The translations under genes were made by a program, and so were the position numbers. Positions 1 to 64,000 of a DNA stretch of 64,000 nucleotides are shown one piece after another; position 1 is the first letter of the stretch; each line of letters opens with the position of its first letter. Below the pieces are notes generated by a model. The model saw only the letters and a list, made by a program, of their open reading frames with translations. It searched no databases and was not told the DNA's origin. Origin of the DNA: Blastomonas sp. SL216 (GTDB lineage: Bacteria > Pseudomonadota > Alphaproteobacteria > Sphingomonadales > Sphingomonadaceae); assembly GCA_026625625.1 (NCBI GenBank), contig CP113055.1, forward strand, positions 560,501-624,500. The letters run 5' to 3'.

Positions 1-108
1 GCAGAACGGATAGTTCGCCGCCTGCGCTGCCTGTGTCTCGGTCAGTGCATTGAACAGCGTGGACTTGCCGACATTCGGCAGCCCGACAATACCGCATTTG
101 AAACCCAT
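1..108 (-). CDS. ychF: Ribosome-binding ATPase YchF, N-terminal part (cut by window edge)
   Basis: The 36 visible residues begin [17 protein letters not shown], a classic Obg/YchF-type N-terminus with the G1 P-loop GLPNVGKS, followed by [19 protein letters not shown], which is characteristic of YchF. Members of this family bind ATP in preference to GTP and associate with ribosomes. The gene runs off the left edge, so the rest of the G domain and the TGS domain are not visible. The start codon lies directly against the stop codon of the DUF1330 gene, so the two are probably co-transcribed. In many proteobacteria ychF follows pth directly; here other genes lie between them. Confidence 0.93.
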
Positions 109-549
109 CTAATCTTCCTTGCCGAAATTGTGCGCGACGAGCGGCAGCAGGCGCGAATCCTCCAGCGCTGCTGTCCTGTGGCCAATTCCGGCCAGATAGG
201 CGGCATCGCTGTTCCACGCAATAAAGGCTTCGACACTGGTCTGCTGCACCAGCATGGCCATGTCCCACCGTTCATCCGAAGGGCCGATCAGCCAGGGGCC
301 GCCATCACCCAGCAGCAGCACCTCGCCGCCGCTCGCCCGCAGAAAGGGCAGGGTGTGCTCGTAATAGCGCATGAAGGCATCGCGGCCGCTGACCGGCGCT
401 TCAGGGGCCAGATGCGGGCTGGCGCTGTAATCGGCCTGTGCGCGGAAGCGCAGCAGGTTGAGCATCACGACCGGTCCGCTGATGCCGCGCATCATGAAGT
501 CGCGTCCCGCGGTCTGGCTGACCTCAAGATAGGGTGATGTGCTGTGCAT
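109..549 (-). CDS. DUF1330 family protein
   Basis: This 146-aa protein has the DUF1330 pattern: VVMLNLLRFR near the N-terminus, a central Y-x-x-x-x-L-P-F-L-x-x-x-G-G-E segment, a WD-M-A-x-L-V strand and a terminal A-F-I-A-W-N-S-D-A-A-Y helix. Together these suggest a dimeric alpha-beta (ferredoxin-like) barrel. No catalytic function is established for the family. An upstream ATG at 582 is in frame, but the ATG at 549 (MHSTSPYLEV) places the start closer to the conserved region. It ends one base before ychF begins, so it is probably translated from the same mRNA. Confidence 0.75.
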   Translation of the reverse strand: MHSTSPYLEVSQTAGRDFMMRGISGPVVMLNLLRFRAQADYSASPHLAPEAPVSGRDAFMRYYEHTLPFLRASGGEVLLLGDGGPWLIGPSDERWDMAMLVQQTSVEAFIAWNSDAAYLAGIGHRTAALEDSRLLPLVAHNFGKED

Positions 550-599
550 GATGGCCTCGCCGCTTCGGGTTTCCGGGGCCATGGCCTAGAGTGGTTTCG

Positions 600-620
600 C
601 GTGAAAGGGAACATTTCACG
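600..620. promoter_or_regulatory. Inverted repeat CGTGAAA-N7-TTTCACG upstream of the DUF1330 gene
   Basis: Perfect 7-bp arms (600-606 and 614-620) flank a 7-base spacer, about 50 bp upstream of the start at 549. The symmetry suggests a protein-binding operator or a small RNA hairpin. No regulator can be named from sequence. Confidence 0.3.
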
Positions 621-701
621 GCCCGGAAATCACGGCAAGCCAGGGACCTGGACCCCGCTGGGCGTGTCCCCAAAGCCGCGCCGTGCCGCTCATGCCTGAC
701 A

Positions 702-738
702 GAAAACGGCGGGGAACAGCGCATGGCTGCTCCCCGCC
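702..738 (-). terminator. Rho-independent terminator after the PhoX-like gene
   Basis: On the minus strand a 13-bp stem with one mismatch (arms 726-738 and 708-720) and a 5-base loop is followed by GTTTTCT. It lies 26 bases past the PhoX-like stop codon and before the DUF1330 gene, so it should separate the two transcription units. Confidence 0.75.
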
Positions 739-764
739 GCATGATAAGCCGGTGTGACGTCGGC

Positions 765-2666
765 TCAGTTGCCGACCGGTTGCTTGTCCGTGCGCGTCAC
801 CACGATGGTGGACGACCGCGGCTTTTCGCCGTTGATCGGCCAGTTGCCGGTCGGGTGCTGGATGTTCACGAAAAAGTCGGTCAGGTTGGGCGTATAGGCG
901 ATGCCGGTAATCTCGCAGCCCAGCGGCCCGACGAGGAAGCGCTTCGACTGCTTGGTGCGCTGGTCAACATGGAACATCGCGTTATGGCCGAACGCCTGAT
1001 CGATGGTCACGCCGGTGACGCCCGAGGTGCCGGGGACCGAGTGGTCGGTCTGCACCCACATGCGGCCCTGCGGGTCGATGCGGATGCCATCGGGGCTGGA
1101 GAAGGTATCGCCATTGATGTTGCCGACCAGGTTTTCACCGCCCGGACGCAGCGCAGAATCGCCCGCCAGCAGGAACAGTTCCCAGGTGAAGGTCGTTGCC
1201 AAAGGCGAATCGCCCCCTTCGCGCATCTTCAGGATATGGCCGTGACGGTTGGTGACGCGCGGGTTGGTGGCATCGGTCACGCGGCGACCCGAATTGTTGG
1301 TCAGCGCGACAAAGATCGCGCTGTTGTCCGGGGCGACCGTGATCCATTCGGGGCGGTCCATGACGGTGCCGCCGGCCACGCGCGCTGCCGACTTGGTGTT
1401 GATCAGCACATCGGCCTGGTTGCGGAAATCGACCACGGTCGGGGCGGGAGGCGTCGTGCTCTGGCTGATATTGCCCGGATCACGCGCGCCGACGACAAGG
1501 CCGTTCTGGCCCTGTTGCAGCAGCCGCCATTCGCCAGTGCCGTCCGCGTTGAAGCGCGCAACGAACAGCTGGCCGAAATCGAGCATGTCGATATTGGCGG
1601 CGCGGTTGGTGGCGCTGAACGCGCGTTCGCACACGAACTTGTAGATGCATCCCGGGGTGGCATCATCGCCCATATAGAAAGCGACGCGGCGCTCGGCATT
1701 GGCCATGAACGCGGTGTTTTCATGGTCGAACCGGCCCATTGCAGTGCGCTTGGTCGGCGCGGCAAGCTCCTGGAACGGATCGATTTCGACCACCCAGCCA
1801 TAATCATTGGCAGGCTGGCTGGGGTCGAAATAATTGTCGGTGGTTTCCTCGCAGGTCAGATAGGTATTCCACGGCGTGCGGCCGCTGGCACAGTTGTTGA
1901 GCGTGCCCTTGATCGGGTTGCTGAGCAGGCCAGCAGCCGGGCCACCGACGCGATAGGCGGAGTTGCCGGTGTAACGCTTGTTGTAGCGCGAGTTGGGGAC
2001 GACGGCCCATTTGCCGTCCGCACCCTTGGCGATTTCCACCACGCCGACACCGACGGCCGACAGTGCGAGTTGGCGCTGGGCGGCGGTGGCGGATGCCGGG
2101 TTGCTGGTGACCGCAGCCGCATCGGCATCGCTCATCAGGATGTTGAAATCGGGATATTCGAAGTTTACCGCCAGCACCCCTGCAGTGCTCGCGTCGGTAT
2201 TCGGGATGGCGAACAGCTCCATGCCGTCATGGTTGCCGCCAGCCCATTTCTCGGCCTGGCCGGGGGTGGGGAAGGAGCCGCTGAAACCGGCAACGCCCGG
2301 CTCGATCAGATCGCCTGCTTTCAGCAGTACGGCGGTTTCATAGCCGGTCGGAACGGTGACGCGGTCATTCTGGTTGGCCGCGACAGAGGTGAAGTTGACC
2401 GAGAAGCTGGGGGCAGGGGCCGGAGTGGGCGTCGGGGTCGGCGCGGTGCCGGTATTGGGGGGCAGCGTCACATTGTTGCCGGTGCCGCCATTGTCGCCAC
2501 CGCAGTTCGCGACCAAAGGCGCAAGCGCCAGGCCGAACAGGCCATTGGCCAGGATCTTGCGGCGCGAAGGATTGGCGGCAACGATCGCTTCCAGGCAATT
2601 GGGATTGTCATGATCGGCATTTTCGATGCGATAGGGCGCGCGCGCAGCGTCGGTCAGGTGTGACAA
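765..2666 (-). CDS. PhoX-like secreted phosphatase (DUF839 family), Tat signal
   Basis: The protein is 633 aa from a TTG start at 2666, which has GGGGGA about 8 bases upstream and gives an N-terminus beginning SHLTDAARAPYRIENADHD. A Tat-type signal follows (SRRKILANGLFGLALAPL), ending in VANC-G-G, so it may also be lipid-anchored. A low-complexity Gly/Thr/Pro linker (about residues 55-85) precedes the DUF839/PhoX beta-propeller region. Features typical of PhoX include TYLTCEETTDNYF, GRFDHENTAF, YMGDDATPGCIYKF and RPEWITVAPD. The family includes Ca/Fe-dependent phosphomonoesterases exported folded through Tat, acting in phosphate scavenging. The ORF is open upstream to 2840, but that extension has no family similarity. 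No Pho box was recognised. Confidence 0.88.
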   Translation of the reverse strand: MSHLTDAARAPYRIENADHDNPNCLEAIVAANPSRRKILANGLFGLALAPLVANCGGDNGGTGNNVTLPPNTGTAPTPTPTPAPAPSFSVNFTSVAANQNDRVTVPTGYETAVLLKAGDLIEPGVAGFSGSFPTPGQAEKWAGGNHDGMELFAIPNTDASTAGVLAVNFEYPDFNILMSDADAAAVTSNPASATAAQRQLALSAVGVGVVEIAKGADGKWAVVPNSRYNKRYTGNSAYRVGGPAAGLLSNPIKGTLNNCASGRTPWNTYLTCEETTDNYFDPSQPANDYGWVVEIDPFQELAAPTKRTAMGRFDHENTAFMANAERRVAFYMGDDATPGCIYKFVCERAFSATNRAANIDMLDFGQLFVARFNADGTGEWRLLQQGQNGLVVGARDPGNISQSTTPPAPTVVDFRNQADVLINTKSAARVAGGTVMDRPEWITVAPDNSAIFVALTNNSGRRVTDATNPRVTNRHGHILKMREGGDSPLATTFTWELFLLAGDSALRPGGENLVGNINGDTFSSPDGIRIDPQGRMWVQTDHSVPGTSGVTGVTIDQAFGHNAMFHVDQRTKQSKRFLVGPLGCEITGIAYTPNLTDFFVNIQHPTGNWPINGEKPRSSTIVVTRTDKQPVGN

Positions 2667-2881
2667 GGTGATTCCCCCGAGAAAACAGGCAGTTGATGCC
2701 GCGTTCAGCCCCGCGCTGGAGCGGCGTGCGCGTGTGGTGCCCGATTTGCGCGCGATTGTGATGGCAGGGCGATGACAATGGCGGGAAGCAAATGCGACGT
2801 TCGTGTGTCGCCGGAATGGGGGTTGTTTTCTGGCCCGCACCGGCCTTGCGCAGCGTCGCCATATTCACCAGCTTGGCGAGC

Positions 2882-3688
2882 ATGATGCAGCCGCTGGTGA
2901 CCATGGATGATCTGGTCAGGGACCTTGCCGCTTCGGGGATTGGCCCGGGCGATATGGTGATGGTGCACGCAGGTCTGCGCAGCATCGGGCCGATGATCGC
3001 GGGGCCCGATACGCTGATCGCGGCGCTGCGCCGATGCGTCGGGCCCGATGGCACCGTGATGGGCTATGCCGACTGGCAGGGCGCGCCCGAAACGGCGTGC
3101 GATGAAGAAGGGCATATCCTGCCCCAATGGCGCAAGCATGTGCTGCCGTTCGACCCGGCATCATCGCGCGCCATCCGCGATAACGGCGCGTTTCCCGAAT
3201 TTCTCCGCACCACGCCGGGTGCACTGCGCAGCACCAGCCCCGGCCCTTCGATGGTCGCGATCGGCGCGCGGGCGCGGTGGCTGATCGATCCGCATCCGCT
3301 CGATTACGGCTATGGCCCGGGCACCCCGCTCGCGCGGCTGGTCGAGGGGCGCGGCAAGGTGGCGATGATCGGTGCGCCCTGGGAGACGATGACGCTGCTG
3401 CACCATGCCGAGCATCTGGCCGATATTCCGGGCAAGCGCGTGGTCCGCTGGGACGTGCCCATTCTGGAAAATGGCGGCACGGTGTGGCGGACGGTGGAGG
3501 AGTTCGACACCGGCAATCCGGTGGTCGACGGTCTGGACGACGATTATTTTGATGCAGTGGTGCGCGATTTTGTCGCCATGGGCGGCGGACGGCAGGGCAA
3601 GGTCGGTGCTGCGGAGTGTCTGGTCGTCGATGCTGCCGAGATGACCGGCTTTGCGATCACATGGCTGGAAAGCCGCTTCAGGCGTTAG
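2882..3688 (+). CDS. AAC(3)-family N-acetyltransferase
   Basis: The 268-aa protein matches the antibiotic N(3)-acetyltransferase fold: an N-terminal DDLVRDLAASGIGPGDMVMVHAGL block (the usual L-x-x-L-G-I-x-x-G-D-x-V-x-V-H-x-S-L), then RTTPGALRS, a YGPGTPLARL segment and the acetyl-CoA/active-site region ETMTLLHHAEHLAD containing the conserved His. The start at 2882 has GGCGAG just upstream; the ORF is open to 2792. The usual R-S-x-H-P motif reads RSTSP here. Family members may modify aminoglycosides or other amines, and the native substrate is unknown. The gene is transcribed against its neighbours and overlaps the end of the next gene by 11 bp. Confidence 0.82.
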   Translation: MMQPLVTMDDLVRDLAASGIGPGDMVMVHAGLRSIGPMIAGPDTLIAALRRCVGPDGTVMGYADWQGAPETACDEEGHILPQWRKHVLPFDPASSRAIRDNGAFPEFLRTTPGALRSTSPGPSMVAIGARARWLIDPHPLDYGYGPGTPLARLVEGRGKVAMIGAPWETMTLLHHAEHLADIPGKRVVRWDVPILENGGTVWRTVEEFDTGNPVVDGLDDDYFDAVVRDFVAMGGGRQGKVGAAECLVVDAAEMTGFAITWLESRFRR

Positions 3689-4517
3689 CGCGGCGCGCCG
3701 CCAGCAGCCCGATGCCCAGCCATAGGCCGAGCGGGAAGCTCATCCCTGCACCCACCAGCGGCACCGGGAACCAGCCGAACAGCGGCGCGACACAGGCTGC
3801 GGCGATATAGAGCGCCAGCGCGCGTGCGGCGGTATCGCCCAACCGCATCGCGAGCAGCATCAGCGGGATCGCGGCCAGGCTGACCATCGCCGCCCAGCCA
3901 AGCGCCGGGTGCGCCGCCATGGCGAGGCTGATGATCTGTTCGACCTCGGCCACCGGTTGCAGCGGATCGGGGCGGAGCAGAGCCAGCGCGGCAAGGGCGA
4001 AGATGCACAGCACAGAGACGAGCGCCGATATGCGCTTGTCGGTCAGCATCACCACCAGCGCAGCAAAGGCGAAGGCAAAGGCCTGCGATGCATCGGGCTG
4101 GATTGCCAGGATCGCCGCGATGCCGGTAGCCGCGATCGGCACCAGGCGATTCTCCGCGCCCAGCCGGGCCATCGCGACAATGGCGGCAGGCAGGGTGAGG
4201 GCGGCGATGTTGACGTACAGCGGCCCTGCGGCCAGCCAGCGATGCACGCCATCCTGGCCGGGCGCTGCCAGCGTGGCGGCGACGAGCGCAAGCGCGACAA
4301 GCACGATGCCGCTCAATAGGCGCGGGGAGGGCGTGGTGCGTGCCATGGCCAGCGCGGTAACAGCGCCGAGTGTCCAGGCGGCGATATTGGGGATCCAGCG
4401 CATCGCCGAAATGTCGGTCATCGCCATGGCCGCAACACCGCACAGCGTGGCCAGCAGGGACAGGCCCGCGAAACCGCCGAGCAGCTTGAAATCGATGCGT
4501 GCGGGTTCGGCGATCAT
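3678..4517 (-). CDS. Polytopic membrane protein, weakly SEDS (FtsW/RodA)-like
   Basis: This 279-aa protein is almost entirely hydrophobic with about eight predicted membrane segments. I do not recognise a standard family. Two short motifs recall SEDS cell-wall polymerases: an HRWL element after the third segment and a QPD element (AIQPDASQAF) about 50 residues later. It is shorter than FtsW/RodA (usually about 370-400 aa), and I see no counterpart of the catalytic periplasmic Asp loop. It starts inside the pth stop codon (ATGA, 4-bp overlap), so it is translationally coupled to pth. Its 3' end overlaps the convergent acetyltransferase gene. Confidence 0.7.
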   Translation of the reverse strand: MIAEPARIDFKLLGGFAGLSLLATLCGVAAMAMTDISAMRWIPNIAAWTLGAVTALAMARTTPSPRLLSGIVLVALALVAATLAAPGQDGVHRWLAAGPLYVNIAALTLPAAIVAMARLGAENRLVPIAATGIAAILAIQPDASQAFAFAFAALVVMLTDKRISALVSVLCIFALAALALLRPDPLQPVAEVEQIISLAMAAHPALGWAAMVSLAAIPLMLLAMRLGDTAARALALYIAAACVAPLFGWFPVPLVGAGMSFPLGLWLGIGLLAARRANA

Positions 4518-5083
4518 CCCTGCTGCCTCAGCGCGACGTCGTTCATGAAGCGCACGTCGTCATCCTGGGTCAGCCAGCCGGCCTCAGCACCGATCGCGCC
4601 GAGCATGTCGGTCAGGTCATCGAGCTCGGTCTTGGCGAAATTGCCCAGCACATGGCCGGTGACGCGGTCCTTGTTGCCGGGATGGCCGATGCCGAGCCGC
4701 ACCCGGCGGAATTCGGGGCCGATATGCTGGTCGGCAGAGCGCAGGCCATTATGCCCGGCAGTGCCGCCGCCGCGCTTCACCTTGACCTTGAACGGTGCAA
4801 GGTCGAGCTCGTCGTGAAAGATGGTGACGTCCTGCGGCTCGAGCTTGAAGAAGCGCATCGCCTCGCCAATCGCCTGGCCCGACTTGTTCATGAAGGTCGC
4901 CGGCTTCAGAAGCAGCAGCTTCTCGCTGCCCAGACGGCCCTCCTGCGCCCAGCCCTGGAAGCGGCGCTTGGGCGGCTCTAAGCCGTGCATGTCGGCGATG
5001 ATGTCGATGGCCATGAAACCGACATTGTGCCGGTGCAGGGCATATTCGGGTCCGGGATTGCCCAGACCAACCCAGATCTGCAT
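4514..5083 (-). CDS. pth: Peptidyl-tRNA hydrolase
   Basis: The 189-aa protein has the full Pth signature: WVGLGNPGPEYALHRHNVGF at the N-terminus (Asn and catalytic His in the HNVGF block), KPATFMNKSGQAI, FHDELDLAPFKVKVKRGGG and AGHNGLRS. It cleaves peptidyl-tRNA released by stalled ribosomes and recycles tRNA. Length is normal for bacterial Pth. It lies downstream of rplY on the same strand, the classical rplY-pth order, separated by a GC-rich palindromic element, and it overlaps the following membrane gene by 4 bp. Confidence 0.97.
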   Translation of the reverse strand: MQIWVGLGNPGPEYALHRHNVGFMAIDIIADMHGLEPPKRRFQGWAQEGRLGSEKLLLLKPATFMNKSGQAIGEAMRFFKLEPQDVTIFHDELDLAPFKVKVKRGGGTAGHNGLRSADQHIGPEFRRVRLGIGHPGNKDRVTGHVLGNFAKTELDDLTDMLGAIGAEAGWLTQDDDVRFMNDVALRQQG

Positions 5084-5104
5084 GGAACCGCTCCCTTTGT
5101 TTCA

Positions 5105-5184
5105 GGGAGGGGCGGGGAGAGGGGCATTGCGCCAGCCTCTCGACATTCCCCTCTCCCGACCCTCCCCCCTTGCAGGGAGAGGGC
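5105..5184. repeat. GC-rich palindromic intergenic element between rplY and pth
   Basis: A G/A-rich arm (5105-5124) pairs with a C/T-rich arm (5148-5166) with about one mismatch and one bulge; a further GCAGGGAGAGGG copy follows. The predicted RNA hairpin is very stable in either direction. It sits inside what would otherwise be an rplY-pth operon and could terminate or attenuate transcription. A related element lies at 20544-20658. Confidence 0.6.
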
Positions 5185-5196
5185 GAGAAAGATGGA

Positions 5197-5808
5197 TTAT
5201 TCGCCAGCCGGCGTTTCGTTATCGCCTTCGGTCGACTTCAGCGCCGAAGGAGCAACGATCGTCGCGATGGTGAAATCGCGGTCGGTAATCGCCGAGGTCG
5301 CGCCCTTGGGCAGCTTGACCGCAGAGATGTGGATCGAATCGCCGACATCGACACCGGTGACGTCGATTTCGATCTCGTCAGGAATGTTGGTCGCATCGCA
5401 CACCAGTTCCAGCTCGTGACGGACGACGTTGAGCACGCCGCCACGCTTCAGGCCGGGCGAGGCGTCTTCGTTGACGAACACGACGGGGACGGCGACTTCA
5501 ACGGTCGCGCCCTTGACGATACGCAGGAAGTCGACGTGGAGCGGACGGTCGGACACCGGGTGGAACGCCACATCCTTGGGCAGGGTGGTGATCGTGTTGC
5601 CATCGACTTCGATCTCGACGATCGAGTTCATGAAATGGCCGGTGCCGAGCAGCTTGTTCAGCGCGCGCTCTTCGACATGGATCGTTTCAGGATCCTTCTT
5701 GTCGCCGTAAATGACGGCGGGTACACGGCCTTCGCGGCGGAGTGCACGGGAGGCTCCCTTGCCTGCCCGATCACGCAGCTGGGCCGACAGGGTAAGCGTA
5801 TCGCTCAT
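5197..5808 (-). CDS. rplY: 50S ribosomal protein L25/general stress protein Ctc
   Basis: The 203-aa protein is the long (TL5/Ctc) form of L25. It has the 5S-rRNA-binding N-terminal domain ([25 protein letters not shown], then [11 protein letters not shown]) and a C-terminal beta domain with [18 protein letters not shown] and the [14 protein letters not shown] region. The C-terminus ends in an acidic tail. It binds 5S rRNA in the central protuberance of the large subunit. The start at 5808 is preceded on the minus strand by GGAGACAG. It is the first gene of the rplY-pth direction. Confidence 0.96.
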
Positions 5809-5887
5809 GGTCTGTCTCCAGATTGTAGATGGTCAAAATATCCCCGGCCACGCCTCCAGGGATGACCATGGCGTCAGGGAAGCGGTG

Positions 5888-5916
5888 CCCTTAGTCGGCA
5901 TCGCCCGCAAAAGCAA
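5888..5916 (-). promoter_or_regulatory. Probable housekeeping promoter of rplY
   Basis: On the minus strand CTTGCTTTTG (around 5911-5918) is followed at 15-17 bp spacing by ACTAAGGGC. This resembles the TTGnnn / TAnAAGGGC layout I expect at alphaproteobacterial ribosomal-gene promoters. The predicted transcription start is near 5880, about 70 bases before the rplY start codon. Confidence 0.45.
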
Positions 5917-5927
5917 GCGTTCTGGCC

Positions 5928-6848
5928 CTATTGCAGCCGGGTGACCTTGAACCCGCGTGCTTCCAGCATCGCCTGCACGCTGTCATCGCCCGCCAGATGG
6001 GCTGCGCCGACCGCGACAAAGGGCCTTGCTCCCAGGCTCAGCAGGTCCTCGATCTGGCCAGCCCAGTCGCGATTGCGGCGCACCAGGATGCGTTCGCGGA
6101 TCTGCGGGCGCTCGAGCAGGCCGCGATTGGCAGCCTCGGCGAGCTTTTCGGGCTCGCCCTTCAGCCAGGAGGTCACCATGTCGCGATAGGCCTGGGGCGC
6201 ATTGTCGGCATCGGCGACGACGCTTTCCAGCATCGCGCGCTGGTCGGCCTCGTCGAGCTGATCGAAATAGGTGAACTGCCGCGCGGCAGTTTCCAGGCCG
6301 ATCACCGGCTTGTCGCGCCGACGATAGCGGGCGGCGAGCACGCGCTCGACGCCTTCCTCGCGCACCATGGCCAGGTTCGCGGTCGCAGCGCCTGCCAGCG
6401 AAAGTGCGGCGGCCCAGCTCTCCAGTGTTTCGAACCGCGCCGCCGACAGGCGGCTGGCGGCGCGCAGTTCTTCGCCCTTGGCGCGCAACCCCGGCGGCAG
6501 GCGCTCGGCTAGCGGCGGCTGGCCAGGGCTGTTGCCCAGCTGCTGAAAGGTCCTGGTGATCTCGGCAGAATCTTCCAGCCCGACCACCTCCAGCACCAGC
6601 CGATCGCTCGAATCCATCGCGGCCTTCATCCTGGGGCTGATCCATTTGAGGTCGGGTGGCAGCGCATGGATTCCGCCAAACAGCCAGGCTTCGCCCCCGT
6701 CAGGGCCTTGCACGTGCCATAAGGCCGGCGTTCCCTTTTTCGGGCCATCCCAGGCAGCAAGCCCCATGTCGAGAAATGGAAACCCGCTGCACGCCTGGAT
6801 CAGCAGGAGCAGCGGCAGCATCAGCCAGCGAGCGGTCGCAATGTTCAT
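5928..6848 (-). CDS. TraB/GumN family lipoprotein
   Basis: From the ATG at 6848 the product is 306 aa. It begins with a lipoprotein signal (MNIATARWLMLPLLLLIQAC; lipobox L-I-Q-A-C). The TraB/GumN fold is marked by two G-x-x-H motifs: GGIHALPP after the signal and VGAAHLAGDDSV near the C-terminus, plus the YRRRDKPVIGLET segment typical of the family. The family is related to Tiki-type metalloproteases, and G-x-x-H histidines are proposed metal ligands; the substrate is unknown. The reading frame is open to 6878, but the lipobox fixes the likelier start. It lies downstream of the patatin-like gene. Confidence 0.85.
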   Translation of the reverse strand: MNIATARWLMLPLLLLIQACSGFPFLDMGLAAWDGPKKGTPALWHVQGPDGGEAWLFGGIHALPPDLKWISPRMKAAMDSSDRLVLEVVGLEDSAEITRTFQQLGNSPGQPPLAERLPPGLRAKGEELRAASRLSAARFETLESWAAALSLAGAATANLAMVREEGVERVLAARYRRRDKPVIGLETAARQFTYFDQLDEADQRAMLESVVADADNAPQAYRDMVTSWLKGEPEKLAEAANRGLLERPQIRERILVRRNRDWAGQIEDLLSLGARPFVAVGAAHLAGDDSVQAMLEARGFKVTRLQ

Positions 6849-6866
6849 GATCGCCAAACTAGGCAC

Positions 6867-6908
6867 GCCAGTCCGCAAAGGCCAGTACGCAAACGCCAGT
6901 CCGCAAAC
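6867..6908. repeat. Three tandem 14-bp repeats
   Basis: The unit GCCAGTCCGCAAAC occurs three times head to tail (6867-6880, 6881-6894, 6895-6908), with one base change in each of the first two copies. It fills almost the whole gap between the patatin-like gene and the TraB/GumN lipoprotein gene. Confidence 0.85.
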
Positions 6909-6914
6909 GAGCCC

Positions 6915-9251
6915 CTAGCCTCCGAACGCCGCCTCGATTTCACGCCTCAGGCCGGGGACGAGGCCGGGATCGGTGGTCAGCACCTGCTCCTCCTCGTCGC
7001 AAATGGCCAGAAACGCGCGGCGCTTGAAATCGGCGAGCAGGTGCGGCGGGAACAAGATGCCATCGGGCATGGCCGATGCGATGATGTCGATCAGCCGCTC
7101 TGCGCCGTGCAGACGGCCCCACAGATAGTCATTCTCTCGATAGGCGCGGCTGAAAAAGGCGCCGAAACTGTTGAACTCGATACCCTTGAGCGTCGCAGCT
7201 GCGCCGCCCTGGCGCAATGTCTGGCAATCATCGGGCGAGATGCGGTCCACCTTGATCGGATCATATTCATTCTGCCCTTCGCCCTGCAGCAGCGGCAACG
7301 TGGCGATGTCGTAGAACGGGAAGCCGAGATAGGCGAGCAGCAGCGAGCGGCGACTTTCGCGGGGCAGCAGCGCGAGCGCAGCGGCAAGCTGCTCGTCGAC
7401 AATGGCATCGGCGCTGCGCAAGTCGCGGCGTTGGGCGAGCTCGGCAATGGCCATGGCCGGGTCATCGATCGCGCCGGCTGCGATATCGGCAAAATTCTGG
7501 CCCAGATGATCGGTCGTCTCGCGGTCGAGATAGTGCGCCAGGCACGCGTACAGCGTCTCGTGCATCGCGACGACGGCTTGCGCCGGGGCATGGCCCGACT
7601 GGGCGATATCCTCACCCAATCGGCGGGCGAGGAAGCGCAGGCGGCGGATGCGGAAACCCAGATCCTGGGTGCGGAAGAACAGGATCGCCTCTTCGCTCGC
7701 GCCGCCACCCTTGCCCGAAAGCCGGTCCATGCCGCTGCGGCGCAATTCGGCCCTGATCGCTTCGCGCAGCCGCTCGGCATAAAGGGCCTTGGGTCCGCGA
7801 TGTGCGCGGCGCAGCGTATCGACAAGGTCCTCGACGATCGTCGCCAGCTTGAGCTGCGCGTACGAGGCATAAGCAAAGCCTGCCATATGCGCGGCACGGT
7901 CCTGCGCCTTGTTGCGCCATTTGGTCAGCCGCTGCGGGGTCGGGCTGTCGAGGAACAGGGTATAGCCGAACAGCTTGCCGACGGTTTCTTCCACCTCGCC
8001 GCGCAGTGCATCGGTGATCGAACGCATCTGCCGGACGCGCGCCGAGCGGCGCTCAATCCCTTCCAGATTGTCTCGGATCGGCTGTTCGCGCGGAATGTCC
8101 GAAATCGCCCCGAAGATGGTCGAGAAAAAGCCGGGCAGCCGCTGGCCGCGCGCATCGCGCTCGCCCGACTGGTCCATGCCGCCGACCATGTCGGGCTTGG
8201 GATCGATATAGACGAAGCGCCGGTCGATCTCGCGATGCGCGGGGCGGTCGCGCAGCGCATCGATGGCCTGGGCGAAGGGCGCGTTGGCCAGCACCGATCC
8301 GTCGATCAGCACCGCGCTGTCGGCCTTGCCCTCGGCATGATGCTGCGGGAAGATGCGCTCGAGGAACCTCTCGCGGCCCGGCCATGGCCGCTCGCGCCGC
8401 GCCAGCATGCGGTCCATTTCGGCGACGTTGAACGGGGGAAACGCGCCGGGAAAGCTTGCGGTGGCACGCGCGGCAAAGACCAGTTCGGCCGGGTCCGCCA
8501 GCGAATCGTCGCGTCCGCGCATGTAGCGAAAGCCGATCGACAGCCGGTGCTCGGTCTCCACCACCTCGGCCGGGCTGTTGAGCCTGAGCCGCTCGAGATG
8601 ACCGCGAAAATCGGTGACGGTGACGAACAGGTCGAGCGGCTGGCCCAGCGGCAGCAGCCGCGGGCCCGGGGGCGTCGCCGTCATCGCCTCCATGGCGTCA
8701 TAGAGCAGTCCGGAAAAACCGGTGCCGCTGAAGGGCGGGGCGAACCAGCGCGCACGGACAAGGCGTGAGAGCTTGGTGCGGACCTCGCTGCGTGCTTCGG
8801 GCGCGACGCTGCGGTCGAGAGCGCCGCCGGGCCGCCGCAGCAACAGCCAGACCAGCGGCTGCGCCCAGAATTTGGTAAAGCGCGAAAACGGCCGGGCATC
8901 GGGATCGAGCAGCCGATCGATATCGGCGCATTCCAGCCACATCCGGGTCAGCGGTTCGAGCGACTGGCCGCTGGTCAGCGCCTGGGCCAGAAACACCCCG
9001 TTGATGCCGCCCGCGCTGGCCCCGGCGATAATGTCCGGCAGCAGGCGCAGCTTGACCTGCGAATGTGCGGCAAAGGCCTCGAACAGCTCGCGATAGACAT
9101 TCTGGCTGCCGGTTGCGGGGGCATCGCCTGCATGGAAGTTGCGGCTGGCGCGGGTGGCGCGCCAGATTTCCTTGGTGATGCCGTGCATGTAGACGGCCAG
9201 GCTGATGCCGCCATAGCAGACCAGGGCAATGCGGAGTTCCTTCTGACGCAT
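6915..9251 (-). CDS. Patatin-like phospholipase (DUF3376 type)
   Basis: The 778-aa protein starts MRQKELRIALVCYGGISLAVYMHG, typical of the large bacterial patatin-like/DUF3376 proteins. The nucleophile elbow G-A-S-A-G-G occurs in IIAGASAGGINGVFLAQAL (about residue 80), and the second catalytic residue in LIDGSVLANAPFAQAID. YIDPKPDM follows. The C-terminal half is helical and of unknown role. Patatins are Ser-Asp dyad lipid acyl hydrolases. The start at 9251 was chosen because the conserved block begins there; 29 further codons are open upstream. It is divergent from radA with a 130-bp gap. Confidence 0.87.
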   Translation of the reverse strand: MRQKELRIALVCYGGISLAVYMHGITKEIWRATRASRNFHAGDAPATGSQNVYRELFEAFAAHSQVKLRLLPDIIAGASAGGINGVFLAQALTSGQSLEPLTRMWLECADIDRLLDPDARPFSRFTKFWAQPLVWLLLRRPGGALDRSVAPEARSEVRTKLSRLVRARWFAPPFSGTGFSGLLYDAMEAMTATPPGPRLLPLGQPLDLFVTVTDFRGHLERLRLNSPAEVVETEHRLSIGFRYMRGRDDSLADPAELVFAARATASFPGAFPPFNVAEMDRMLARRERPWPGRERFLERIFPQHHAEGKADSAVLIDGSVLANAPFAQAIDALRDRPAHREIDRRFVYIDPKPDMVGGMDQSGERDARGQRLPGFFSTIFGAISDIPREQPIRDNLEGIERRSARVRQMRSITDALRGEVEETVGKLFGYTLFLDSPTPQRLTKWRNKAQDRAAHMAGFAYASYAQLKLATIVEDLVDTLRRAHRGPKALYAERLREAIRAELRRSGMDRLSGKGGGASEEAILFFRTQDLGFRIRRLRFLARRLGEDIAQSGHAPAQAVVAMHETLYACLAHYLDRETTDHLGQNFADIAAGAIDDPAMAIAELAQRRDLRSADAIVDEQLAAALALLPRESRRSLLLAYLGFPFYDIATLPLLQGEGQNEYDPIKVDRISPDDCQTLRQGGAAATLKGIEFNSFGAFFSRAYRENDYLWGRLHGAERLIDIIASAMPDGILFPPHLLADFKRRAFLAICDEEEQVLTTDPGLVPGLRREIEAAFGG

Positions 9252-9381
9252 GGCGGCGGGGCGGACCTTGTGTTGTTGCAGGCTTTTGAGGTCAGTTCGC
9301 TCCAACGCTATCCATGTTACCAGCGAAGGCAAGGGCAAAGCCGCAATTGCGTTCCAGTTTTGTTCGAGCTATGCGGCGGTC

Positions 9382-10761
9382 ATGGCCAAACCGCGCAAAA
9401 GCTATGTCTGCCAGGCCTGTGGCAGTGTCTCCAACCGCTGGCAGGGCCAGTGCGCCGATTGCGGCGAATGGAACACCCTGGTCGAACAGGCCGCGCCGAC
9501 CGCCTTTTCCGCGCGGCATGATCTGCAGACCGGCGGGCAGCGGATCCAGCTTGCGCGGCTGGATGCGGCGGTCGAGCTTCCGCCGCGCATCTCGACCGGC
9601 ATTGCCGAGTTCGACCGCGCGCTGGGTGGCGGGCTGGTCGCAGGTTCGGCGACGCTGATGGGCGGCGATCCGGGCATCGGAAAATCGACGCTGCTGCTCC
9701 AGGCATCGGCCAATATGGCGCGGGCAGGGCACAGCATCGTCTATATCAGCGGGGAGGAAGCGGCCGATCAGGTGCGGCTGCGCGCGATGCGGCTGGGCCT
9801 CGCCGATGCGCCGATCGACCTTGCGTCCGCGACATCGGTACGCGACATCCTGACGACGCTGCGCAGCATGGAAGCGCCGGTGATGCTGGTGATCGATTCG
9901 ATCCAGACCATGCATTCCGACCTGATCGAAGGCGCGCCGGGCACGGTCAGCCAGGTGCGCGCCTCGGCGCAGGAGCTGATCCGCTTTGCCAAGGAAAGCG
10001 GTTGTGCGGTGATCCTGGTCGGCCATGTCACCAAGGATGGCAGCATCGCCGGACCCCGCGTGCTCGAGCATATGGTCGATACCGTGATGAGCTTCGAGGG
10101 CGAGCGCAGCCACCAGTATCGCATTCTGCGATCGATCAAGAACCGCTTCGGGGCGACCGACGAAATCGGCGTGTTCGCGATGGAAGAGGCGGGCCTGTCC
10201 GAAGTCGGTAACCCTTCGAGTCTGTTCCTCAGCGATCGCGATGCGCAGATGCCGGGCACTTCGGTATTCCCGGCGCTGGAGGGCACGCGCCCGGTGCTGG
10301 TCGAGATCCAGGCGCTGACCGTGCGCCTGTCGAGCGGGGCGACGCCGCGCCGTGCGGTGGTAGGCTGGGATTCCGGGCGGCTGGCCATGGTGCTGGCGGT
10401 GCTGGAGGCGCGCTGCGGGCTCAGCTTCTCGACCGCGGAAGTCTATCTGAATGTCGCAGGCGGGTATCGCCTGTCCGATCCTGCCGCCGACATGGCGGTG
10501 GCCGCCGCGCTGATCTCTGCCCTGTCCGAACGGCCGCTGGGCAGCGCGACGATCGTTTTCGGCGAACTGGCGTTGTCGGGCGAACTGCGCCCAGTGGCGC
10601 ATGCCGGCCTCAGGCTGCGCGAGGCGGCGAAGCTGGGGTTCGAAAAGGCGCTGGTGCCCGCCAGCGTCACCGCCAAGGGGGCAGGCGATACCGGCGGAAT
10701 GCGGCTCAGTTCCTATACCCGGCTGGCAAATCTCGTTGACCAACTGCTGGGGCGCAACTAG
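9382..10761 (+). CDS. radA: DNA repair protein RadA
   Basis: The 459-aa protein has RadA's three parts. The N-terminal zinc finger is CQACGSVSNRWQGQCADC. The RecA-like ATPase carries Walker A GGDPGIGKST and Walker B VMLVIDSIQT, followed by the RadA-specific KNRFGATDEIGVF motif. The C-terminal Lon-protease-like domain lies around residues 285-459. RadA is a branch-migration helicase in recombination. The ORF is open upstream to 9250, but MAKPRKSYVCQACG at 9382 is the conserved N-terminus. cvpA follows after 12 bp. Confidence 0.96.
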   Translation: MAKPRKSYVCQACGSVSNRWQGQCADCGEWNTLVEQAAPTAFSARHDLQTGGQRIQLARLDAAVELPPRISTGIAEFDRALGGGLVAGSATLMGGDPGIGKSTLLLQASANMARAGHSIVYISGEEAADQVRLRAMRLGLADAPIDLASATSVRDILTTLRSMEAPVMLVIDSIQTMHSDLIEGAPGTVSQVRASAQELIRFAKESGCAVILVGHVTKDGSIAGPRVLEHMVDTVMSFEGERSHQYRILRSIKNRFGATDEIGVFAMEEAGLSEVGNPSSLFLSDRDAQMPGTSVFPALEGTRPVLVEIQALTVRLSSGATPRRAVVGWDSGRLAMVLAVLEARCGLSFSTAEVYLNVAGGYRLSDPAADMAVAAALISALSERPLGSATIVFGELALSGELRPVAHAGLRLREAAKLGFEKALVPASVTAKGAGDTGGMRLSSYTRLANLVDQLLGRN

Positions 10762-10773
10762 CGAGGCGGCGCT

Positions 10774-11277
10774 ATGACCGCATTCGATATCCTTGTCCTC
10801 ACGCTGCTGGCTGGTGGCGCGATTCTGGGTTTCCTGAACGGATTCGTCTATGCGGCGATCTCGCTGATCGCGTGGATCGCGGGCATATTCGCGCTGCGGC
10901 TGTTCCACACCCCGGTCACCGCATTGCTGCGCGAACCGGTGGGCAATGACGGCGGCGCTGCGGCGCTGGCGCTGGTCGGCATCTATCTGGGCGTCTACCT
11001 GATCGGCAAGCTGATCGCGCACACGCTGCGATCGCGCACGCGCAAATCGGTGCTCGGCCCGATCGACCGGGTGTTGGGCTTCGGCTTTGGCGCGGTCAAG
11101 GGGCTGATCCTCGCGACATTGACCTATCTGCTGGTCACCATGCTCCACGCGGTCGTCTGGCCGAACGAGGGCCAGCCCGAATGGATCACCGACAGCCGAA
11201 CCTATCCGCTGCTCAATGCCAGCGGCACCGCGCTGGTCGATCTTTACGATTATCAGCAGTCGCTCGGCGATGAGTGA
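10774..11277 (+). CDS. cvpA: CvpA family membrane protein
   Basis: The 167-aa protein has four hydrophobic segments and the CvpA pattern: an N-terminal FDILVLTLLAGGAILGFLNGFVY, then a short RSRTRKSVLGPIDRVLGFGFGAVKG block (the usual D-R-x-x-G-x-x-x-G). CvpA proteins are inner-membrane proteins linked to colicin V export and envelope homeostasis. The gene lies 12 bp after radA, a common alphaproteobacterial order. purF, which often follows cvpA, is not present here. Confidence 0.88.
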   Translation: MTAFDILVLTLLAGGAILGFLNGFVYAAISLIAWIAGIFALRLFHTPVTALLREPVGNDGGAAALALVGIYLGVYLIGKLIAHTLRSRTRKSVLGPIDRVLGFGFGAVKGLILATLTYLLVTMLHAVVWPNEGQPEWITDSRTYPLLNASGTALVDLYDYQQSLGDE

Positions 11278-11297
11278 CGAAAAGCCCGTAGGCCGAT

Positions 11298-11732
11298 ATG
11301 GCTAAGGTGCTCTATACGCCGCAGATCCTGGCGCTGGCCGTGTCGCTGGCCGAATTTCCGCTGACCGATGATCTGCCGCATCAGGCCGAATTGCGCTCGC
11401 AAAGCTGCGGGTCGGTGGTGCGCGTCGGGCTGGCGCTTGATGATGCCGGACATGTCGTGCGCTTCGGCCTGCGTGCCCAGGCCTGCGCGCTGGGCCAGGC
11501 ATCGGCCGCAATCCTCGCCGCCGAGATAAGGGGGCAGGGGCGGGAAGGGCTGGAAGGCGCTCGTGACGATCTCGCCGCGTTCCTGGCGGGTCAGCGCGGC
11601 GATCCGGGCAACTGGCCGGGGATCGACCATCTTTCCAGTGCCTTGCCTTATCCGGCGCGGCATGGTTCCATCCTGCTGCCCTGGCGCGCGACGGTCGCAG
11701 CGCTAGACCTTTCGGCCCGAACGGACACCTGA
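11298..11732 (+). CDS. IscU/NifU-like iron-sulfur scaffold homologue
   Basis: The 144-aa protein resembles the IscU/NifU N-terminal scaffold fold. The first ligand region reads RSQSCGSVVRVGL and the second RAQACALGQASAAILA, matching the two N-terminal Cys sites of the family, including the A-S that follows the second Cys. The third site, normally K/R-x-C-A-x-L, reads YPARHGSILLPW and has no Cys, only a His. It may therefore bind a cluster differently or have lost scaffold function. It sits between cvpA and the Kef antiporter (3-bp gap to the latter). Confidence 0.78.
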   Translation: MAKVLYTPQILALAVSLAEFPLTDDLPHQAELRSQSCGSVVRVGLALDDAGHVVRFGLRAQACALGQASAAILAAEIRGQGREGLEGARDDLAAFLAGQRGDPGNWPGIDHLSSALPYPARHGSILLPWRATVAALDLSARTDT

Positions 11733-11735
11733 CCC

Positions 11736-13511
11736 ATGGAACATGGCGGCGATATCTTCCTTTCGGGCACCGTGTTGCTCGCCGCTGCGCTCGCCTTCGT
11801 GCTGCTGTTCCGCAAGCTGGGGCTGGGCGCGGTGCTGGGCTATCTGGTCGGCGGCATCATCATCGGGCCGCAGGCGTTGCAGCTGGTGGCCGATCCCGAA
11901 CTGATCGTCGGTTTTGCCGAGATCGGCATCGTGCTGCTGCTGTTCCTGGTCGGGCTGGAACTGGCCCCAGCGCGGCTGTGGCAGCTCAAGCGCGACATTT
12001 TCGGCCTTGGCATGTCCCAGGTGGTGATTTGCGGCATCGTGCTGGCAGGCTTTGTCTATTTCGTTACCGGATCAACCTGGGGCGCGGCGCTGGGCCTTGG
12101 ACTGCCGCTCGCATTGTCCTCGACCGCGCAGGTGCTGCCGTTGCTGCAATCGCAGGGACGGCTCAATACCCCGACCGGCGAACGCGCCTTTTCGATCCTG
12201 CTGTTCCAGGACCTGTCGATCGTCCCGCTGCTGACGATCATCGCCGCCCTGTCGCGCGCGCCACAGACCGGGCCGCAGACGCCGGGCTGGCTGCTCGCGC
12301 TTTACGCCATCGCATCGATCGGCGGGCTGGTGATTGCCGGGCGCTATGGCCTTGCCCCGCTGCTCAAGCTGATCGGCAAGGTCGCCGAGCGCGAACTGTT
12401 CATCGTGGCGGGGCTGTTCGCGGTGTTCGGCAGCGCCGCGCTGATGAACGCCATCGGCCTGTCGGCGGCACTGGGCGCCTTTATCGCAGGCGTGATGCTC
12501 GCCGACTCTCCCTTTCGGCACGAGCTGGAGGCGGATATCGATCCGTTCCGTTCGATCCTGCTGGGGCTGTTCTTCCTGGGCGTCGGCATGATGCTCGATA
12601 TCGGCGTGATCATGGCCGATCCGCTGTTCGTCATTGCGATGGCGCTGGCTCTGGTGGCGATCAAGGTCGCGATCATCTTCGGCATTGCCAAGGCATTCGG
12701 CCTGGAAAACCGCGCGGCGTTCGTGCTGGGCCTGCTGCTGAGCCAGGGTGGCGAGTTTGCCTTCGTGCTGTTCGCAGAGGCGCAGGCCGCGCTGCTGATC
12801 GAACCAGCCGCAGCCAGCCGCTTTGGCGCGATCGTGACGCTGTCGATGGCGACGACGCCGTTCCTGATGCTGCTGACCCGTCTGTTCGGCGGGGTTCGCG
12901 GCTCAGGCACCGAGGATATGGTCGATCCCGAACAGGCCCGGCAGTCGAACGCCATCGTTATCGGCCATGGCCGGTTCGGCCAGGCCGTGGCGCAGATCTT
13001 TGCAGGCGCGAGCATTTCGGTAACGCTGATCGACATCAACCCCGATCAGATCCGGCTCAGCGGCGAATTCGGCCGCAAGGTCTTTTACGGCGATGGCACC
13101 CGCATCGATCTGTTGCGCCGCGCCGGTGCGGAACATGCAGGGGCGCTGCTGTTCTGCATGGATGACAAGAATTTCGGGCCCGACCAGATCGCGCCGATCG
13201 CGCATGCCTTTCCCGAAGCGAAGATCTTCGTGCGCGCCAATGATCGCCGCCAGCTGCTGTCGCTGAAACTGGCCCCGATTGCCGCTGCCCAGCGCGAACT
13301 GTTCGAATCCTCGGTCAAGCTGGCGCATACCGCGCTGCTGCGTACCGGGATCGATCCGGTGGTGGCGGACCGGGTGGTCGAAGAATTTCGCCGGCGCGAT
13401 TGCGAGCGGCTGGAACTGCAGATGGAGGCCGGCAGTATAAGGGCCGGCATGCATCTGAGTTTCGGAGGGGCGGACTCGCAGGCTTTCGATCCGCAGGCAG
13501 AGCAGGGATGA
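11736..13511 (+). CDS. CPA2-family cation/proton antiporter with TrkA-N domain (Kef-like)
   Basis: The 591-aa protein has an N-terminal Na+/H+ exchanger domain of about 12-13 membrane segments (residues 5-385). It includes LGYLVGGIIIGP, GFAEIGIVLLLFLVGLEL and SSTAQVLPLL, plus a GLLLSQGGEFAFVLF element. A cytoplasmic RCK/TrkA-N Rossmann domain follows (VIGHGRFGQAVAQIF, then LIDINPDQI). This layout matches KefB/KefC and related K+/H+ antiporters. The glutathione-regulated identity cannot be confirmed; no KefF/KefG-type partner is adjacent. It lies 3 bp after the IscU-like gene. Confidence 0.9.
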   Translation: MEHGGDIFLSGTVLLAAALAFVLLFRKLGLGAVLGYLVGGIIIGPQALQLVADPELIVGFAEIGIVLLLFLVGLELAPARLWQLKRDIFGLGMSQVVICGIVLAGFVYFVTGSTWGAALGLGLPLALSSTAQVLPLLQSQGRLNTPTGERAFSILLFQDLSIVPLLTIIAALSRAPQTGPQTPGWLLALYAIASIGGLVIAGRYGLAPLLKLIGKVAERELFIVAGLFAVFGSAALMNAIGLSAALGAFIAGVMLADSPFRHELEADIDPFRSILLGLFFLGVGMMLDIGVIMADPLFVIAMALALVAIKVAIIFGIAKAFGLENRAAFVLGLLLSQGGEFAFVLFAEAQAALLIEPAAASRFGAIVTLSMATTPFLMLLTRLFGGVRGSGTEDMVDPEQARQSNAIVIGHGRFGQAVAQIFAGASISVTLIDINPDQIRLSGEFGRKVFYGDGTRIDLLRRAGAEHAGALLFCMDDKNFGPDQIAPIAHAFPEAKIFVRANDRRQLLSLKLAPIAAAQRELFESSVKLAHTALLRTGIDPVVADRVVEEFRRRDCERLELQMEAGSIRAGMHLSFGGADSQAFDPQAEQG

Positions 13512-13571
13512 CCATCCGTGCAAGGCCATGGACGAATGACCTGCCATTGCCTATGTAGGCGCCCTATCAGG

Positions 13572-13865
13572 ATGAATTTCGCCCCCATGAAGCTGCTTCT
13601 TGCTCTGCTGGCCCTGCTGACCGGATTCTCGGTAGCAGACGGCGTGCGCCTTGCCGATCCGGCCATGGCGCATGGCAATGGCGTGGTGCGCGACTCGCAG
13701 CTGCTGGCAGAGGACCGTCAGGTCGCGGTCAGCGCGGCGGTGCTGCTGGCCGCCATCGTGCTGCCGCTGGTCATGGTGCTGCGCCCGTCGCAGCGTTGGG
13801 TCCCCGTGCGCAAGGTGGCCATTGCGCCCCGCACGGTTCACCGGTCGGACCGGCTGCTCCAATAA
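13572..13865 (+). CDS. Small membrane protein of unknown function
   Basis: From the ATG at 13572 the product is 97 aa. It has an N-terminal hydrophobic segment (MKLLLALLALLTGFSVADGV, possibly a signal peptide), a polar stretch, and a second membrane segment (VSAAVLLAAIVLPLVMVL), followed by a basic C-terminus. I do not recognise a family. Alternative starts are 13518 and 13587. It lies between the antiporter and secA and is followed by a strong terminator, which suggests it ends its transcription unit. Confidence 0.55.
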   Translation: MNFAPMKLLLALLALLTGFSVADGVRLADPAMAHGNGVVRDSQLLAEDRQVAVSAAVLLAAIVLPLVMVLRPSQRWVPVRKVAIAPRTVHRSDRLLQ

Positions 13866-13874
13866 ATCATGATC

Positions 13875-13901
13875 GGGCGCGCTGCGGCGTGCCCTTTTTT
13901 C
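13875..13901 (+). terminator. Rho-independent terminator before secA
   Basis: A 7-bp GGGCGCG/CGTGCCC stem with one G-T pair (13875-13881 and 13888-13894) and a 6-base loop is followed directly by six T residues. It ends the upstream unit and isolates secA. Confidence 0.8.
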
Positions 13902-13982
13902 TGCCCCTCCAGGGCCTGACCGATCGCGCCAGATGCGCCAATCGGCATATCTCTTTCTCTATATTTTCAAGGAATTAACGCC

Positions 13983-16706
<2,724 letters not shown>

Positions 16707-16712
16707 ACGGTC

Positions 16713-17465
16713 ATGTGGGGGCTGGCAGCCGGCTTCGCGCTGACGGCCCTGCTGTACGCATCCGTCGGCTTTGGCGGCGGATCGACCTACAATGCGCTGC
16801 TGGTGCTGGCAGCGACCGATTACCGGCTGCTGCCCGCCATCGCGCTGATCTGCAACCTGATCGTGGTGACGGGCGGCACGATCCGCTTTGCCCGCGCAGG
16901 GCAGGTGCCGTGGAAACCGCTCTGGCCGATCCTGCTGCTGTCCGCGCCCTGCGCTTGGGCCGGTGGGCGGCTGCCGGTGGACAAGCCGCTGTTCGTGGCG
17001 CTGCTGGGCTCGGCGCTGCTGGTCGCCGGGCTGCTGATGCTGCTTCAGCGGGAGCCGAAAGAGGGGCAGGGCGGGCGGTCACGGCTGACCTGGCTGGGCG
17101 TGCCGATCGGCATGGGCGTGGGCTTTTTCAGCGGCATTGTGGGCATCGGTGGCGGCATTTTCCTCGCGCCGGTGCTGCACCTGCTGCGATGGGCCAGCGC
17201 CCGGCAGATTGCTGCGAGCGCCAGCGTGTTCATCCTGGTCAACTCACTGGCAGGCCTTGCCGGGCAGCTGATGAAACAGGACGCCGCCGCGACACCGGCT
17301 GCAGTGGCCGCCTATTGGCCGCTGTTCGTCGCGGTGCTGATCGGCGGGCAGATCGGCAGCTTCGCCGGCGTCCGCCTGTTGCCGCAAAAAATCATCCGCA
17401 TGGGGACGGCGGCGCTGATCCTGTATGTCGCGGCGCAATTGTTGTGGCAGCGTTTCGGCGGCTGA
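16713..17465 (+). CDS. TSUP (TauE/SafE) family membrane transporter
   Basis: The 250-aa protein has about seven to eight membrane segments in two related halves. Each half carries the TSUP glycine-rich motif: ASVGFGGGSTYNALL near the N-terminus and GVGFFSGIVGIGGGIFLAPVL after a central cytoplasmic loop rich in charged residues. The family exports sulfite, sulfoacetate or related organosulfur anions; the substrate here is unknown. It follows secA by 6 bp and may be co-transcribed with it. Confidence 0.86.
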   Translation: MWGLAAGFALTALLYASVGFGGGSTYNALLVLAATDYRLLPAIALICNLIVVTGGTIRFARAGQVPWKPLWPILLLSAPCAWAGGRLPVDKPLFVALLGSALLVAGLLMLLQREPKEGQGGRSRLTWLGVPIGMGVGFFSGIVGIGGGIFLAPVLHLLRWASARQIAASASVFILVNSLAGLAGQLMKQDAAATPAAVAAYWPLFVAVLIGGQIGSFAGVRLLPQKIIRMGTAALILYVAAQLLWQRFGG

Positions 17466-17594
17466 TTGCCTGCGCTGCTGTACTTGCGGAGATGCAAGAT
17501 GCCCAAGGATTTCGCTTGGCCGGCCCAAAGGGCAACCAATGACCGGCCGATCCGTAATCCCTAGGCGCTGACAGGCCGCTCAGCCCAAGGATCT

Positions 17595-17763
17595 ATGTAT
17601 CGAACCCAGACTTCTCATCGCTTATGGCCTGATCGTGCTCATCGCCGTCATTTTGGCAGCCGCCATCTTCTATGCCCGGCACACATCGCACCGTCAGATC
17701 TACAAGCGGCAACGCGAGAGCGACAGGAAACGCGAGATCAAGCGCGACCTGGAGGGACGCTGA
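17595..17763 (+). CDS. Possible small single-membrane-segment protein, frame-shifted near its start
   Basis: The only gene-like content between the TSUP gene and tRNA-Asn is a short frame ending at TGA 17761-17763. It would encode LLIAYGLIVLIAVILAAAIF (one membrane helix) followed by a strongly charged tail with several R, K and E residues. This frame has no ATG. A good ribosome site (AAGGA) precedes an ATG at 17595 that lies one frame away, in a different reading frame from the membrane segment. Either a one-base frameshift separates start and body, or translation begins at a rare codon (CTG 17629 or GTG 17635). Function unknown. Confidence 0.35.
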
Positions 17764-17853
17764 GCGCCATATTGTCTGTATCGATTGAGGAAAAGGGCTT
17801 GCGGAACAATGTCCGGCTTCAACCACCTCAATTGGTGGTGGGCAAAAAAAGGC

Positions 17854-17928
17854 TGGCTCCCCGAGTAGGATTCGAACCTACGGCCAAGTGATTAACAGTC
17901 ACCTACTCTACCGCTGAGCTATCGGGGA
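17854..17928 (-). tRNA. tRNA-Asn (anticodon GTT)
   Basis: Read on the minus strand the 75 bases fold as a complete cloverleaf. A 7-bp acceptor stem (TCCCCGA with TCGGGGA) is followed by discriminator G and an encoded CCA. The D arm contains AGCTCAGCGGTAGAG. The anticodon loop is CTGTTAA with GTT, and the T arm contains GGTTCGAATCC. It decodes AAC/AAU. It lies about 95 bp downstream of nadK on the same strand, but has its own probable promoter. Confidence 0.97.
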
Positions 17929-17976
17929 ATGCCCTTTTGCCTGCCCGAAGCGCCGAAGCTCCCCGGGAGAAGCGCG

Positions 17977-18006
17977 CCTATAGCACCGGGTTTTTTGGTT
18001 TGGCAA
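17977..18006 (-). promoter_or_regulatory. Probable promoter of tRNA-Asn
   Basis: On the minus strand TTGCCA (18001-18006) and TATAGG (17977-17982) are 18 bp apart. A very GC-rich stretch (CGCGC) follows the -10 element, as expected for stable-RNA promoters under stringent control. The implied leader is about 40 bases. Confidence 0.45.
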
Positions 18007-18022
18007 GCGTCTGATTTAGCGT

Positions 18023-18811
18023 TCAGACGATAAATTGCTCTGCCGAAATCCGGTCGTCGAGGCTGTGGCCCGGATCGAACATCAGCGACAGCCGCCGGTT
18101 GGGGTCGATCGCGATCTGGATATCGCGGATATCGCGCACTTCGCGCTGGTCGGCGACCGCGCTGACCGGTCGCTTGCCGGGCTCCAGCACGCGCAACGTG
18201 ATCTGCGACGAATCGGGCAACAGTGCCCCCTTCCAGCGGCGCGGGCGGAACGGGCTGATCGGGGTGAGCGCCAGCATGCCGCAGCCCAGCGGCAGGATCG
18301 GGCCGTTGGCGGACAGGTTATAGGCGGTCGAGCCCGCTGGCGTTGCCACCAGCACGCCGTCGCAGACCAGCTCGCTGATCCGCACCGCGTTGTTGACGCT
18401 GACCTCCAGCTTGGCGGTCTGGCGCGTCTCGCGCAGCAGCGACACTTCGTTGATCGCGGGATAGGTGACGCGCTCCCCGCTCATCGTGGTCGCCGTCATC
18501 GACAATGGCAGCACCTCGAATGCCTGGGCGCGGTCCAACCGGTGGTGGATGCTGTCGCCGCTGCGCCACAGATTCATCAGAAAGCCGACCGTGCCAAGGT
18601 TCAGGCCATAGACCGGCACGATTCGCCCGCGCTCCAGCATCTGGTGCAGCGTCTGCAGCATGAAGCCGTCGCCGCCCATCACGACCACGATATCGGCCTC
18701 GTCCAGATCGGCCCAGTCGTGTGCCGCCTGCACCTCGCGCGCCGCCTTGCGCGCCCGTTCGGTGGGAGAGACGGCCAGCGCTATTTTACGGTCAAGAACC
18801 GAAGGGGGCAT
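18023..18811 (-). CDS. nadK: NAD kinase
   Basis: The 262-aa protein carries NAD-kinase motifs: VVVMGGDGFMLQTLH (GGDG with phosphate-binding Asp), YGLNLGTVGFLMN, the INEVSLLRE segment (conserved N-E) and DGVLVATPAGSTAYNLSANGPIL, close to the family T-P-T-G-S-T-A-Y-x-x-S-A-G-G-P. It phosphorylates NAD to NADP with ATP or polyphosphate. Length is slightly short but normal for alphaproteobacterial forms. It is divergent from the EAL-domain gene. Confidence 0.95.
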   Translation of the reverse strand: MPPSVLDRKIALAVSPTERARKAAREVQAAHDWADLDEADIVVVMGGDGFMLQTLHQMLERGRIVPVYGLNLGTVGFLMNLWRSGDSIHHRLDRAQAFEVLPLSMTATTMSGERVTYPAINEVSLLRETRQTAKLEVSVNNAVRISELVCDGVLVATPAGSTAYNLSANGPILPLGCGMLALTPISPFRPRRWKGALLPDSSQITLRVLEPGKRPVSAVADQREVRDIRDIQIAIDPNRRLSLMFDPGHSLDDRISAEQFIV

Positions 18812-18924
18812 GTTCCACGCCTTGTTTATGGGTGACAGGGTCTTAACGGATCGGTGCTAATGCGCCAATCATTCTTGGGCCATTGCGCGCTGTGCCATTG
18901 CAGGGCAGGGGGCGAGGCCATGGC

Positions 18925-20559
18925 ATGCCGATCGGGGGGCGAATTCTGGACAGCGCGGTGCATCGATACAGGCTGACCTGGCGCAGCATCGGCGAATCCC
19001 CGCTGAGCCCCGAATGGGTGGCGATGCTGGCCGAGACAGGCTTTGATCCTGCGCCCGGCGATGCGGCCGATCTGGCGATCCTCGACCTGCGCGGGCAGTC
19101 GGTGGCAGCGCTCCCGCGCGACCTGCCGGGCAGTCAGGATGCGGGCCTGTTGCTGTGCGATCCCGAGATGCTCGATCATCTGGCGCCATTGCCTGTGGGG
19201 CTGACGCATGCGCTGGTCACACCGTTTTCCGAAGCTGCGGCCCGGCTGCAGCTTTCGCTGATACATGCTGCAATGGCCGACCAGGCTTTGCCCACTCAGG
19301 ATCTGCACGCGCGCATCGCCAGCTTTGCCGAGGCGGGGGAGGGGCCGCTGCACGCCATGCTGATCGGGCTGAGGCGCATGCCGGCGGTCAACGCCACCTA
19401 TGGCATTGCGGTCGGCGATGCAGCGCTCGAGGCGATGGAGCAGCGCCTGGTCCGGCAGGCGAACCGTCTTTCGGGCGGCACGGCGCTGACGCTGCGGCTG
19501 TCGGGCGGCGATTTCCTGATCGCCTATAGCATGGCGGAAGAGCGGCTGGGCTGGCAGGTCATGGCAGAGCGCATGCTGCGCCACGTATCGGAGCCGCTGG
19601 ACGTCGCCGGGCACCGTTTGCGCCTGACCGCCCGCGCCGCCCTGGCGCTGGCGCGCGACGATGAAAGCCCGGTGTCGCTGCTCGACCGATTGTCGGCAGG
19701 GCTCGCCAATGCGCGCGAAAGCGCAGCGGAACCCGTGCGCTGGGCGGACCGCCAATCGGACCATGCGCCGCAAAGCGGCTATCGGCTGGAGCAGGATATC
19801 GTCCAGGCTATCGAGCGCGACGAGATCACCGTGCTGTTCCAGCCGCAATTCGCAGTCGAGACCGGGCGGATCGTCGGAGCAGAGGCGCTCGCCCGCTGGC
19901 ATCATCCGCAATATGGCGAGATTGGCGCGGGCACACTGTTTGCCATTGCCGACAAGGCCGATTTCACCAGGTCGCTGTCGCGGCACATCCGGCACCGAGC
20001 GATGGGCCATGCAGCCGGCTGGACCGGTGGCTTGTCCGGTCTGCGACTCTCGCTCAACGTGACTGCCGAAGACCTTGGCGAGAAAGGTTTTGCCAAGCGC
20101 GAGCTGGCGATGATCGAGCAATGCGGCTTTCATGCCAAAAGGCTGACCCTCGAAATGACCGAGCAGGCGCTGGTGCCAGATTTCAAGCGCGCTGCGGCCC
20201 GCTTTGCCGCGCTGCGCGAGGCGGGGGTGAAGATTGCCGTCGACGATTTCGGCACCGGCTATTCCAGCCTGTTGTACCTCAAGCGCCTGCCGCTCGATTA
20301 TCTGAAGCTCGACCATGCGATGACGCGCGACATTGGCGGGGCGGAGGCAGACCGGATCATCGTTCGCTCGATCATCGCCATGGCCAAGGCGCTGAACCTC
20401 AAGGTCATCGCCGAGGGTGTCGAGAGCGACGCCCAGCTGGCAGCGCTGCGCGAAGAAGGCTGCGACTATTTCCAGGGCTTTCTGCGCGGCAAGGCGATGG
20501 AGGCAGGGGCGTTCGCGGAATTCGCCACAGCAGCTCTCTCCTGTTCAGGGGAGAGATAG
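18925..20559 (+). CDS. Cyclic-di-GMP phosphodiesterase (EAL) with degenerate GGDEF domain
   Basis: The 544-aa protein has a variable N-terminal region (residues 1-115), a GGDEF-like domain (about 125-285) and an EAL domain (about 295-535). The GGDEF signature reads LSGGDFLIAYS, so the key Glu is missing and cyclase activity is unlikely. The EAL domain keeps the expected metal and catalytic residues: AEALARW, LSLNVTAED, LEMTEQAL, DDFGTGYSS, YLKLD, VIAEGVES and YFQGF. It should therefore hydrolyse c-di-GMP. Start at 18925 has GGCGAGG upstream. No membrane segment is obvious, so it is probably cytoplasmic. Confidence 0.88.
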   Translation: MPIGGRILDSAVHRYRLTWRSIGESPLSPEWVAMLAETGFDPAPGDAADLAILDLRGQSVAALPRDLPGSQDAGLLLCDPEMLDHLAPLPVGLTHALVTPFSEAAARLQLSLIHAAMADQALPTQDLHARIASFAEAGEGPLHAMLIGLRRMPAVNATYGIAVGDAALEAMEQRLVRQANRLSGGTALTLRLSGGDFLIAYSMAEERLGWQVMAERMLRHVSEPLDVAGHRLRLTARAALALARDDESPVSLLDRLSAGLANARESAAEPVRWADRQSDHAPQSGYRLEQDIVQAIERDEITVLFQPQFAVETGRIVGAEALARWHHPQYGEIGAGTLFAIADKADFTRSLSRHIRHRAMGHAAGWTGGLSGLRLSLNVTAEDLGEKGFAKRELAMIEQCGFHAKRLTLEMTEQALVPDFKRAAARFAALREAGVKIAVDDFGTGYSSLLYLKRLPLDYLKLDHAMTRDIGGAEADRIIVRSIIAMAKALNLKVIAEGVESDAQLAALREEGCDYFQGFLRGKAMEAGAFAEFATAALSCSGER

Positions 20560-20658
20560 CGAGACTTGGCGGCTTGCCGCCTAGTCGCAGCAGAGAGGGG
20601 GTGAGGTTCGACAGGACCGTCTTCGCTTTTGCCCCCTCTTCCAACCCTCTCCCCTGAA
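20544..20658. repeat. Nested inverted repeats at the end of the EAL gene
   Basis: TTCAGGGGAGAG (20544-20555) is perfectly complementary to CTCTCCCCTGAA (20647-20658). Inside it AGAGGGGG (20594-20601) pairs with CCCCCTCT (20632-20639). The stop codon of the EAL gene lies inside the element, which separates that gene from convergent mfd. It resembles the element at 5105-5184 in base composition and arm motif. Confidence 0.7.
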
Positions 20659-20680
20659 GGGGAAATGGCTACGACAGCGG

Positions 20681-23600
20681 CTAACCCGCCTTCGCCTTTT
20701 TCTTCACAATGCCCGCCAGGCCCTTGGAAAGCTGGATCAGGCCGTTGATCCGCGCGGCGGGATCGCTCCAGACGCGCTGGATCAGCAGTTTCTGGTCGGG
20801 GCGCAGCTTGGCGACGCCTTTGAGCCGGTCGACATAGGCGAGCAGACCGGGGACATCGGGGAAGCTGTCGTTATGGAAGCTGACCAGCGCGCCGCGTGCG
20901 CCGACATCGATCTTGGCGACGCAGGCGGTGATGCAGTTGAGCTTGATCTCGATCAGCTTGATCAAATTGGTCGTCGCATCGGGCAGCGGGCCGAACCGGT
21001 CGATCATCTCGGCGGCAAAGGACTCGATCTCGGCAGCGTTGGCGAGGTCGTTCATGCGGCGATAGAGCGCCATGCGCACCGCGAGATCGGGGACGTAATC
21101 CTCCGGAATCAGGATCGGCGCATCGACGGTGATCTGCGGCGAGAATTTCTGGCGCGGCAGGTCGAGCGACAGGCCGCCTGCCTTGGCCTCGAGGATCGCC
21201 TCTTCCAGCATCGACTGATAGAGCTCGAAGCCGACCTCGCGGATATGGCCCGACTGCTCGTCGCCGACCAGGTTACCGGCACCGCGAATGTCGAGATCGT
21301 GGCTGGCAAGCTGGAAGCCTGCGCCCAGCGTGTCGAGATCGCCCAGCACCTTGAGCCGCTTGTCGGCCGTTTCGGTCAGCACGCGGTTTTCCGGCGTGGT
21401 GAAATAGGCATAAGCGCGCGTCTTCGACCGGCCCACGCGCCCGCGAAGCTGATAGAGCTGCGCCAGCCCGAAGGTATCGGCGCGGTGGATGATCAGCGTG
21501 TTGGCGCTGGGGATGTCCAGGCCCGATTCGACGATCGTGGTGGAGAGCAGCACGTCATATTTGCGGTCGTAGAACGCGCTCATCCGCTCCTCGACCTCTG
21601 ACGGTGCCATCTGGCCATGCGCCATGATGTGGCGAATTTCCGGCACCTCGTCGCGGATGAAATCGCCCAGCTTGTCGAGATCGCTGATCCGCGGGGCGAC
21701 GAAATAGGATTGGCCGCCGCGATAATGTTCGCGCAGCAACGCCTCGCGCAGCACCACCGGGTCCCAGGGCATCACATAGGTGCGCACCGCAAGCCGATCG
21801 ACCGGCGGGGTCTGGATGACGGAGAGCTCGCGCAGACCGGACATCGCCATCTGCAGCGTGCGCGGGATGGGGGTGGCGGTCAGGGTCAGCACATGGACAT
21901 CGGCCTTGAGCGCCTTCAGCCGCTCCTTGTGTACGACGCCGAAACGCTGTTCCTCATCGATGATGACCAGGCCCAGCCGTTTGAATTCGACCGATTTGGC
22001 GAGCAGCGCGTGCGTGCCGATGACGATATCGGTGGTGCCATTGGCCAGCCCCTCGCGCGTCGCCTTGGCCTCGCTCGCCGTGACCAGGCGCGAAAGGCGC
22101 CCGATATTGAGCGGAAAGCCCTGAAAGCGCTCGACGAAATTGGTGTAATGCTGCCGCGCCAGCAGCGTCGTCGGCGCGACAATGGCAACCTGCATGCCCG
22201 CCATCGCGGCGGTGAACGCCGCGCGCATCGCGACCTCGGTCTTGCCAAAGCCGACATCGCCGCAGACCAGCCGGTCCATCGGCTTGCCCGAGGCGAGATC
22301 CTCGAGCACCTCGGCGATGACCCGCTCCTGGTCCTCGGTCTCCTCGTACGGAAAGCGGTCGACAAAGCTTGCATAGACGCCGGGCTCGATCTCGGCGATG
22401 TCGGCGGTGCGCAGCGCGCGTTCCGCCGCAGTCTTCATCAGCTCGCCCGCGATCGCGCGGATACGTTCCTTGAGCTTGGCGCGTCGCCGCTGCCAGGCCT
22501 CGCCGCCCAGCTTGTCGAGCGGCACGCCCTCGCTTTCGGAGCCATAGCGGGTGAGGACGTCGATATTCTCGACCGGGACATAGAGCTTGTCGCCGCCGGC
22601 ATAGGTGAGCCAGACGCAATCGTGCGGGCTCTTGCCGACCGGGATCGAAACCAACCCCTCGTAACGCCCGATGCCATGATCGATATGCACGACCAGATCG
22701 CCCTGCGATAGCGACTGCAGCTCGGCCAGGAACGCGTCGGCGGACTTGCGCTTCTTGCGTCGCCGCACCAGCCGATCGCCGAGCAGATCCTGTTCGGACA
22801 GGATCTCGTAGCGATCGGTGGCAAAGCCGTGGTCCTGCGGCAGCACGACCATCGAGGCCATGCCGGTCGCCGCCTGTCCCAGCGCCTCCTGCCAGCTTTC
22901 GGCGAGCGCCATCCGCGCCAGCCCATGGTCCTTCAGCAGGCCGAGCAGACGGCTGCGCGAGCCTTCCGAATAGCTCGCAATGATCGCGCCCTTGGAGGCG
23001 GCGCGCAACTGCTCGATATGGGCCACGGCGGCAGCATAGACATTGTCGCCGCGCGCGCGTTCTGCGCCGAAATCGCGCGCGGTGCGATAGCCTAGGCCAA
23101 GCACGCGTTGCGATTCGGGTTCGTCATGGCTGCTGACGAGATGAACCGGGTTCTCGTTTTCCGCCGCGCGCCATTCCTTGGGCACCAGATACAGGGCCGA
23201 GGGCCCCAGCGGGCGATAGCTGCCCGCCTTGTCCTCATTCCCGCGCTGACGGTTGGCGTGATAGTCGGTGATGCTTTCGAACCGCTGGTCGGCAGCGGCA
23301 TCGGCCCCGCCATCGCGCAGCACCAGATCATGGTCGTCGAGATGCTCGAACAGCGGCACCAGCCGCTCCTCGATCATCGGCAGCCAGTGTTCCATGCCCG
23401 CCAGCCGCCGCCCGTCGCTGATCGCCTGATAGAGCGGGTCGGTGGTGGCATTGGCACCAAAGGCCTCGCGATAGGCGCTGCGGAAGCGCTTGATGCTGTC
23501 GGCATCGAGCAGCACTTCGGAAGCGGGCAGCAAAATGTGCCGCTCGACCCGCTCGGTCGATCGCTGCGTGCCCGGGTCGAAGGCGCGCATCGTATCGAGC

Positions 23601-24178
23601 TCGTCGCCGAAGAAATCGAGCCGGAGCCCCGAATCCATTCCTGCCGGGAAGATGTCGATCAGGTTGCCGCGCACCGCGAACTCGCCCGAATCGGCAACGG
23701 TATCGGTGCGGGCATAGCCCTGGCGGACCAGCTTCTCGATGAGCGCCTCGCGCGCGATCATCATGCCGGGCTTCAGTTCCGCGCCGACCTGGCGGATGCG
23801 GAACGGAGTCAGGGTGCGCTGGGTGACGGCATTGGCCGTGGTGACCAGCAGCTGCGGCCCGCCGGCGGGCTGTTGCAGCGTCCACAGCGCCTTCAGCCTG
23901 CGCGCGGTGATGCCGAGCGAGGGCGAGGCGCGGTCATAGGGCAGGCAGTCCCAGGCCGGGAACTCGATCGCTTCCAGCTCAGGCGCATAGAAAGGCGCGG
24001 TTTCGGCCACCGCGTGCATCATCGCATCATCGGGCGCGATGAAGACCACGCGTCCGCCCTGCTTGCGCGCGGCAGCGGCGCGGGCAAGGTCGGCCAGCAG
24101 CAGGGGCAGCGCCCCGGGGGCGACGCCGGCCAGCGTCAGCGGCGCGGTCGCCTGAAGAATGCGGCTGATACTGTCCAC
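20681..24178 (-). CDS. mfd: Transcription-repair coupling factor Mfd
   Basis: The 1165-aa protein has the Mfd domain order. An N-terminal UvrB-like module (WDCLPYDRASPS, LVTTANAV) is followed by the RNA polymerase-interacting domain (GDLVVHIDHGIGRYEGL) and a RecG-like translocase. The translocase carries VCGDVGFGKTEVAMRAAF (Walker A), LVIIDEEQRFGVVHKERLK (DEEQ box) and TATPIPRTLQMAMSGLRELSVI. The C-terminal TRCF domain is present. It removes RNA polymerase stalled at lesions and recruits UvrA. The start is GTG at 24178 with AGGA about 8 bases upstream. It follows sdhE by 29 bp. Confidence 0.97.
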   Translation of the reverse strand: MDSISRILQATAPLTLAGVAPGALPLLLADLARAAAARKQGGRVVFIAPDDAMMHAVAETAPFYAPELEAIEFPAWDCLPYDRASPSLGITARRLKALWTLQQPAGGPQLLVTTANAVTQRTLTPFRIRQVGAELKPGMMIAREALIEKLVRQGYARTDTVADSGEFAVRGNLIDIFPAGMDSGLRLDFFGDELDTMRAFDPGTQRSTERVERHILLPASEVLLDADSIKRFRSAYREAFGANATTDPLYQAISDGRRLAGMEHWLPMIEERLVPLFEHLDDHDLVLRDGGADAAADQRFESITDYHANRQRGNEDKAGSYRPLGPSALYLVPKEWRAAENENPVHLVSSHDEPESQRVLGLGYRTARDFGAERARGDNVYAAAVAHIEQLRAASKGAIIASYSEGSRSRLLGLLKDHGLARMALAESWQEALGQAATGMASMVVLPQDHGFATDRYEILSEQDLLGDRLVRRRKKRKSADAFLAELQSLSQGDLVVHIDHGIGRYEGLVSIPVGKSPHDCVWLTYAGGDKLYVPVENIDVLTRYGSESEGVPLDKLGGEAWQRRRAKLKERIRAIAGELMKTAAERALRTADIAEIEPGVYASFVDRFPYEETEDQERVIAEVLEDLASGKPMDRLVCGDVGFGKTEVAMRAAFTAAMAGMQVAIVAPTTLLARQHYTNFVERFQGFPLNIGRLSRLVTASEAKATREGLANGTTDIVIGTHALLAKSVEFKRLGLVIIDEEQRFGVVHKERLKALKADVHVLTLTATPIPRTLQMAMSGLRELSVIQTPPVDRLAVRTYVMPWDPVVLREALLREHYRGGQSYFVAPRISDLDKLGDFIRDEVPEIRHIMAHGQMAPSEVEERMSAFYDRKYDVLLSTTIVESGLDIPSANTLIIHRADTFGLAQLYQLRGRVGRSKTRAYAYFTTPENRVLTETADKRLKVLGDLDTLGAGFQLASHDLDIRGAGNLVGDEQSGHIREVGFELYQSMLEEAILEAKAGGLSLDLPRQKFSPQITVDAPILIPEDYVPDLAVRMALYRRMNDLANAAEIESFAAEMIDRFGPLPDATTNLIKLIEIKLNCITACVAKIDVGARGALVSFHNDSFPDVPGLLAYVDRLKGVAKLRPDQKLLIQRVWSDPAARINGLIQLSKGLAGIVKKKAKAG

Positions 24179-24207
24179 GTGTGTCCTGCCCTGCGTGCTG
24201 CCGGAAA

Positions 24208-24474
24208 TCAGCGCGGGATGTTGATGAAGTCGAGCTGACGGAAGGCGTCCATCTGCGGCCCTGCAAACTGCTCGGGCACGCTCTGGGTGCCGATGGCCCA
24301 GGCCATGATGTCCACGTCCTGCTCCTCGATCAGCGTCTCGAACCAGTCGAGCTCCGCGTCAGACCAGCCCTGGCCATAGCGGTCGAAAAAGCCGCCGATC
24401 ATATAGTCTGCCTCGCGCGTGCCCCTGTGCCAGGCGCGGAAAGCCAGGCGGCGCAATCGGGTTTCGCGGTCCAT
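24208..24474 (-). CDS. sdhE: Succinate dehydrogenase assembly factor 2 (SdhE/CptB family)
   Basis: The 88-aa protein fits SdhE (DUF339). The key R-G-x-x-E motif occurs in AWHRGTREADYMIGGFFD, followed by a WSDAELDWFETLIEEQDVDIMAW helix that matches the family core. SdhE promotes covalent FAD attachment to SdhA and related flavoproteins. It lies immediately upstream of mfd on the same strand and divergent from recG (about 100-bp gap), an arrangement common in alphaproteobacteria. Confidence 0.92.
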   Translation of the reverse strand: MDRETRLRRLAFRAWHRGTREADYMIGGFFDRYGQGWSDAELDWFETLIEEQDVDIMAWAIGTQSVPEQFAGPQMDAFRQLDFINIPR

Positions 24475-24577
24475 GCCAGATGTTCCTTTGCTTGCGGGGT
24501 GGGCCGGGCCTGCCTAAGACGGTGGACAGACTTCCAGCCAGCAGCACATTCAGTGCCTTGCGTTTTTTGCGATAGCC

Positions 24578-26635
24578 ATGCGCCCCCAGATACTCAACCC
24601 CGCATTCGCCGAGATCGAAAGCCTGAAGGGCGTGGGGGCGACTCTGCAAAAGCCGTTTGCGCGGCTCGGCATCGCCCGGGTCAAGGACATGGCCTATCAC
24701 CTGCCGACCGGTTTCATCCGCAGGCGCAAGGTGGACAATGCCGATCAGGCCGGGACCGGCGAGCAGATCATCATCGCGCTCACCGCCACCGGCTATCGTT
24801 CCAGCCCCGGACGCGGGCCGACGCGCGTGATCGCCGAGGACAGCATCGGCAACCATATCAGTCTGGTGTATTTTGGCGGAAATCCCGGCTGGGCGAAGAA
24901 GCTCTGGCCGCTGGGCGAGACGCGGCTGGCAGCAGGCAAGCTGGAGATATGGGGCGAGGCGTGGCAGATCGTCCATCCCGACCATGTTGTCGAACCCGGC
25001 CAGGCCGACCAGATCGGCGAGGCCGAGCCTGTCTATCCGCTTGCCGAAGGGCTGGGGCAGAAGCGCGTCGCCTCATTGGCGGCGCAGGCGCTGGCGCAGC
25101 TGCCGCCGCTGCCCGAATGGATCGAGCCGACGCTCAAGGCGCGCGAGGGCTGGCCCGACTGGCACGAGGCGCTGGCGGCGGCGCATCAGGGGATGGACGA
25201 AAAGCCCCGCGAGCGGTTGGCCTATGACGAGATTTTCGCCAACCAGCTCGCCTTTGCGCTGATCCGGCAATCGAACCGCAAGCGCAAGGGTGTCGCGCTG
25301 CAGGGCGACGGCCATCTGCGCGACGGGCTCAAGCTGCCCTTCGCGCTGACCGGTGCGCAGCGTCGGACAATCGAGGAGATCAACGGCGACATGGCGCAGG
25401 ACGTGCCGATGCTGCGCCTGCTCCAGGGCGATGTCGGCGCCGGCAAGACGCTGGTCGCGGTGATGGCGATGCTGAATGCGGTCGAATGCGGCGGGCAGGC
25501 GGCGCTGCTCGCGCCCACCGAGATCCTGGCGCGGCAGCATTTCGACACGATCTCGCGGATGCTCTCTGGGCTTCCGGTCAGCATTGCGGTGCTCACCGGG
25601 CGCGACAAGGGCCGCGCGCGCGAGGCGACGATGATGGGGCTAGCCGATGGCTCGATCCAGATCATCATCGGCACGCACGCGCTGTTTCAGGACGCGGTGC
25701 GCTATCGCAACCTTGCGCTGGCGGTGATCGACGAACAGCACAAGTTCGGCGTGTCGCAGCGGCTGATGCTGCAGGAAAAGGGCAGGGCGACCCCGCATCT
25801 GCTGGCGATGACCGCCACGCCGATCCCGCGCACGCTGACGCTCAGCCATTATGGCGAGATGGATGTCTCGCGGCTCGACGAGCTGCCGCCGGGGCGCCAG
25901 CCGATCGAAACGCGCGTCATCGCCGATGACCGCCTGTCCGAGATCGTCGATGGCCTTGGTCGGCATATCGAGCGCGGAGGCCAGGCCTATTGGGTGTGCC
26001 CGCTGGTGATGGACAGCGAAACCAGCGATCTGGCAGCTGCCGAGACCCGCGCGGCGCAGCTTGCCGAGCGCTTTCCCGGCAAGGTGTCGCTGGTGCACGG
26101 GCAGATGCCGGTCGAGCGCAAGGACGCGATGATGGCGGATTTCGCCAGCGGCAAGACCGCCTTGCTGGTGGCGACGACGGTGATCGAAGTCGGTGTCGAT
26201 GTCCCCAATGCGACGCTGATGATCATCGAGGCGGCGGAGCGGTTCGGGCTGGCCCAGCTGCACCAGCTGCGCGGGCGCGTCGGGCGGGGCGACCAGAAAT
26301 CGGTCTGCATGCTGCTGCGTGGGAGCGCGCTCAGCGAGACGGCGCGGGCGCGGCTGGCGCTGATGCGCTCCAGCCAGGATGGTTTCCATATCGCCGAGGA
26401 GGATCTGCGGCTGCGCGGTGGCGGGGAATTGCTCGGCACGCGGCAATCGGGCGAAAGCGCCTTTCGCATTGCCAGCCCGGAACAGGTGCAGCGGCTGATC
26501 GCGACGGCGACCGACGATGCGCGGCTGCTGATGGACCGCGATGGCGGGCTGGACAGCGATCGCGGCCAGGCAGCGCGGACAGCGCTTTACCTTTTCGAGC
26601 GCGACTATGGCGCCAAGCTGCTGAGAGGAGGCTGA
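24578..26635 (+). CDS. recG: ATP-dependent DNA helicase RecG
   Basis: The 685-aa protein has the N-terminal wedge/OB domain (about residues 1-240) and a superfamily 2 helicase core. Motifs are RLLQGDVGAGKTLVAVMAML (Walker A), IDEQHKFGVSQRLML (DEQH box), TATPIPRTLTLSHYGEMDVS, and in the second lobe VVATTVIEVGVDVPNATLM and LRGRVGRGDQKSVCM. RecG remodels stalled forks and branched DNA. The start at 24578 gives MRPQILNPAFAEIESLKGVG, the expected N-terminus. A short palindrome follows the stop. Confidence 0.97.
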   Translation: MRPQILNPAFAEIESLKGVGATLQKPFARLGIARVKDMAYHLPTGFIRRRKVDNADQAGTGEQIIIALTATGYRSSPGRGPTRVIAEDSIGNHISLVYFGGNPGWAKKLWPLGETRLAAGKLEIWGEAWQIVHPDHVVEPGQADQIGEAEPVYPLAEGLGQKRVASLAAQALAQLPPLPEWIEPTLKAREGWPDWHEALAAAHQGMDEKPRERLAYDEIFANQLAFALIRQSNRKRKGVALQGDGHLRDGLKLPFALTGAQRRTIEEINGDMAQDVPMLRLLQGDVGAGKTLVAVMAMLNAVECGGQAALLAPTEILARQHFDTISRMLSGLPVSIAVLTGRDKGRAREATMMGLADGSIQIIIGTHALFQDAVRYRNLALAVIDEQHKFGVSQRLMLQEKGRATPHLLAMTATPIPRTLTLSHYGEMDVSRLDELPPGRQPIETRVIADDRLSEIVDGLGRHIERGGQAYWVCPLVMDSETSDLAAAETRAAQLAERFPGKVSLVHGQMPVERKDAMMADFASGKTALLVATTVIEVGVDVPNATLMIIEAAERFGLAQLHQLRGRVGRGDQKSVCMLLRGSALSETARARLALMRSSQDGFHIAEEDLRLRGGGELLGTRQSGESAFRIASPEQVQRLIATATDDARLLMDRDGGLDSDRGQAARTALYLFERDYGAKLLRGG

Positions 26636-26655
26636 ATCCTCCCCGTGGGGAGGAT
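26636..26655. terminator. Short perfect stem-loop between convergent recG and PilZ genes
   Basis: ATCCTCCCC-GT-GGGGAGGAT forms a very stable hairpin 1 bp past the recG stop. No T-tract follows on either strand, so it may block exonucleases or act as a weak bidirectional terminator. The arm motif resembles the other CTCCCC palindromes in the window. Confidence 0.4.
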
Positions 26656-26666
26656 CCGGCTGCGGA

Positions 26667-27005
26667 TCAGCGCCGCCCGAATGGCGGCGTGGTCGCGCCC
26701 AGCTGATCGATCATCTGGTTGAATTCGTTAAGGCGGATCACGCGTTCCAGCTGGAAGCCGCTGCGGCCGCCCAGCGACCAGATCAGATGCGCCTCGATAC
26801 GGCCGATGACCGGCAGGCGCACGGTGATCCGTTCGCCCTTGGCCAACGGCATATCGCCCTCGGTCATGAAGCCATTGGCAGAGATGTTGACGATATGCGT
26901 CTTGATGTCACCCAGATGCCGGTGCTCGGCAATCGTCGGATGACTGACGACATGACGCGCCGCCTGGCGTTTTTCGACAACCGCTAGTTTCGCACCCCTG
27001 GACAT
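26667..27005 (-). CDS. PilZ domain protein
   Basis: The 112-aa product is a stand-alone PilZ-like domain. KRQAARHVVSHPTIAEHR occupies the R-x-x-x-R region, VNISANGFMTEGDMPLAKGERITVRLP matches the D/N-x-S-x-x-G strand, and IEAHLIWSLGGRSGFQLE matches the later W-x-x-x-x-x-x-G-x-x-F element. Canonical PilZ has R-x-x-x-R and D/N-x-S-x-x-G; here the second is N-I-S-A-N-G, so c-di-GMP binding is plausible. A further in-frame ATG lies at 27026. Confidence 0.75.
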   Translation of the reverse strand: MSRGAKLAVVEKRQAARHVVSHPTIAEHRHLGDIKTHIVNISANGFMTEGDMPLAKGERITVRLPVIGRIEAHLIWSLGGRSGFQLERVIRLNEFNQMIDQLGATTPPFGRR

Positions 27006-27103
27006 ATCGACCACCCATTCAAGCATGTTTGCTGGAGGTCACCTTCGAGCAAATTTACCAACAAAGTGTAAATTATCGTACCCATTACTTGCCGGTCGTC
27101 AGA

Positions 27104-28327
27104 TCAGTCTTCCGCCAGCACCAGTCCGTGCTTCTTCTGGCCCAGGCTCATTTTGTCCCCGGGCTTAACCATAAAATCAAAGCCTTGAACCTTCTCGCCA
27201 TTTACCCTGACCGCACCTTCCTCGATCTTGCGCTTGGCTTCCTTGTTCGATGCGGTGAAGCCCAGCGCGGTGCTGGCCTGCACGATCGACACGCCCTCGG
27301 CGGGGACGCGGATGCTCGGCAGGTTGCCGCCTGCCTGGCCCTGTTCGAAGGTTGCGCGCGCGGTTTCGGCGGCGGTCTGCGCCGCCTCGGCACCGCGGCA
27401 CATGGTCGTTGCTGCGTCGGCCAGTATCTTCTTGGCCTCGTTGATCTCGGAGCCTTGCAGCGCTTCGAGCCGCGCGATCTCGTCGAGCGGCAGGTCGGTG
27501 AACAGACGCAGGAAACGGCCGACATCGGCATCCTGGGTGTTGCGCCAGAACTGCCAGTAATCATAAGCGGGCAGCGCATCCTCGTTGAGCCAGATCGCGC
27601 CTTTCTCGGTCTTGCCCATCTTGCCGCCGTCCGCCAGCGTGATCAGCGGGGTGGTGACGCCATAGACTTCGGTGCCATCAACGCGCCGCGCAAGCTCGAT
27701 GCCGTTAACGATATTGCCCCATTGATCGGACCCGCCCATCTGCAACCGGCAGCCGACGCGGCGCGACAGTTCCAGAAAATCATAGGCCTGCAGGATCATG
27801 TAATTGAACTCGAGAAAGCTCAATGACTGCTCGCGGTCGAGCCTGAGCTTGACCGAATCGAAGCTCAGCATCCGGTTGATCGAGAAATGCTGGCCGATGT
27901 CGCGCAGGAAGGGAATGTATTCGAGCCTGTCGAGCCATTCGGCATTGTCGACCATGACCGCGTCGGTCGGCCCGTCACCAAAGGTCAGGAAGCGTTCGAA
28001 CACGCGCTTGATTGATGCGACATTGGCCGCGATCGTATCGGCGGTCAGCAGCCGCCGCGCCTCGTCCTTGAAGCTGGGGTCGCCGATCTTGCCGGTACCG
28101 CCGCCCATCACGACGATCGGCTTGTGCCCGGTCTGCTGCAGACGGCGCAGCAGCATGATCTGCACCAGCGATCCGACATGCAGCGACGGCGCGGTCGGAT
28201 CGAAGCCGATATATCCGGGAACGACCTGCTTGGCGGCCAGCGCATCGAGCGCCGCCGCATCGGTCAGCTGGTGGATATAGCCGCGCGCATCAAGCAGCGT
28301 CAGAAGATCGGAGGAATATTGGCTCAT
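27104..28327 (-). CDS. tyrS: Tyrosyl-tRNA synthetase
   Basis: The 407-aa protein is a class Ic synthetase: [20 protein letters not shown] (HIGH-like HVGS), [38 protein letters not shown] (tyrosine pocket) and the KMSKS equivalent [14 protein letters not shown]. The C-terminal S4 RNA-binding domain (about residues 345-405) contains [20 protein letters not shown]. It charges tRNA-Tyr. The start [20 protein letters not shown] is the expected N-terminus. Confidence 0.97.
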
Positions 28328-28375
28328 GATGGCCGCGCGCTTAGCATCGTTAGGCGCAGGCGAAAAGCGGGTCTA

Positions 28376-29374
28376 TCATGCAGGTGCAGGCGCGTTGGCG
28401 GGGTCGCAGCGCGTATCGGCGCAGGGGATGATCTCGAATGTGCAATGCGACAGCGCGGGGAGATCGCCGAGCAGCGCCCGGTAATGCGCGGGCGGGCGCG
28501 GGAAATGCGTCGCGAGCGAGACGATCAGTGCCAGATGGCCGGTGCCCACCTGCCACAGGTGCAGATCGACCACGCGGTTGTCGGCATCCGCCTCGATCCG
28601 CTGGCGGATTTTCTGCGCGGTGGCCGGGTCGGCCTCCATGTCGAGCAGAACGCGGGAGGACTGGCGCATCAGCCCTGCCGCCCACCACAGAATGACGCCC
28701 GCGCCGATGATGCCCATTGCCGGGTCGAGCCATGCCAGCCCCATCCACAGCCCGCCGGCCAACGCCACCAGCGCCAGCACCGATGTCAGCGCATCGGTGA
28801 GCACATGCACATAGGCTGCGCGCAGATTATGGTCGTGGTGATGATCGCCGTGATGATGGTCATCGTGATCGTGATCGTGATCGCTATCATGGCCATGCTG
28901 GCCATGCCCGTGATCATGCCCGCCGAGCAGAAACGCGCTGGCAATGTTCACCGCAAGGCCGATCACCGTGACGATGATCGCGGCGGAATAATCGATGGTG
29001 ACCGGCATCAGCAGCCGGTTTGCCGATTCCCAGGCCATCAGCAGCGCAATCACGCCCAGCAGCAAGGCGCTGGTAAAGGCGGTCAGCGTGCCGACCTTGC
29101 CGGTGCCCATCGAAAAGCGCCGGTCATCGGCATGGGTGCGCGCGAAATGATAGGCAAATCCCGCCAGTCCCAATGCGGCGACATGACTGCCCATGTGCCA
29201 GCCATCGGCCAGCAGCGCCATCGATCCGGTCCACCATCCGCCCAGGATCTCGGCCACCATGGTGACCGCAGTCAGCGCGACGACATACCAGGTGCGGCGC
29301 TCGCTCTCATCTGCGCGGTGCCCGGCAAAGACATGATCGTGCGTCAGTTCTTCAAGCGCGGCGTCATGGTGCAT
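28376..29374 (-). CDS. dmeF: Cation diffusion facilitator, DmeF-type Co(II)/Ni(II) efflux
   Basis: The 332-aa protein is a CDF transporter with about six membrane segments. The DmeF-like features are the N-terminal HDHVF, the metal-site segment LLADGWHMGSHVAALGLAGFAYH, and DRRFSMGTGKVGTL. A long cytoplasmic loop (about residues 152-182) is extremely rich in His and Asp. A second site follows in AAYVHVLTDALTSVLAL. DmeF proteins export Co(II)/Ni(II) out of the cytoplasm. No adjacent DmeR/RcnR repressor gene is present. Assignment to DmeF rather than another CDF clade rests on the N-terminal pattern. Confidence 0.86.
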   Translation of the reverse strand: MHHDAALEELTHDHVFAGHRADESERRTWYVVALTAVTMVAEILGGWWTGSMALLADGWHMGSHVAALGLAGFAYHFARTHADDRRFSMGTGKVGTLTAFTSALLLGVIALLMAWESANRLLMPVTIDYSAAIIVTVIGLAVNIASAFLLGGHDHGHGQHGHDSDHDHDHDDHHHGDHHHDHNLRAAYVHVLTDALTSVLALVALAGGLWMGLAWLDPAMGIIGAGVILWWAAGLMRQSSRVLLDMEADPATAQKIRQRIEADADNRVVDLHLWQVGTGHLALIVSLATHFPRPPAHYRALLGDLPALSHCTFEIIPCADTRCDPANAPAPA

Positions 29375-29470
29375 GGCGGAATTCCGAAGGTGACAGGGGG
29401 TGACCGGTGCTTGCGCCGGCTTCTGCCCCGATTCTGTCAGTGCTTGGCCGCGCGCGCAACCCCGCTGCGG

Positions 29471-30376
29471 TCAGTCCTGTGCCAGCGCCTTCAGCAGCGC
29501 ACGCTCCAGCGGATCGAGCGCGCCATCAGCATCGACCATCTGTTGCAGCCAGTCTTCTTCCGCCTCGCTCAGGCCGGGTTCGGACACGGGCAGCGGCTGG
29601 GCCTCCGGCTCTGGGGCAGGGCTGTCGCCCAGCGCCTTGAACATCCGCCCGAAAAAGCTGCCGATGCCGGCCGATGTGTCGGCCATGAACGCATGCAGCC
29701 GCGCAGCATCCTGGTGCGAAAGCGCGCGGAAGCGCTGGTCGGTCATCAGATGCAGCCGCATCGCCTGGACGAACAGCGTCTGCCATTCGGGCGCGTTGCT
29801 GCCGCCGAGCGTGGCGTCCTTGATCGCGAACAGCAGTTCCGCCTCTTCGCGGTTGATATGGGCAGGCGCCATGCCGCCGGTGGCATAGAGCACGCGGCGC
29901 AACAGGCGCACTTCTGCGGTGCCGATGCTGCCAGCCAACAGACCGTTGCCGCAACGGGTGGGGCCTTCGCCGTGCAGCACGGCATTGCGGATCTGGTCGA
30001 GGGCATAGCGCTTCAGCCGGTCGGGCGTATTTTCTGCCTTCTCGATCACCTTGACCAGCAGTTCCAGCTCGGCAAGGCTGTCGACCTTGCCGTCCTGGTC
30101 GATCGCGCGCATCAGCCAGTCGGCCTTGGCATCATCGACATAGCCGCGCGGCTCGGCCTGCTCGACGATATGGACGGTAATGGCCTCGACAAAGAAATCG
30201 ACCCATTCGGCGCTGGGGGCCGAAGCGACGCGGTTGAGCTCGAACAGGATGTCGGCCTCGCGCGCGCTGATCTGCCCGTCGGGCCATACCGCCTGGCGCA
30301 GCGCCAGCGTTTCATCCGGCCCCAGCGCCCGCGTCTGGGCGATCATCGCGGTTACATCGTCGAGCGGTCTGGTCAT
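29471..30376 (-). CDS. TerB-like/EF-hand-like repeat protein of unknown function
   Basis: The 301-aa soluble, helical, acidic protein contains three short units with a common core: WPDGQISAREADIL (residues about 31-44), DQDGKVDSLAELELL (about 93-107) and DADGALDPLERALL (about 283-296). Each matches D-x-D-G-x-[ILV]-x-x-x-E found in TerB domains and, loosely, in EF-hand loops. The first Asp of a canonical EF-hand is missing in all three, so calcium binding is uncertain. No signal peptide or membrane segment is seen. It lies next to a metal-efflux gene, but a functional link is only a guess. Confidence 0.7.
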   Translation of the reverse strand: MTRPLDDVTAMIAQTRALGPDETLALRQAVWPDGQISAREADILFELNRVASAPSAEWVDFFVEAITVHIVEQAEPRGYVDDAKADWLMRAIDQDGKVDSLAELELLVKVIEKAENTPDRLKRYALDQIRNAVLHGEGPTRCGNGLLAGSIGTAEVRLLRRVLYATGGMAPAHINREEAELLFAIKDATLGGSNAPEWQTLFVQAMRLHLMTDQRFRALSHQDAARLHAFMADTSAGIGSFFGRMFKALGDSPAPEPEAQPLPVSEPGLSEAEEDWLQQMVDADGALDPLERALLKALAQD

Positions 30377-30456
30377 AGGTGCGCGCTGCCTGCTGCCTTG
30401 GTTTGCAACGCAGCTTAATGCGCAAGCCTTAAGAGGCGGTAATCAACGCGGAAACC

Positions 30457-31266
30457 TTATCCCCGGCGCGGCGGCATCGGAAAGAACGACGAGGTGCGCG
30501 CAATATAGTCGGCATATTCGGGCCGGGTCTTTTTCAGCCCGCGCTCCAGCATCGCCGCGCCGCTCCACTTTACCAGCGTGAAATTGAGGAACAGCGGACC
30601 GATCAGACTGGCGAGCGCGATATCCCATCCGGTCGAGAACGCGACCAGCCAGATGCCCCACCAGGTGCAGGCATCGCCGAAATAATTGGGGTGACGGGTA
30701 TAGCGCCACAGGCCGGTGTTCAGCACCTTGCCCTTGTTCTCGGGCTTGGCGCGGAACTGTTCGAGCTGCCAGTCGCCGATCGTTTCAAAGCCGATGCCGA
30801 TCAGCGCAATGAGCGCGCCGAGCAGGGCCAGCGCATTGGCTTCACCGCCCCGCCAGATGCCGAGCTGCGCGGGCAGGCAGACCATGAACAGCAGCGGGCC
30901 CTGCAGCAGAAAAACCTGCAGCAGCGCGGTCTTGGCAAAGCTCCAGCCTTTTTTCTCCTTCGCCGAGGCGATGATCTTGGCATAGCGCGGATCGACACCG
31001 TTGCGGCGCCAGCGGATGAACAGATGCAGCCCCAGCCGAACGCCCCATAGCGCGGTGAGGCCCAGCAACAGCGCAGCGGCGGGCGAGGCGGCGTTGCTCA
31101 GCCAGAAGGTGGCAGCGGCGAGCAGTACCATGCCCATCGGCCAGACCGCATCGATGAACGACACATCCTTGATCGCCACCGCAACGCCCCACAGCACGAT
31201 CATCACGCCGAAAATCAGGGCCAGATTGTGCAGCAACAGGGGAATGGCGTCGGTCACAGGGCTCAC
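30457..31266 (-). CDS. DUF1295 (steroid 5-alpha reductase-like) membrane protein
   Basis: The 269-aa protein has about six to seven membrane segments and the DUF1295/steroid-reductase C-terminal signature GLWRYTRHPNYFGDACTWWGIWL, followed by a final amphipathic block ending RPEYADYIARTSSFFP. DUF1295 proteins are related to isoprenylcysteine carboxyl methyltransferases and sterol reductases; the substrate here is unknown. The start overlaps the preceding acyltransferase stop by 4 bp, so the two are translationally coupled, and both act on membrane lipids by family. Confidence 0.85.
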   Translation of the reverse strand: MSPVTDAIPLLLHNLALIFGVMIVLWGVAVAIKDVSFIDAVWPMGMVLLAAATFWLSNAASPAAALLLGLTALWGVRLGLHLFIRWRRNGVDPRYAKIIASAKEKKGWSFAKTALLQVFLLQGPLLFMVCLPAQLGIWRGGEANALALLGALIALIGIGFETIGDWQLEQFRAKPENKGKVLNTGLWRYTRHPNYFGDACTWWGIWLVAFSTGWDIALASLIGPLFLNFTLVKWSGAAMLERGLKKTRPEYADYIARTSSFFPMPPRRG

Positions 31267-31895
31267 AGGCGGCTATCCTTGATGATATCGGTGCCGGCGC
31301 GGTCGGGATGGCGCGGCGTCACGCTTTTGTAGAATTCCATGATCTTCTTCATGTCCTCGGCATAATCACCGGTGGGCATGATGGCAGGGCCAAGCCCGCC
31401 GACCTTGCGGCCATAGTCCATCAGTCCGCAGACAAGCGGTACACCCGCCGCCAGCGCGATCTGGTAAAAGCCGGTGCGCCATTGGCGGACGCTGCCCCGG
31501 GTGCCCTCTGGCGCGATGGTCAGCATGAACTCGTCGCGCCGCGCGAACTCCTCGACCATCTGCTGCACCTGGCCGCGATTATAGCTGCGCTCGACGGGAA
31601 CGCCGCCCATGTCGCGCATGAACCGCCCCAGCGGCCAGCGAAACAGCGAGGTCTTGGCCATGAAATGCGCCTTGATCCCCAGATCGCCGGTCAGGCCCAG
31701 AAAATAGAGGAAATCCCAGTTGCTGGTATGCGGCGCGGCGATGATGACGAAGCGCCGCGGCTCAGGCACCACGCCTTCCGCGCGCCAGCCATGGCTGCGA
31801 TAGAGCATGAGCAGCAATCGGCGCACCAGGCGCGAGAGCAGGGTGGGAGGACGGTCATTGGTGCGCGGTGGCCACGCGTCGTGCTCAATATCCAT
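31263..31895 (-). CDS. Lysophospholipid acyltransferase family protein (PlsC-like)
   Basis: The 210-aa protein has PlsC-superfamily motifs. H-x4-D occurs in AAPHTSNWDFLY (catalytic His-Asp), GGVPVERS corresponds to the third block, and APEGTRG is the usual E-G-T-R-S/G block. A hydrophobic N-terminal stretch suggests membrane association. It would transfer an acyl group to a glycerol-phosphate or lyso-lipid acceptor, but the acceptor is not known. It is the first gene of a two-gene unit with the DUF1295 gene. Confidence 0.87.
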   Translation of the reverse strand: MDIEHDAWPPRTNDRPPTLLSRLVRRLLLMLYRSHGWRAEGVVPEPRRFVIIAAPHTSNWDFLYFLGLTGDLGIKAHFMAKTSLFRWPLGRFMRDMGGVPVERSYNRGQVQQMVEEFARRDEFMLTIAPEGTRGSVRQWRTGFYQIALAAGVPLVCGLMDYGRKVGGLGPAIMPTGDYAEDMKKIMEFYKSVTPRHPDRAGTDIIKDSRL

Positions 31896-32020
31896 GATCG
31901 TCTACGTCCGCCCCCATCACCGGCCCCTTTCGCCAGTTACGACGCGAACAGTGCATAAGATGCGGCAAACTGGCAAATGTTATTGCCATATGTTGGTGCG
32001 CGCGCGGTGGGACTATGCTG

Positions 32021-32347
32021 TCAGGTCGAAGGCAGGCGTTCCAGGCGCGCGATCAGCTGGGCTTCATCGCCTGATACATGCACCTGCTTGGCGCGACCGG
32101 TCTCGCCGGAGCGGATGGTGACATCCCGTTTGCGAACTTGCAAAGTCTCCGCGAGCAGTGCGATCAGCGCGTTGTTCGCGGCCCCGTCAACCGGCGGCGC
32201 GGCCAGCCGGACCAGCAGTACGGCGCGGCCATCGGCATCCGCACCCCATCCCTGAACGACGCTGCGGCTGGCGCGCGGCGTGGCGCGCACGAAAAGCAAA
32301 ACCCCGCCCGGCGCGCTGCGCCACGGCGGGGTCTCGTCGGTCGGCAT
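32021..32347 (-). CDS. DUF167 family protein (YggU-like)
   Basis: The 108-aa protein matches DUF167/YggU: VRATPRASRSVV near the N-terminus, then RAVLLVRLAAPPVDGAANNALIALLAETL, the family's P-x-x-G-x-A-N-x-x-L block, and VTIRSGETGRAKQVHV. Function is unknown; structures show a small alpha-beta fold. Its first 20 codons contain the terminator hairpin of the upstream DUF885 gene. One copy of the dispersed TTGCRAAN pair lies in its coding sequence. Confidence 0.88.
   Translation of the reverse strand: MPTDETPPWRSAPGGVLLFVRATPRASRSVVQGWGADADGRAVLLVRLAAPPVDGAANNALIALLAETLQVRKRDVTIRSGETGRAKQVHVSGDEAQLIARLERLPST
32130..32145 (+). repeat. Dispersed octamer pair TTGCGAAC-TTGCAAAG
   Basis: Copy of the (TTGCRAAN)x2 motif, inside the yggU-like gene, read on the opposite strand to the gene. 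Confidence 0.5.
32291..32332 (-). terminator. Rho-independent terminator of the DUF885 gene, inside the yggU-like ORF
   Basis: On the minus strand ACCCCGCC (32325-32332) pairs with GGCGGGGT (32301-32308), and the following bases read TTTGCTTTT. It lies 38 bases past the DUF885 stop and within the first codons of the next gene, so coding and terminator sequence overlap. Confidence 0.7.
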
Positions 32348-32369
32348 CGCTTCGCAGCCGGTCAGGCGA

Positions 32370-34190
32370 TCAGCCCTTGGTCGCGGCGATCCAGCGGTTG
32401 ATCTTCTCTTCCAGCACCGCCATCGGCAGCGCGCCGGTGTTGAGCACCTGGTCGTGGAACTCGCGCGGGTCGAACTTGGCGCCCAGTTCCTTCTCGGCCT
32501 TGGCCTTCAGCCGCTGGATGGTCAGCGCGCCGATCTTGTACGCCAGCGCCTGGCTGGGGATGGCGATATAGCGCTCTACCTCGGCGGTGGCGTCGGTCTC
32601 GCCCATCGACGAGTTGTCGAGCATGTACTTGATCGCCTGTTCGCGGGTCCATCCCTTCGAATGGATGCCGCTGTCGACCACCAGACGCATGGCGCGCAGC
32701 ATCTCGTCATCGAGATGGCCGAAGCGCTGATAGGGATCGGTGAACAGGCCCATCGGATAGCCCAGCTTCTCCGAATAGAGCGCCCAGCCTTCGACATAGG
32801 CGGTGTTTCCGCCAAAGCGCATGAACGCGGGCAGCGTCTCGTTTTCCTGCGCGAGGCTGATCTGGAAGTGATGGCCAGGCGCGCCCTCGTGCAGATACAG
32901 GGTGGTCATGCCCGGCGTGGTGCGGCTGGGCAGGTCATAGGCGTTGAAATAGAAGATGCCCGGGCGCGAACCATCGGGATTGCCCGACTGATAGCTGCCG
33001 CCTGCCTCGAATTTTTCGCGGAATTCCTCATAGGGGCGGATTTCCAGCGGCGTCTTGGGCAGGATCTTGAACTGGGTCGAGATGACCGCATCGACCTTCT
33101 TGCCGATGTCGTAATAGCCCTGGGTCAGCGCCTCGCGCGTCGGCATCTTGAACTTGGGGTCGGTGCGCAGATAGTTGAAGAATTCGGGCAGCGTGCCCTT
33201 GAAGCCGACTTCGGTCTTGATCGCGTCCATCTCGGTGAGGATGCGCTTGACCTCGCTCAGGCCCAGATTGTGCACATCGTCCGCAGTGAGCGGCAGCGTG
33301 GTCGTCTGTTCGATCAGATAGGCATAGAGCTTGTCGCCGCCCTTCATGTATTTCAGGCCCACGCCCTCGCGCGCATCCTTGAGATAGTCATTGGCGAGAT
33401 AATCGCGCAGCCGCTTGTAGGCGGGATAGATATCGTCGGTGATGGTCTTGCGATAAGCCTCGGTAAAGCGCGCCTTGTCGGCCTCGCTGAAATCGGCCGG
33501 GAACTGCTTGACCGGTCCGTAATAGGGCGAATCCTCGGGCTTCTGCGCAAGCTGCGTATCGAGCTGCTCGATCACGTTGCGGATCGTCAGCTTGGTTTCG
33601 ACCACGCCCGATGCCTGGCCCTGCTTGAACCGGTCGATCGAGCGGTCGAGCAGCAGGATGAACTCCTTGTGGCGCTTCAGATTGTTCTCATAGTCGGTCA
33701 CGGTCTTGAACGGCGCGGTGCCGGTGCCCGATGCGAAATTGGGATAGAAGGTGTGGAAGCCGAAAAAGTGGTTGATCGGTCGCACGACGGTCAGCGGCAG
33801 ATACTCGGCCGACAGACCCTTGAGCGTATCCTTCTGGTTTCGCTGGAAAATATCATAGGCAATCTGGTTCACGGTGCTCAGCTTGGCCCGGTCGATCTTG
33901 GCCAGCTCCGAGAGGTTGGCTTCGGCCGCCTTGCGCTCGCCATCGAAATAGGCGTCGGTGACATAGTCGCCCAGCCGGTCGGCATAGCGCGTATCGCCCC
34001 GGAACAGGCCGTTGATCGGATTGCGCTTCAGGCTCGCTTCGTCATCGGCGGCGAACAGCGCGGTCAGGCGTGCGTCCTCGGACTGGGGTGCGGCCTGGGT
34101 CGCGGTCTGGGCCAGCGCCGGAGCGGCGGCGAGAGGGGCGGCGAGCGCTGCGCTTGCCAGCAGCAGCATGGTCTGGCGGAAAGAAGGCAT
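32370..34190 (-). CDS. DUF885 family protein, exported, peptidase-like
   Basis: The 606-aa product begins with a signal peptide (MPSFRQTMLLLASAALAAPLA, then AAPALAQ). The DUF885 core follows. Its HEGAPGHHFQ motif is metallopeptidase-like, and the region around GNTAYVEGWALYSEKLG supplies the Glu expected downstream of it; other conserved segments are SFEEFR-like PYEEFREKFE and QALAYKIGALTIQ. These features are shared with zinc-dependent carboxypeptidase-like families. It is probably periplasmic. The start at 34190 has GGGGA 9 bases upstream; the ORF is open to 34265. Confidence 0.87.
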   Translation of the reverse strand: MPSFRQTMLLLASAALAAPLAAAPALAQTATQAAPQSEDARLTALFAADDEASLKRNPINGLFRGDTRYADRLGDYVTDAYFDGERKAAEANLSELAKIDRAKLSTVNQIAYDIFQRNQKDTLKGLSAEYLPLTVVRPINHFFGFHTFYPNFASGTGTAPFKTVTDYENNLKRHKEFILLLDRSIDRFKQGQASGVVETKLTIRNVIEQLDTQLAQKPEDSPYYGPVKQFPADFSEADKARFTEAYRKTITDDIYPAYKRLRDYLANDYLKDAREGVGLKYMKGGDKLYAYLIEQTTTLPLTADDVHNLGLSEVKRILTEMDAIKTEVGFKGTLPEFFNYLRTDPKFKMPTREALTQGYYDIGKKVDAVISTQFKILPKTPLEIRPYEEFREKFEAGGSYQSGNPDGSRPGIFYFNAYDLPSRTTPGMTTLYLHEGAPGHHFQISLAQENETLPAFMRFGGNTAYVEGWALYSEKLGYPMGLFTDPYQRFGHLDDEMLRAMRLVVDSGIHSKGWTREQAIKYMLDNSSMGETDATAEVERYIAIPSQALAYKIGALTIQRLKAKAEKELGAKFDPREFHDQVLNTGALPMAVLEEKINRWIAATKG

Positions 34191-34258
34191 GAAATGGTGT
34201 CCCCAGTTTTGAAGCCCGCGCATCGATCCCATGATCGGTGCGGGCGTATAACATGGCG

Positions 34259-34275
34259 CTAACACGCGATTAACC
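34259..34275. promoter_or_regulatory. CtrA-box-like sequence CTAA-N7-TTAACC
   Basis: The sequence differs at one base from the alphaproteobacterial CtrA consensus TTAA-N7-TTAAC. It lies between the divergent DUF885 gene and the REC-only response regulator gene. Short motifs like this occur by chance, so this is a candidate only. Confidence 0.3.
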
Positions 34276-34473
34276 GCCCGGCAATCGCACCGTCATGCAC
34301 TTGTCGAACGTCGTCATCCGTTGGTGGAAACTGACGGAGAGCGAAGCGATGAATTGATTGCATCGATTAACATGGATCAACTTATCGATGAAACTTTATG
34401 GCAGCCCAATGGTTTGATGTTCCAGATGCCGCCCATTGGGGGTCGCCAGCCGGAAAATGACAACGTTATCATC

Positions 34474-34881
34474 ATGACTGCCCGCATTCTCATCATAGAA
34501 GACGAATTTCTCGTCGCGCTCGACATGCAGGTCGGGCTGGAAGATGCGGGCTATGAGGTCGTGGGCGTTGGCGACGACTGGAAATCGGCCATGAAACTGG
34601 CCGAACGGGCACCGACCGTGGCGCTGGTCGATATCAACCTGTGCGATGGCGCGACGGGCCCTTCGATCGGCGCGTGGCTGGGCCAGGAAATCGGCTGCAC
34701 GGTGATTTTCGTGACCGCAAATCCGCGCCAGATCGATATTCCCATTCCCGGCGCTCTGGGCGTCATGATCAAGCCTGCCGACAGCAGGCAGGTGGTCGAA
34801 GCGATCGATTTCGCGCTCGCTGCGCGCAGTGGTGCCGGCACGCCGACGCCGCCGCCCGGGCTGATGCTGCTCTCTTCCTGA
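34474..34881 (+). CDS. Single-domain response regulator (REC only)
   Basis: From the ATG at 34474 the product is 135 aa and consists of one receiver domain. It has ILIIEDEFLVALDM (acidic pocket), ALVDINLCDG with the phosphoacceptor Asp, VIFVTANP (switch Thr) and VMIKPAD (conserved Lys). No output domain follows; the tail is a short Pro/Gly-rich stretch. It faces the HWE kinase gene tail to tail with a 48-bp gap, and such REC-only proteins often pair with HWE kinases in this group. The frame is open upstream to 34321, so the start is not certain. Confidence 0.85.
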   Translation: MTARILIIEDEFLVALDMQVGLEDAGYEVVGVGDDWKSAMKLAERAPTVALVDINLCDGATGPSIGAWLGQEIGCTVIFVTANPRQIDIPIPGALGVMIKPADSRQVVEAIDFALAARSGAGTPTPPPGLMLLSS

Positions 34882-34883
34882 GT

Positions 34884-34922
34884 ATTTGCAAAGCTTGATC
34901 GGCGATCTGCGAAGTTGCAAAT
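34884..34922. terminator. Inverted repeat between convergent response regulator and HWE kinase genes
   Basis: ATTTGCAA (34884-34891) and TTGCAAAT (34915-34922) are perfect complements, with a partly paired interior (ATCG/CGAT). The location between two gene ends suggests a bidirectional terminator. No long T-run is present. The right arm coincides with one copy of the dispersed TTGCRAAN pair. Confidence 0.45.
34907..34922 (+). repeat. Dispersed octamer pair CTGCGAAG-TTGCAAAT
   Basis: Copy of the (TTGCRAAN)x2 motif in the gap between the response regulator and HWE kinase genes; also the right arm of the inverted repeat there. Confidence 0.5.
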
Positions 34923-34929
34923 GTAACCT

Positions 34930-36015
34930 TCAGACAGGCGCGCCGTCGACTCGTTTCAGTCGCGAAGCCGACACCTTCATATCGACCCGCAGGCCTTCGG
35001 GCAGCCAATGGCGTTCAATAGCGCCCGCCAGCTGCTGGGTAATGGCCAGCTGAACCAGCCGCGTGCCGAAGCCCGTTTCGTCAGGCTCGCCCGCGACGAC
35101 AGGCCCCTTGTCCTCGATCCAGCTGATCGCGACGACATCGTCATCCTGCGCGACCACGATCTGCACGGAGCCGTCTTCGGATGACAAGGCACCGTATTTG
35201 GCCGAATTGGTGGCCAGCTCGTGAAAGACGAGGGCGATCGGTGTCGCGCTGCGGTCATCGATTTCGGGGTCGTCGCCGCTGATCGTCAGCCGCCCGGCAC
35301 CCAGCGCCGGATAGGCGCTCAATATTTCGGTGAGCAGTCCGCTGAGGGTCGATGCGATATTGACCGGGCGCGATTGCTCGCTGTGCGGCCTGGCAAATTC
35401 ATGCGCGCGGCCCAGCGCGGCGATGCGGTCCTGCAGTTCGGCGGCCATCGGGCGCAGCTGGGGGTTCTGCCGCGCAGACATGCCGATCAGCCCGTTGATC
35501 ACCGCAAAGATGTTCTTGATCCGGTGGCTGAGTTCGCGGCTCAGGACCTCGTTTTCCTCGGCCATCATCTTCGATTCATGGATATCGGTGCAGGTGCCGA
35601 TCCAGCGGACGATCTCTCCGGATTCGTTGCGCAATGGCAATGCGCGCCCCAGCGTCCAGCGATATTCGCCGCTATGGTGGCGCAGCCGGTAGTTCACCTC
35701 ATATGGCTCGCCCGTGGCCAGCGAATTCCGCCATATTCCCCAGGCATAGTCCTGATCGTCAGGGTGGAACATGTCGTTCCAGCCTTCGCCATCGGTCGAC
35801 CCGGGCGGAACGCCGGTAAATTCGTACCAGCGCGCGTTGTAATAGTCGTGATAGCCGTCGGGCAGGGTGGACCAGACCATTTGCGGCATCGCATCGGTCA
35901 GAATGCGAAAGGCCGAATTCATCCGCTGCAACGTGTCGCGGGTCGCCACCACGCCTTCCTCGCCCTGGCCGCGGGTGACGCCAAAGGCTTGCGAGAGAAA
36001 ATCGAGTTCAGACAT
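34930..36015 (-). CDS. PAS-domain HWE-family sensor histidine kinase
   Basis: The 361-aa protein has a PAS domain (about residues 38-150: FRILTDAMPQMVWSTLPDGYHDYYN to GTCTDIHESK) followed by an HWE kinase core. The phosphoacceptor is in SRELSHRIKNIFAVINGLIG and the N box in LVFHELATNSAKYGALS. A final GFGTRLVQLAI segment corresponds to the G box. The PAS domain lacks the flavin-binding N-C-R-F-L motif of LOV sensors, so it is not a typical blue-light receptor. No membrane segment is seen; it should be cytoplasmic. The facing REC-only gene is the likely partner. Confidence 0.92.
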   Translation of the reverse strand: MSELDFLSQAFGVTRGQGEEGVVATRDTLQRMNSAFRILTDAMPQMVWSTLPDGYHDYYNARWYEFTGVPPGSTDGEGWNDMFHPDDQDYAWGIWRNSLATGEPYEVNYRLRHHSGEYRWTLGRALPLRNESGEIVRWIGTCTDIHESKMMAEENEVLSRELSHRIKNIFAVINGLIGMSARQNPQLRPMAAELQDRIAALGRAHEFARPHSEQSRPVNIASTLSGLLTEILSAYPALGAGRLTISGDDPEIDDRSATPIALVFHELATNSAKYGALSSEDGSVQIVVAQDDDVVAISWIEDKGPVVAGEPDETGFGTRLVQLAITQQLAGAIERHWLPEGLRVDMKVSASRLKRVDGAPV

Positions 36016-36065
36016 TCGGTCGGCTTTCTAGCGGACCTCTCCGCTCAGGAACAGTTCACGGGGGC

Positions 36066-36803
36066 TCAGCCCCGCGGTGAGGGGAACCAGCTTGAATCCA
36101 AAGCACTGAACCGGTCGACGAAACGCGCCAGTTCAATCAGCTTCGGTTCGTCAACCAGCGTCACCGTGCTGCGGTTCCGCGTGATCAGCTTTTCCTCGGT
36201 CATTTGCCGGATCAGGCGGTTGACGTGCACCTGGGTGAGCCCGACCGCATCGCCCAGATCACTCTGGGTCAGCGGAATGCGGACGACGGGATTGTGCTGC
36301 CCGCTGACCGCGCGCATCCGCGCCGCTATCGACAGGAACAGGTTGGCGAGCCGCGCCTTGCCCTCGCTGCGCCCCAGCGCGCGCAGCCGATCGTAAAGGT
36401 CGATGCTTTCCATCTGGCTGATCGAGAAGAACAGCGCAGCCAGGCGCGGATGTTCAATGAAGGTCTGGCCCAGCGCGCGGCGCGGGAAGCGGCACACCAC
36501 CATATCGGTCGCGGCGACGATGCTGGACGGGGCATCGCGAAAGGCGATTCCCGATGCGCCGATCATGTCGCCGGAAAAGTGGAAGCGGAGGATCTGGCGC
36601 TTGCCCGACGGCAATCGGCTCTCGGACAGCGCCCAGCCCTGATGGACGATCAGCAGCTCCGAAAGGTCGTCGCCTTCCTGCCAAAGCATGCTGCCGGAGC
36701 TGTATTCGCGCGGCTCTTGCTCCAGATGGGCAATTGCCTTGTTCTCGGCGGGGGTGAGGTCGAGATAACGGTTCAGCCGGACAACAAAACAACTGTCGGA
36801 CAT
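36066..36803 (-). CDS. Crp/Fnr family transcriptional regulator
   Basis: The 245-aa protein has a cyclic-nucleotide-binding-like sensor domain (about residues 10-130: GSMLWQEGDDLSELLIVHQGWALSE, then FHFSGDMIGASGI) and a C-terminal winged helix (about 160-230). The helix-turn-helix reads TQSDLGDAVGLTQVHVNRLIRQM. The N-terminal Cys cluster of Fnr is missing, so it is not an oxygen sensor of the Fe-S type. The effector is unknown. A divergent intergenic region with two perfect 12-bp palindromes separates it from the acyl-CoA synthetase gene. Confidence 0.9.
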   Translation of the reverse strand: MSDSCFVVRLNRYLDLTPAENKAIAHLEQEPREYSSGSMLWQEGDDLSELLIVHQGWALSESRLPSGKRQILRFHFSGDMIGASGIAFRDAPSSIVAATDMVVCRFPRRALGQTFIEHPRLAALFFSISQMESIDLYDRLRALGRSEGKARLANLFLSIAARMRAVSGQHNPVVRIPLTQSDLGDAVGLTQVHVNRLIRQMTEEKLITRNRSTVTLVDEPKLIELARFVDRFSALDSSWFPSPRG

Positions 36804-36930
36804 GGTCGGGCTCCTGCAGAAAGGGGCATTCAGCCGACCTGCCGAACTGCCCCGTCAATCGATCTCGGTCTTGTAGTCGGCGCCACACTTGTAGGCAGGC
36901 GACGAAAAATATCCAGCAAATTCAGATTAT

Positions 36931-36942
36931 TAACATATGTTA
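36931..36942. promoter_or_regulatory. 12-bp perfect palindrome TAACATATGTTA
   Basis: It lies in the AT-rich part of the intergenic region between the Crp/Fnr-type regulator gene and the acyl-CoA synthetase gene. The symmetry and position suggest an operator. The regulator cannot be assigned from sequence. Confidence 0.4.
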
Positions 36943-37046
36943 TAAATATGCGCTGCTGCACAGAAACCACGTACGCGCCGGTGGCTGAAACGATCCTGAA
37001 AATCAGTGATTGCGTGTCGCAGCCAATTCCATAAAGTTGACGCGAA

Positions 37047-37058
37047 CGTAAATTTACG
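37047..37058. promoter_or_regulatory. 12-bp perfect palindrome CGTAAATTTACG before the acyl-CoA synthetase gene
   Basis: It ends 20 bases before the start codon at 37078 and just before the ribosome site GAGAGG, so a bound protein there would block expression. It differs from the palindrome at 36931-36942. Confidence 0.45.
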
Positions 37059-37077
37059 CAGAGAGGATCATCACGTC

Positions 37078-38838
37078 ATGACGCTCATCGAGAGCCCGTC
37101 CCCATCTGAAACCGCTGCCGAAAAATGGGCGCCGCCTGCCGGATGGCCGGCAATGTCGCTTGGGCAGATCGAGGCGATGCTGTGCGCCGCCGGCCAGCCG
37201 TTCGAGATGGAGACGGTTTCGGTCGAGGGGGTGGCGACCCGGTGCTGGAAGAACGCGCCGCCGAGCCTGGCTGCACTGGCCCAGATTGCCCGCATGCATG
37301 GCGACAAGACCTTTCTGGTCTATGAGGATGAGCGCGTCAGCTATGACGCCTGGTTCCGCGCCACGGCCACCCTGGCCGCGCATCTCCAGGCTGCCGGGAT
37401 CGGCAAGGGCGACCGCGTGGCATTGGCCATGCGCAACCTGCCCGAATGGCCGGTGGCCTTTTTCGCGATTGTCAGCATCGGCGCGATCGCGGTGCCGCTC
37501 AACGCCTGGTGGACCGGCGCGGAGCTGGCTTATGGCCTGGCCGATTCCGGCGCGAAGCTGCTGATCGCCGATGCCGAGCGGCTGGACCGGATCGCGCCGC
37601 ACATGGGTGAACTGGGCGCATTGGGTTCCATGCTGATCAGCCGCAGCCTGGGCACGTTGCCCGAAGGCGCATCGCGGCTGGAAGACGTGATCGGCGCGCC
37701 GCCTGCTTATGGCGACCTTGCCCCGGCGGAGCTGCCTGTCGTCGATATCGCGCCCGATGATGCGGCGACCATTTTCTATACCTCGGGCACCACCGGCAAC
37801 CCCAAGGGCGCGCTGGGCAGCCATCGCAACATGACGACCAATATCCTGACCACCGCCTATGCCGGGGTGCGATCGTCGCTGCGCAGGGGCGAGGCGCCGC
37901 CCGCGCCCGAGCCTGCGGTGATGCTCACCGTGATACCGCTGTTCCACGTCACCGCGTGCAGCGCGGGCATGACCGGCGTGATGTTCGGCGGATCGACGCT
38001 GGTGTTCATGCACAAATGGGATGCGACCAGGGCGCTCGAGATCATCGAGCGCGAGCGGGTGACCGCGACCGGCGGGGTGCCGACCATCGCCTGGCAGCTG
38101 ATCGAGCATCCCGACCGCGACAAATACGACCTGTCCTCGCTCAAGTCGATTTCCTATGGCGGCGCGCCCTCTGCGCCCGAGCTGGTGCGCAAGATCCGCG
38201 AGGTGTTCGGCGCGCTGCCCGGAAATGGCTGGGGCATGACCGAAACCATGGCGACGGTGACCAGCCACACGGCAGAGGATTATCTCAACCGTCCCGACAG
38301 CTGCGGCCCAGCCGTGCCGGTCAGCGACTTGAAGATCATGGACGCCGATGGCGTCACCGAACTGCCGGTGGGTGAGGTGGGTGAGCTCTGGGCACGCGGG
38401 CCCCAGATCGTGAAGGGCTATTGGAACAAGCCCGAGGCGACGGCGGCGACCTTTGTCGATGGCTGGGTGCGCACCGGCGACCTGGCGCGGCTCGATGAGG
38501 AAGGCTTTTGCTATATCGTCGATCGCGCCAAGGACATGATCATCCGTGGCGGCGAGAATATCTACTCTTCAGAGGTCGAGAACGTGCTGTACGATCACCC
38601 GGCGGTGACCGATGCGGCGCTGATCGGCCTGCCGCACCGCACCCTGGGCGAGGAACCGGCGGCGGTGGTGCATCTGGCCCCCGGCACGAGTGCGACCGAA
38701 GCCGAGCTGCAGGCCTGGGTGCGCGAGCGGCTGGCCGCGTTCAAGGTGCCGGTGAAAATCGTGTTCCACCACGAAACGCTGCCGCGCAACGCCAATGGCA
38801 AGATCCTGAAAAAGGACCTTTCCGGACTGTTTGGCTGA
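37078..38838 (+). CDS. Acyl-CoA synthetase/class I adenylate-forming ligase
   Basis: The 586-aa protein is a fatty-acid-type AMP-forming ligase. The P-loop motif is TIFYTSGTTGNPKGA, A5 is NGWGMTETMATVT, the A7/A8 region is GWVRTGDLARLDEEGFCYIVDRAKDMIIRGGENIYSSEVEN and A10 is the C-terminal Lys in PRNANGKILKKDL. It activates a carboxylate to an acyl-AMP and then an acyl-CoA; the acid is unknown. The ATG at 37078 has GAGAGG 11 bases upstream; the frame is open to 37006 but that extension has no homology. A palindrome overlaps the promoter/leader area. Confidence 0.92.
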   Translation: MTLIESPSPSETAAEKWAPPAGWPAMSLGQIEAMLCAAGQPFEMETVSVEGVATRCWKNAPPSLAALAQIARMHGDKTFLVYEDERVSYDAWFRATATLAAHLQAAGIGKGDRVALAMRNLPEWPVAFFAIVSIGAIAVPLNAWWTGAELAYGLADSGAKLLIADAERLDRIAPHMGELGALGSMLISRSLGTLPEGASRLEDVIGAPPAYGDLAPAELPVVDIAPDDAATIFYTSGTTGNPKGALGSHRNMTTNILTTAYAGVRSSLRRGEAPPAPEPAVMLTVIPLFHVTACSAGMTGVMFGGSTLVFMHKWDATRALEIIERERVTATGGVPTIAWQLIEHPDRDKYDLSSLKSISYGGAPSAPELVRKIREVFGALPGNGWGMTETMATVTSHTAEDYLNRPDSCGPAVPVSDLKIMDADGVTELPVGEVGELWARGPQIVKGYWNKPEATAATFVDGWVRTGDLARLDEEGFCYIVDRAKDMIIRGGENIYSSEVENVLYDHPAVTDAALIGLPHRTLGEEPAAVVHLAPGTSATEAELQAWVRERLAAFKVPVKIVFHHETLPRNANGKILKKDLSGLFG

Positions 38839-38845
38839 GCAGCCT

Positions 38846-38875
38846 GGCCCGGGCCCCAGCGCGGGAGCCCGGGCC
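38846..38875. terminator. Stem-loop between convergent genes at 38.85 kb
   Basis: GGCCCGGGC (38846-38854) and GCCCGGGCC (38867-38875) form a perfect 9-bp GC stem between the acyl-CoA synthetase stop and the convergent membrane-protein stop. No T-tract follows, so termination is likely but not certain. Confidence 0.45.
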
Positions 38876-38880
38876 GGCGA

Positions 38881-39624
38881 TCAGGCGAAAACGCTGGCCA
38901 GCTGCTCGCTGCTCGCGCCTTCCTTGGTCCCACGCAATTCGATATAGACGGCGGCGATGCCAGCGGCACCCACCGCTGCGCTCACCGTGCTCAGCACGGC
39001 GCTGCTGACCACCGAGAGACTGGGGCTGATCAACGAGATGATCCCGATCGGGATGCCGATGATCGTGCTGAAGATGATGAACACGATGATCAGCCCGAGC
39101 AGCTTGAGCCGCGACCCCTTGGTCAGCGCCGAACTGCGGCTGAGCGCGTCCGATACGCTCAGATTCTCGACCATCATCGCGGGCACCGCCACCATCCACA
39201 TCAGATAGAGGATGATGCCGGGAATGATGAGCATGACCAGCCCGATGCTGATGCCGATTGCCACGACAATGCCCAGGCCGATCAGCGGCAGCAGCTTGCC
39301 GATCGCGCGGCTGACGCATTCGCCGAAATTCACCGGTCGGCCTGCGATATCATTGGCCGACGCGACGATCAGCGAGGCCTGCAGGATGATCGACAGGAAC
39401 AGGAACAGGACATAGCCGACGATGCTGCTGACAATCGCGGTCGGGCCGCCGAGCAATGCCGTCGGATCGGCCAGCGAAGGCGTCACGAACATGCCGATGC
39501 CCAGTTGCGGCAGACCCACGATGATCAGCGAAAGCCCCAGAAACAGGGCGGCGTTGCGCGCGATGACGCCAAAGGTGTTCGAAAACACGTTGGATATGCT
39601 GAACTCGGCAGGCTGGCTCGCCAT
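38881..39624 (-). CDS. Multi-pass membrane protein (YciC/GDPD-membrane-domain-like)
   Basis: The 247-aa protein has about six membrane segments. The signature is a central VMLIIPGIILYLMWMVAVPAMMVENLSVSDALSRSSALTKGS block, shared with the family of GDPD membrane-domain/YciC-like proteins (pattern P-G-I-x-x-x-x-x-x-x-x-x-P, then L-x-x-S-x-x-L-x-x-G). Function is unknown. The start at 39624 has GGGAG 6 bases upstream. A diverged relative is at 48620-49381. It is divergent from the DUF4129-MoxR cluster. Confidence 0.75.
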   Translation of the reverse strand: MASQPAEFSISNVFSNTFGVIARNAALFLGLSLIIVGLPQLGIGMFVTPSLADPTALLGGPTAIVSSIVGYVLFLFLSIILQASLIVASANDIAGRPVNFGECVSRAIGKLLPLIGLGIVVAIGISIGLVMLIIPGIILYLMWMVAVPAMMVENLSVSDALSRSSALTKGSRLKLLGLIIVFIIFSTIIGIPIGIISLISPSLSVVSSAVLSTVSAAVGAAGIAAVYIELRGTKEGASSEQLASVFA

Positions 39625-39765
39625 ATCAATACTCCCGGTTGATTGTCCCAAGCGACCGAATCTTGTTTTGCGGTCAGCCTAACATGTGCCAGCGAACGGT
39701 CCAGTGCGGTTGATCACCTGCAAATCGCCTTGCTCCCTCGGCGCGCTTCTGCAATCACCCGCGTT

Positions 39766-40410
39766 GTGACTGCTGGCCCGGCCCTTACTGCACCTCGCCG
39801 CGAAGGTTTTGATGCGGCCTATGACCAGGTGCGCGGCGATGGCAGCATCCAGTTCACGCCCGATTTTTCCAAGCCAGCCGATCCACCGCCCGAATGGTGG
39901 AGCGATTTTTCCAGATGGCTGGGCGAACTGCTCGAGCCGCTGATCAAGGCGATCGCCTATGCCTGGCCGGTGCTGAGCAAGGTCCTGCTCGTGGCGTTGA
40001 TCGCGGGAGTCCTGGTGCTGCTCTGGGTGATCCTGGCGCCCTATATTGCCGACTGGCGCGAACGTCGCGCGGGCGTGCAGCCCGACTGGGTGCCCGATCA
40101 GGCGCAGGCGCGCGCCTTGCTGGAAGAAGCGGACAGGCTGGCTGTGGAAGGCCGGTTCGACGAGGCAGCGCATCTGCTGCTGTACCGGTCGATCGAGGAT
40201 ATCGCCGCCAAGCGCCCCGATCTGTTGCGCCCTTCAAGCACCACGCGTGAGATCGGTGCGTTCGATGCACTTTCGCAAAGGGCGCGCCAGGCCTTTGGCG
40301 TCATCGCAGGGCATGTCGAGGCGAGCTTCTTCGCGCGCCGCCCGCTCGATCGCAGCGCGTGGGACAGCTCGCGCGAGGCCTATCGCGCCTTTGCGCTGGA
40401 CGGCGGCTAA
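39766..40410 (+). CDS. DUF4129 domain membrane protein
   Basis: From a GTG at 39766 the product is 214 aa. It has one strong membrane segment (VLLVALIAGVLVLLWVILA), preceded by WWSDFSRWLGELLEP. The C-terminal DUF4129 core follows: ARALLEEADRLAVEGRFDEAAHLLLYRSIEDI, STTREIG, FGVIAGHVEASFFARRPLD and WDSSREAYRAFAL. It is the first gene of a compact operon with DUF4350, MoxR, DUF58, SpoIIM-like and RDD genes. The start is uncertain because the frame is open to 39643 with no ATG near the core. Confidence 0.75.
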   Translation: MTAGPALTAPRREGFDAAYDQVRGDGSIQFTPDFSKPADPPPEWWSDFSRWLGELLEPLIKAIAYAWPVLSKVLLVALIAGVLVLLWVILAPYIADWRERRAGVQPDWVPDQAQARALLEEADRLAVEGRFDEAAHLLLYRSIEDIAAKRPDLLRPSSTTREIGAFDALSQRARQAFGVIAGHVEASFFARRPLDRSAWDSSREAYRAFALDGG

Positions 40411-40411
40411 G

Positions 40412-41715
40412 ATGGCGAGCGAGACCGGCGGCTCCCCCTTTGCGCGCGGCACGGTGCTGCTGATGGTCGCCATCGGCTTCGCCGCGTTTCTGGCGCTGCT
40501 CTATGCGATCGGGGCAGGCGGGGCGCTGCGGAAGGGCAATAATGGCCAGGCGCATGGCGCATCGGCAAGCATCGTCGGCTATTCGGCTCTTGGGCGTCTG
40601 CTCGAGAACACGGGAACGCCGGTTCGCTACGGACGCAGCCCGGTGGCGGTGCAGCAGCAGGACCTGCTGATCATCACCCCCGAGATTTCCGCCGATCCGA
40701 CCGAACTTGCCGCCCTGGTCAACCAGCGCGCCTTTATCGGCCCCACGATCATCATCCTGCCCAAATGGCAGGTGTCCCCTCTTGATGGCCTCAAGAGCGG
40801 CTGGGTTCAGCTCGATTCGCCATGGGTGGCGATGCAATCGCCGCAGATCCTGTCGCAGCTGGTCACCGCCAGGACGCGGCTCGAAGGCGTCAGCCCTCAG
40901 TTTTCGCAGTTTCCCCTCGTCCAGGCCGAAACGCCCGAGCAGAAGACCGCGATGCTGAAACAGGCGCTGAAGGCGCGGGTAACGATTACCGGCGACAAGC
41001 TGAAGACCGTGCTGGCCGATCCGGCGTCCGGCGCAGCGCGGGTTGCGGTCATCGACGATGGCGGCTGGTATCCCTCGCTGGATGCCGATGCGTCGGCCGA
41101 GCCGGGTTCCGGCGTGCAGCAGGGGCGCTATCCGGTCGTGATCGTTGCCGATGCCGACCTGATGAACAATATGGGGCTGGCCAACCGCAAGACGGCCGCG
41201 CAGGCGTTGCAGATTGTCGATGCAGCCTGGTCGGGCGGCGGTGAAGGCGTGGTGTTCGACCTCACCCAGAACGGCCTTGGCGCGTCGGAAAACCTGCTCT
41301 CGGTCGCGTTCCGCCCGCCCTTTGTCGGCGCGGTCGCCAGCCTGGTGCTGGCAGCGATCGCCTTTGCGTGGATGGCCTTCTTCCGCTTTGGCCCGCCCTT
41401 GTCGGATGAGCGGCCCTTTGGCTTTGGCAAGACGGCGCTGGTGCGCGGCAGCGCGGCGCTCGTCCGCCGGCTCGGGCGCGATCATCTCGTCGCCAATGCG
41501 TATGCCGATCTGCTGCGCGATCGTGCGGCCCGCGCGCTGGGTCTGCCGCCATCGCTGCCGCCCGATCAGGTCGATGCAAGGCTGGCCCTGGTGCCTGCCG
41601 ATGGCGAGGGCCGAAGCTACGAACAGTTGTTGAACGACATGCGCAGCGCGCGCGACCGGCCCGCCATCGCGGCCGCTGCGCGCGCGCTTTATGGATGGAA
41701 AAAGGACCGGATGGG

Positions 41716-41719
<4 letters not shown>
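40412..41719 (+). CDS. DUF4350 domain membrane protein
   Basis: The 435-aa protein has an N-terminal membrane segment ([22 protein letters not shown]), then an extracytoplasmic domain with [32 protein letters not shown] and a [25 protein letters not shown] segment. A second membrane helix ([18 protein letters not shown]) lies near residue 310, followed by a cytoplasmic helical tail. This matches DUF4350. It begins one base after the DUF4129 stop and overlaps moxR by 4 bp. The domain may bind a ligand or peptide at the periplasmic face; function is unproven. Confidence 0.85.
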
Positions 41720-42668
<949 letters not shown>

Positions 42669-42672
<4 letters not shown>

Positions 42673-43991
42673 TCGGAGCCTATCCGACCCTGCGTGCGGG
42701 CCTGCTGATTGCAGGCGGTGCGCCGCTGGCGATTGCGCTGGCGGCGTTCACACCGGGATTGTGGGCGCTCGGCCCCGCCTGGTCGGGCGCCGTTTTGCTG
42801 CTTGCGCTGATCGATGCGCTGATTGCGGGCAGGGCGCGGGATATTGCGCTCATCGTGCCGGCGAGCAGTGAGCTGGGCAGCGATGTTCGCATCGCTATCG
42901 AGGCCGAACTCGCCGCCCAGGTTCCTGTCGTGCATGCCCAGGCGAGCATTGCGGTGGCGAGCCGGATCGTGCCTGGCGGACGCGGCTTTGCGAAGTTGCA
43001 AAGCTCGGATCGCAAATCGGCACTGCGCGGCGAATTCGCTCTGTCGCCGGTGCGGCGCGGATCGCTGGAGATCGAGCGGTTATGGCTGCGCTGGCAAGGG
43101 CCGCTGGGCCTGGGCTGGCGTCAGGAAGCGCGGGCCAGCGGGGAGAGCGTCGCCATCCTGCCCGATATCGCGGCGGTGCGCGCGCCGGCGCTGCAGATAT
43201 TCCTGAAGGAAGCGATCTACGGAATCCTGGCGCGGCAGATGCGCGGCGAGGGGAGCGAGTTCGAGGCGCTGGTCGAATATCAGCCCGGTTTCGACCGGCG
43301 ATCGATCGACTGGAAAAGCTCTGCCCGGCACTCGAAGCTGCTGGCGCGCGAATATGATACCGAACGCAACAACCAGATCGTCTTCGCGCTCGATAGCGGA
43401 TCGGACATGTGCGAGCCGGTCGCGGGCCTGCCGCGGATCGACCGCGCCGTCTCGGCAGCGCTGCTGACCAGCTATGTCGCGTTGAAGGCGGGCGATCAGG
43501 TCCGCCTGTTCTCGTTTGCCGCCCGGCCCGAGCGCGCGACACCCTTTGTCTCGGGCAGCCGCAATTTTTTCCGCCTGCAGTCCGAGGCGGCCGGGATCGA
43601 CTATCGCTTCGAGGAGAGCAACTACACGCTGGCCCTCTCGACGCTCGCTGCGCAACTGCAGCGGCGATCGCTGATCGTCGTGTTCACCGACTTTACCGAC
43701 CCAACCAGTGCAGAACTCATGCTCGAATCGGTCGGTCGGCTGATCGACCGGCATCTGTTGCTGTTCGTCGCGATGGAGGATGAGGAGCTGCTGTCCCTGG
43801 TCGACCAGCCGCCCGATACCAGTGAAATGGTCGCACAAAGCGTCGCGGCGGCGAGCCTGCTGGCGCAGCGCCGCATGGTGATCGCACGGCTGCGACATAT
43901 GGGGATCGATGTGGTCGAGGGGCGGCATGACGAGATCGGTACGCGGCTGATGAACGCCTATCTCAAGATCAAGCGGCGGGGGCAGCTGTGA
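42669..43991 (+). CDS. DUF58 domain protein
   Basis: The 440-aa protein starts with TTG in the moxR stop (TTGA). It has two N-terminal membrane segments and a C-terminal DUF58/VWA-like domain. The DUF58 signature is [51 protein letters not shown]; the D-x-S-x-S-like metal site reads DSGSD. A later [19 protein letters not shown] matches the second VWA strand. It is the usual MoxR partner. A copy of the dispersed TTGCRAAN pair lies at 42988. Confidence 0.9.
42988..43003 (+). repeat. Dispersed octamer pair TTGCGAAG-TTGCAAAG
   Basis: Copy of the (TTGCRAAN)x2 motif in the DUF58 gene, a full match. Confidence 0.6.
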
Positions 43992-45019
43992 GCGGCGCTG
44001 CCATGCAAGCCTCGGGCGAACAGGCCGTGGCCGCCGCAGTGCTGCGCAGCGACCGTTTCCGGCTGGAGCGCGAGCGTGACTGGCAGCGGCTCGACGCCAT
44101 GGTCACTGCGATGGAGAAGGGGCGGCTCAAGAAGCTGTCCGACAATGACGTCATGGCATTGCCGGTGCTCTATCGCAACCTGCTCTCCAGCCTGTCGATC
44201 GCGCGCGAAAGCTCGCTCGATGCGGGGCTGATCGCCTATCTGGAATCGCTGACGCTGCGCGCGTATTTCATCGTTTACGGCACGCGCACGACGCTGGGCG
44301 GCTGGTGCCGCGGCTTTTTCGGCGGCGGACTGAGCCGCGCGGTGCGCAGCATTTGGCCGGACTTGCTGGTGGCGCTGGCGGCCATGGTCGCTGGCGCAGT
44401 GCTGGGCTTCTTCCTCGTCGATGCGGACACGCAATGGTACTACCGGCTGGTGCCCAGCCAGTTCAGCGACGTGCGCGTGCCGGGTGCCTCGCGTGAGGCG
44501 CTGATGGGCACCTTGTTCAGCGATACGGAAAAAGAGGGGCTCTCGGTCTTCGCCGCCTATCTGTTCAACAACAATGCCCAGGTCGCGATCATGGCCTTTG
44601 CGCTGGGCTTTGCCTTTGGCGTGCCGACCTTGCTGCTGCTGGTGTACAATATGGTGGGCCTGGGTGCGATGCTCTGGGTATTCGCGTCGCGCGGGCTGAC
44701 GGTCGAGTTTATCGGCTGGCTCTCGATCCATGGGACGACCGAGCTGCTCGCCATCCTGCTGGCCGGGGGCGCAGGGCTGCATATCGGGCGGGCGCTGGGC
44801 TTTCCGGGTCCACGCAGCCATCTGACCGCTTTGGGCGATGCCGGGCGAAGGGCAGCGCAGGTGATGGCGGGGGTGATCGTGATGCTGATCTGCGCGGGGC
44901 TGCTTGAAGGCTTTGCCCGCCAGCTCGTCCAGTCGACGGCCATGCGCTATGCGATCGGCTATGGCGTGCTGGCGGTCTGGCTCACCTATTTCTTTGCCTT
45001 CCGCCCGAGGCGCGTCTGA
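43988..45019 (+). CDS. Stage II sporulation protein M (SpoIIM)-like membrane protein
   Basis: The 343-aa product begins with GTG overlapping the DUF58 stop. It has a helical cytoplasmic N-terminus (residues 1-125), then about five membrane segments. The DUF95/SpoIIM pattern is in FNNNAQVAIMAFALGFAFGVPTLLLLVYNMVGLGAM and the SIHGTTELLAILLAGGAGLHIG block. SpoIIM-like proteins in non-sporulating bacteria are found with MoxR/DUF58 clusters, role unknown. The next gene begins at its last base. Confidence 0.88.
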   Translation: MSGAAMQASGEQAVAAAVLRSDRFRLERERDWQRLDAMVTAMEKGRLKKLSDNDVMALPVLYRNLLSSLSIARESSLDAGLIAYLESLTLRAYFIVYGTRTTLGGWCRGFFGGGLSRAVRSIWPDLLVALAAMVAGAVLGFFLVDADTQWYYRLVPSQFSDVRVPGASREALMGTLFSDTEKEGLSVFAAYLFNNNAQVAIMAFALGFAFGVPTLLLLVYNMVGLGAMLWVFASRGLTVEFIGWLSIHGTTELLAILLAGGAGLHIGRALGFPGPRSHLTALGDAGRRAAQVMAGVIVMLICAGLLEGFARQLVQSTAMRYAIGYGVLAVWLTYFFAFRPRRV

Positions 45020-45945
45020 TGGCGCGCGCTGCCGATCTGGGACGTACGCGCGGGGCCGATCCCAAGCTCAAGCGTACGCTGGTGACGCCCGAGGGTGTCG
45101 CGCTGGACGTGGCCATCGCTCCTGCCAGCGCGCGCGTCGGGGCGTTGTTCATCGATCTGAGCGCGCTTTTCGGGATGTTTGTCGCGTTCGTCCTCACGAT
45201 CCTGCTGCTGGTCTGGGGCTATGAGCGGGCAGGGCTGCCATCGGTGTCCGATGGCGTGCTCAACTTCCTGTTCATCCTGTTCATCATCGGCACGTTTCTG
45301 GCGCGCAATGCCTATTTCCTGTTCTTCGAGCTCGGGCAGCGCGCCGCGACTTGGGGCAAGAGATCGGTGGGCATTCGCGTGGCTGCGCGCGATGGCGGAC
45401 GATTGACCGCAGAAGCGGTGATCGCCCGCAATCTGCTGCGCGATATCGAGATGTTCCTGCCGCTGATGTTCATGACATCGGGCGGTGTGCAGGGCACGCT
45501 GAGCGAATTTGCCGCCTGGAGCGGCATCATCTGGGTCGGCATCTTCCTGCTGTTCCCGTTGCTCAACAAGGACCGGCTGCGCTGCGGCGACCTGATCGCC
45601 GGGACCTGGGTGGTGCAGGCGCCCAAGGCCGTATTGGGCGCTGTAGTTGCGACTGGCGCGCCAGCCAGTGCCGAAGTCGCAGCGCTGCCCGCCGACCGCT
45701 ACCGGTTCAGCGAGGCCGAGCTGTCGGTCTATGGCGAATATGAGCTGCAGATGCTGGAGCAAGTGCTGCGCAACGGCAATGCCGAGGCGATGGAGACGGT
45801 GGCGGCGACGATCTGCGGCAAGATCGGCTGGACTCCGCCGATCGGCGATGAGCGTGCGTTTCTCGAGGCCTATTACACGCAACTGCGCGCCCGGCTGGAA
45901 CGCGCAATGCGTTTCGGCCGAAGGCGCGCTGACAAGAACAGCTGA
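45019..45945 (+). CDS. RDD family membrane protein
   Basis: The 308-aa protein has an RDD domain with three membrane segments. The signature is an N-terminal ALDVAIAPASARVGALFIDLSALFGMF, then WGKRSVGIRVAARDGGRLTAEAVIARNLLRDIE (usual G-x-R-x-x-x-x-x-G-x-x-x-x-x-x-x-x-x-R-x-x-x-R). A long cytoplasmic C-terminus (about residues 205-308) is mainly helical. It ends the six-gene cluster; its start codon overlaps the SpoIIM-like stop by 1 bp. RDD proteins are often transport-associated; the role here is unknown. Confidence 0.88.
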   Translation: MARAADLGRTRGADPKLKRTLVTPEGVALDVAIAPASARVGALFIDLSALFGMFVAFVLTILLLVWGYERAGLPSVSDGVLNFLFILFIIGTFLARNAYFLFFELGQRAATWGKRSVGIRVAARDGGRLTAEAVIARNLLRDIEMFLPLMFMTSGGVQGTLSEFAAWSGIIWVGIFLLFPLLNKDRLRCGDLIAGTWVVQAPKAVLGAVVATGAPASAEVAALPADRYRFSEAELSVYGEYELQMLEQVLRNGNAEAMETVAATICGKIGWTPPIGDERAFLEAYYTQLRARLERAMRFGRRRADKNS

Positions 45946-45967
45946 TAAGGGGCGGCGGCGTAGCCGA

Positions 45968-46303
45968 TCAGGCTGCGCCGAGCAGTCCGGTCACGACCTG
46001 AGCCGACGGCGGGCGCAGCGTGCGCATCGCCTGTTCGGGGTCGCCAAGCATCGACTTTGCAACCTGCCGCGCGAAATCGTCGAGCGACTTGGGCAGCTCG
46101 GCCGCGGCGGCCGCCTTGGCGAGGCTCTCCATCGCACCGCTGGTGGCAGTGGGGCGATTGACGAGATTGATCACGCCATCATTGGCCGGCCTGCTGGGGG
46201 CAGGGTCGGTATTGGTCGGTGCGACATCATTGGCCTGATAATTGGGCCGGATGTACACCGTCCGCATCGAAGGCGAACCGGGAGGGTCTGAATTATTGAT
46301 CAT
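45968..46303 (-). CDS. Hypothetical protein
   Basis: The 111-aa protein starts MINNSDPPGSPSMRTVYIRPNY. It is rich in Pro, Asn, Ala and Thr in the N-terminal half, suggesting disorder, and more helical in the C-terminal half (SLDDFARQVAKSMLGDPEQAMRTLRPP). No membrane segment or signal peptide is apparent and I do not recognise a family. It is convergent with the RDD gene (22-bp gap). Two direct repeats lie upstream. Confidence 0.55.
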   Translation of the reverse strand: MINNSDPPGSPSMRTVYIRPNYQANDVAPTNTDPAPSRPANDGVINLVNRPTATSGAMESLAKAAAAAELPKSLDDFARQVAKSMLGDPEQAMRTLRPPSAQVVTGLLGAA

Positions 46304-46344
46304 GGCACGGGGTCCTGACAGAATTTCAGGATGACCTTGCCATG

Positions 46345-46391
46345 CGCTGCGTTAAGGCGGGCTTCAGGAAAATGGCGTCCGCTGCGTTAAG
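46345..46391. promoter_or_regulatory. Direct repeat of CGCTGCGTTAAG upstream of the 111-aa gene
   Basis: The 12-base sequence is present at 46345-46356 and 46380-46391, 35 bp apart, between the hypothetical gene and the acyl-CoA carboxylase gene. It may be a regulator site pair. Confidence 0.35.
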
Positions 46392-46411
46392 CATGTCGCA
46401 AAAACGGATGG

Positions 46412-47941
46412 CTAGGCCCGTCCTGCCGACAGCTTCGCCCAGGCCAGATCCGCGAACTCGCATAATAACGGCCGCGTCTCGCGCGGATCAATAATATCTT
46501 CGACGGAAAAATGCTCAGCGCTGCGGAACGGGCTGCGCACCTTGTTCAGCCGGGCGCGGATTACCGCCAGATGCGCTTCAGGGTCCGTGCTCGCCTCCAG
46601 CTCGGATTTATAGGCCACCTCGACCCCGCCCTCGATCGGCAGCGATCCCCAGTCGCCACTCGGCCAGGCAAAACGATACTGGAAACGCTCGGCGTTCGAC
46701 ATGGCAGAGCCCGCAATTCCATAGGCGCGCCGGACGATGACCGAGGCCAGCGGCACCTTGGCGCGGTAGATGGCATTCATTGCGTTGACGCCATAGCGGA
46801 TCGTGCCCGCGCGCTCGGCATCCGCGCCGATCATGAAGCCGGGATTGTCGACCATATGCACGATCGGCAGGCGGAACTGGTCGGCCAGCTTGACGAACCG
46901 TTCGGCCTTTTCGCTGGTCTTGGCCTCCCATGATCCGCCCAGAAAGCTGGGGTCGCTGGCCAGTACCGCGACCGGCCAGCCGTTGAGCCGGGCGAAGGCG
47001 GTGATGACCGCACGGCCCCAGCGGCGGCCCATTTCGAAGACGCTGCCCTGATCGAACACCTGCGCCAGCACGCGCCGCATCGCATAGACCTGGCCCGGAT
47101 CGCGTGGCACCGCGGCCAGCAGCGCTTCCTCGCGCCGATCGCTGGGGTCATCGCAGGGCACGCGCGCTGCCAGGCCGTCGACCGAGGAGGGCAGATAGGA
47201 AAGGAACCGGCGCGCCACGGCAAAGGCCTCGGCCTCGCTCGCCACCTCTTCATCGACAACGCCATTGCGGCAATGGATTTCGGTGCCGCCCAGCTGCTCC
47301 TTGTCCACGGTCTCGCCGATCGCGGCGGCAACGGCGGGGCCGGCGGCGAACAGCTGGGACAGGCCCTTGACCATCACCGAATAATGGCTGGCGACGGTTC
47401 GCGCCGCGCCCAGCCCTGCAGTGGGGCCAAGCGCCAGCGCGACCACGGGCACGGTCTCGAGATTGGTGACGATATGGTCCCAGCCGGGCACCATCGGGAC
47501 ATAGGTATAGCCCATGGTCTCCAGCGTCTTGACCGACCCACCGCCACCGGTGCCGTCGATCATGCGGACCAGGGGCAGGCGCAGTTCGTGCGCCATCGCC
47601 TCGCATTGCACGAACTTGCGGTGCAGAGCGGCATCGGCGGCACCACCGCGCACGGTGAAATCATCGGCGCTGGCCACGACCGCGCGGCCATCCAGATTGC
47701 CGCGTCCAAAGATGAAGTTGGAGGGGGCAAGATCGACCAGATCGCCGTGGTCGTCATAGCTGCCCCGCCCGGCGATCTTGCCGATTTCGCGAAAGCTGCC
47801 GGGATCGAGCAGGGCATCGATGCGCGCGCGCGCATCCATCTTGCCGCGCGCATGCTGCCGCGCGACCTTGTCTTCCCCGCCCATCTTCTCGGCCAGCGCA
47901 CGGCGCCGGGCAAGCTCGTCGATCTCTTCCTGCCAACTCAT
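46412..47941 (-). CDS. Acyl-CoA carboxylase beta (carboxyltransferase) subunit
   Basis: The 509-aa protein matches the PccB/MccB-type carboxyltransferase. The N-terminal half includes HARGKMDARARIDALLDPGSF, RLPLVRMIDGTGGGGSVKTLE and PTAGLGAARTVASHYSVM; the C-terminal half carries ARLNGWPVAVLASDPSFLGGSWEAKTSEKAERF and DNPGFMIGADAERAGTIRYG. It transfers a carboxyl group from biotin to an acyl-CoA. No biotin carboxylase or biotinyl subunit is nearby, so the partner is encoded elsewhere and the acyl-CoA is unknown. Confidence 0.93.
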   Translation of the reverse strand: MSWQEEIDELARRRALAEKMGGEDKVARQHARGKMDARARIDALLDPGSFREIGKIAGRGSYDDHGDLVDLAPSNFIFGRGNLDGRAVVASADDFTVRGGAADAALHRKFVQCEAMAHELRLPLVRMIDGTGGGGSVKTLETMGYTYVPMVPGWDHIVTNLETVPVVALALGPTAGLGAARTVASHYSVMVKGLSQLFAAGPAVAAAIGETVDKEQLGGTEIHCRNGVVDEEVASEAEAFAVARRFLSYLPSSVDGLAARVPCDDPSDRREEALLAAVPRDPGQVYAMRRVLAQVFDQGSVFEMGRRWGRAVITAFARLNGWPVAVLASDPSFLGGSWEAKTSEKAERFVKLADQFRLPIVHMVDNPGFMIGADAERAGTIRYGVNAMNAIYRAKVPLASVIVRRAYGIAGSAMSNAERFQYRFAWPSGDWGSLPIEGGVEVAYKSELEASTDPEAHLAVIRARLNKVRSPFRSAEHFSVEDIIDPRETRPLLCEFADLAWAKLSAGRA

Positions 47942-47985
47942 GCCCTGACGCTAGCGCGGCGGGAGGCAGCGGTCACGCAGGAATG

Positions 47986-48555
47986 TCAGCCCTTCTTCTT
48001 GGCCATGGATTGGACCGCACCTAGCGTCAGCTTGACGTGATCGCGATAGTCCATGTCGTCATGGACGAAGGTCACGCGGCCATTGGGCGCAACCACCATG
48101 CTGGTCCGTCCGGTCATGTTCGGACGCCCGGCAAGGCCCACGCCATAGGCCTGGATCATCTGCGGCGTCGCCTGCGCGACGGTGAACTTGCTCTGGCACG
48201 CCTCGGTCGAAAATTTCTTCAGCTCGTCAATGCCGTCGGCAGACAGGCCGATCACGGTGGCGCCGGCCTTTTTGAAATCGGCCATGCGGCTGGCAAACTC
48301 ATGCGCCTCGGCCGTGCAGCCGCTGGTAAACGCCTTGGGGAAGAAATAGAGCACGACCGGGCCCTTTTTCAGCTCGCTGGCGAGGCTCAGCTTATAGGCC
48401 TTGCCTGCCTTGGCACCGGTGGTGGTGAACATCGGGGCCTTGCCGCCGATCGCGATCTTGCCCGCATCGGCAGCGAGCGCCGGAGCTTGTGCGATGATCG
48501 CGGCGGACCCTGCGGTCAGGGCGAGGGCGGAAAGCGAAATTGCAAATGCGCGCAT
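47986..48555 (-). CDS. Exported peroxiredoxin
   Basis: The 189-aa product begins with a signal peptide (MRAFAISLSALALTAGSAA, then IIAQAPALAAD). The peroxiredoxin motif LYFFPKAFTSGCTAEAHEF contains the peroxidatic Cys (usually F-T-P-G-C-T); a second Cys lies in FSTEACQSKF. The C-terminal YGVGLAGRPNMTGRTSMVVAPNGRV matches the thioredoxin-fold end. The signal peptide puts it in the periplasm, unlike typical Bcp. The start at 48555 was preferred to upstream in-frame codons because the signal peptide begins there. Confidence 0.87.
   Translation of the reverse strand: MRAFAISLSALALTAGSAAIIAQAPALAADAGKIAIGGKAPMFTTTGAKAGKAYKLSLASELKKGPVVLYFFPKAFTSGCTAEAHEFASRMADFKKAGATVIGLSADGIDELKKFSTEACQSKFTVAQATPQMIQAYGVGLAGRPNMTGRTSMVVAPNGRVTFVHDDMDYRDHVKLTLGAVQSMAKKKG
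48532..48547 (+). repeat. Weak dispersed octamer pair AAGCGAAA-TTGCAAAT
   Basis: Weaker copy of the (TTGCRAAN)x2 motif, in the signal-peptide region of the peroxiredoxin gene. Confidence 0.35.
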
Positions 48556-48619
48556 GGCGAAGGACCCCTTTGTCTGTGCTGACAGCAACTTAGGGAGGCC
48601 GGGGCCAAATTCCAGCGCC

Positions 48620-49381
48620 TCAGGCAAATTCGCGCGCGATATCCTCTGCCCCTGGCCCGGCGAGCTGGCGATAGATCCCGGCATAGACGCAGACCATCAG
48701 CACCGAGAGAAGCGTGCTCATCACCGCATCGACCAGGATGGTCAGCGTGTCGCCAATCGCCCCGTCAAGTGCCAGCCGGATGATGATGCCGAACACGGTG
48801 ACGCTGGTGATGTAGACGAAAAAGGCGGTGACCGCGACGATGACCAGGAACAGCAGGATACGCCCGCTATTGCCCTTGGTCAGCGCCCAGGAGCGGCGCA
48901 TCGGCGCGATGATCGTGTGCGACCGTTCGGCCACCATCACCGGGCCGGCAGCAATCAGCTTCACGAAAATGTAGATGCCCGGAAGGACGAAGGCGAGCGA
49001 ACCGAGAAAGGTAAGTACGCCGCTCAATACCCCCATCGCGTAATAGGGCAGGATGATAGCGAGCCCGCGGCGCATGGCATCGCCGACATTCGGGCGGCTG
49101 GCATCGAGCATCAGCACCAGCATGACGATGCTGGCAAAGCCGTTGAGCAGGCCGATCAGCACGATCCACACCAGATTGTCGGAATAGAATTGCTGCATGT
49201 TCGCATAAATCGCGGAGATATCGGCATCGGGCGGCGATACCGGGGGCGGCGCGAACATCGCAAAGGCAAGGCTTGGCAGCAGGATGAACACACCCGCCAC
49301 GCTGAGCAACAGCTCGCGATTGGCGCGGAAAAGCTGCATCACGTCGTTCCAGCAGCCGGAAAGATCGAGCTTGCGCGTCAT
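48620..49381 (-). CDS. Multi-pass membrane protein related to the one at 38881-39624
   Basis: The 253-aa protein has about six membrane segments and the same central pattern as the protein at 38.9 kb: SLAFVLPGIYIFVKLIAAGPVMVAERSHTIIAPMRRSWALTKGN. The shared elements are V-x-P-G-I-x-x-x-x-x-x-x-x-x-P-V/A-M-M/V-V-E, then S-x-A/W-L-T-K-G. Function unknown. The pair may be paralogues. It is divergent from lipB. Confidence 0.75.
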   Translation of the reverse strand: MTRKLDLSGCWNDVMQLFRANRELLLSVAGVFILLPSLAFAMFAPPPVSPPDADISAIYANMQQFYSDNLVWIVLIGLLNGFASIVMLVLMLDASRPNVGDAMRRGLAIILPYYAMGVLSGVLTFLGSLAFVLPGIYIFVKLIAAGPVMVAERSHTIIAPMRRSWALTKGNSGRILLFLVIVAVTAFFVYITSVTVFGIIIRLALDGAIGDTLTILVDAVMSTLLSVLMVCVYAGIYRQLAGPGAEDIAREFA

Positions 49382-49490
49382 GGCGGGATTGGCCTCACTG
49401 GCTAAAGCGACTAAAGGCTTGCGCTAAACGCCGCACGGGCGCTGCGCAAGGCATTTGGCGCACCATCCGTCGCGCGCTGAGGCAGGACCG

Positions 49491-50201
49491 ATGGCAGCAA
49501 GCTTGACCACAATCGACCAAGACCAGATGGCAGCGCCCGAATGGCGGGTATCGCCGGGACTGACGCCCTATCCCCAGGCTCTGGCCGAGATGGAAGCGCG
49601 CAACAGCGCGATCGAGCAGGGCGAGGCGGGTGAACTGCTATGGCTGCTCGAACATCCCCCGCTCTACACCGCCGGCACCAGCGCCGATCCTGCCGAGCTG
49701 CTCAGCCAGCAATTCCCGGTGTTCGATACCGGGCGCGGCGGGCGCTATACCTATCACGGGCCGGGCCAGCGCGTCGGCTATGTGCTGCTGGACCTGCGCC
49801 AGCGCGGCAAGGATGTGCGCTGCTTCGTCCACGCCGTCGAAGGCTGGGTGATCGCTGCATTGGCTGATCTGGGGGTGCCCGCCCGCCGCGCCGAAGGGCG
49901 GGTAGGCATCTGGACCGATAACCGGATGGGCCAGGAGGCCAAGATCGGGGCCATCGGCGTGCGCGTGCGTCGCTGGGTGACGATGCATGGCTTTGCCGTC
50001 AACGTGAACCCGGACCTTGCGCATTTCGGCGGCATCGTGCCGTGCGGCATTGCCGAATATCCGGTCACCAGCCTCGCCGATCTGGGCGTCGATGCGACCA
50101 TGCCCGATCTGGATGCCGCGCTCGCGCGCCACCGGGATGCCTTTCTTGCAGGTCTGGGCGGGGCATGCCAAAGCGAGGCGAAAGGGAAGGGACGCACATG
50201 A
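49491..50201 (+). CDS. lipB: Lipoyl(octanoyl) transferase
   Basis: The 236-aa protein has the LipB motifs: [44 protein letters not shown], then [26 protein letters not shown] with the catalytic Lys and [16 protein letters not shown] with the catalytic Cys. It transfers octanoyl from acyl carrier protein to lipoyl domains, the first step of lipoate synthesis. The start at 49491 has GAGGCAGGA upstream. The next gene begins inside its stop codon. Confidence 0.95.
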
Positions 50202-50518
50202 CGCAGAAACCTGTGATTTTCGGAGCGCTGCTGGCTGCGCTGGCGCTGTCGGCATGCAACGACAAGCCTGCCGACAAGACCGCCGTCGCACAGGGCAGCA
50301 CGCCCGAAGGCACGATCAGCGACGAACTGCCCGATCTGGAACTGCTGCCCAATGATGCGCCGCTGGCCGATCCGGCTGATCTGCCGCCGGTGCCCGGCGT
50401 TGCGCCGGTGGCACCGGCGACGGGCGAGGCCGCCACGCCCGTTGCAGATGCGCCGGCGCCCGCCGCACCCGCTGCTGCGCCAGCCGAGCCGAAGCTGGAA
50501 GGGTCGATCGCGGAATAA
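50198..50518 (+). CDS. Small lipoprotein with Pro/Ala-rich tail
   Basis: The 106-aa product begins [27 protein letters not shown]. The lipobox is L-S-A-C, so it should be lipid-anchored. The remainder is low-complexity, rich in Ala, Pro and acidic residues, with no recognised domain. It overlaps the lipB stop by 4 bp (ATGA), so it is coupled to lipB, though the functional link is unknown. Confidence 0.75.
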
Positions 50519-50586
50519 GATGCTATCCGGCACGGGCCGCAAGTTCAGGCGTCGCGCTTTCAGGCGTCAGCCCGCAGGCGCAACCC

Positions 50587-51270
50587 TCAGGCCGCGTACA
50601 CCGTCGGATCGATCAACCCGGCATCGGCAAAGCCCTGTTTGCGCAGGCGGCAGCTGTCGCACAGGCCGCAGGCGCGACCATCGGGCGAAGGATCATAGCA
50701 CGACCAGCTCATGCCCGGATCAAGCCCCAGACGCGCCGCTTCTGCCGCGATTTCGGCCTTGCCCAGATATTGCAGCGGCGCGTGGATGGTGAACGGTTCG
50801 CCCTGGTCGCCCGCCTTGGTGGCAAGGTCCGCCAGCCGTTCGAACCCGGCAATGAAATCTGGCCTGCAATCGGGATAGCCCGAATAGTCGAGCGCATTCA
50901 CCCCGATGAAAATGTCGCGCGCACCCAGTGCTTCGGCCCAGCCGAGTGTCAGCGACAGGAAAATCAGGTTGCGCGCGGGCACATAGGTAACCGGAATATC
51001 CGCACCGACCCCGGTCTTGGGCACCGCGATATCGTCGGTCAGCGCCGACCCGCCGAACTGGCGCAGGTCCAGTGGCAGCACGATGTGCCGCACCGCGCCG
51101 ATATGCGCAGCGATCTTCCTTGCGGCTTCGATCTCGACCCGGTGGCGCTGGTTGTAGTCGATCGTCAGCGCGGCGACAGCAAAGCCCTGTTCCCTGGCCC
51201 GCGCCGCGGACACCATGGAATCGAGGCCGCCTGAAAGCAGCACGACGGCGGTTTTCTGGGGTTCGGTCAT
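50587..51270 (-). CDS. queC: 7-cyano-7-deazaguanine synthase
   Basis: The 227-aa protein has the QueC PP-loop AVVLLSGGLDSMVS, TIDYNQRHRVEIEAA and VPARNLIFLSLTLGWAEALGA. The zinc site is formed by CGLCDSCRLRKQGF (C-x2-C-x2-C) together with an earlier Cys in MSWSCYDPS. It converts 7-carboxy-7-deazaguanine to preQ0 in queuosine synthesis. The start at 51270 was chosen since the conserved N-terminus follows it; the frame is open to 51306. No other que genes are in the window. Confidence 0.94.
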   Translation of the reverse strand: MTEPQKTAVVLLSGGLDSMVSAARAREQGFAVAALTIDYNQRHRVEIEAARKIAAHIGAVRHIVLPLDLRQFGGSALTDDIAVPKTGVGADIPVTYVPARNLIFLSLTLGWAEALGARDIFIGVNALDYSGYPDCRPDFIAGFERLADLATKAGDQGEPFTIHAPLQYLGKAEIAAEAARLGLDPGMSWSCYDPSPDGRACGLCDSCRLRKQGFADAGLIDPTVYAA

Positions 51271-51309
51271 GTCCACGCGCATATTGCGCTGCGGCATGAC
51301 GGGCAATTC

Positions 51310-51344
51310 AAAAAATCGGGCCGCGCGGACATGTCCGGCGGCCC
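51310..51344 (-). terminator. Rho-independent terminator between DUF3617 and queC
   Basis: On the minus strand GGGCCGCCGGACA pairs with TGTCCGCGCGGCCC (one bulged base), followed by GATTTTTTG. It lies about 100 bases past the DUF3617 stop and 40 bases before queC. It can be the end of the DUF3617 transcript or an attenuator of queC. Confidence 0.75.
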
Positions 51345-51445
51345 AGTGAGGTCTTCACGACCTGAATGGAGGAAAGCGTACCGAATCCGGCACGCCACCG
51401 TCATAACCCGATGATGGTTAAGAAAAGGTGCAAGCCCGCCAGCGA

Positions 51446-51862
51446 TCAGCCGGCACAGGCCCCGGCATAGCGTGCCTCCAGCGCGAAGGCGAAGGGCGAG
51501 TTCTGCGCGATCCCCTGAGAATCGATCTGCACCAGGCCGCGACCTTCATATTTGATCGTGGTGCGGCCCGATCCGCCACCTGGGCAGCGATAGGTCACGG
51601 TGACCTCATCGGGCTCGTCAGAGACGACGAAGCGGCTGCACTGCTGGTCGCGATGCCGCAATTGCAGCAGCTTGCGCGCATCGCGTACGCACAGTTTGTC
51701 GGAAGCATCGGCGCTCCCGCGTTCCTTGAGGTTCCAGAGCCCGGGCTGCAGCTTGTTCAGCATGGCAAGCTCCGGCGCATCGGCGGGGGCCGAAAAAGCA
51801 GCCAGGCCCAGCGCGCAAAGCGGCAGGGCAAGCCATTTGAGGCGGACGGGGGAGATAGTCAT
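51446..51862 (-). CDS. DUF3617 family exported protein
   Basis: The 138-aa protein begins with a signal peptide (MTISPVRLKWLALPLCALGLAAF) and then matches DUF3617: LQPGLWNLKERGSADASDKLCVRDARKLLQLRHRDQQCSRF and VTYRCPGGGSGRTTIKYEGRGLVQIDSQG. Three Cys residues lie in the mature region in family-typical places, with a fourth near the C-terminus. The family is periplasmic with unknown function. Confidence 0.83.
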   Translation of the reverse strand: MTISPVRLKWLALPLCALGLAAFSAPADAPELAMLNKLQPGLWNLKERGSADASDKLCVRDARKLLQLRHRDQQCSRFVVSDEPDEVTVTYRCPGGGSGRTTIKYEGRGLVQIDSQGIAQNSPFAFALEARYAGACAG

Positions 51863-52029
51863 GCGGGTTAACCCTATCGTTGGATCCTGCCGTTCAGCGC
51901 AGCAGGCACATTCAATGGCGTGCGACCCAATTCAGGTTTCTTGCCCCAGGCAATATCTGTGCATTACGCGAAGATGATGGCGAAATCATTCGGTAATTAT
52001 GGCGGGTTTGGGGCCCTGCCGTACCAAAT

Positions 52030-52926
52030 TCAGCCAGGCGTCGGCGGCTCGATATGGAAGATGCGCGAGCAAAACGCGCAATCGACAGCGATCGTCCCGG
52101 TATCGCCGACCATCTCGGCCTGCTCCTCGGGCGGAAAACGACCGATGACATCGCGGATATGCTCGATATTGCAGCGGCAACCCTTGACCAGCGGCGCACC
52201 ATCCACGGCGCGCACCTCGTCCTCCTCGTGGAACAGCCGCCACAGGATGTCGCGTCCGCTCAAGCCCGGGTCGAGCATCTCGCCATGGCTCAATGTGCCT
52301 GCCAGGATCGAGACATGCTCCCATTGCGGATGGTCGAGCCGCACGTGCAGCCGCTCGCGCCCTTCCTCGCCTTCGGGAAGGTGCTGCACCAGAAAGCCCG
52401 CGCTGCGGCAGCCGGTGGCATCGCTCTCGATGGCGATGCGGATCATCGTCGGTACCTGTTCGGACTGGGTGAAATAGCTCTCGCACGCCTGGGCCAGCGA
52501 ATCCCCGTCGAGCGGGACGATGCCCTGATAGCGGCCCTTGCCGAAGCTCTGGTCGAAGGTCAGCGCGAGATAGCCCTTGCCGAACAGCGCAAACAGCGAC
52601 GGGTTGGCACCCAGCCGCGCCAGCCGTTCGGCATCGAAGCGCACATGACCGCGCAGTTCGCCGCCGCGATAATCGACGACCAGCAGTTCCACAATGCCGC
52701 CCTCGGTTTGCGCCTGGATGGTGACCTGGCCGCCATCCTGCTTCATCAGCGATCCGATCAGCGCGGCGATGGTGATCGCTTCGGCCAGCACCAGCTTGAT
52801 GCAGGTGGGATAGTCATGCGCGGCAAGGATTTCGCGCAAGACGCTGTCCAGCCGCACAAACCGCCCGCGCGCATCCTGGCCGGGAAGGGTGAAATGGACG
52901 GGCGGAGTGTCGAAAACGGTGCTCAT
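52030..52926 (-). CDS. hslO: Redox-regulated chaperone Hsp33
   Basis: The 298-aa protein has the Hsp33 core (LAEAITIAALIGSLMKQDGGQVTIQAQTEGGI, then SLFALFGKGYLALTFDQ) and the C-terminal redox switch. Its zinc Cys residues are arranged C-x-C (GCRCNIEH) and C-x-x-C (VDCAFCSRIF). Oxidation releases zinc and activates the chaperone. Length is normal. It is followed by DUF3617 at about 170 bp with no obvious coupling. Confidence 0.95.
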   Translation of the reverse strand: MSTVFDTPPVHFTLPGQDARGRFVRLDSVLREILAAHDYPTCIKLVLAEAITIAALIGSLMKQDGGQVTIQAQTEGGIVELLVVDYRGGELRGHVRFDAERLARLGANPSLFALFGKGYLALTFDQSFGKGRYQGIVPLDGDSLAQACESYFTQSEQVPTMIRIAIESDATGCRSAGFLVQHLPEGEEGRERLHVRLDHPQWEHVSILAGTLSHGEMLDPGLSGRDILWRLFHEEDEVRAVDGAPLVKGCRCNIEHIRDVIGRFPPEEQAEMVGDTGTIAVDCAFCSRIFHIEPPTPG

Positions 52927-53084
52927 GGCGGGCTATATGGTGCGGGTAAGCGGCGGCGTCAAACCTGGGTTCTGATTGCCCGCCATCGCGGGCCGGCGAA
53001 TGAGGGGCATACCATTGCAACACGCCCCCTTGTCGGCTCAGCCTGAGCGGGGGGTGAGGGCATTACCCGGTCGGAAGCCAGAAC

Positions 53085-53100
53085 TTGCCAATTTGCAAAC
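53085..53100 (+). repeat. Dispersed octamer pair TTGCCAAT-TTGCAAAC
   Basis: Copy of the (TTGCRAAN)x2 motif in the intergenic region between hslO and the lipoprotein gene; a single TTGCAAAG (minus strand) lies about 6 bases downstream. Confidence 0.45.
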
Positions 53101-53116
53101 GAGCCCTTTGCAACCC

Positions 53117-54490
53117 TCAGTTCAGGTTCAAGGATCCGTTCGCCACCTGCCCCAGCGCGCCAAGGGCTTCGAGCGCATCGTTCGAATTGCCGTCTGCAAG
53201 CGTCATGATCTGCATCATCACGGCGGGCGAGGCTCCAAGCTCGCCTGCGAGCTTGAAGAAGAGGGGCTGGCTCCACTGCTCGCCAGAACGCACCGCAGCG
53301 AACATGGCGCGGTTGAGATCGGCAAGCCCGGGCTTGCCGGCGCGCCGCAAGTCCTGATCGATCGAGAGCCACATGATCAGCCCGCATTGATATTGCAGAT
53401 CGAACTTACCTTCGGCCGACGCCTTGCTCAGCGTTGTCGTGGCGAGACCGGTGGCGCAGGCCTTTTCGGCCTCCTCTTTGCGCTTCAGCACATAGGCTCG
53501 CTCTGCCGGACCGCGCCCAACCATCGCCAGCGCGGCCATGGCATCGGCGCCGCCTTCATGCATCCAGCCAAAACGATCATCGCCGACCAGCTTGCCGGAT
53601 TTGTCCTGCTGGTACAGGTGAGCGGCTTCATGCGCGAAGAACCATTCCAGCCACAGCGGACTGTCCGCGAGCATCCGTTTCTTGGCGTCCTCTCCGTCGA
53701 AGTGCATGAAGATCTGCCTTGGCAGGGTACCGCCCTGGCTCGAGATCCGGCCATCCTTTTCCGGCTCATCGTCAATGGAGACGTAGAGTTCCGGTTTGAA
53801 GGACAGCGGTCCGTAGATCGCGGCAAGATCCTGCATGGATTGGGGCAGCGAGCGGTCGAGGTGCTCACGCGCCGCAACCGGAAGACCAGGGTCGATGATC
53901 GCCACGAAACCATCGGCGTCCACCGGCTTCAGCGTACCTATGAATATGCTGGTTCCCTCGTCCCGGCTGACGAACTGATCGCGGTCCGCGCTGCGGCGGC
54001 CTTCGACACCGACGATCTCGCCGGGCGAACTAATGCGGATGGGAAGGGGCCCTGGCTGCTCGCATGGCGCGGTCGCACAGGCGTGAAACTGCCCGGAATA
54101 GACAAGAGCGCCGCCTTCGCTGAAGGGCGAGAAGGGCGCGTAGCTCTTGGGCAGGGCGCGATAGTCGATGGCGATCCTGAACGCGACCTGCCGGAACGGG
54201 CGCCCGTCCGTGCGTTCGATCCGTTCGCCTTCGCCCTCCTTTACCCACCGAAATGCGCCGTCCATTGGTTTCCATGCTTCGGCGCGATAACCGCCAAGCT
54301 CCTGCGGGAAATGGAGCGCCGTGGTCGCCTGGCGGAGGCGATAGTTCGCCGTCACCTGCCGGTCTGCAGAGCGGGTCAGATCGAGCGATACCGGCTGCGG
54401 GGAGCCAGGCGTGCCCATCCCGGTCGCGCAGCCCGCCAAAGCGAGCGCCAGAAGCGAACTTACGGCAAGCGTAGGACAGGACGACTGCAT
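53117..54490 (-). CDS. Lipoprotein with gluzincin-type metalloprotease motif
   Basis: The 457-aa product begins with a lipoprotein signal (MQSSCPTLAVSSLLALALAGC; lipobox L-A-G-C). The C-terminal half carries FFAHEAAHLYQQD, an H-E-x-x-H zinc-site motif, followed 20 residues later by MHEGGADAMA, which supplies a candidate third ligand Glu. This spacing resembles M1-type gluzincins (usually 18). I do not recognise the N-terminal half. It is probably a periplasmic or outer-membrane-anchored peptidase; no substrate can be named. It lies between hslO and sufE on the same strand. Confidence 0.75.
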   Translation of the reverse strand: MQSSCPTLAVSSLLALALAGCATGMGTPGSPQPVSLDLTRSADRQVTANYRLRQATTALHFPQELGGYRAEAWKPMDGAFRWVKEGEGERIERTDGRPFRQVAFRIAIDYRALPKSYAPFSPFSEGGALVYSGQFHACATAPCEQPGPLPIRISSPGEIVGVEGRRSADRDQFVSRDEGTSIFIGTLKPVDADGFVAIIDPGLPVAAREHLDRSLPQSMQDLAAIYGPLSFKPELYVSIDDEPEKDGRISSQGGTLPRQIFMHFDGEDAKKRMLADSPLWLEWFFAHEAAHLYQQDKSGKLVGDDRFGWMHEGGADAMAALAMVGRGPAERAYVLKRKEEAEKACATGLATTTLSKASAEGKFDLQYQCGLIMWLSIDQDLRRAGKPGLADLNRAMFAAVRSGEQWSQPLFFKLAGELGASPAVMMQIMTLADGNSNDALEALGALGQVANGSLNLN

Positions 54491-54635
54491 ATCAATTCCC
54501 TGAATGCTCGGTCCTGGGCGACATCTGCAGTTCCGGAGCAGCGTCGCAAACCCGCCCTTTGCCTGCGCACCCAGTTCAAATCATGCTAGCACGGCCTGCC
54601 ATCACGCCGAAGCCGCCAATACGCTAGCGGGGAAT

Positions 54636-55055
54636 TTACCCCGTATATCGCCCCGCCGTCTCGCGGATCAGCGCGATCATGTTGGGAATGCCCTGGGTGC
54701 GGTTGGAGGAGAGCTGGTTCTTCAGATCGAATGGGGCGAGCGCGCCCTCGATGTCGGCGCTGGCGACATCGCCCGGCGTCTTGTCCTGCACGGTGAGCAG
54801 GACGAGTGCGATAATGCCCTTGGTGATGGCCGCGTTGCTGTCAGCGAGGAAGTGCAAGGTGCCGTCGTCGGTGCGGGTGGGATAGACCCAGACGGAGGCG
54901 GAGCAGCCGCGGACGAGAGTCGCGTCGGTCTTCAGCGCATCGGGCATCGCATCGAGTGTTTTGCCGAGGTCGATGATCAGCCGATAGCGGTCATCGGCGT
55001 CCAGAAATTCATATTCTTCGGCCAGATCGGCAATGCTGGGGGCTGCTGTCGTCAT
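54636..55055 (-). CDS. sufE: SufE family Fe-S cluster assembly protein
   Basis: The 139-aa protein has the SufE signature YEFLDADDRYRLIIDLGKTLDAMPDAL followed by LVRGCSASVWVYP, with the sulfur-accepting Cys. The C-terminal region NQLSSNRTQGIPNMIALIRE is typical. SufE carries persulfide sulfur from SufS to the scaffold. No SufS or Suf operon is nearby. It lies 54 bp downstream of the last small gene of the psp locus on the same strand, so read-through from the stress operon is possible. Confidence 0.93.
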   Translation of the reverse strand: MTTAAPSIADLAEEYEFLDADDRYRLIIDLGKTLDAMPDALKTDATLVRGCSASVWVYPTRTDDGTLHFLADSNAAITKGIIALVLLTVQDKTPGDVASADIEGALAPFDLKNQLSSNRTQGIPNMIALIRETAGRYTG

Positions 55056-55109
55056 GGCCGGGCAGATAGCGATGCGGCGGGGCAAAGTCACCCCGCCGCA
55101 CCGCGATAA

Positions 55110-55349
55110 TTACAGCTCCACTCCGGCCGCGATCGCTTCCAGCTTGCGGATGCGTTCCTTGAGGTCCGCAATCTCGATGCGCGAATGGGTGGAAGGCGAT
55201 CCGCCATCGTGCATCGGTGCGTGCGATTCGATCTCGTGGCGCTTGAATGCCAGCCAATCGCGCCAGCCGCGCAATGCGGTGGAGGAGACCAGTGCAATGG
55301 CCAGCAAGGCACTGGTTGCCACAGTCATGTAGAGATAGGCGCTTTCCAT
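55110..55349 (-). CDS. Small membrane/coiled-coil protein of the psp array (copy 5)
   Basis: The 79-aa protein has an N-terminal membrane helix (LYMTVATSALLAIALVSSTAL), a basic WRDWLAFKRHEIES segment, a polar linker and a C-terminal coiled coil ending DLKERIRKLEAIA. This last element resembles the L-E-R-I motif of its neighbours. It lacks the L-x-x-E-I-E-x-L-R tail of the others. It is the last gene of the array, 51 bp after the preceding one. Function unknown. Confidence 0.65.
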   Translation of the reverse strand: MESAYLYMTVATSALLAIALVSSTALRGWRDWLAFKRHEIESHAPMHDGGSPSTHSRIEIADLKERIRKLEAIAAGVEL

Positions 55350-55400
55350 GATATTACCCTTTACGGCCCCCGCCGCCCGGTGGATGGTTCATGCGCCGCG

Positions 55401-55670
55401 TCAGCGGTCGCGCAGTTTCTCGATTTCAAGGCTGAGGTCGCTCGACTGGCGCTGATCGGTGATGACACGCTCCAGCACTTGGACGCGCTCCTTCAGCGCA
55501 CGGACGTCCTCGCGCAGACGCTGGGTCTCGGCGGTATCAACCGGAACGGCCAGCGTTTCCTTGCCTGTGCCGTCTTCCAATATGCCGTGCTTGGCGCGGT
55601 AACGGGTCTTCAGCACGTTGGCGACCATCACGATCAGCACTATGCCGATCACCATTTCAAACGGGTTCAT
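55401..55670 (-). CDS. Small membrane/coiled-coil protein of the psp array (copy 4)
   Basis: The 89-aa protein has an N-terminal helix (MVIGIVLIVMVANVLKTRYR), then AKHGILEDGTGK, which echoes the AKHGYPLED of copy 1. A coiled coil follows (LREDVRALKERVQVLERVITD), and the C-terminus ends LSLEIEKLRDR. The L-E-R-V-I-T-D segment matches PspB's V-E-R-I-I-S-A-D. It is probably an inner-membrane protein with a cytoplasmic coiled coil. Gap to the previous gene is 28 bp. Confidence 0.75.
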   Translation of the reverse strand: MNPFEMVIGIVLIVMVANVLKTRYRAKHGILEDGTGKETLAVPVDTAETQRLREDVRALKERVQVLERVITDQRQSSDLSLEIEKLRDR

Positions 55671-55698
55671 CTGCGTTTTCCTTCAACGTCTCTCTTGT

Positions 55699-55959
55699 TC
55701 AGCTCAGCTGCTTGGTGCGCAGATCCTCGATCTGCTGGGCCAGGTCGTCGCGGCCGCGACCGTCAGTGATGATGCGCTCCAGCGTGCGGACCCGCTGTTC
55801 CAGCTTGTCGTTGACCGGTGGACGTTCCAGTGCGCGGGCCTTGGTCAGCTCGATTTCCAGTTCCAACGTCTTGCGCTTGTGGTGGGTCCAGATGGCCAGC
55901 CCGCCAATGGCGAACGGTGCAATCGGGATGAGAGCGAAGATAAAGTCGAAGTCGAACAT
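55699..55959 (-). CDS. Small membrane/coiled-coil protein of the psp array (copy 3)
   Basis: The 86-aa protein has an N-terminal membrane helix (IFALIPIAPFAIGGLAIW), a short basic stretch HHKRK, and a coiled coil with EQRVRTLERIITDGRGRDDLAQQIEDLRTK. The L-E-R-I-I-T-D and L-x-x-Q-I-E-x-L-R elements match the neighbouring copies. No catalytic motif is present. The start has a good ribosome site on the minus strand (GGGG a few bases upstream). Confidence 0.75.
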   Translation of the reverse strand: MFDFDFIFALIPIAPFAIGGLAIWTHHKRKTLELEIELTKARALERPPVNDKLEQRVRTLERIITDGRGRDDLAQQIEDLRTKQLS

Positions 55960-55984
55960 GGATGTGCCCCCAGGAGTAAAAGTG

Positions 55985-56311
55985 TCAGTTAGCCCGCTTG
56001 TCGCGCAGGGCCTCGATTTCGTGCGTCAGGCGGTGCGCGTCATCGGTGACGATGCGTTCGACATTGCCCAGACGGTCCTTGATCGATCCCAGTTCGGCGC
56101 GCAGCTGCGCATTTTCCTGGCTCAGCAGCTTGATCCGCTCGACCGATTCCTGATCGGTCTTGGGATAGACCGGCTTGCCCCAGCTGTTTTCCAGCGGATA
56201 GCCGTTCCTGATCCGCATCCAGGTGGTGAGTACCCAGCCTGCGGTGATCGCGATGAACGGGATCGCAAGGGCGGGCGCAAGCGCTTGTATCATTGCAACC
56301 TTGTCCATCAC
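55985..56311 (-). CDS. Small membrane/coiled-coil protein of the psp array (copy 2)
   Basis: The 108-aa protein has an N-terminal membrane helix (LAIPFIAITAGWVLTTWMR), then RNGYPLENSWGKPVYPK, a clear duplicate of the corresponding part of copy 1 (W-V-[IL]-T-T-W-[IM]-R-x-[RK]-[HN]-G-Y-P-L-E). A coiled coil follows (RIKLLSQENAQLRAELGSIKD), then NVERIVTD and HRLTHEIEALRDK. It overlaps copy 1 by 4 bp, so the two are translationally coupled. Confidence 0.8.
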   Translation of the reverse strand: MMDKVAMIQALAPALAIPFIAITAGWVLTTWMRIRNGYPLENSWGKPVYPKTDQESVERIKLLSQENAQLRAELGSIKDRLGNVERIVTDDAHRLTHEIEALRDKRAN

Positions 56312-56628
56312 GCGGGGTCCTTTTCGATGCGCAGGCGTTCGATTTCATCGGCCAGCCGGACGCTGGAACTGTTGGCGTCGGTGGCAATGCGTTCCAGCAC
56401 TGCGATCCGCTCTTCCAGTCTTCCGATCTTGCCGACCAGTTGCTCGTTTTCATTGGTGAGCAGCGATATTTTTCGATCAGCGTCGGGATCGCTTCGTTCA
56501 ATGACTTTGCCAGTCCACTGATCTTCCAGCGGATACCCATGCTTGGCCCGGATCCAGGTCGTGATGACCCAGGCACCCATGGACAGCATGATGATCGAAA
56601 GGACGAAACCCGGTCCACCCCAGCTCAT
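56308..56628 (-). CDS. Small membrane/coiled-coil protein of the psp array (copy 1)
   Basis: The 106-aa protein has an N-terminal membrane helix (FVLSIIMLSMGAWVITTWIR), the segment AKHGYPLEDQW, a coiled coil (KISLLTNENEQLVGKIGRLEERIAVLERIATD) and a C-terminal RLADEIERLRIEK. The end of PspC reads RLADEIESLR, almost identical. It follows pspC by 39 bp. I infer an inner-membrane protein that could contact PspA, PspB or PspC through the coiled coil. No experimental function is known to me. Confidence 0.8.
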   Translation of the reverse strand: MSWGGPGFVLSIIMLSMGAWVITTWIRAKHGYPLEDQWTGKVIERSDPDADRKISLLTNENEQLVGKIGRLEERIAVLERIATDANSSSVRLADEIERLRIEKDPA

Positions 56629-56667
56629 GATATTCTCCTGATACCTTGTTGTTTTAGGTGCCGCGTG

Positions 56668-57075
56668 TCAGCGCAGGCTTTCGATCTCGTCGGCCAGCCG
56701 CGTGTTCTTGGCGGTGTAGAACAGCTCCACATCAGCCAGGCGACGGTCGATTTCGCGGAACCGGGCCTTGACGTCGCGGGCGGTGCGGGTCGGGGACTGG
56801 CGCACACCCTGCCAGAATTTCTGGTCCTGATCGTCGGTATAGAGGTGCGAAGGCTTTTTCTCGGCGAACATGCCCATCAGGAAATAGCCCACCAGCGCCC
56901 AGCCGGTCATCAGCGTGACGAGAACGGTGGCAACGCGGATCCAGACCACATCGATACCGGTATAGTCGGCGATTCCGGCGCACACGCCCATGAACTTGCC
57001 GTTCTGCTTGTCGCGATAGAACTTGGTCTTGCGCGGGGCAGGGGCGTCATATTTGTACTTGTCCAGCCGGCTCAT
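56668..57075 (-). CDS. pspC: Envelope stress response protein PspC
   Basis: The 135-aa protein has the PspC domain: FYRDKQNGKFMGVCAGIADYTGIDVVWIRVATVLVTLMTGWALVGYFLM, with a G-x-C-x-G-I-A-x-Y motif and membrane helix. An extended C-terminal region follows with a helical stretch and the end NTRLADEIESLR. That tail is not part of the usual PspC domain but is shared with the downstream small proteins. In E. coli PspC with PspB senses inner-membrane stress and binds PspA. The start overlaps the pspB stop by 4 bp. Confidence 0.92.
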   Translation of the reverse strand: MSRLDKYKYDAPAPRKTKFYRDKQNGKFMGVCAGIADYTGIDVVWIRVATVLVTLMTGWALVGYFLMGMFAEKKPSHLYTDDQDQKFWQGVRQSPTRTARDVKARFREIDRRLADVELFYTAKNTRLADEIESLR

Positions 57076-57374
57076 TTCCTCACCCTTTCCTTCAGCATGC
57101 GCTCGACCTGCTCCAGGCCGTAGTCGTCTTGGTCATCAGAGCTGGTCAGCCGCGCCGGGCGCCAGTCAGGATTGTCGGCCGAAATGATCCGCTCGACGGT
57201 GTCCATGCGATCATCCAGGCGGCGTGCCATCGCATGCAGTTCTTCCAGCAGCGTTTCGTCCGACGTCGTCAGCGTCGCTGCGGTCTTCCATTTGGTTATG
57301 TAGTGAAAGATCAGCCACGGCAGCCCGATGAACAGCATGCCGACGACGAAGATGGGGACCAGAATGTCTTCCAT
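57072..57374 (-). CDS. pspB: Envelope stress response protein PspB
   Basis: The 100-aa protein has an N-terminal membrane helix (ILVPIFVVGMLFIGLPWLIF), the H-Y-x-T-K-W element, and a coiled-coil region ARRLDDRMDTVERIISADNPDWR. The last part matches PspB's usual I-L-D-x-E-x-P-x-W-R. The C-terminal extension (about 25 residues) is longer than in E. coli PspB. PspB and PspC transmit membrane stress to PspA. The gene lies 4 bp after pspA. Confidence 0.9.
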   Translation of the reverse strand: MEDILVPIFVVGMLFIGLPWLIFHYITKWKTAATLTTSDETLLEELHAMARRLDDRMDTVERIISADNPDWRPARLTSSDDQDDYGLEQVERMLKERVRK

Positions 57375-57378
57375 TGTC

Positions 57379-58065
57379 TCAACCCTCCTTCTTCAGCGCG
57401 CGCTTCATGGCTTCGAGCTCCTCGTCCACCTTGTCGCTATCGGCCAGGGCGGCGAATTCGTCGTCCAGGCTGCGCTGGCCCAGCACCTTGCGCTCGTCCT
57501 CGGCCATGCCCAGTGCATCGGCGCGGCCTTCGGCCATGTCGACGCGGCGCTCGAGCAGGTCGAAGCGGCTGAATGCCTCGCGGACCTTGTCGCCATTGTA
57601 CATGGTGCGCAGCTTGACGCGGTTTTCGGCGCTTTCCAGGCGGCTCATGATGTTGTTCTGGCGCATCCGGGCCTCGCGCAGCTTGGCCTGCAGCTTGGCG
57701 ATATCCTGTTCCGAAGCGCGCAGCGCATCATCCAGCACCGCGATTTCGACATTGAGCTGATCGGCCATATCGGCAGCCTTTTTCTTTTCCAGCAGCGCGG
57801 CGCGGGCCAGGTCTTCGCGGTTCTTGGACAGCGCCAGTTCGGCCTTTTCGGTCCAGTCCGCCTGAAGCTGCTCCAGCTTGCTGACGTGCCGCTTCATTTC
57901 CTTCTGGTCCGCGATGGTGCGGGCGGCAGAGGCGCGGACTTCGACCAGCGTCTCTTCCATTTCCAGGATGATCATGCGGATCATCTTTGCCGGGTCTTCG
58001 GCCTTGTCGAGCAGTTCGGTAACATTCGCTGCGATGATGTCGCGGGTGCGAGAGAAAATTCCCAT
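57379..58065 (-). CDS. pspA: Phage shock protein PspA
   Basis: The 228-aa protein is PspA/IM30: MGIFSRTRDIIAANVTELLDKAEDPAKMI at the N-terminus (amphipathic membrane-binding helix) followed by a long coiled coil to the end. The E-D-P-x-K-M-I region is diagnostic. PspA stabilises damaged inner membrane and, when stress is absent, binds and inhibits PspF. From the ATG at 58065 the length is normal. A strong hairpin lies upstream, after the 66-aa gene. Confidence 0.95.
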   Translation of the reverse strand: MGIFSRTRDIIAANVTELLDKAEDPAKMIRMIILEMEETLVEVRASAARTIADQKEMKRHVSKLEQLQADWTEKAELALSKNREDLARAALLEKKKAADMADQLNVEIAVLDDALRASEQDIAKLQAKLREARMRQNNIMSRLESAENRVKLRTMYNGDKVREAFSRFDLLERRVDMAEGRADALGMAEDERKVLGQRSLDDEFAALADSDKVDEELEAMKRALKKEG

Positions 58066-58145
58066 GGCCAAAACTCCGTTTCGTAAATTCAGGCGGACTG
58101 GATCCTTGTCCACCTTACCCCCTTTTGCAGTTCAGTGGAAAGTGA

Positions 58146-58186
58146 TTGGCCGGGACGGGGCAAGGGGGGGTAAGCGTCCCGGCCAA
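58146..58186 (-). other. 12-bp perfect inverted repeat between the first psp gene and pspA
   Basis: TTGGCCGGGACG (58146-58157) and CGTCCCGGCCAA (58175-58186) form a very stable hairpin with a 17-base C/T-rich loop on the transcript. It begins 5 bases after the stop codon of the 66-aa gene. No T-run follows, so it is more likely an attenuator, processing or mRNA-stability element than a full terminator. Confidence 0.6.
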
Positions 58187-58191
58187 ATCCG

Positions 58192-58392
58192 TCAGGCAAG
58201 GTACCGGACGGAAACGATGGAGCGAGCATCTCCGTTGTGGTGAACGGGCGAGGCGGCGGCCTCGATGCTGGCAAAGGCGGTCAGAAACAGCGTGGTGATC
58301 AGCGCCAGCGCGGCGACCGTGGTGACCAGCGTGGACTTGAGGACATTGTCCTGATCCTGGCTGTTCGCGTTCGAAGCATTGGTGGTTTTCAC
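58192..58392 (-). CDS. Small membrane protein, first gene of the psp operon
   Basis: From a GTG at 58392 (GGGAGA 6 bases upstream) the product is 66 aa. It has a polar N-terminus rich in Asn, Gln and Asp, one hydrophobic helix (STLVTTVAALALITTLFLTAF), and a short tail with HHNGDARSIVSVRYLA. I do not recognise it. It is placed directly behind the sigma-54 promoter and before pspA, so it should be strongly stress-induced. The frame is open upstream with an ATG at 58455, but that ATG overlaps the promoter. Confidence 0.65.
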   Translation of the reverse strand: MKTTNASNANSQDQDNVLKSTLVTTVAALALITTLFLTAFASIEAAASPVHHNGDARSIVSVRYLA

Positions 58393-58438
58393 TGTCTTTC
58401 TCCCTAGAACCGCTTTGTGTCGGTGTTGTCCCATGCAT

Positions 58439-58454
58439 TGCAGAGAGCGTGCCA
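58439..58454 (-). promoter_or_regulatory. Sigma-54 promoter of the psp operon
   Basis: The minus strand reads TGGCACG-CTCT-CTGCA, which matches the consensus TGGCACG-N4-TTGCA at all but one base, with exact GG and GC spacing. The predicted transcription start is near 58428, 36 bases before the GTG of the 66-aa gene. pspF, a sigma-54 activator, is transcribed in the opposite direction just beyond. Confidence 0.88.
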
Positions 58455-58472
58455 AACTGAAAAACCATTATA

Positions 58473-58485
58473 TATCAAGTGTTTG
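58473..58485. promoter_or_regulatory. IHF binding site in the psp/pspF control region
   Basis: TATCAA-GTGT-TTG matches the IHF consensus WATCAA-N4-TTR exactly. It lies about 20 bp upstream of the sigma-54 promoter and between it and pspF, where IHF would bend DNA to bring the activator to the polymerase. The flanking sequence is AT-rich. Confidence 0.7.
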
Positions 58486-58554
58486 GAAAATTCGATGAAC
58501 GCGACCGTTGGTTAGGATTGCCATGAGTTGGGATTTTGCACTATCTCTTGGCGC

Positions 58555-59613
58555 ATGGAACGGGGCAGTCAGTTCATCGGGGAGTCGGGGGCGTTTCTGG
58601 ACGCGGTCGAACGCGCCAGCCGCGCGGCGATGCTCAACCGTCCGGTGCTGGTCATCGGCGAGCGCGGGACGGGCAAGGAGCTGATCGCAGAGCGCCTGCA
58701 TCGCCTGTCCTCGCGATGGGACGGCCCGCTGATCACCTTGAACTGCGCCGCATTGCCCGAAACGCTGATCGAAGCCGAATTGTTCGGCCACGAGGCAGGC
58801 GCGTTTACCGGCGCGACCCGTGCACGCCAGGGCCGGTTCGAGGAAGCCGATGGCGGCACGCTGTTCCTCGACGAACTGGCGACATTGAGCATGGGCGCGC
58901 AGGAGCGCCTGCTGCGCGCGGTCGAATATGGCGAGGTGACGCGCATCGGCTCCTCGCGCTCGATCAAGGTCGATGTGCGCATCGTCGCGGCGACCAACGA
59001 GCATCTGCCCGATCTGGTCGACAATGGCCGCTTCCGCGCCGACCTTCTCGACCGGCTGTCCTTTGAGGTTGTCACACTGCCGCCGCTGCGCGCGCGCGAA
59101 GGCGACGTCATGGTGCTGGCCGATTTCTTCGGGCGGCGCATGGCGGCCGAGCTCGATTGGGACCGCTGGCCCGGTTTCGGGGTGATGGCGACCGATGCGA
59201 TGAAGCGGCACAGCTGGCCCGGCAATGTCCGCGAGTTGCGCAATGTCGTCGAACGCGCGGTCTATCGCTGGGACGATTTCGAGCGCCCGGTCGATCATAT
59301 CGTGTTCGATCCTTTCGAATCGCCGTGGAAACCGAGGGCCGCGGCGCGCTCTTCGGCGCAGGCCGACGCCTCGCCGTGCGACGAGGTGATCGATGCCGCG
59401 CTGTCCGATCCCGGCGTGCGTGCGACGCTCGACCAGACGATGAACTTCGATGCAGTCGACGATCTTCGCGGTGCCGTCGACGCGCATGAAAAGCGCATCC
59501 TTCAGGCAGCTCTGGCCCGCCACCGCTACAACCAGCGCCAGACCGCCAAGGCGCTGGGCCTCAGCTATGACCAGCTGCGCCATTGCCTGAAAAAGCACGA
59601 TTTGCTGGGGTGA
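58555..59613 (+). CDS. pspF: Sigma-54-dependent activator PspF
   Basis: The 352-aa protein is a bare AAA+ sigma-54 activator without an N-terminal sensor domain, like PspF. Motifs are LVIGERGTGKELIAERLH (Walker A), the sigma-54 contact loop EAGAFTGATRARQGR (GAFTGA), DGGTLFLDELATLS (Walker B) and the Fis-type C-terminal helix-turn-helix NQRQTAKALGLSYDQLRHCLKKH. The start at 58555 (MERGSQFIGESGAFLDAVERAS) is the expected N-terminus. It should drive the divergent psp promoter and be inhibited by PspA. roxA follows 41 bp downstream. Confidence 0.93.
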   Translation: MERGSQFIGESGAFLDAVERASRAAMLNRPVLVIGERGTGKELIAERLHRLSSRWDGPLITLNCAALPETLIEAELFGHEAGAFTGATRARQGRFEEADGGTLFLDELATLSMGAQERLLRAVEYGEVTRIGSSRSIKVDVRIVAATNEHLPDLVDNGRFRADLLDRLSFEVVTLPPLRAREGDVMVLADFFGRRMAAELDWDRWPGFGVMATDAMKRHSWPGNVRELRNVVERAVYRWDDFERPVDHIVFDPFESPWKPRAAARSSAQADASPCDEVIDAALSDPGVRATLDQTMNFDAVDDLRGAVDAHEKRILQAALARHRYNQRQTAKALGLSYDQLRHCLKKHDLLG

Positions 59614-59654
59614 AAAGGCTGGACGTCAGCGCGTGCGGCTGAAATGGGGAGCGG

Positions 59655-60794
59655 ATGAAACTTGCCCGCTTCGATCCCGCCGCCTTCCTCGCCAGCCACT
59701 GGCAGCAGGCCGCTTTGCAAATTCGCAATCCCTGGGATGCATGGCAATGTCCGATCGAGCCTGACGAACTGGCGGGGCTGGCCTGCGAGCCGGAGGTGGA
59801 ATCGCGGCTGGTCGAGCAGTCCGGCCCGGAAATCTGGGCTTTGGAGCAGGGTCCGTTCGATGCGGAACGCTTTGCCGCACTCGGCGCGAAGCCCTGGACG
59901 CTGCTGGTGCAGGCTGTCGATCATCATGTGCCCGAGGTCGCCCAACTGCTTTCGCAGTTTCGCTTCATCCCCAATTGGCGGATCGATGATGTCATGGTCA
60001 GCTTTGCCAGCACCGGCGGCGGGGTGGGGCCGCATTTCGATCAATATGACGTCTTCCTCATCCAGGGACGCGGGCACAGGCGCTGGCGCATCGGGCAGCG
60101 ATGCGATGACACTACCCCATTGCGCGCGCACGCGGATTTGAAGCTGCTGGCGGACTTCGAAGAGCGGGCGGTGTACGATCTAGGCCCGGGTGACATCCTC
60201 TATGTGCCGCCTGGCGTGGCGCATGATGGGGTCGCGCTGGACGATGACTGCATGACGCTGTCGATCGGCTTTCGTGCGCCGTCGCGCGCGGAGCTGATCA
60301 CAGGCTGGAGCGACCATGTGCTCGACGAACTCGGCGAAGATGATCGCTATGGCGACCCCATGTTACCGTTACAAGACCAGCCCGGAGAGATCACGGAAGC
60401 GGCTCTGGCGAGGTTGCAAGCCATGGTGCTCGAAAGACTGGCCGATCGCGCCGGATTCGCCCGCTGGTTCGCCGCTTTCAACAGTGCGCCCAAATATCCG
60501 GACATGGATTGGAGCTCTGAAGAGCCTTTGACCCTCGAAGAAGTGCGGGAGGCTGCTCAGGGTGGGACGGTACTTCGCAACTTTGCAAGTCGTTTCGTTT
60601 TTGTCCGTGAGAACGACGCTGTGCTGCTGTTTGTCGATGGCGAGATGCGCGAATGCCGCGGGCCTGCTGCGCGATTTGCCGAGGCACTGTGTGCGAAGCA
60701 TGAGATTGCGCTGGGCGAGATCGATGACGATATGCTTGCGTTATTGCTCGACCTCGCCAATCGCGGGGCGATTGCCTTTGCGGGCGAGGATTGA
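59655..60794 (+). CDS. roxA: JmjC-type ribosomal oxygenase (RoxA/YcfD family)
   Basis: The 379-aa protein matches the cupin-fold ribosomal-protein hydroxylases. WRIDDVMVSFASTGGGVGPHFDQYDVFLIQ carries the H-x-D iron-binding pair, and DILYVPPGVAHDGVA the distal His. RRWRIGQ between them is the usual segment. The known member hydroxylates an Arg in ribosomal protein L16 using Fe(II) and 2-oxoglutarate. The winged-helix C-terminus is present. The start has GGGGAGCGG upstream. Two copies of the dispersed TTGCRAAN pair lie within this gene. Confidence 0.9.
   Translation: MKLARFDPAAFLASHWQQAALQIRNPWDAWQCPIEPDELAGLACEPEVESRLVEQSGPEIWALEQGPFDAERFAALGAKPWTLLVQAVDHHVPEVAQLLSQFRFIPNWRIDDVMVSFASTGGGVGPHFDQYDVFLIQGRGHRRWRIGQRCDDTTPLRAHADLKLLADFEERAVYDLGPGDILYVPPGVAHDGVALDDDCMTLSIGFRAPSRAELITGWSDHVLDELGEDDRYGDPMLPLQDQPGEITEAALARLQAMVLERLADRAGFARWFAAFNSAPKYPDMDWSSEEPLTLEEVREAAQGGTVLRNFASRFVFVRENDAVLLFVDGEMRECRGPAARFAEALCAKHEIALGEIDDDMLALLLDLANRGAIAFAGED
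59713..59728 (-). repeat. Dispersed octamer pair TTGCGAAT-TTGCAAAG
   Basis: Copy of the (TTGCRAAN)x2 motif near the start of roxA, on the strand opposite to the gene. Confidence 0.5.
60573..60588 (-). repeat. Dispersed octamer pair TTGCAAAG-TTGCGAAG
   Basis: Copy of the (TTGCRAAN)x2 motif near the end of roxA, on the strand opposite to the gene, a full match. Confidence 0.6.
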
Positions 60795-60803
60795 GCGACG
60801 CAG

Positions 60804-61346
60804 CTAGCGTATGTCTACGCAGCGCCACTGGCCGGGATCCAGGTCTTGCAGCGTCCAGTCGCCCACCTGCCAGCGCACCAGCCGCAGCGTCGGAAAGCCG
60901 ACAGCTGCGGTCATGCGACGCACCTGACGGTTCCTGCCCTCGCGCAAGGTCAGAGCGATCCAGCCGTCGGGTACGCTCTTGCGGAAGCGCACCGGCGGGT
61001 CGCGCGGCCATAGATCCGGCTCGGCCAGGCGCTGGGCGAGGGCTGGGCGCGTGATGCCGTCCTTGAGCAGCACGCCGCTTCGCAACTTTGCAAGCGCCTC
61101 TTCGGTGATGCTGCCTTCGACCTGGGTCCAATAGGTCTTGGGCAGCTTGTGCCGGGGATCGGCGATGCGGGCCTGCAACCGCCCGTCATCGGTGAGCAGC
61201 ACCAGCCCTTCGCTGTCCTGATCGAGCCTCCCTGCCGGGTAGACGCCGGGCACATCGATAAAATCGGCGAGCGTCGGCCGCGATCCATCGCCGCTGAACT
61301 GGCAGATCACGCCATAGGGTTTGTTGAACAGGATCAGCCGGGGCAA
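60804..61346 (-). CDS. rluE: rRNA pseudouridine synthase RluE-like (RsuA/RluB/E/F family)
   Basis: From the TTG at 61346 the product is 180 aa. It starts LPRLILFNKPYGVICQFSGDGSRPTLADFI and has the catalytic motif PAGRLDQDSEGLVLLTDDG, with the Asp of G-R-L-D. KLPKTYWTQVEGSITEEAL and LREGRNRQVRRMTAAVGFPTLRL follow. E. coli RluE modifies U2457 of 23S rRNA. No S4 domain is present, as expected for RluE. The only ATG in the frame is at 61445, inside the divergent gene's leader; TTG is my preferred but uncertain start. It is convergent with roxA (9-bp gap). Confidence 0.9.
   Translation of the reverse strand: MPRLILFNKPYGVICQFSGDGSRPTLADFIDVPGVYPAGRLDQDSEGLVLLTDDGRLQARIADPRHKLPKTYWTQVEGSITEEALAKLRSGVLLKDGITRPALAQRLAEPDLWPRDPPVRFRKSVPDGWIALTLREGRNRQVRRMTAAVGFPTLRLVRWQVGDWTLQDLDPGQWRCVDIR
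61078..61093 (-). repeat. Dispersed octamer pair TTGCAAAG-TTGCGAAG
   Basis: Copy of the (TTGCRAAN)x2 motif in rluE, on the coding strand, identical to the copy at 60573. Confidence 0.6.
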
Positions 61347-61443
61347 GGGAAGGACACTTTCTGCGCGCCATGGGTGGCATTGTCGTGCAAGGCTTGGCAC
61401 AGGGGAGCATCGAACAACAACCCCAATAGAGAGAGGCCCGAAC

Positions 61444-62577
61444 ATGACGCTTCCGTCAACCTATCTGCAGATGATCTCCACCGTCAGCGCCGAAGGCGAA
61501 CTGGTGATGGAACTTGCCGAAAAGCCGATGCCCGAGCTGGGCGACGACGATGTGCTGGTCCGGGTCGAGGCGACTCCGATCAACCCGTCCGACCAGGGCG
61601 TGATGTTCGGTTGGGCCAGCATGGGCCAGGCCACGAGCGCAGGCGAAGGCAAGCAGACGAAGCTGTCCGCTCCCGTCTCGCCGCAGGGCATGGGCGTGAT
61701 GAAGGCGCGCATCGGCCAGGCGCTGACCGTGGGTAATGAAGGCGCGGGCACCGTCGTCGCCGCCGGGGCGGGTGATTATGCGCAAAGCCTGATGGGCAAG
61801 GTCGTCGCGGTGATGGGTGGCGGCATGTATGCCGAATATCGCAAGGCCCCGGCGATGATGTGCCTGGTGCTGAAGGATGGCCACACCGCGCGCGATGGCG
61901 CTTCGTGCTTCGTCAACCCGCTGACCGCGCTGTCGATGGTCGAGACGATGCGGATGGAAGGCCACAGTGCGCTGGTCCACACCGCTGCGGCGTCGAACCT
62001 GGGCCAGATGCTGAACCGCATCTGCGCGGCCGATGGCGTCGAACTGGTCAATGTCGTGCGCAAGCCCGAACAGGCCGATCTGCTGCGCGGCATAGGCGCG
62101 AAGCATATCATCGATTCGAGCAGCGACACCTTCATGGCCGACCTGACGGACGCGATCCACGCCACCGGCGCGACGCTGGCCTTTGACGCGACGGGTGGCG
62201 GCAACCTTGCCTCGAACATCCTGACCGCAATGGAAGGTGCCGCTGCGCGCACGCCCGGCGCTTACAGCATCTATGGTTCGGTCCATCACAAGCAGGTGTA
62301 TCTGTACGGCGGCCTCGATACGTCGCCGACCGTGCTGAGCCGTGGCTATGGCATGGCCTGGGGCGTGGGCGGCTGGCTGCTCCCCAATTTCCTCGCCAAG
62401 GCAGGCGCGGAAGTTGCGATGCGGTTGCGCGCCCGGGTGGCCGATGAGCTCAAGACCACCTTTGCAAGCCATTATACCGACGAGCTTTCGCTGGGAGAGG
62501 CGCTGCAGGCCGATGTCGTCAAGCGCTATTATGCCAAGGCAACGGGCGAAAAGTTCCTGATCTGCCCGCAGAAATAA
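61444..62577 (+). CDS. Zinc-binding-type (MDR) dehydrogenase/quinone oxidoreductase-like protein
   Basis: The 377-aa protein has the medium-chain dehydrogenase fold: an N-terminal GroES-like domain (VLVRVEATPINPSDQGVMFG, then VGNEGAGTVVAAG) and a Rossmann nucleotide-binding domain (SALVHTAAASNLGQMLNRICAADGVELVNVVR). The catalytic-zinc Cys/His set is not obvious, so it is probably a zinc-free quinone-reductase-like enzyme using NAD(P)H; the substrate is unknown. It is divergent from rluE. A terminator-like hairpin follows. Confidence 0.85.
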   Translation: MTLPSTYLQMISTVSAEGELVMELAEKPMPELGDDDVLVRVEATPINPSDQGVMFGWASMGQATSAGEGKQTKLSAPVSPQGMGVMKARIGQALTVGNEGAGTVVAAGAGDYAQSLMGKVVAVMGGGMYAEYRKAPAMMCLVLKDGHTARDGASCFVNPLTALSMVETMRMEGHSALVHTAAASNLGQMLNRICAADGVELVNVVRKPEQADLLRGIGAKHIIDSSSDTFMADLTDAIHATGATLAFDATGGGNLASNILTAMEGAAARTPGAYSIYGSVHHKQVYLYGGLDTSPTVLSRGYGMAWGVGGWLLPNFLAKAGAEVAMRLRARVADELKTTFASHYTDELSLGEALQADVVKRYYAKATGEKFLICPQK

Positions 62578-62586
62578 GCGCTTTTC

Positions 62587-62630
62587 GGGTGGGCGGGCAG
62601 GGGATCGTTCCTTGCGCGCCCGCCCGCATT
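62587..62630 (+). terminator. GC-rich hairpin after the MDR dehydrogenase gene
   Basis: GGGCGGGC (62591-62598) and GCCCGCCC (62618-62625) pair perfectly, extended by further G-C pairs, and GCATTTCC follows. The T-run is weak, so it is a likely but not strong terminator. Confidence 0.5.
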
Positions 62631-62776
62631 TCCCATATCGCATGGACGACGCAGGTGTTCACCCAACCCTGCTGCAAGATGAACAAGCTTCCCACGGACC
62701 GTTCAGTTTCACTCCCTTAAATATGAACATAACGGATGGCGAATCGGCGCTGTCCCGGTCTCTAGGGAGACAGATT

Positions 62777-63265
62777 ATGAAGAAGTTCATTCTTGCTGCT
62801 GCCGCTGCCGGTGCAGTCACCCTCTCGGCCGCTCCGGCCATGGCAGCCCCTCTCGCCAGCTACGCGCCCAGCGCCGAGGCTGCCTATGGCGTCGATTATC
62901 GCGCCCCCATCGCGCATCAGTGGCGCGGCTATGACGACGACTGGGGTCGTCGGGGTTACGATCGTGGCTATGGCCGCGATGGCCGTGACGGTCGCTGGGA
63001 TGATCGCTACGACCGCCGGTTTGATCGTCGTCAGGCGCGTGGCTGGAACGGCCAGTCCTGGCGCGGCAATGACGGCCGCTACTATTGCCGCCGCGACAAC
63101 GGCACCACCGGTCTGCTGATCGGCGGCGCAGCTGGTGCCCTGGCTGGCAGCGAGATTGCCGGACGCGGTGACCGCACCGCAGGCGCGGTTATCGGAGGTA
63201 TTGCCGGCGCGCTGCTGGGGCGTTCGATCGACCGCAACGATGGCAACCGCTATAGCTGCCGCTAA
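62777..63265 (+). CDS. Exported glycine-zipper 2TM domain protein
   Basis: The 162-aa product begins with a signal peptide (MKKFILAAAAAGAVTLSAA, then PAMAA). A long Arg/Asp/Gly/Tyr-rich region (residues about 50-95, with repeats such as RRGYDRGYGRDGRDGRW) follows. The C-terminal glycine-zipper domain is GLLIGGAAGALAGSEIAGRG and TAGAVIGGIAGALLGRSIDR. Such proteins act at the envelope, sometimes as outer-membrane-associated stress proteins. The start at 62777 has GGGAGA upstream. A strong terminator follows. Confidence 0.85.
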   Translation: MKKFILAAAAAGAVTLSAAPAMAAPLASYAPSAEAAYGVDYRAPIAHQWRGYDDDWGRRGYDRGYGRDGRDGRWDDRYDRRFDRRQARGWNGQSWRGNDGRYYCRRDNGTTGLLIGGAAGALAGSEIAGRGDRTAGAVIGGIAGALLGRSIDRNDGNRYSCR

Positions 63266-63306
63266 TATCGCCTGATCCGCCGTTGATGGGCGGGTCGGCA
63301 TCCAAG

Positions 63307-63336
63307 ACCCCTCTCGCCCTTCGGCGGGAGGGGTTT
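63307..63336 (+). terminator. Rho-independent terminator after the glycine-zipper gene
   Basis: A 12-bp stem (63307-63318 with 63323-63334, one G-T pair) with CTTC loop is followed by TTTCTT. Confidence 0.8.
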
Positions 63337-63420
63337 CTTGCGCCCGGGCGCAGGGCGCTTGCCAAGCGGTGGAGCGCTGCCTATCCCGGCATTCCTCAAC
63401 GAGGCGAAGGGAGCGGCGCG

Positions 63421-63975
63421 ATGATCAATGGACCCATATTGGTAACGCAGCGGCTGATCCTCCGCCCGCCCGGCCCCGAAGATTTCGAGCCCTGGGCCGA
63501 ATTCTGCGCCGATGAAGAGACGATGCGCTTTCTGGGCGGCGTCCAGCCGCGCGCCGTCGCCTGGCGCGGCCTGTGTTCCATGGCTGGCGCATGGCATATT
63601 CGCGGCTATGCGATGTTCTCGCTGATCACCCGCGATACCGGCGAATGGATCGGGCGCATCGGCCCCTGGTATCCGGATGGCTGGCCGGGGCAGGAGGTCG
63701 GCTGGGGCGTGCTGCGCAGCCATGCGGGCAAGGGCTATGCGTTGGAAGCCGCGGTCGCGACGATCGATTATGCCTTCGACCTGCTCGGCTGGGAAACGGT
63801 GATTCACACGATCGATCCGGACAACAAGGCCTCGATTGCGCTGGCGGAGCGGCTAGGCTCATACAATCAGGGGCCGACCCGATTGCCGGAACCCTATCAG
63901 GATTCGCCGGTGGACTGTTACGGCCAGACCAAGGCCGAGTGGCAGGAGAACCGGAAGAAATTTGTCCGGTTCTGA
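63421..63975 (+). CDS. GNAT family acetyltransferase (RimJ/RimL-like)
   Basis: The 184-aa protein has GNAT features of the RimJ/RimL type: LVTQRLILRPPGPEDFEPW at the N-terminus, an EVGWGVLRSHAGKGYALEAAVATIDYAFD block with the acetyl-CoA-binding pattern R/Q-x-x-G-x-G/A, and NKASIALAERLGS near the end. It transfers an acetyl group to an amine; the substrate is unknown. The ATG at 63421 follows GAAGGGAGCGGCGCG. The frame is open to 63283, which crosses the terminator. Confidence 0.85.
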   Translation: MINGPILVTQRLILRPPGPEDFEPWAEFCADEETMRFLGGVQPRAVAWRGLCSMAGAWHIRGYAMFSLITRDTGEWIGRIGPWYPDGWPGQEVGWGVLRSHAGKGYALEAAVATIDYAFDLLGWETVIHTIDPDNKASIALAERLGSYNQGPTRLPEPYQDSPVDCYGQTKAEWQENRKKFVRF

Positions 63976-64000
63976 AACGACTTAGCCGAAATTCCCGTTT

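Follow-up and report, generated by a model that had tools for sequence, protein, structure and literature searches.

An array of small membrane proteins in the psp operon of Blastomonas sp. SL216 and other Sphingomonadaceae

The psp operon of Blastomonas sp. SL216 carries five consecutive small genes 3' of pspABC, which, on balance, encode accessory inner-membrane Psp subunits that would add to the PspBC complex further tails able to contact PspA. Since the array tail is common to PspB and PspC, most of the array proteins may provide PspA, a membrane-repair protein, with additional anchors or sensors.

Locus organization and operon structure

The window analyzed is a stretch of 64,000 nt from a closed 3.86 Mb genome. 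Its nearest psp locus is that of Blastomonas/Sphingomonas ursincola (PspA identity 95-98%). All five ORFs reported by the original prediction were confirmed at their place on the minus strand, and codon usage supported their coding status. The minus-strand gene order is leader ORF, pspA, pspB, pspC, copies 1-5, and sufE. The features of the locus are as follows.

58528..59613, plus strand: pspF, which encodes the sigma54 activator of the operon and is oriented divergently from it (NCBIfam TIGR02974, 489 bits, cut-off 444)
58440..58454, minus strand: sigma54-type promoter TGGCACGCTCTCTGC, found by pattern, 5' of the leader ORF and pspA
58192..58395, minus strand: leader ORF of about 66 aa, signal/TM-like, in the promoter-pspA interval and outside the array
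57379..58065, minus strand: pspA (TIGR02977, 266 bits, cut-off 243)
57072..57374, minus strand: canonical pspB (TIGR02976, 91 bits, cut-off 51.7; PF06667, E 2e-26)
56668..57075, minus strand: pspC, with the C-terminus RLADEIESLR (TIGR02978, 130 bits, cut-off 104)
56308..56628, minus strand: copy 1, family F1, 106 aa, TM helix and coil, tail RLADEIERLR
55985..56308 (ATG start, 107 aa) or 55985..56311 (GTG start, 108 aa), minus strand: copy 2, family F2, tail LTHEIEALR
55699..55959, minus strand: copy 3, family F3, 86 aa, tail LAQQIEDLR
55401..55670, minus strand: copy 4, family F4, 89 aa, tail LSLEIEKLR
55110..55349, minus strand: copy 5, family F5, 79 aa, TM helix and short coil ending KLEAIAAGVEL
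54636..55055, minus strand: sufE, the neighbor that terminates the array in most loci (PF02657, E 4e-33)

The intergenic gaps from pspC to copy 5 are 39, -1, 25, 28, and 51 nt, and no terminator-like site was seen on the minus strand of the psp operon. The sigma54 pattern was present 5' of pspA in 75 of 80 loci, compared with 1 of 80 shuffled sequences. The array shares with the psp genes the strand, tight spacing, a PspF/sigma54-type promoter, and conserved synteny, all marks of operon membership. In the synteny survey, the order pspC-array-sufE was kept in 73 complete loci.

Signal/TM-like ORFs of 42-66 aa occupy the promoter-pspA interval of many loci (the window, L004, L072, L079, L191, and others); their sequences are poorly conserved and matched no family. 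In three loci (L160:509-1324, L161:367-1266, and L197:4811-5659), the predicted PspA begins some 40-70 residues ahead of MGIFSR; this N-terminal extension may reflect a start site misassigned by the gene caller.

Relationship of the array proteins to PspB and PspC

Each array protein (79-108 aa) has a single hydrophobic N-terminal segment followed by a C-terminal coil, as had been proposed. The AF2 models of copy 2 (helices 3-35 and 53-106) and copy 5 (helices 2-43 and 54-75), each with a mean pLDDT of 86, consist of two helices and nothing more. Because positive residues follow the helix, the coil and C-terminus are predicted from the positive-inside rule to be cytoplasmic; with this orientation, deduced from sequence, the proteins have the PspB-type architecture of one TM helix and then a cytoplasmic coil. 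Mean dN/dS values in Blastomonas were 0.08, 0.24, 0.17, 0.13, and 0.12 for copies 1-5, compared with 0.14 for pspB and 0.08 for pspC, and all five copies are under purifying selection.

The motif L-x-x-[EQ]-I-E-x-L-R, originally placed at the very end of four copies, is indeed carried by copies 1-4, with 2-6 residues following it; copy 5 lacks the EIExLR tail. The C-terminus of PspC is exactly LADEIESLR, and its likeness to copy 1 (RLADEIESLR versus RLADEIERLR) was upheld. The tail core occurred in 270 of 285 F1-F4 proteins from 77 loci, compared with 5 of 1425 heptad-preserving shuffles and none of 21 FtsB proteins, and is therefore far beyond chance; the array motif expressions miss most PspB and many PspC proteins and were applied as a chance test only. 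The further proposal that the array E-R motif matches V-E-R-I-I-S-A-D of PspB fell out of register: the PspB segment is one residue longer than [LV]-E-R-I-x-T-D of the array, which makes PspC the better register match. Alignment and motif counts recovered in the array the PspC tail spacing R-x4-E-x3-T-[DS] ... EI-x-x-L, and hhalign comparison of the array families with the PspC end gave 32-95%. Judged by aligned spacing, the tail end of F1-F4 (T-[DS]...EI-x-x-L) is nearer to PspC than to PspB.

The similarity noted between copies 1 and 2 was confirmed (40% identity, E 4e-22), and the trace of their shared motif in copy 4 is matched by its alignment with copy 1 (E 2e-10). Profile-profile scores among F1-F4 were 98-99.9%. 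Against PspB from outside Sphingomonadales, F1, F3, and F4 each reached 95% in hhalign over most of PspB, and F2 reached 60%, compared with 1-8% for reversed-profile controls. FtsB, an unrelated TM-plus-coil control, scored 0.2-10% with the array profiles but 70% with F3; coiled coils inflate profile scores, and about 70% is a rough noise ceiling. Since F3 and FtsB already reach that value, the F2-PspB score of 60-78% is weak alone, and the link of F2 to PspB rests on its firm match to F1 (99.9%) and is hence indirect. Coil composition as the sole source of similarity is opposed, for F1, F3, and F4, by the reversed profiles, the heptad shuffles, and FtsB.

A six-frame search of whole genomes with the PspB model yielded array genes as the further matches in about half of 36 Sphingomonadaceae; the best array match to the curated model was a second hit in G329 (2.7e-10), and G145 gave another second hit (2.4e-7). 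The F3 and F4 profiles retrieved canonical PspB of other orders (E ~5e-4), and in the window's own genome they matched array genes only. In a scan against 18,950 NCBIfam models, PspB was matched by 23/26 F3 and 15/26 F4 members and PspC by 22/26 F3 and 10/26 F1 members, these two being the models matched by the largest numbers of F1, F3, and F4 proteins; PspB also led the Pfam scan of F4. The window copies do not reach the curated PspB cut-offs (best 14.5 against 51.7 bits for TIGR02976 and 13.8 against 25.6 for PF06667) and therefore should not be filed as PspB. No copy matched the PspC domain (PF04024), family alignments of F1-F4 lacked the conserved PspB end (LDAE/ADNP-x-W-R) of the PspB alignment, and a PDB sequence search with PspB and PspC returned no solved relative.

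At the level of profiles and motifs, F1-F4 are thus shown to be diverged PspB relatives carrying a PspC-type tail end. Like PspB (PF06667/TIGR02976), they are small, with an N-terminal TM helix, a cytoplasmic coil, and an R-x4-E-x-I core, lie in the same operon, and have detectable profile similarity. Unlike PspB, the array copies lack the FHYITKW segment after the helix and the ADNP-x-W-R end, and have instead a T-D...EIE-x-L-R end. The latter resembles the PspC tail (C-terminal part of TIGR02978, R-x4-E-x3-T-[DS]-...-L-x-x-[EQ]-[IF]-x-x-L), whereas the proteins differ from PspC in having no PspC domain and one membrane helix only. The PspB-like identity originally assigned to all five copies thus stands for copies 1-4, on profile-profile comparison and genome-wide model matches. 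It does not extend to copy 5: F5 gave a probability of only 3-17% against PspB, with no detectable relation, and its members matched neither PspB nor any consistent family in NCBIfam. F5 is connected to the other array families via F3/F4 only (92%).

The suggestion that PspB-like subunits multiplied locally did not hold. For each copy, the best match outside the genus is the same-family gene of another genus and not a further copy in the same genome, which places the origin of the families before that of the genus; by this orthology, they are ancient and not local duplicates. Recent tandem duplication of pspB yielding neutral copies with no function of their own is highly improbable. At least two members of one family do occur in 27 of 73 complete loci, but the orthologous families span many genera, dN/dS is 0.08-0.24, and F5 is the last array gene in 72 of 73 complete loci. 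Recent local duplication is largely refuted by this cross-genus orthology.

Distribution of the array and of F5

Among 190 Sphingomonadaceae genomes of 89 genera, pspB exceeded the profile cut-off in 180, the array profile matched 179, and F5 was present in 166. Both pspB and the array were present in 177 genomes, pspB only in 3, the array only in 2, and neither in 8 (Fisher p 2e-10, uncorrected for kinship). The eight double-negative genomes span five genera, hence joint loss occurred more than once. Of the three genomes with pspB only by profile, G368 keeps F4 (L195) and G421 keeps F5 (L193), and the pspA-sufE interval of G400 (L194) fits pspB and pspC only and holds no array. The array-only genomes are G414, where the locus is cut by the contig end (L196), and G290. 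In G290 (L159:1447-2907), there is no pspB in the genome, PspC stops before the tail, and F3 and F4 directly follow pspC, a natural case in which these two genes appear to stand in for pspB and the PspC tail.

Among PspA-anchored loci from 80 genomes, 77 had small genes in the pspC-sufE interval; these 390 genes cluster as F1+F2, F3, F4, and F5 plus rare extras. The 73 complete loci have from 2 to 7 family genes; nine array genes were found in G511 (L197), and fully read arrays span 0-9. In 10 loci (L011, L017, L022, L027, L029, and others), the first gene after pspC encodes a separate membrane protein of 51-53 aa (MFTLIVLGLIAWFAYRHFAKKKR...) that takes the place of copy 1 or comes ahead of it. 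A typical Sphingomonadaceae psp array also occurs in L043 (RPSH01000019.1, 'Bacillus sp. 2B10'), a record that is probably misnamed or contaminated.

Over 240 genomes of the class, clear matches to the F4 profile were confined to Sphingomonadaceae and G183. The psp operon is array-free in most other Alphaproteobacteria sampled, and the array is therefore not needed for Psp in general. Partial counterparts occur in other families of the order, namely pspABC with a PspC-like and an F4-like gene (L150, L156) and an extra gene with the PspB tail (L155), and in another family of the class (G175, L107), with one extra gene carrying a PspC-type tail and one a PspB-type tail. The variant loci suggest one tail module attached to different single membrane helices next to pspC. 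In G183, two tandem small TM-plus-coil genes, one F4-like (E 2e-18), adjoin a dUTPase-like gene (L109:1210-1692); the psp operon of that genome is about 80 kb away.

F5 was found in 34 of 36 Sphingomonadaceae and in none of 84 genomes of other families in the wider order, most of which have pspB. A second, unlinked locus with the order small leader-pspA2-pspC2-F5 was detected in genera g213 (G332, G341, G351) and g293 (G462). In the genomes with reads of both loci (G332, G341, and G462), the main locus is without F5 but with other array genes. In the second loci (L163:3213-4798, L164:1843-3382, L166:3038-4581, and L191:2599-4197), pspA2 encodes 258-273 aa, no pspB lies alongside, and sufE is not adjacent. 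F5 may be a distinct and almost constant partner, accompanying PspA and PspC even where these are encoded at a second locus.

These patterns bear on whether the array might be a separate module that has coil composition alone in common with Psp and serves another envelope process, such as division or SufE-linked Fe-S supply, being merely co-transcribed. The individual Pfam and NCBIfam scores are weak and all below curated cut-offs, F3 reaches 70% with FtsB, and sufE is a constant neighbor. However, PspB and PspC top all NCBIfam models by members matched, loss of the array goes with loss of pspB, F5 accompanies pspA2-pspC2 at an unlinked locus with no sufE beside it, and sufE adjoins pspABC also where the array is absent (L152). 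A separate module of this kind is improbable. As an observation across the order, sufE lies near or adjoining the psp operon in L152 and L149, including the array-free L152. Linkage, loss patterns, and the second locus favor, as we infer, a membrane complex for stress sensing or PspA scaffolding.

Proposed function in the Psp response

In Escherichia coli, PspA binding and induction both depend on a leucine zipper in the tail region of PspC (PMC3068692). In Yersinia, PspC binds PspA through its cytoplasmic end when the system is in the on state, and PspC is always found together with PspB (PMC5596341). Under the preferred reading, that of accessory Psp subunits, the array proteins would be made under membrane stress and join PspB and PspC via their coils, and their tails would share the PspB/PspC contacts, with the PspB and PspC tails held together in the off state and the PspC tail bound to PspA in the on state. 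By homology, the F1-F4 tails may touch PspA or regulate its contacts. More subunits would provide more membrane docking sites for PspA, the bacterial ESCRT-III, and the different membrane helices may tune which damage is sensed.

The resemblance of the array tails to the PspC tail would also suit proteins that silence or buffer the response, holding PspB/PspC off or competing for PspA, so that additional copies raise the induction threshold. This is unlikely, if less so than a separate module. In G290, F3 and F4 are retained where both pspB and the PspC tail are missing, a pattern more in keeping with a positive role, and proteins acting in the off state alone would come late, because the array is probably co-induced with the operon from the sigma54 site. 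As a net effect, PspA docking is preferred over silencing. A more specific form of the docking reading is possible but tentative: a combinatorial PspA scaffold of variable number, with interchangeable helices and a common tail, in which F5 would be an unrecognised, near-universal core partner of PspA and PspC.

PspD and PspG are enterobacterial small accessory membrane proteins under PspF control (PMC9239133). The array proteins are comparable to them as small accessory Psp membrane proteins, and family scans found no sequence relation. 'PspB duplicates' in some psp operons were mentioned in one line by Ravi et al. 2024, who also reported that PspC can end in divergent PspB; their main text is without the array, its families, the copy-number range, F5, the taxonomic limits, and the second locus (PMC11237479). 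The main text of a 2022 Psp survey has no mention of sphingomonads (PMC9239133). Searches of the openly accessible literature turned up nothing on the array, on F5, or on the second locus. AOL22920.1, the accession that Ravi et al. give as an example, may come from a sphingomonad.

The way in which PspB and PspC detect membrane damage and bring in PspA is not yet settled, in part because all of these tasks fall to a single essential pair. From 0 to 9 natural tail variants on different helices, together with G290, would offer material for separating the helix (sensing) from the tail (PspA binding), and F5 is a new candidate for the Psp system of a large bacterial group of environmental and biotechnological relevance.
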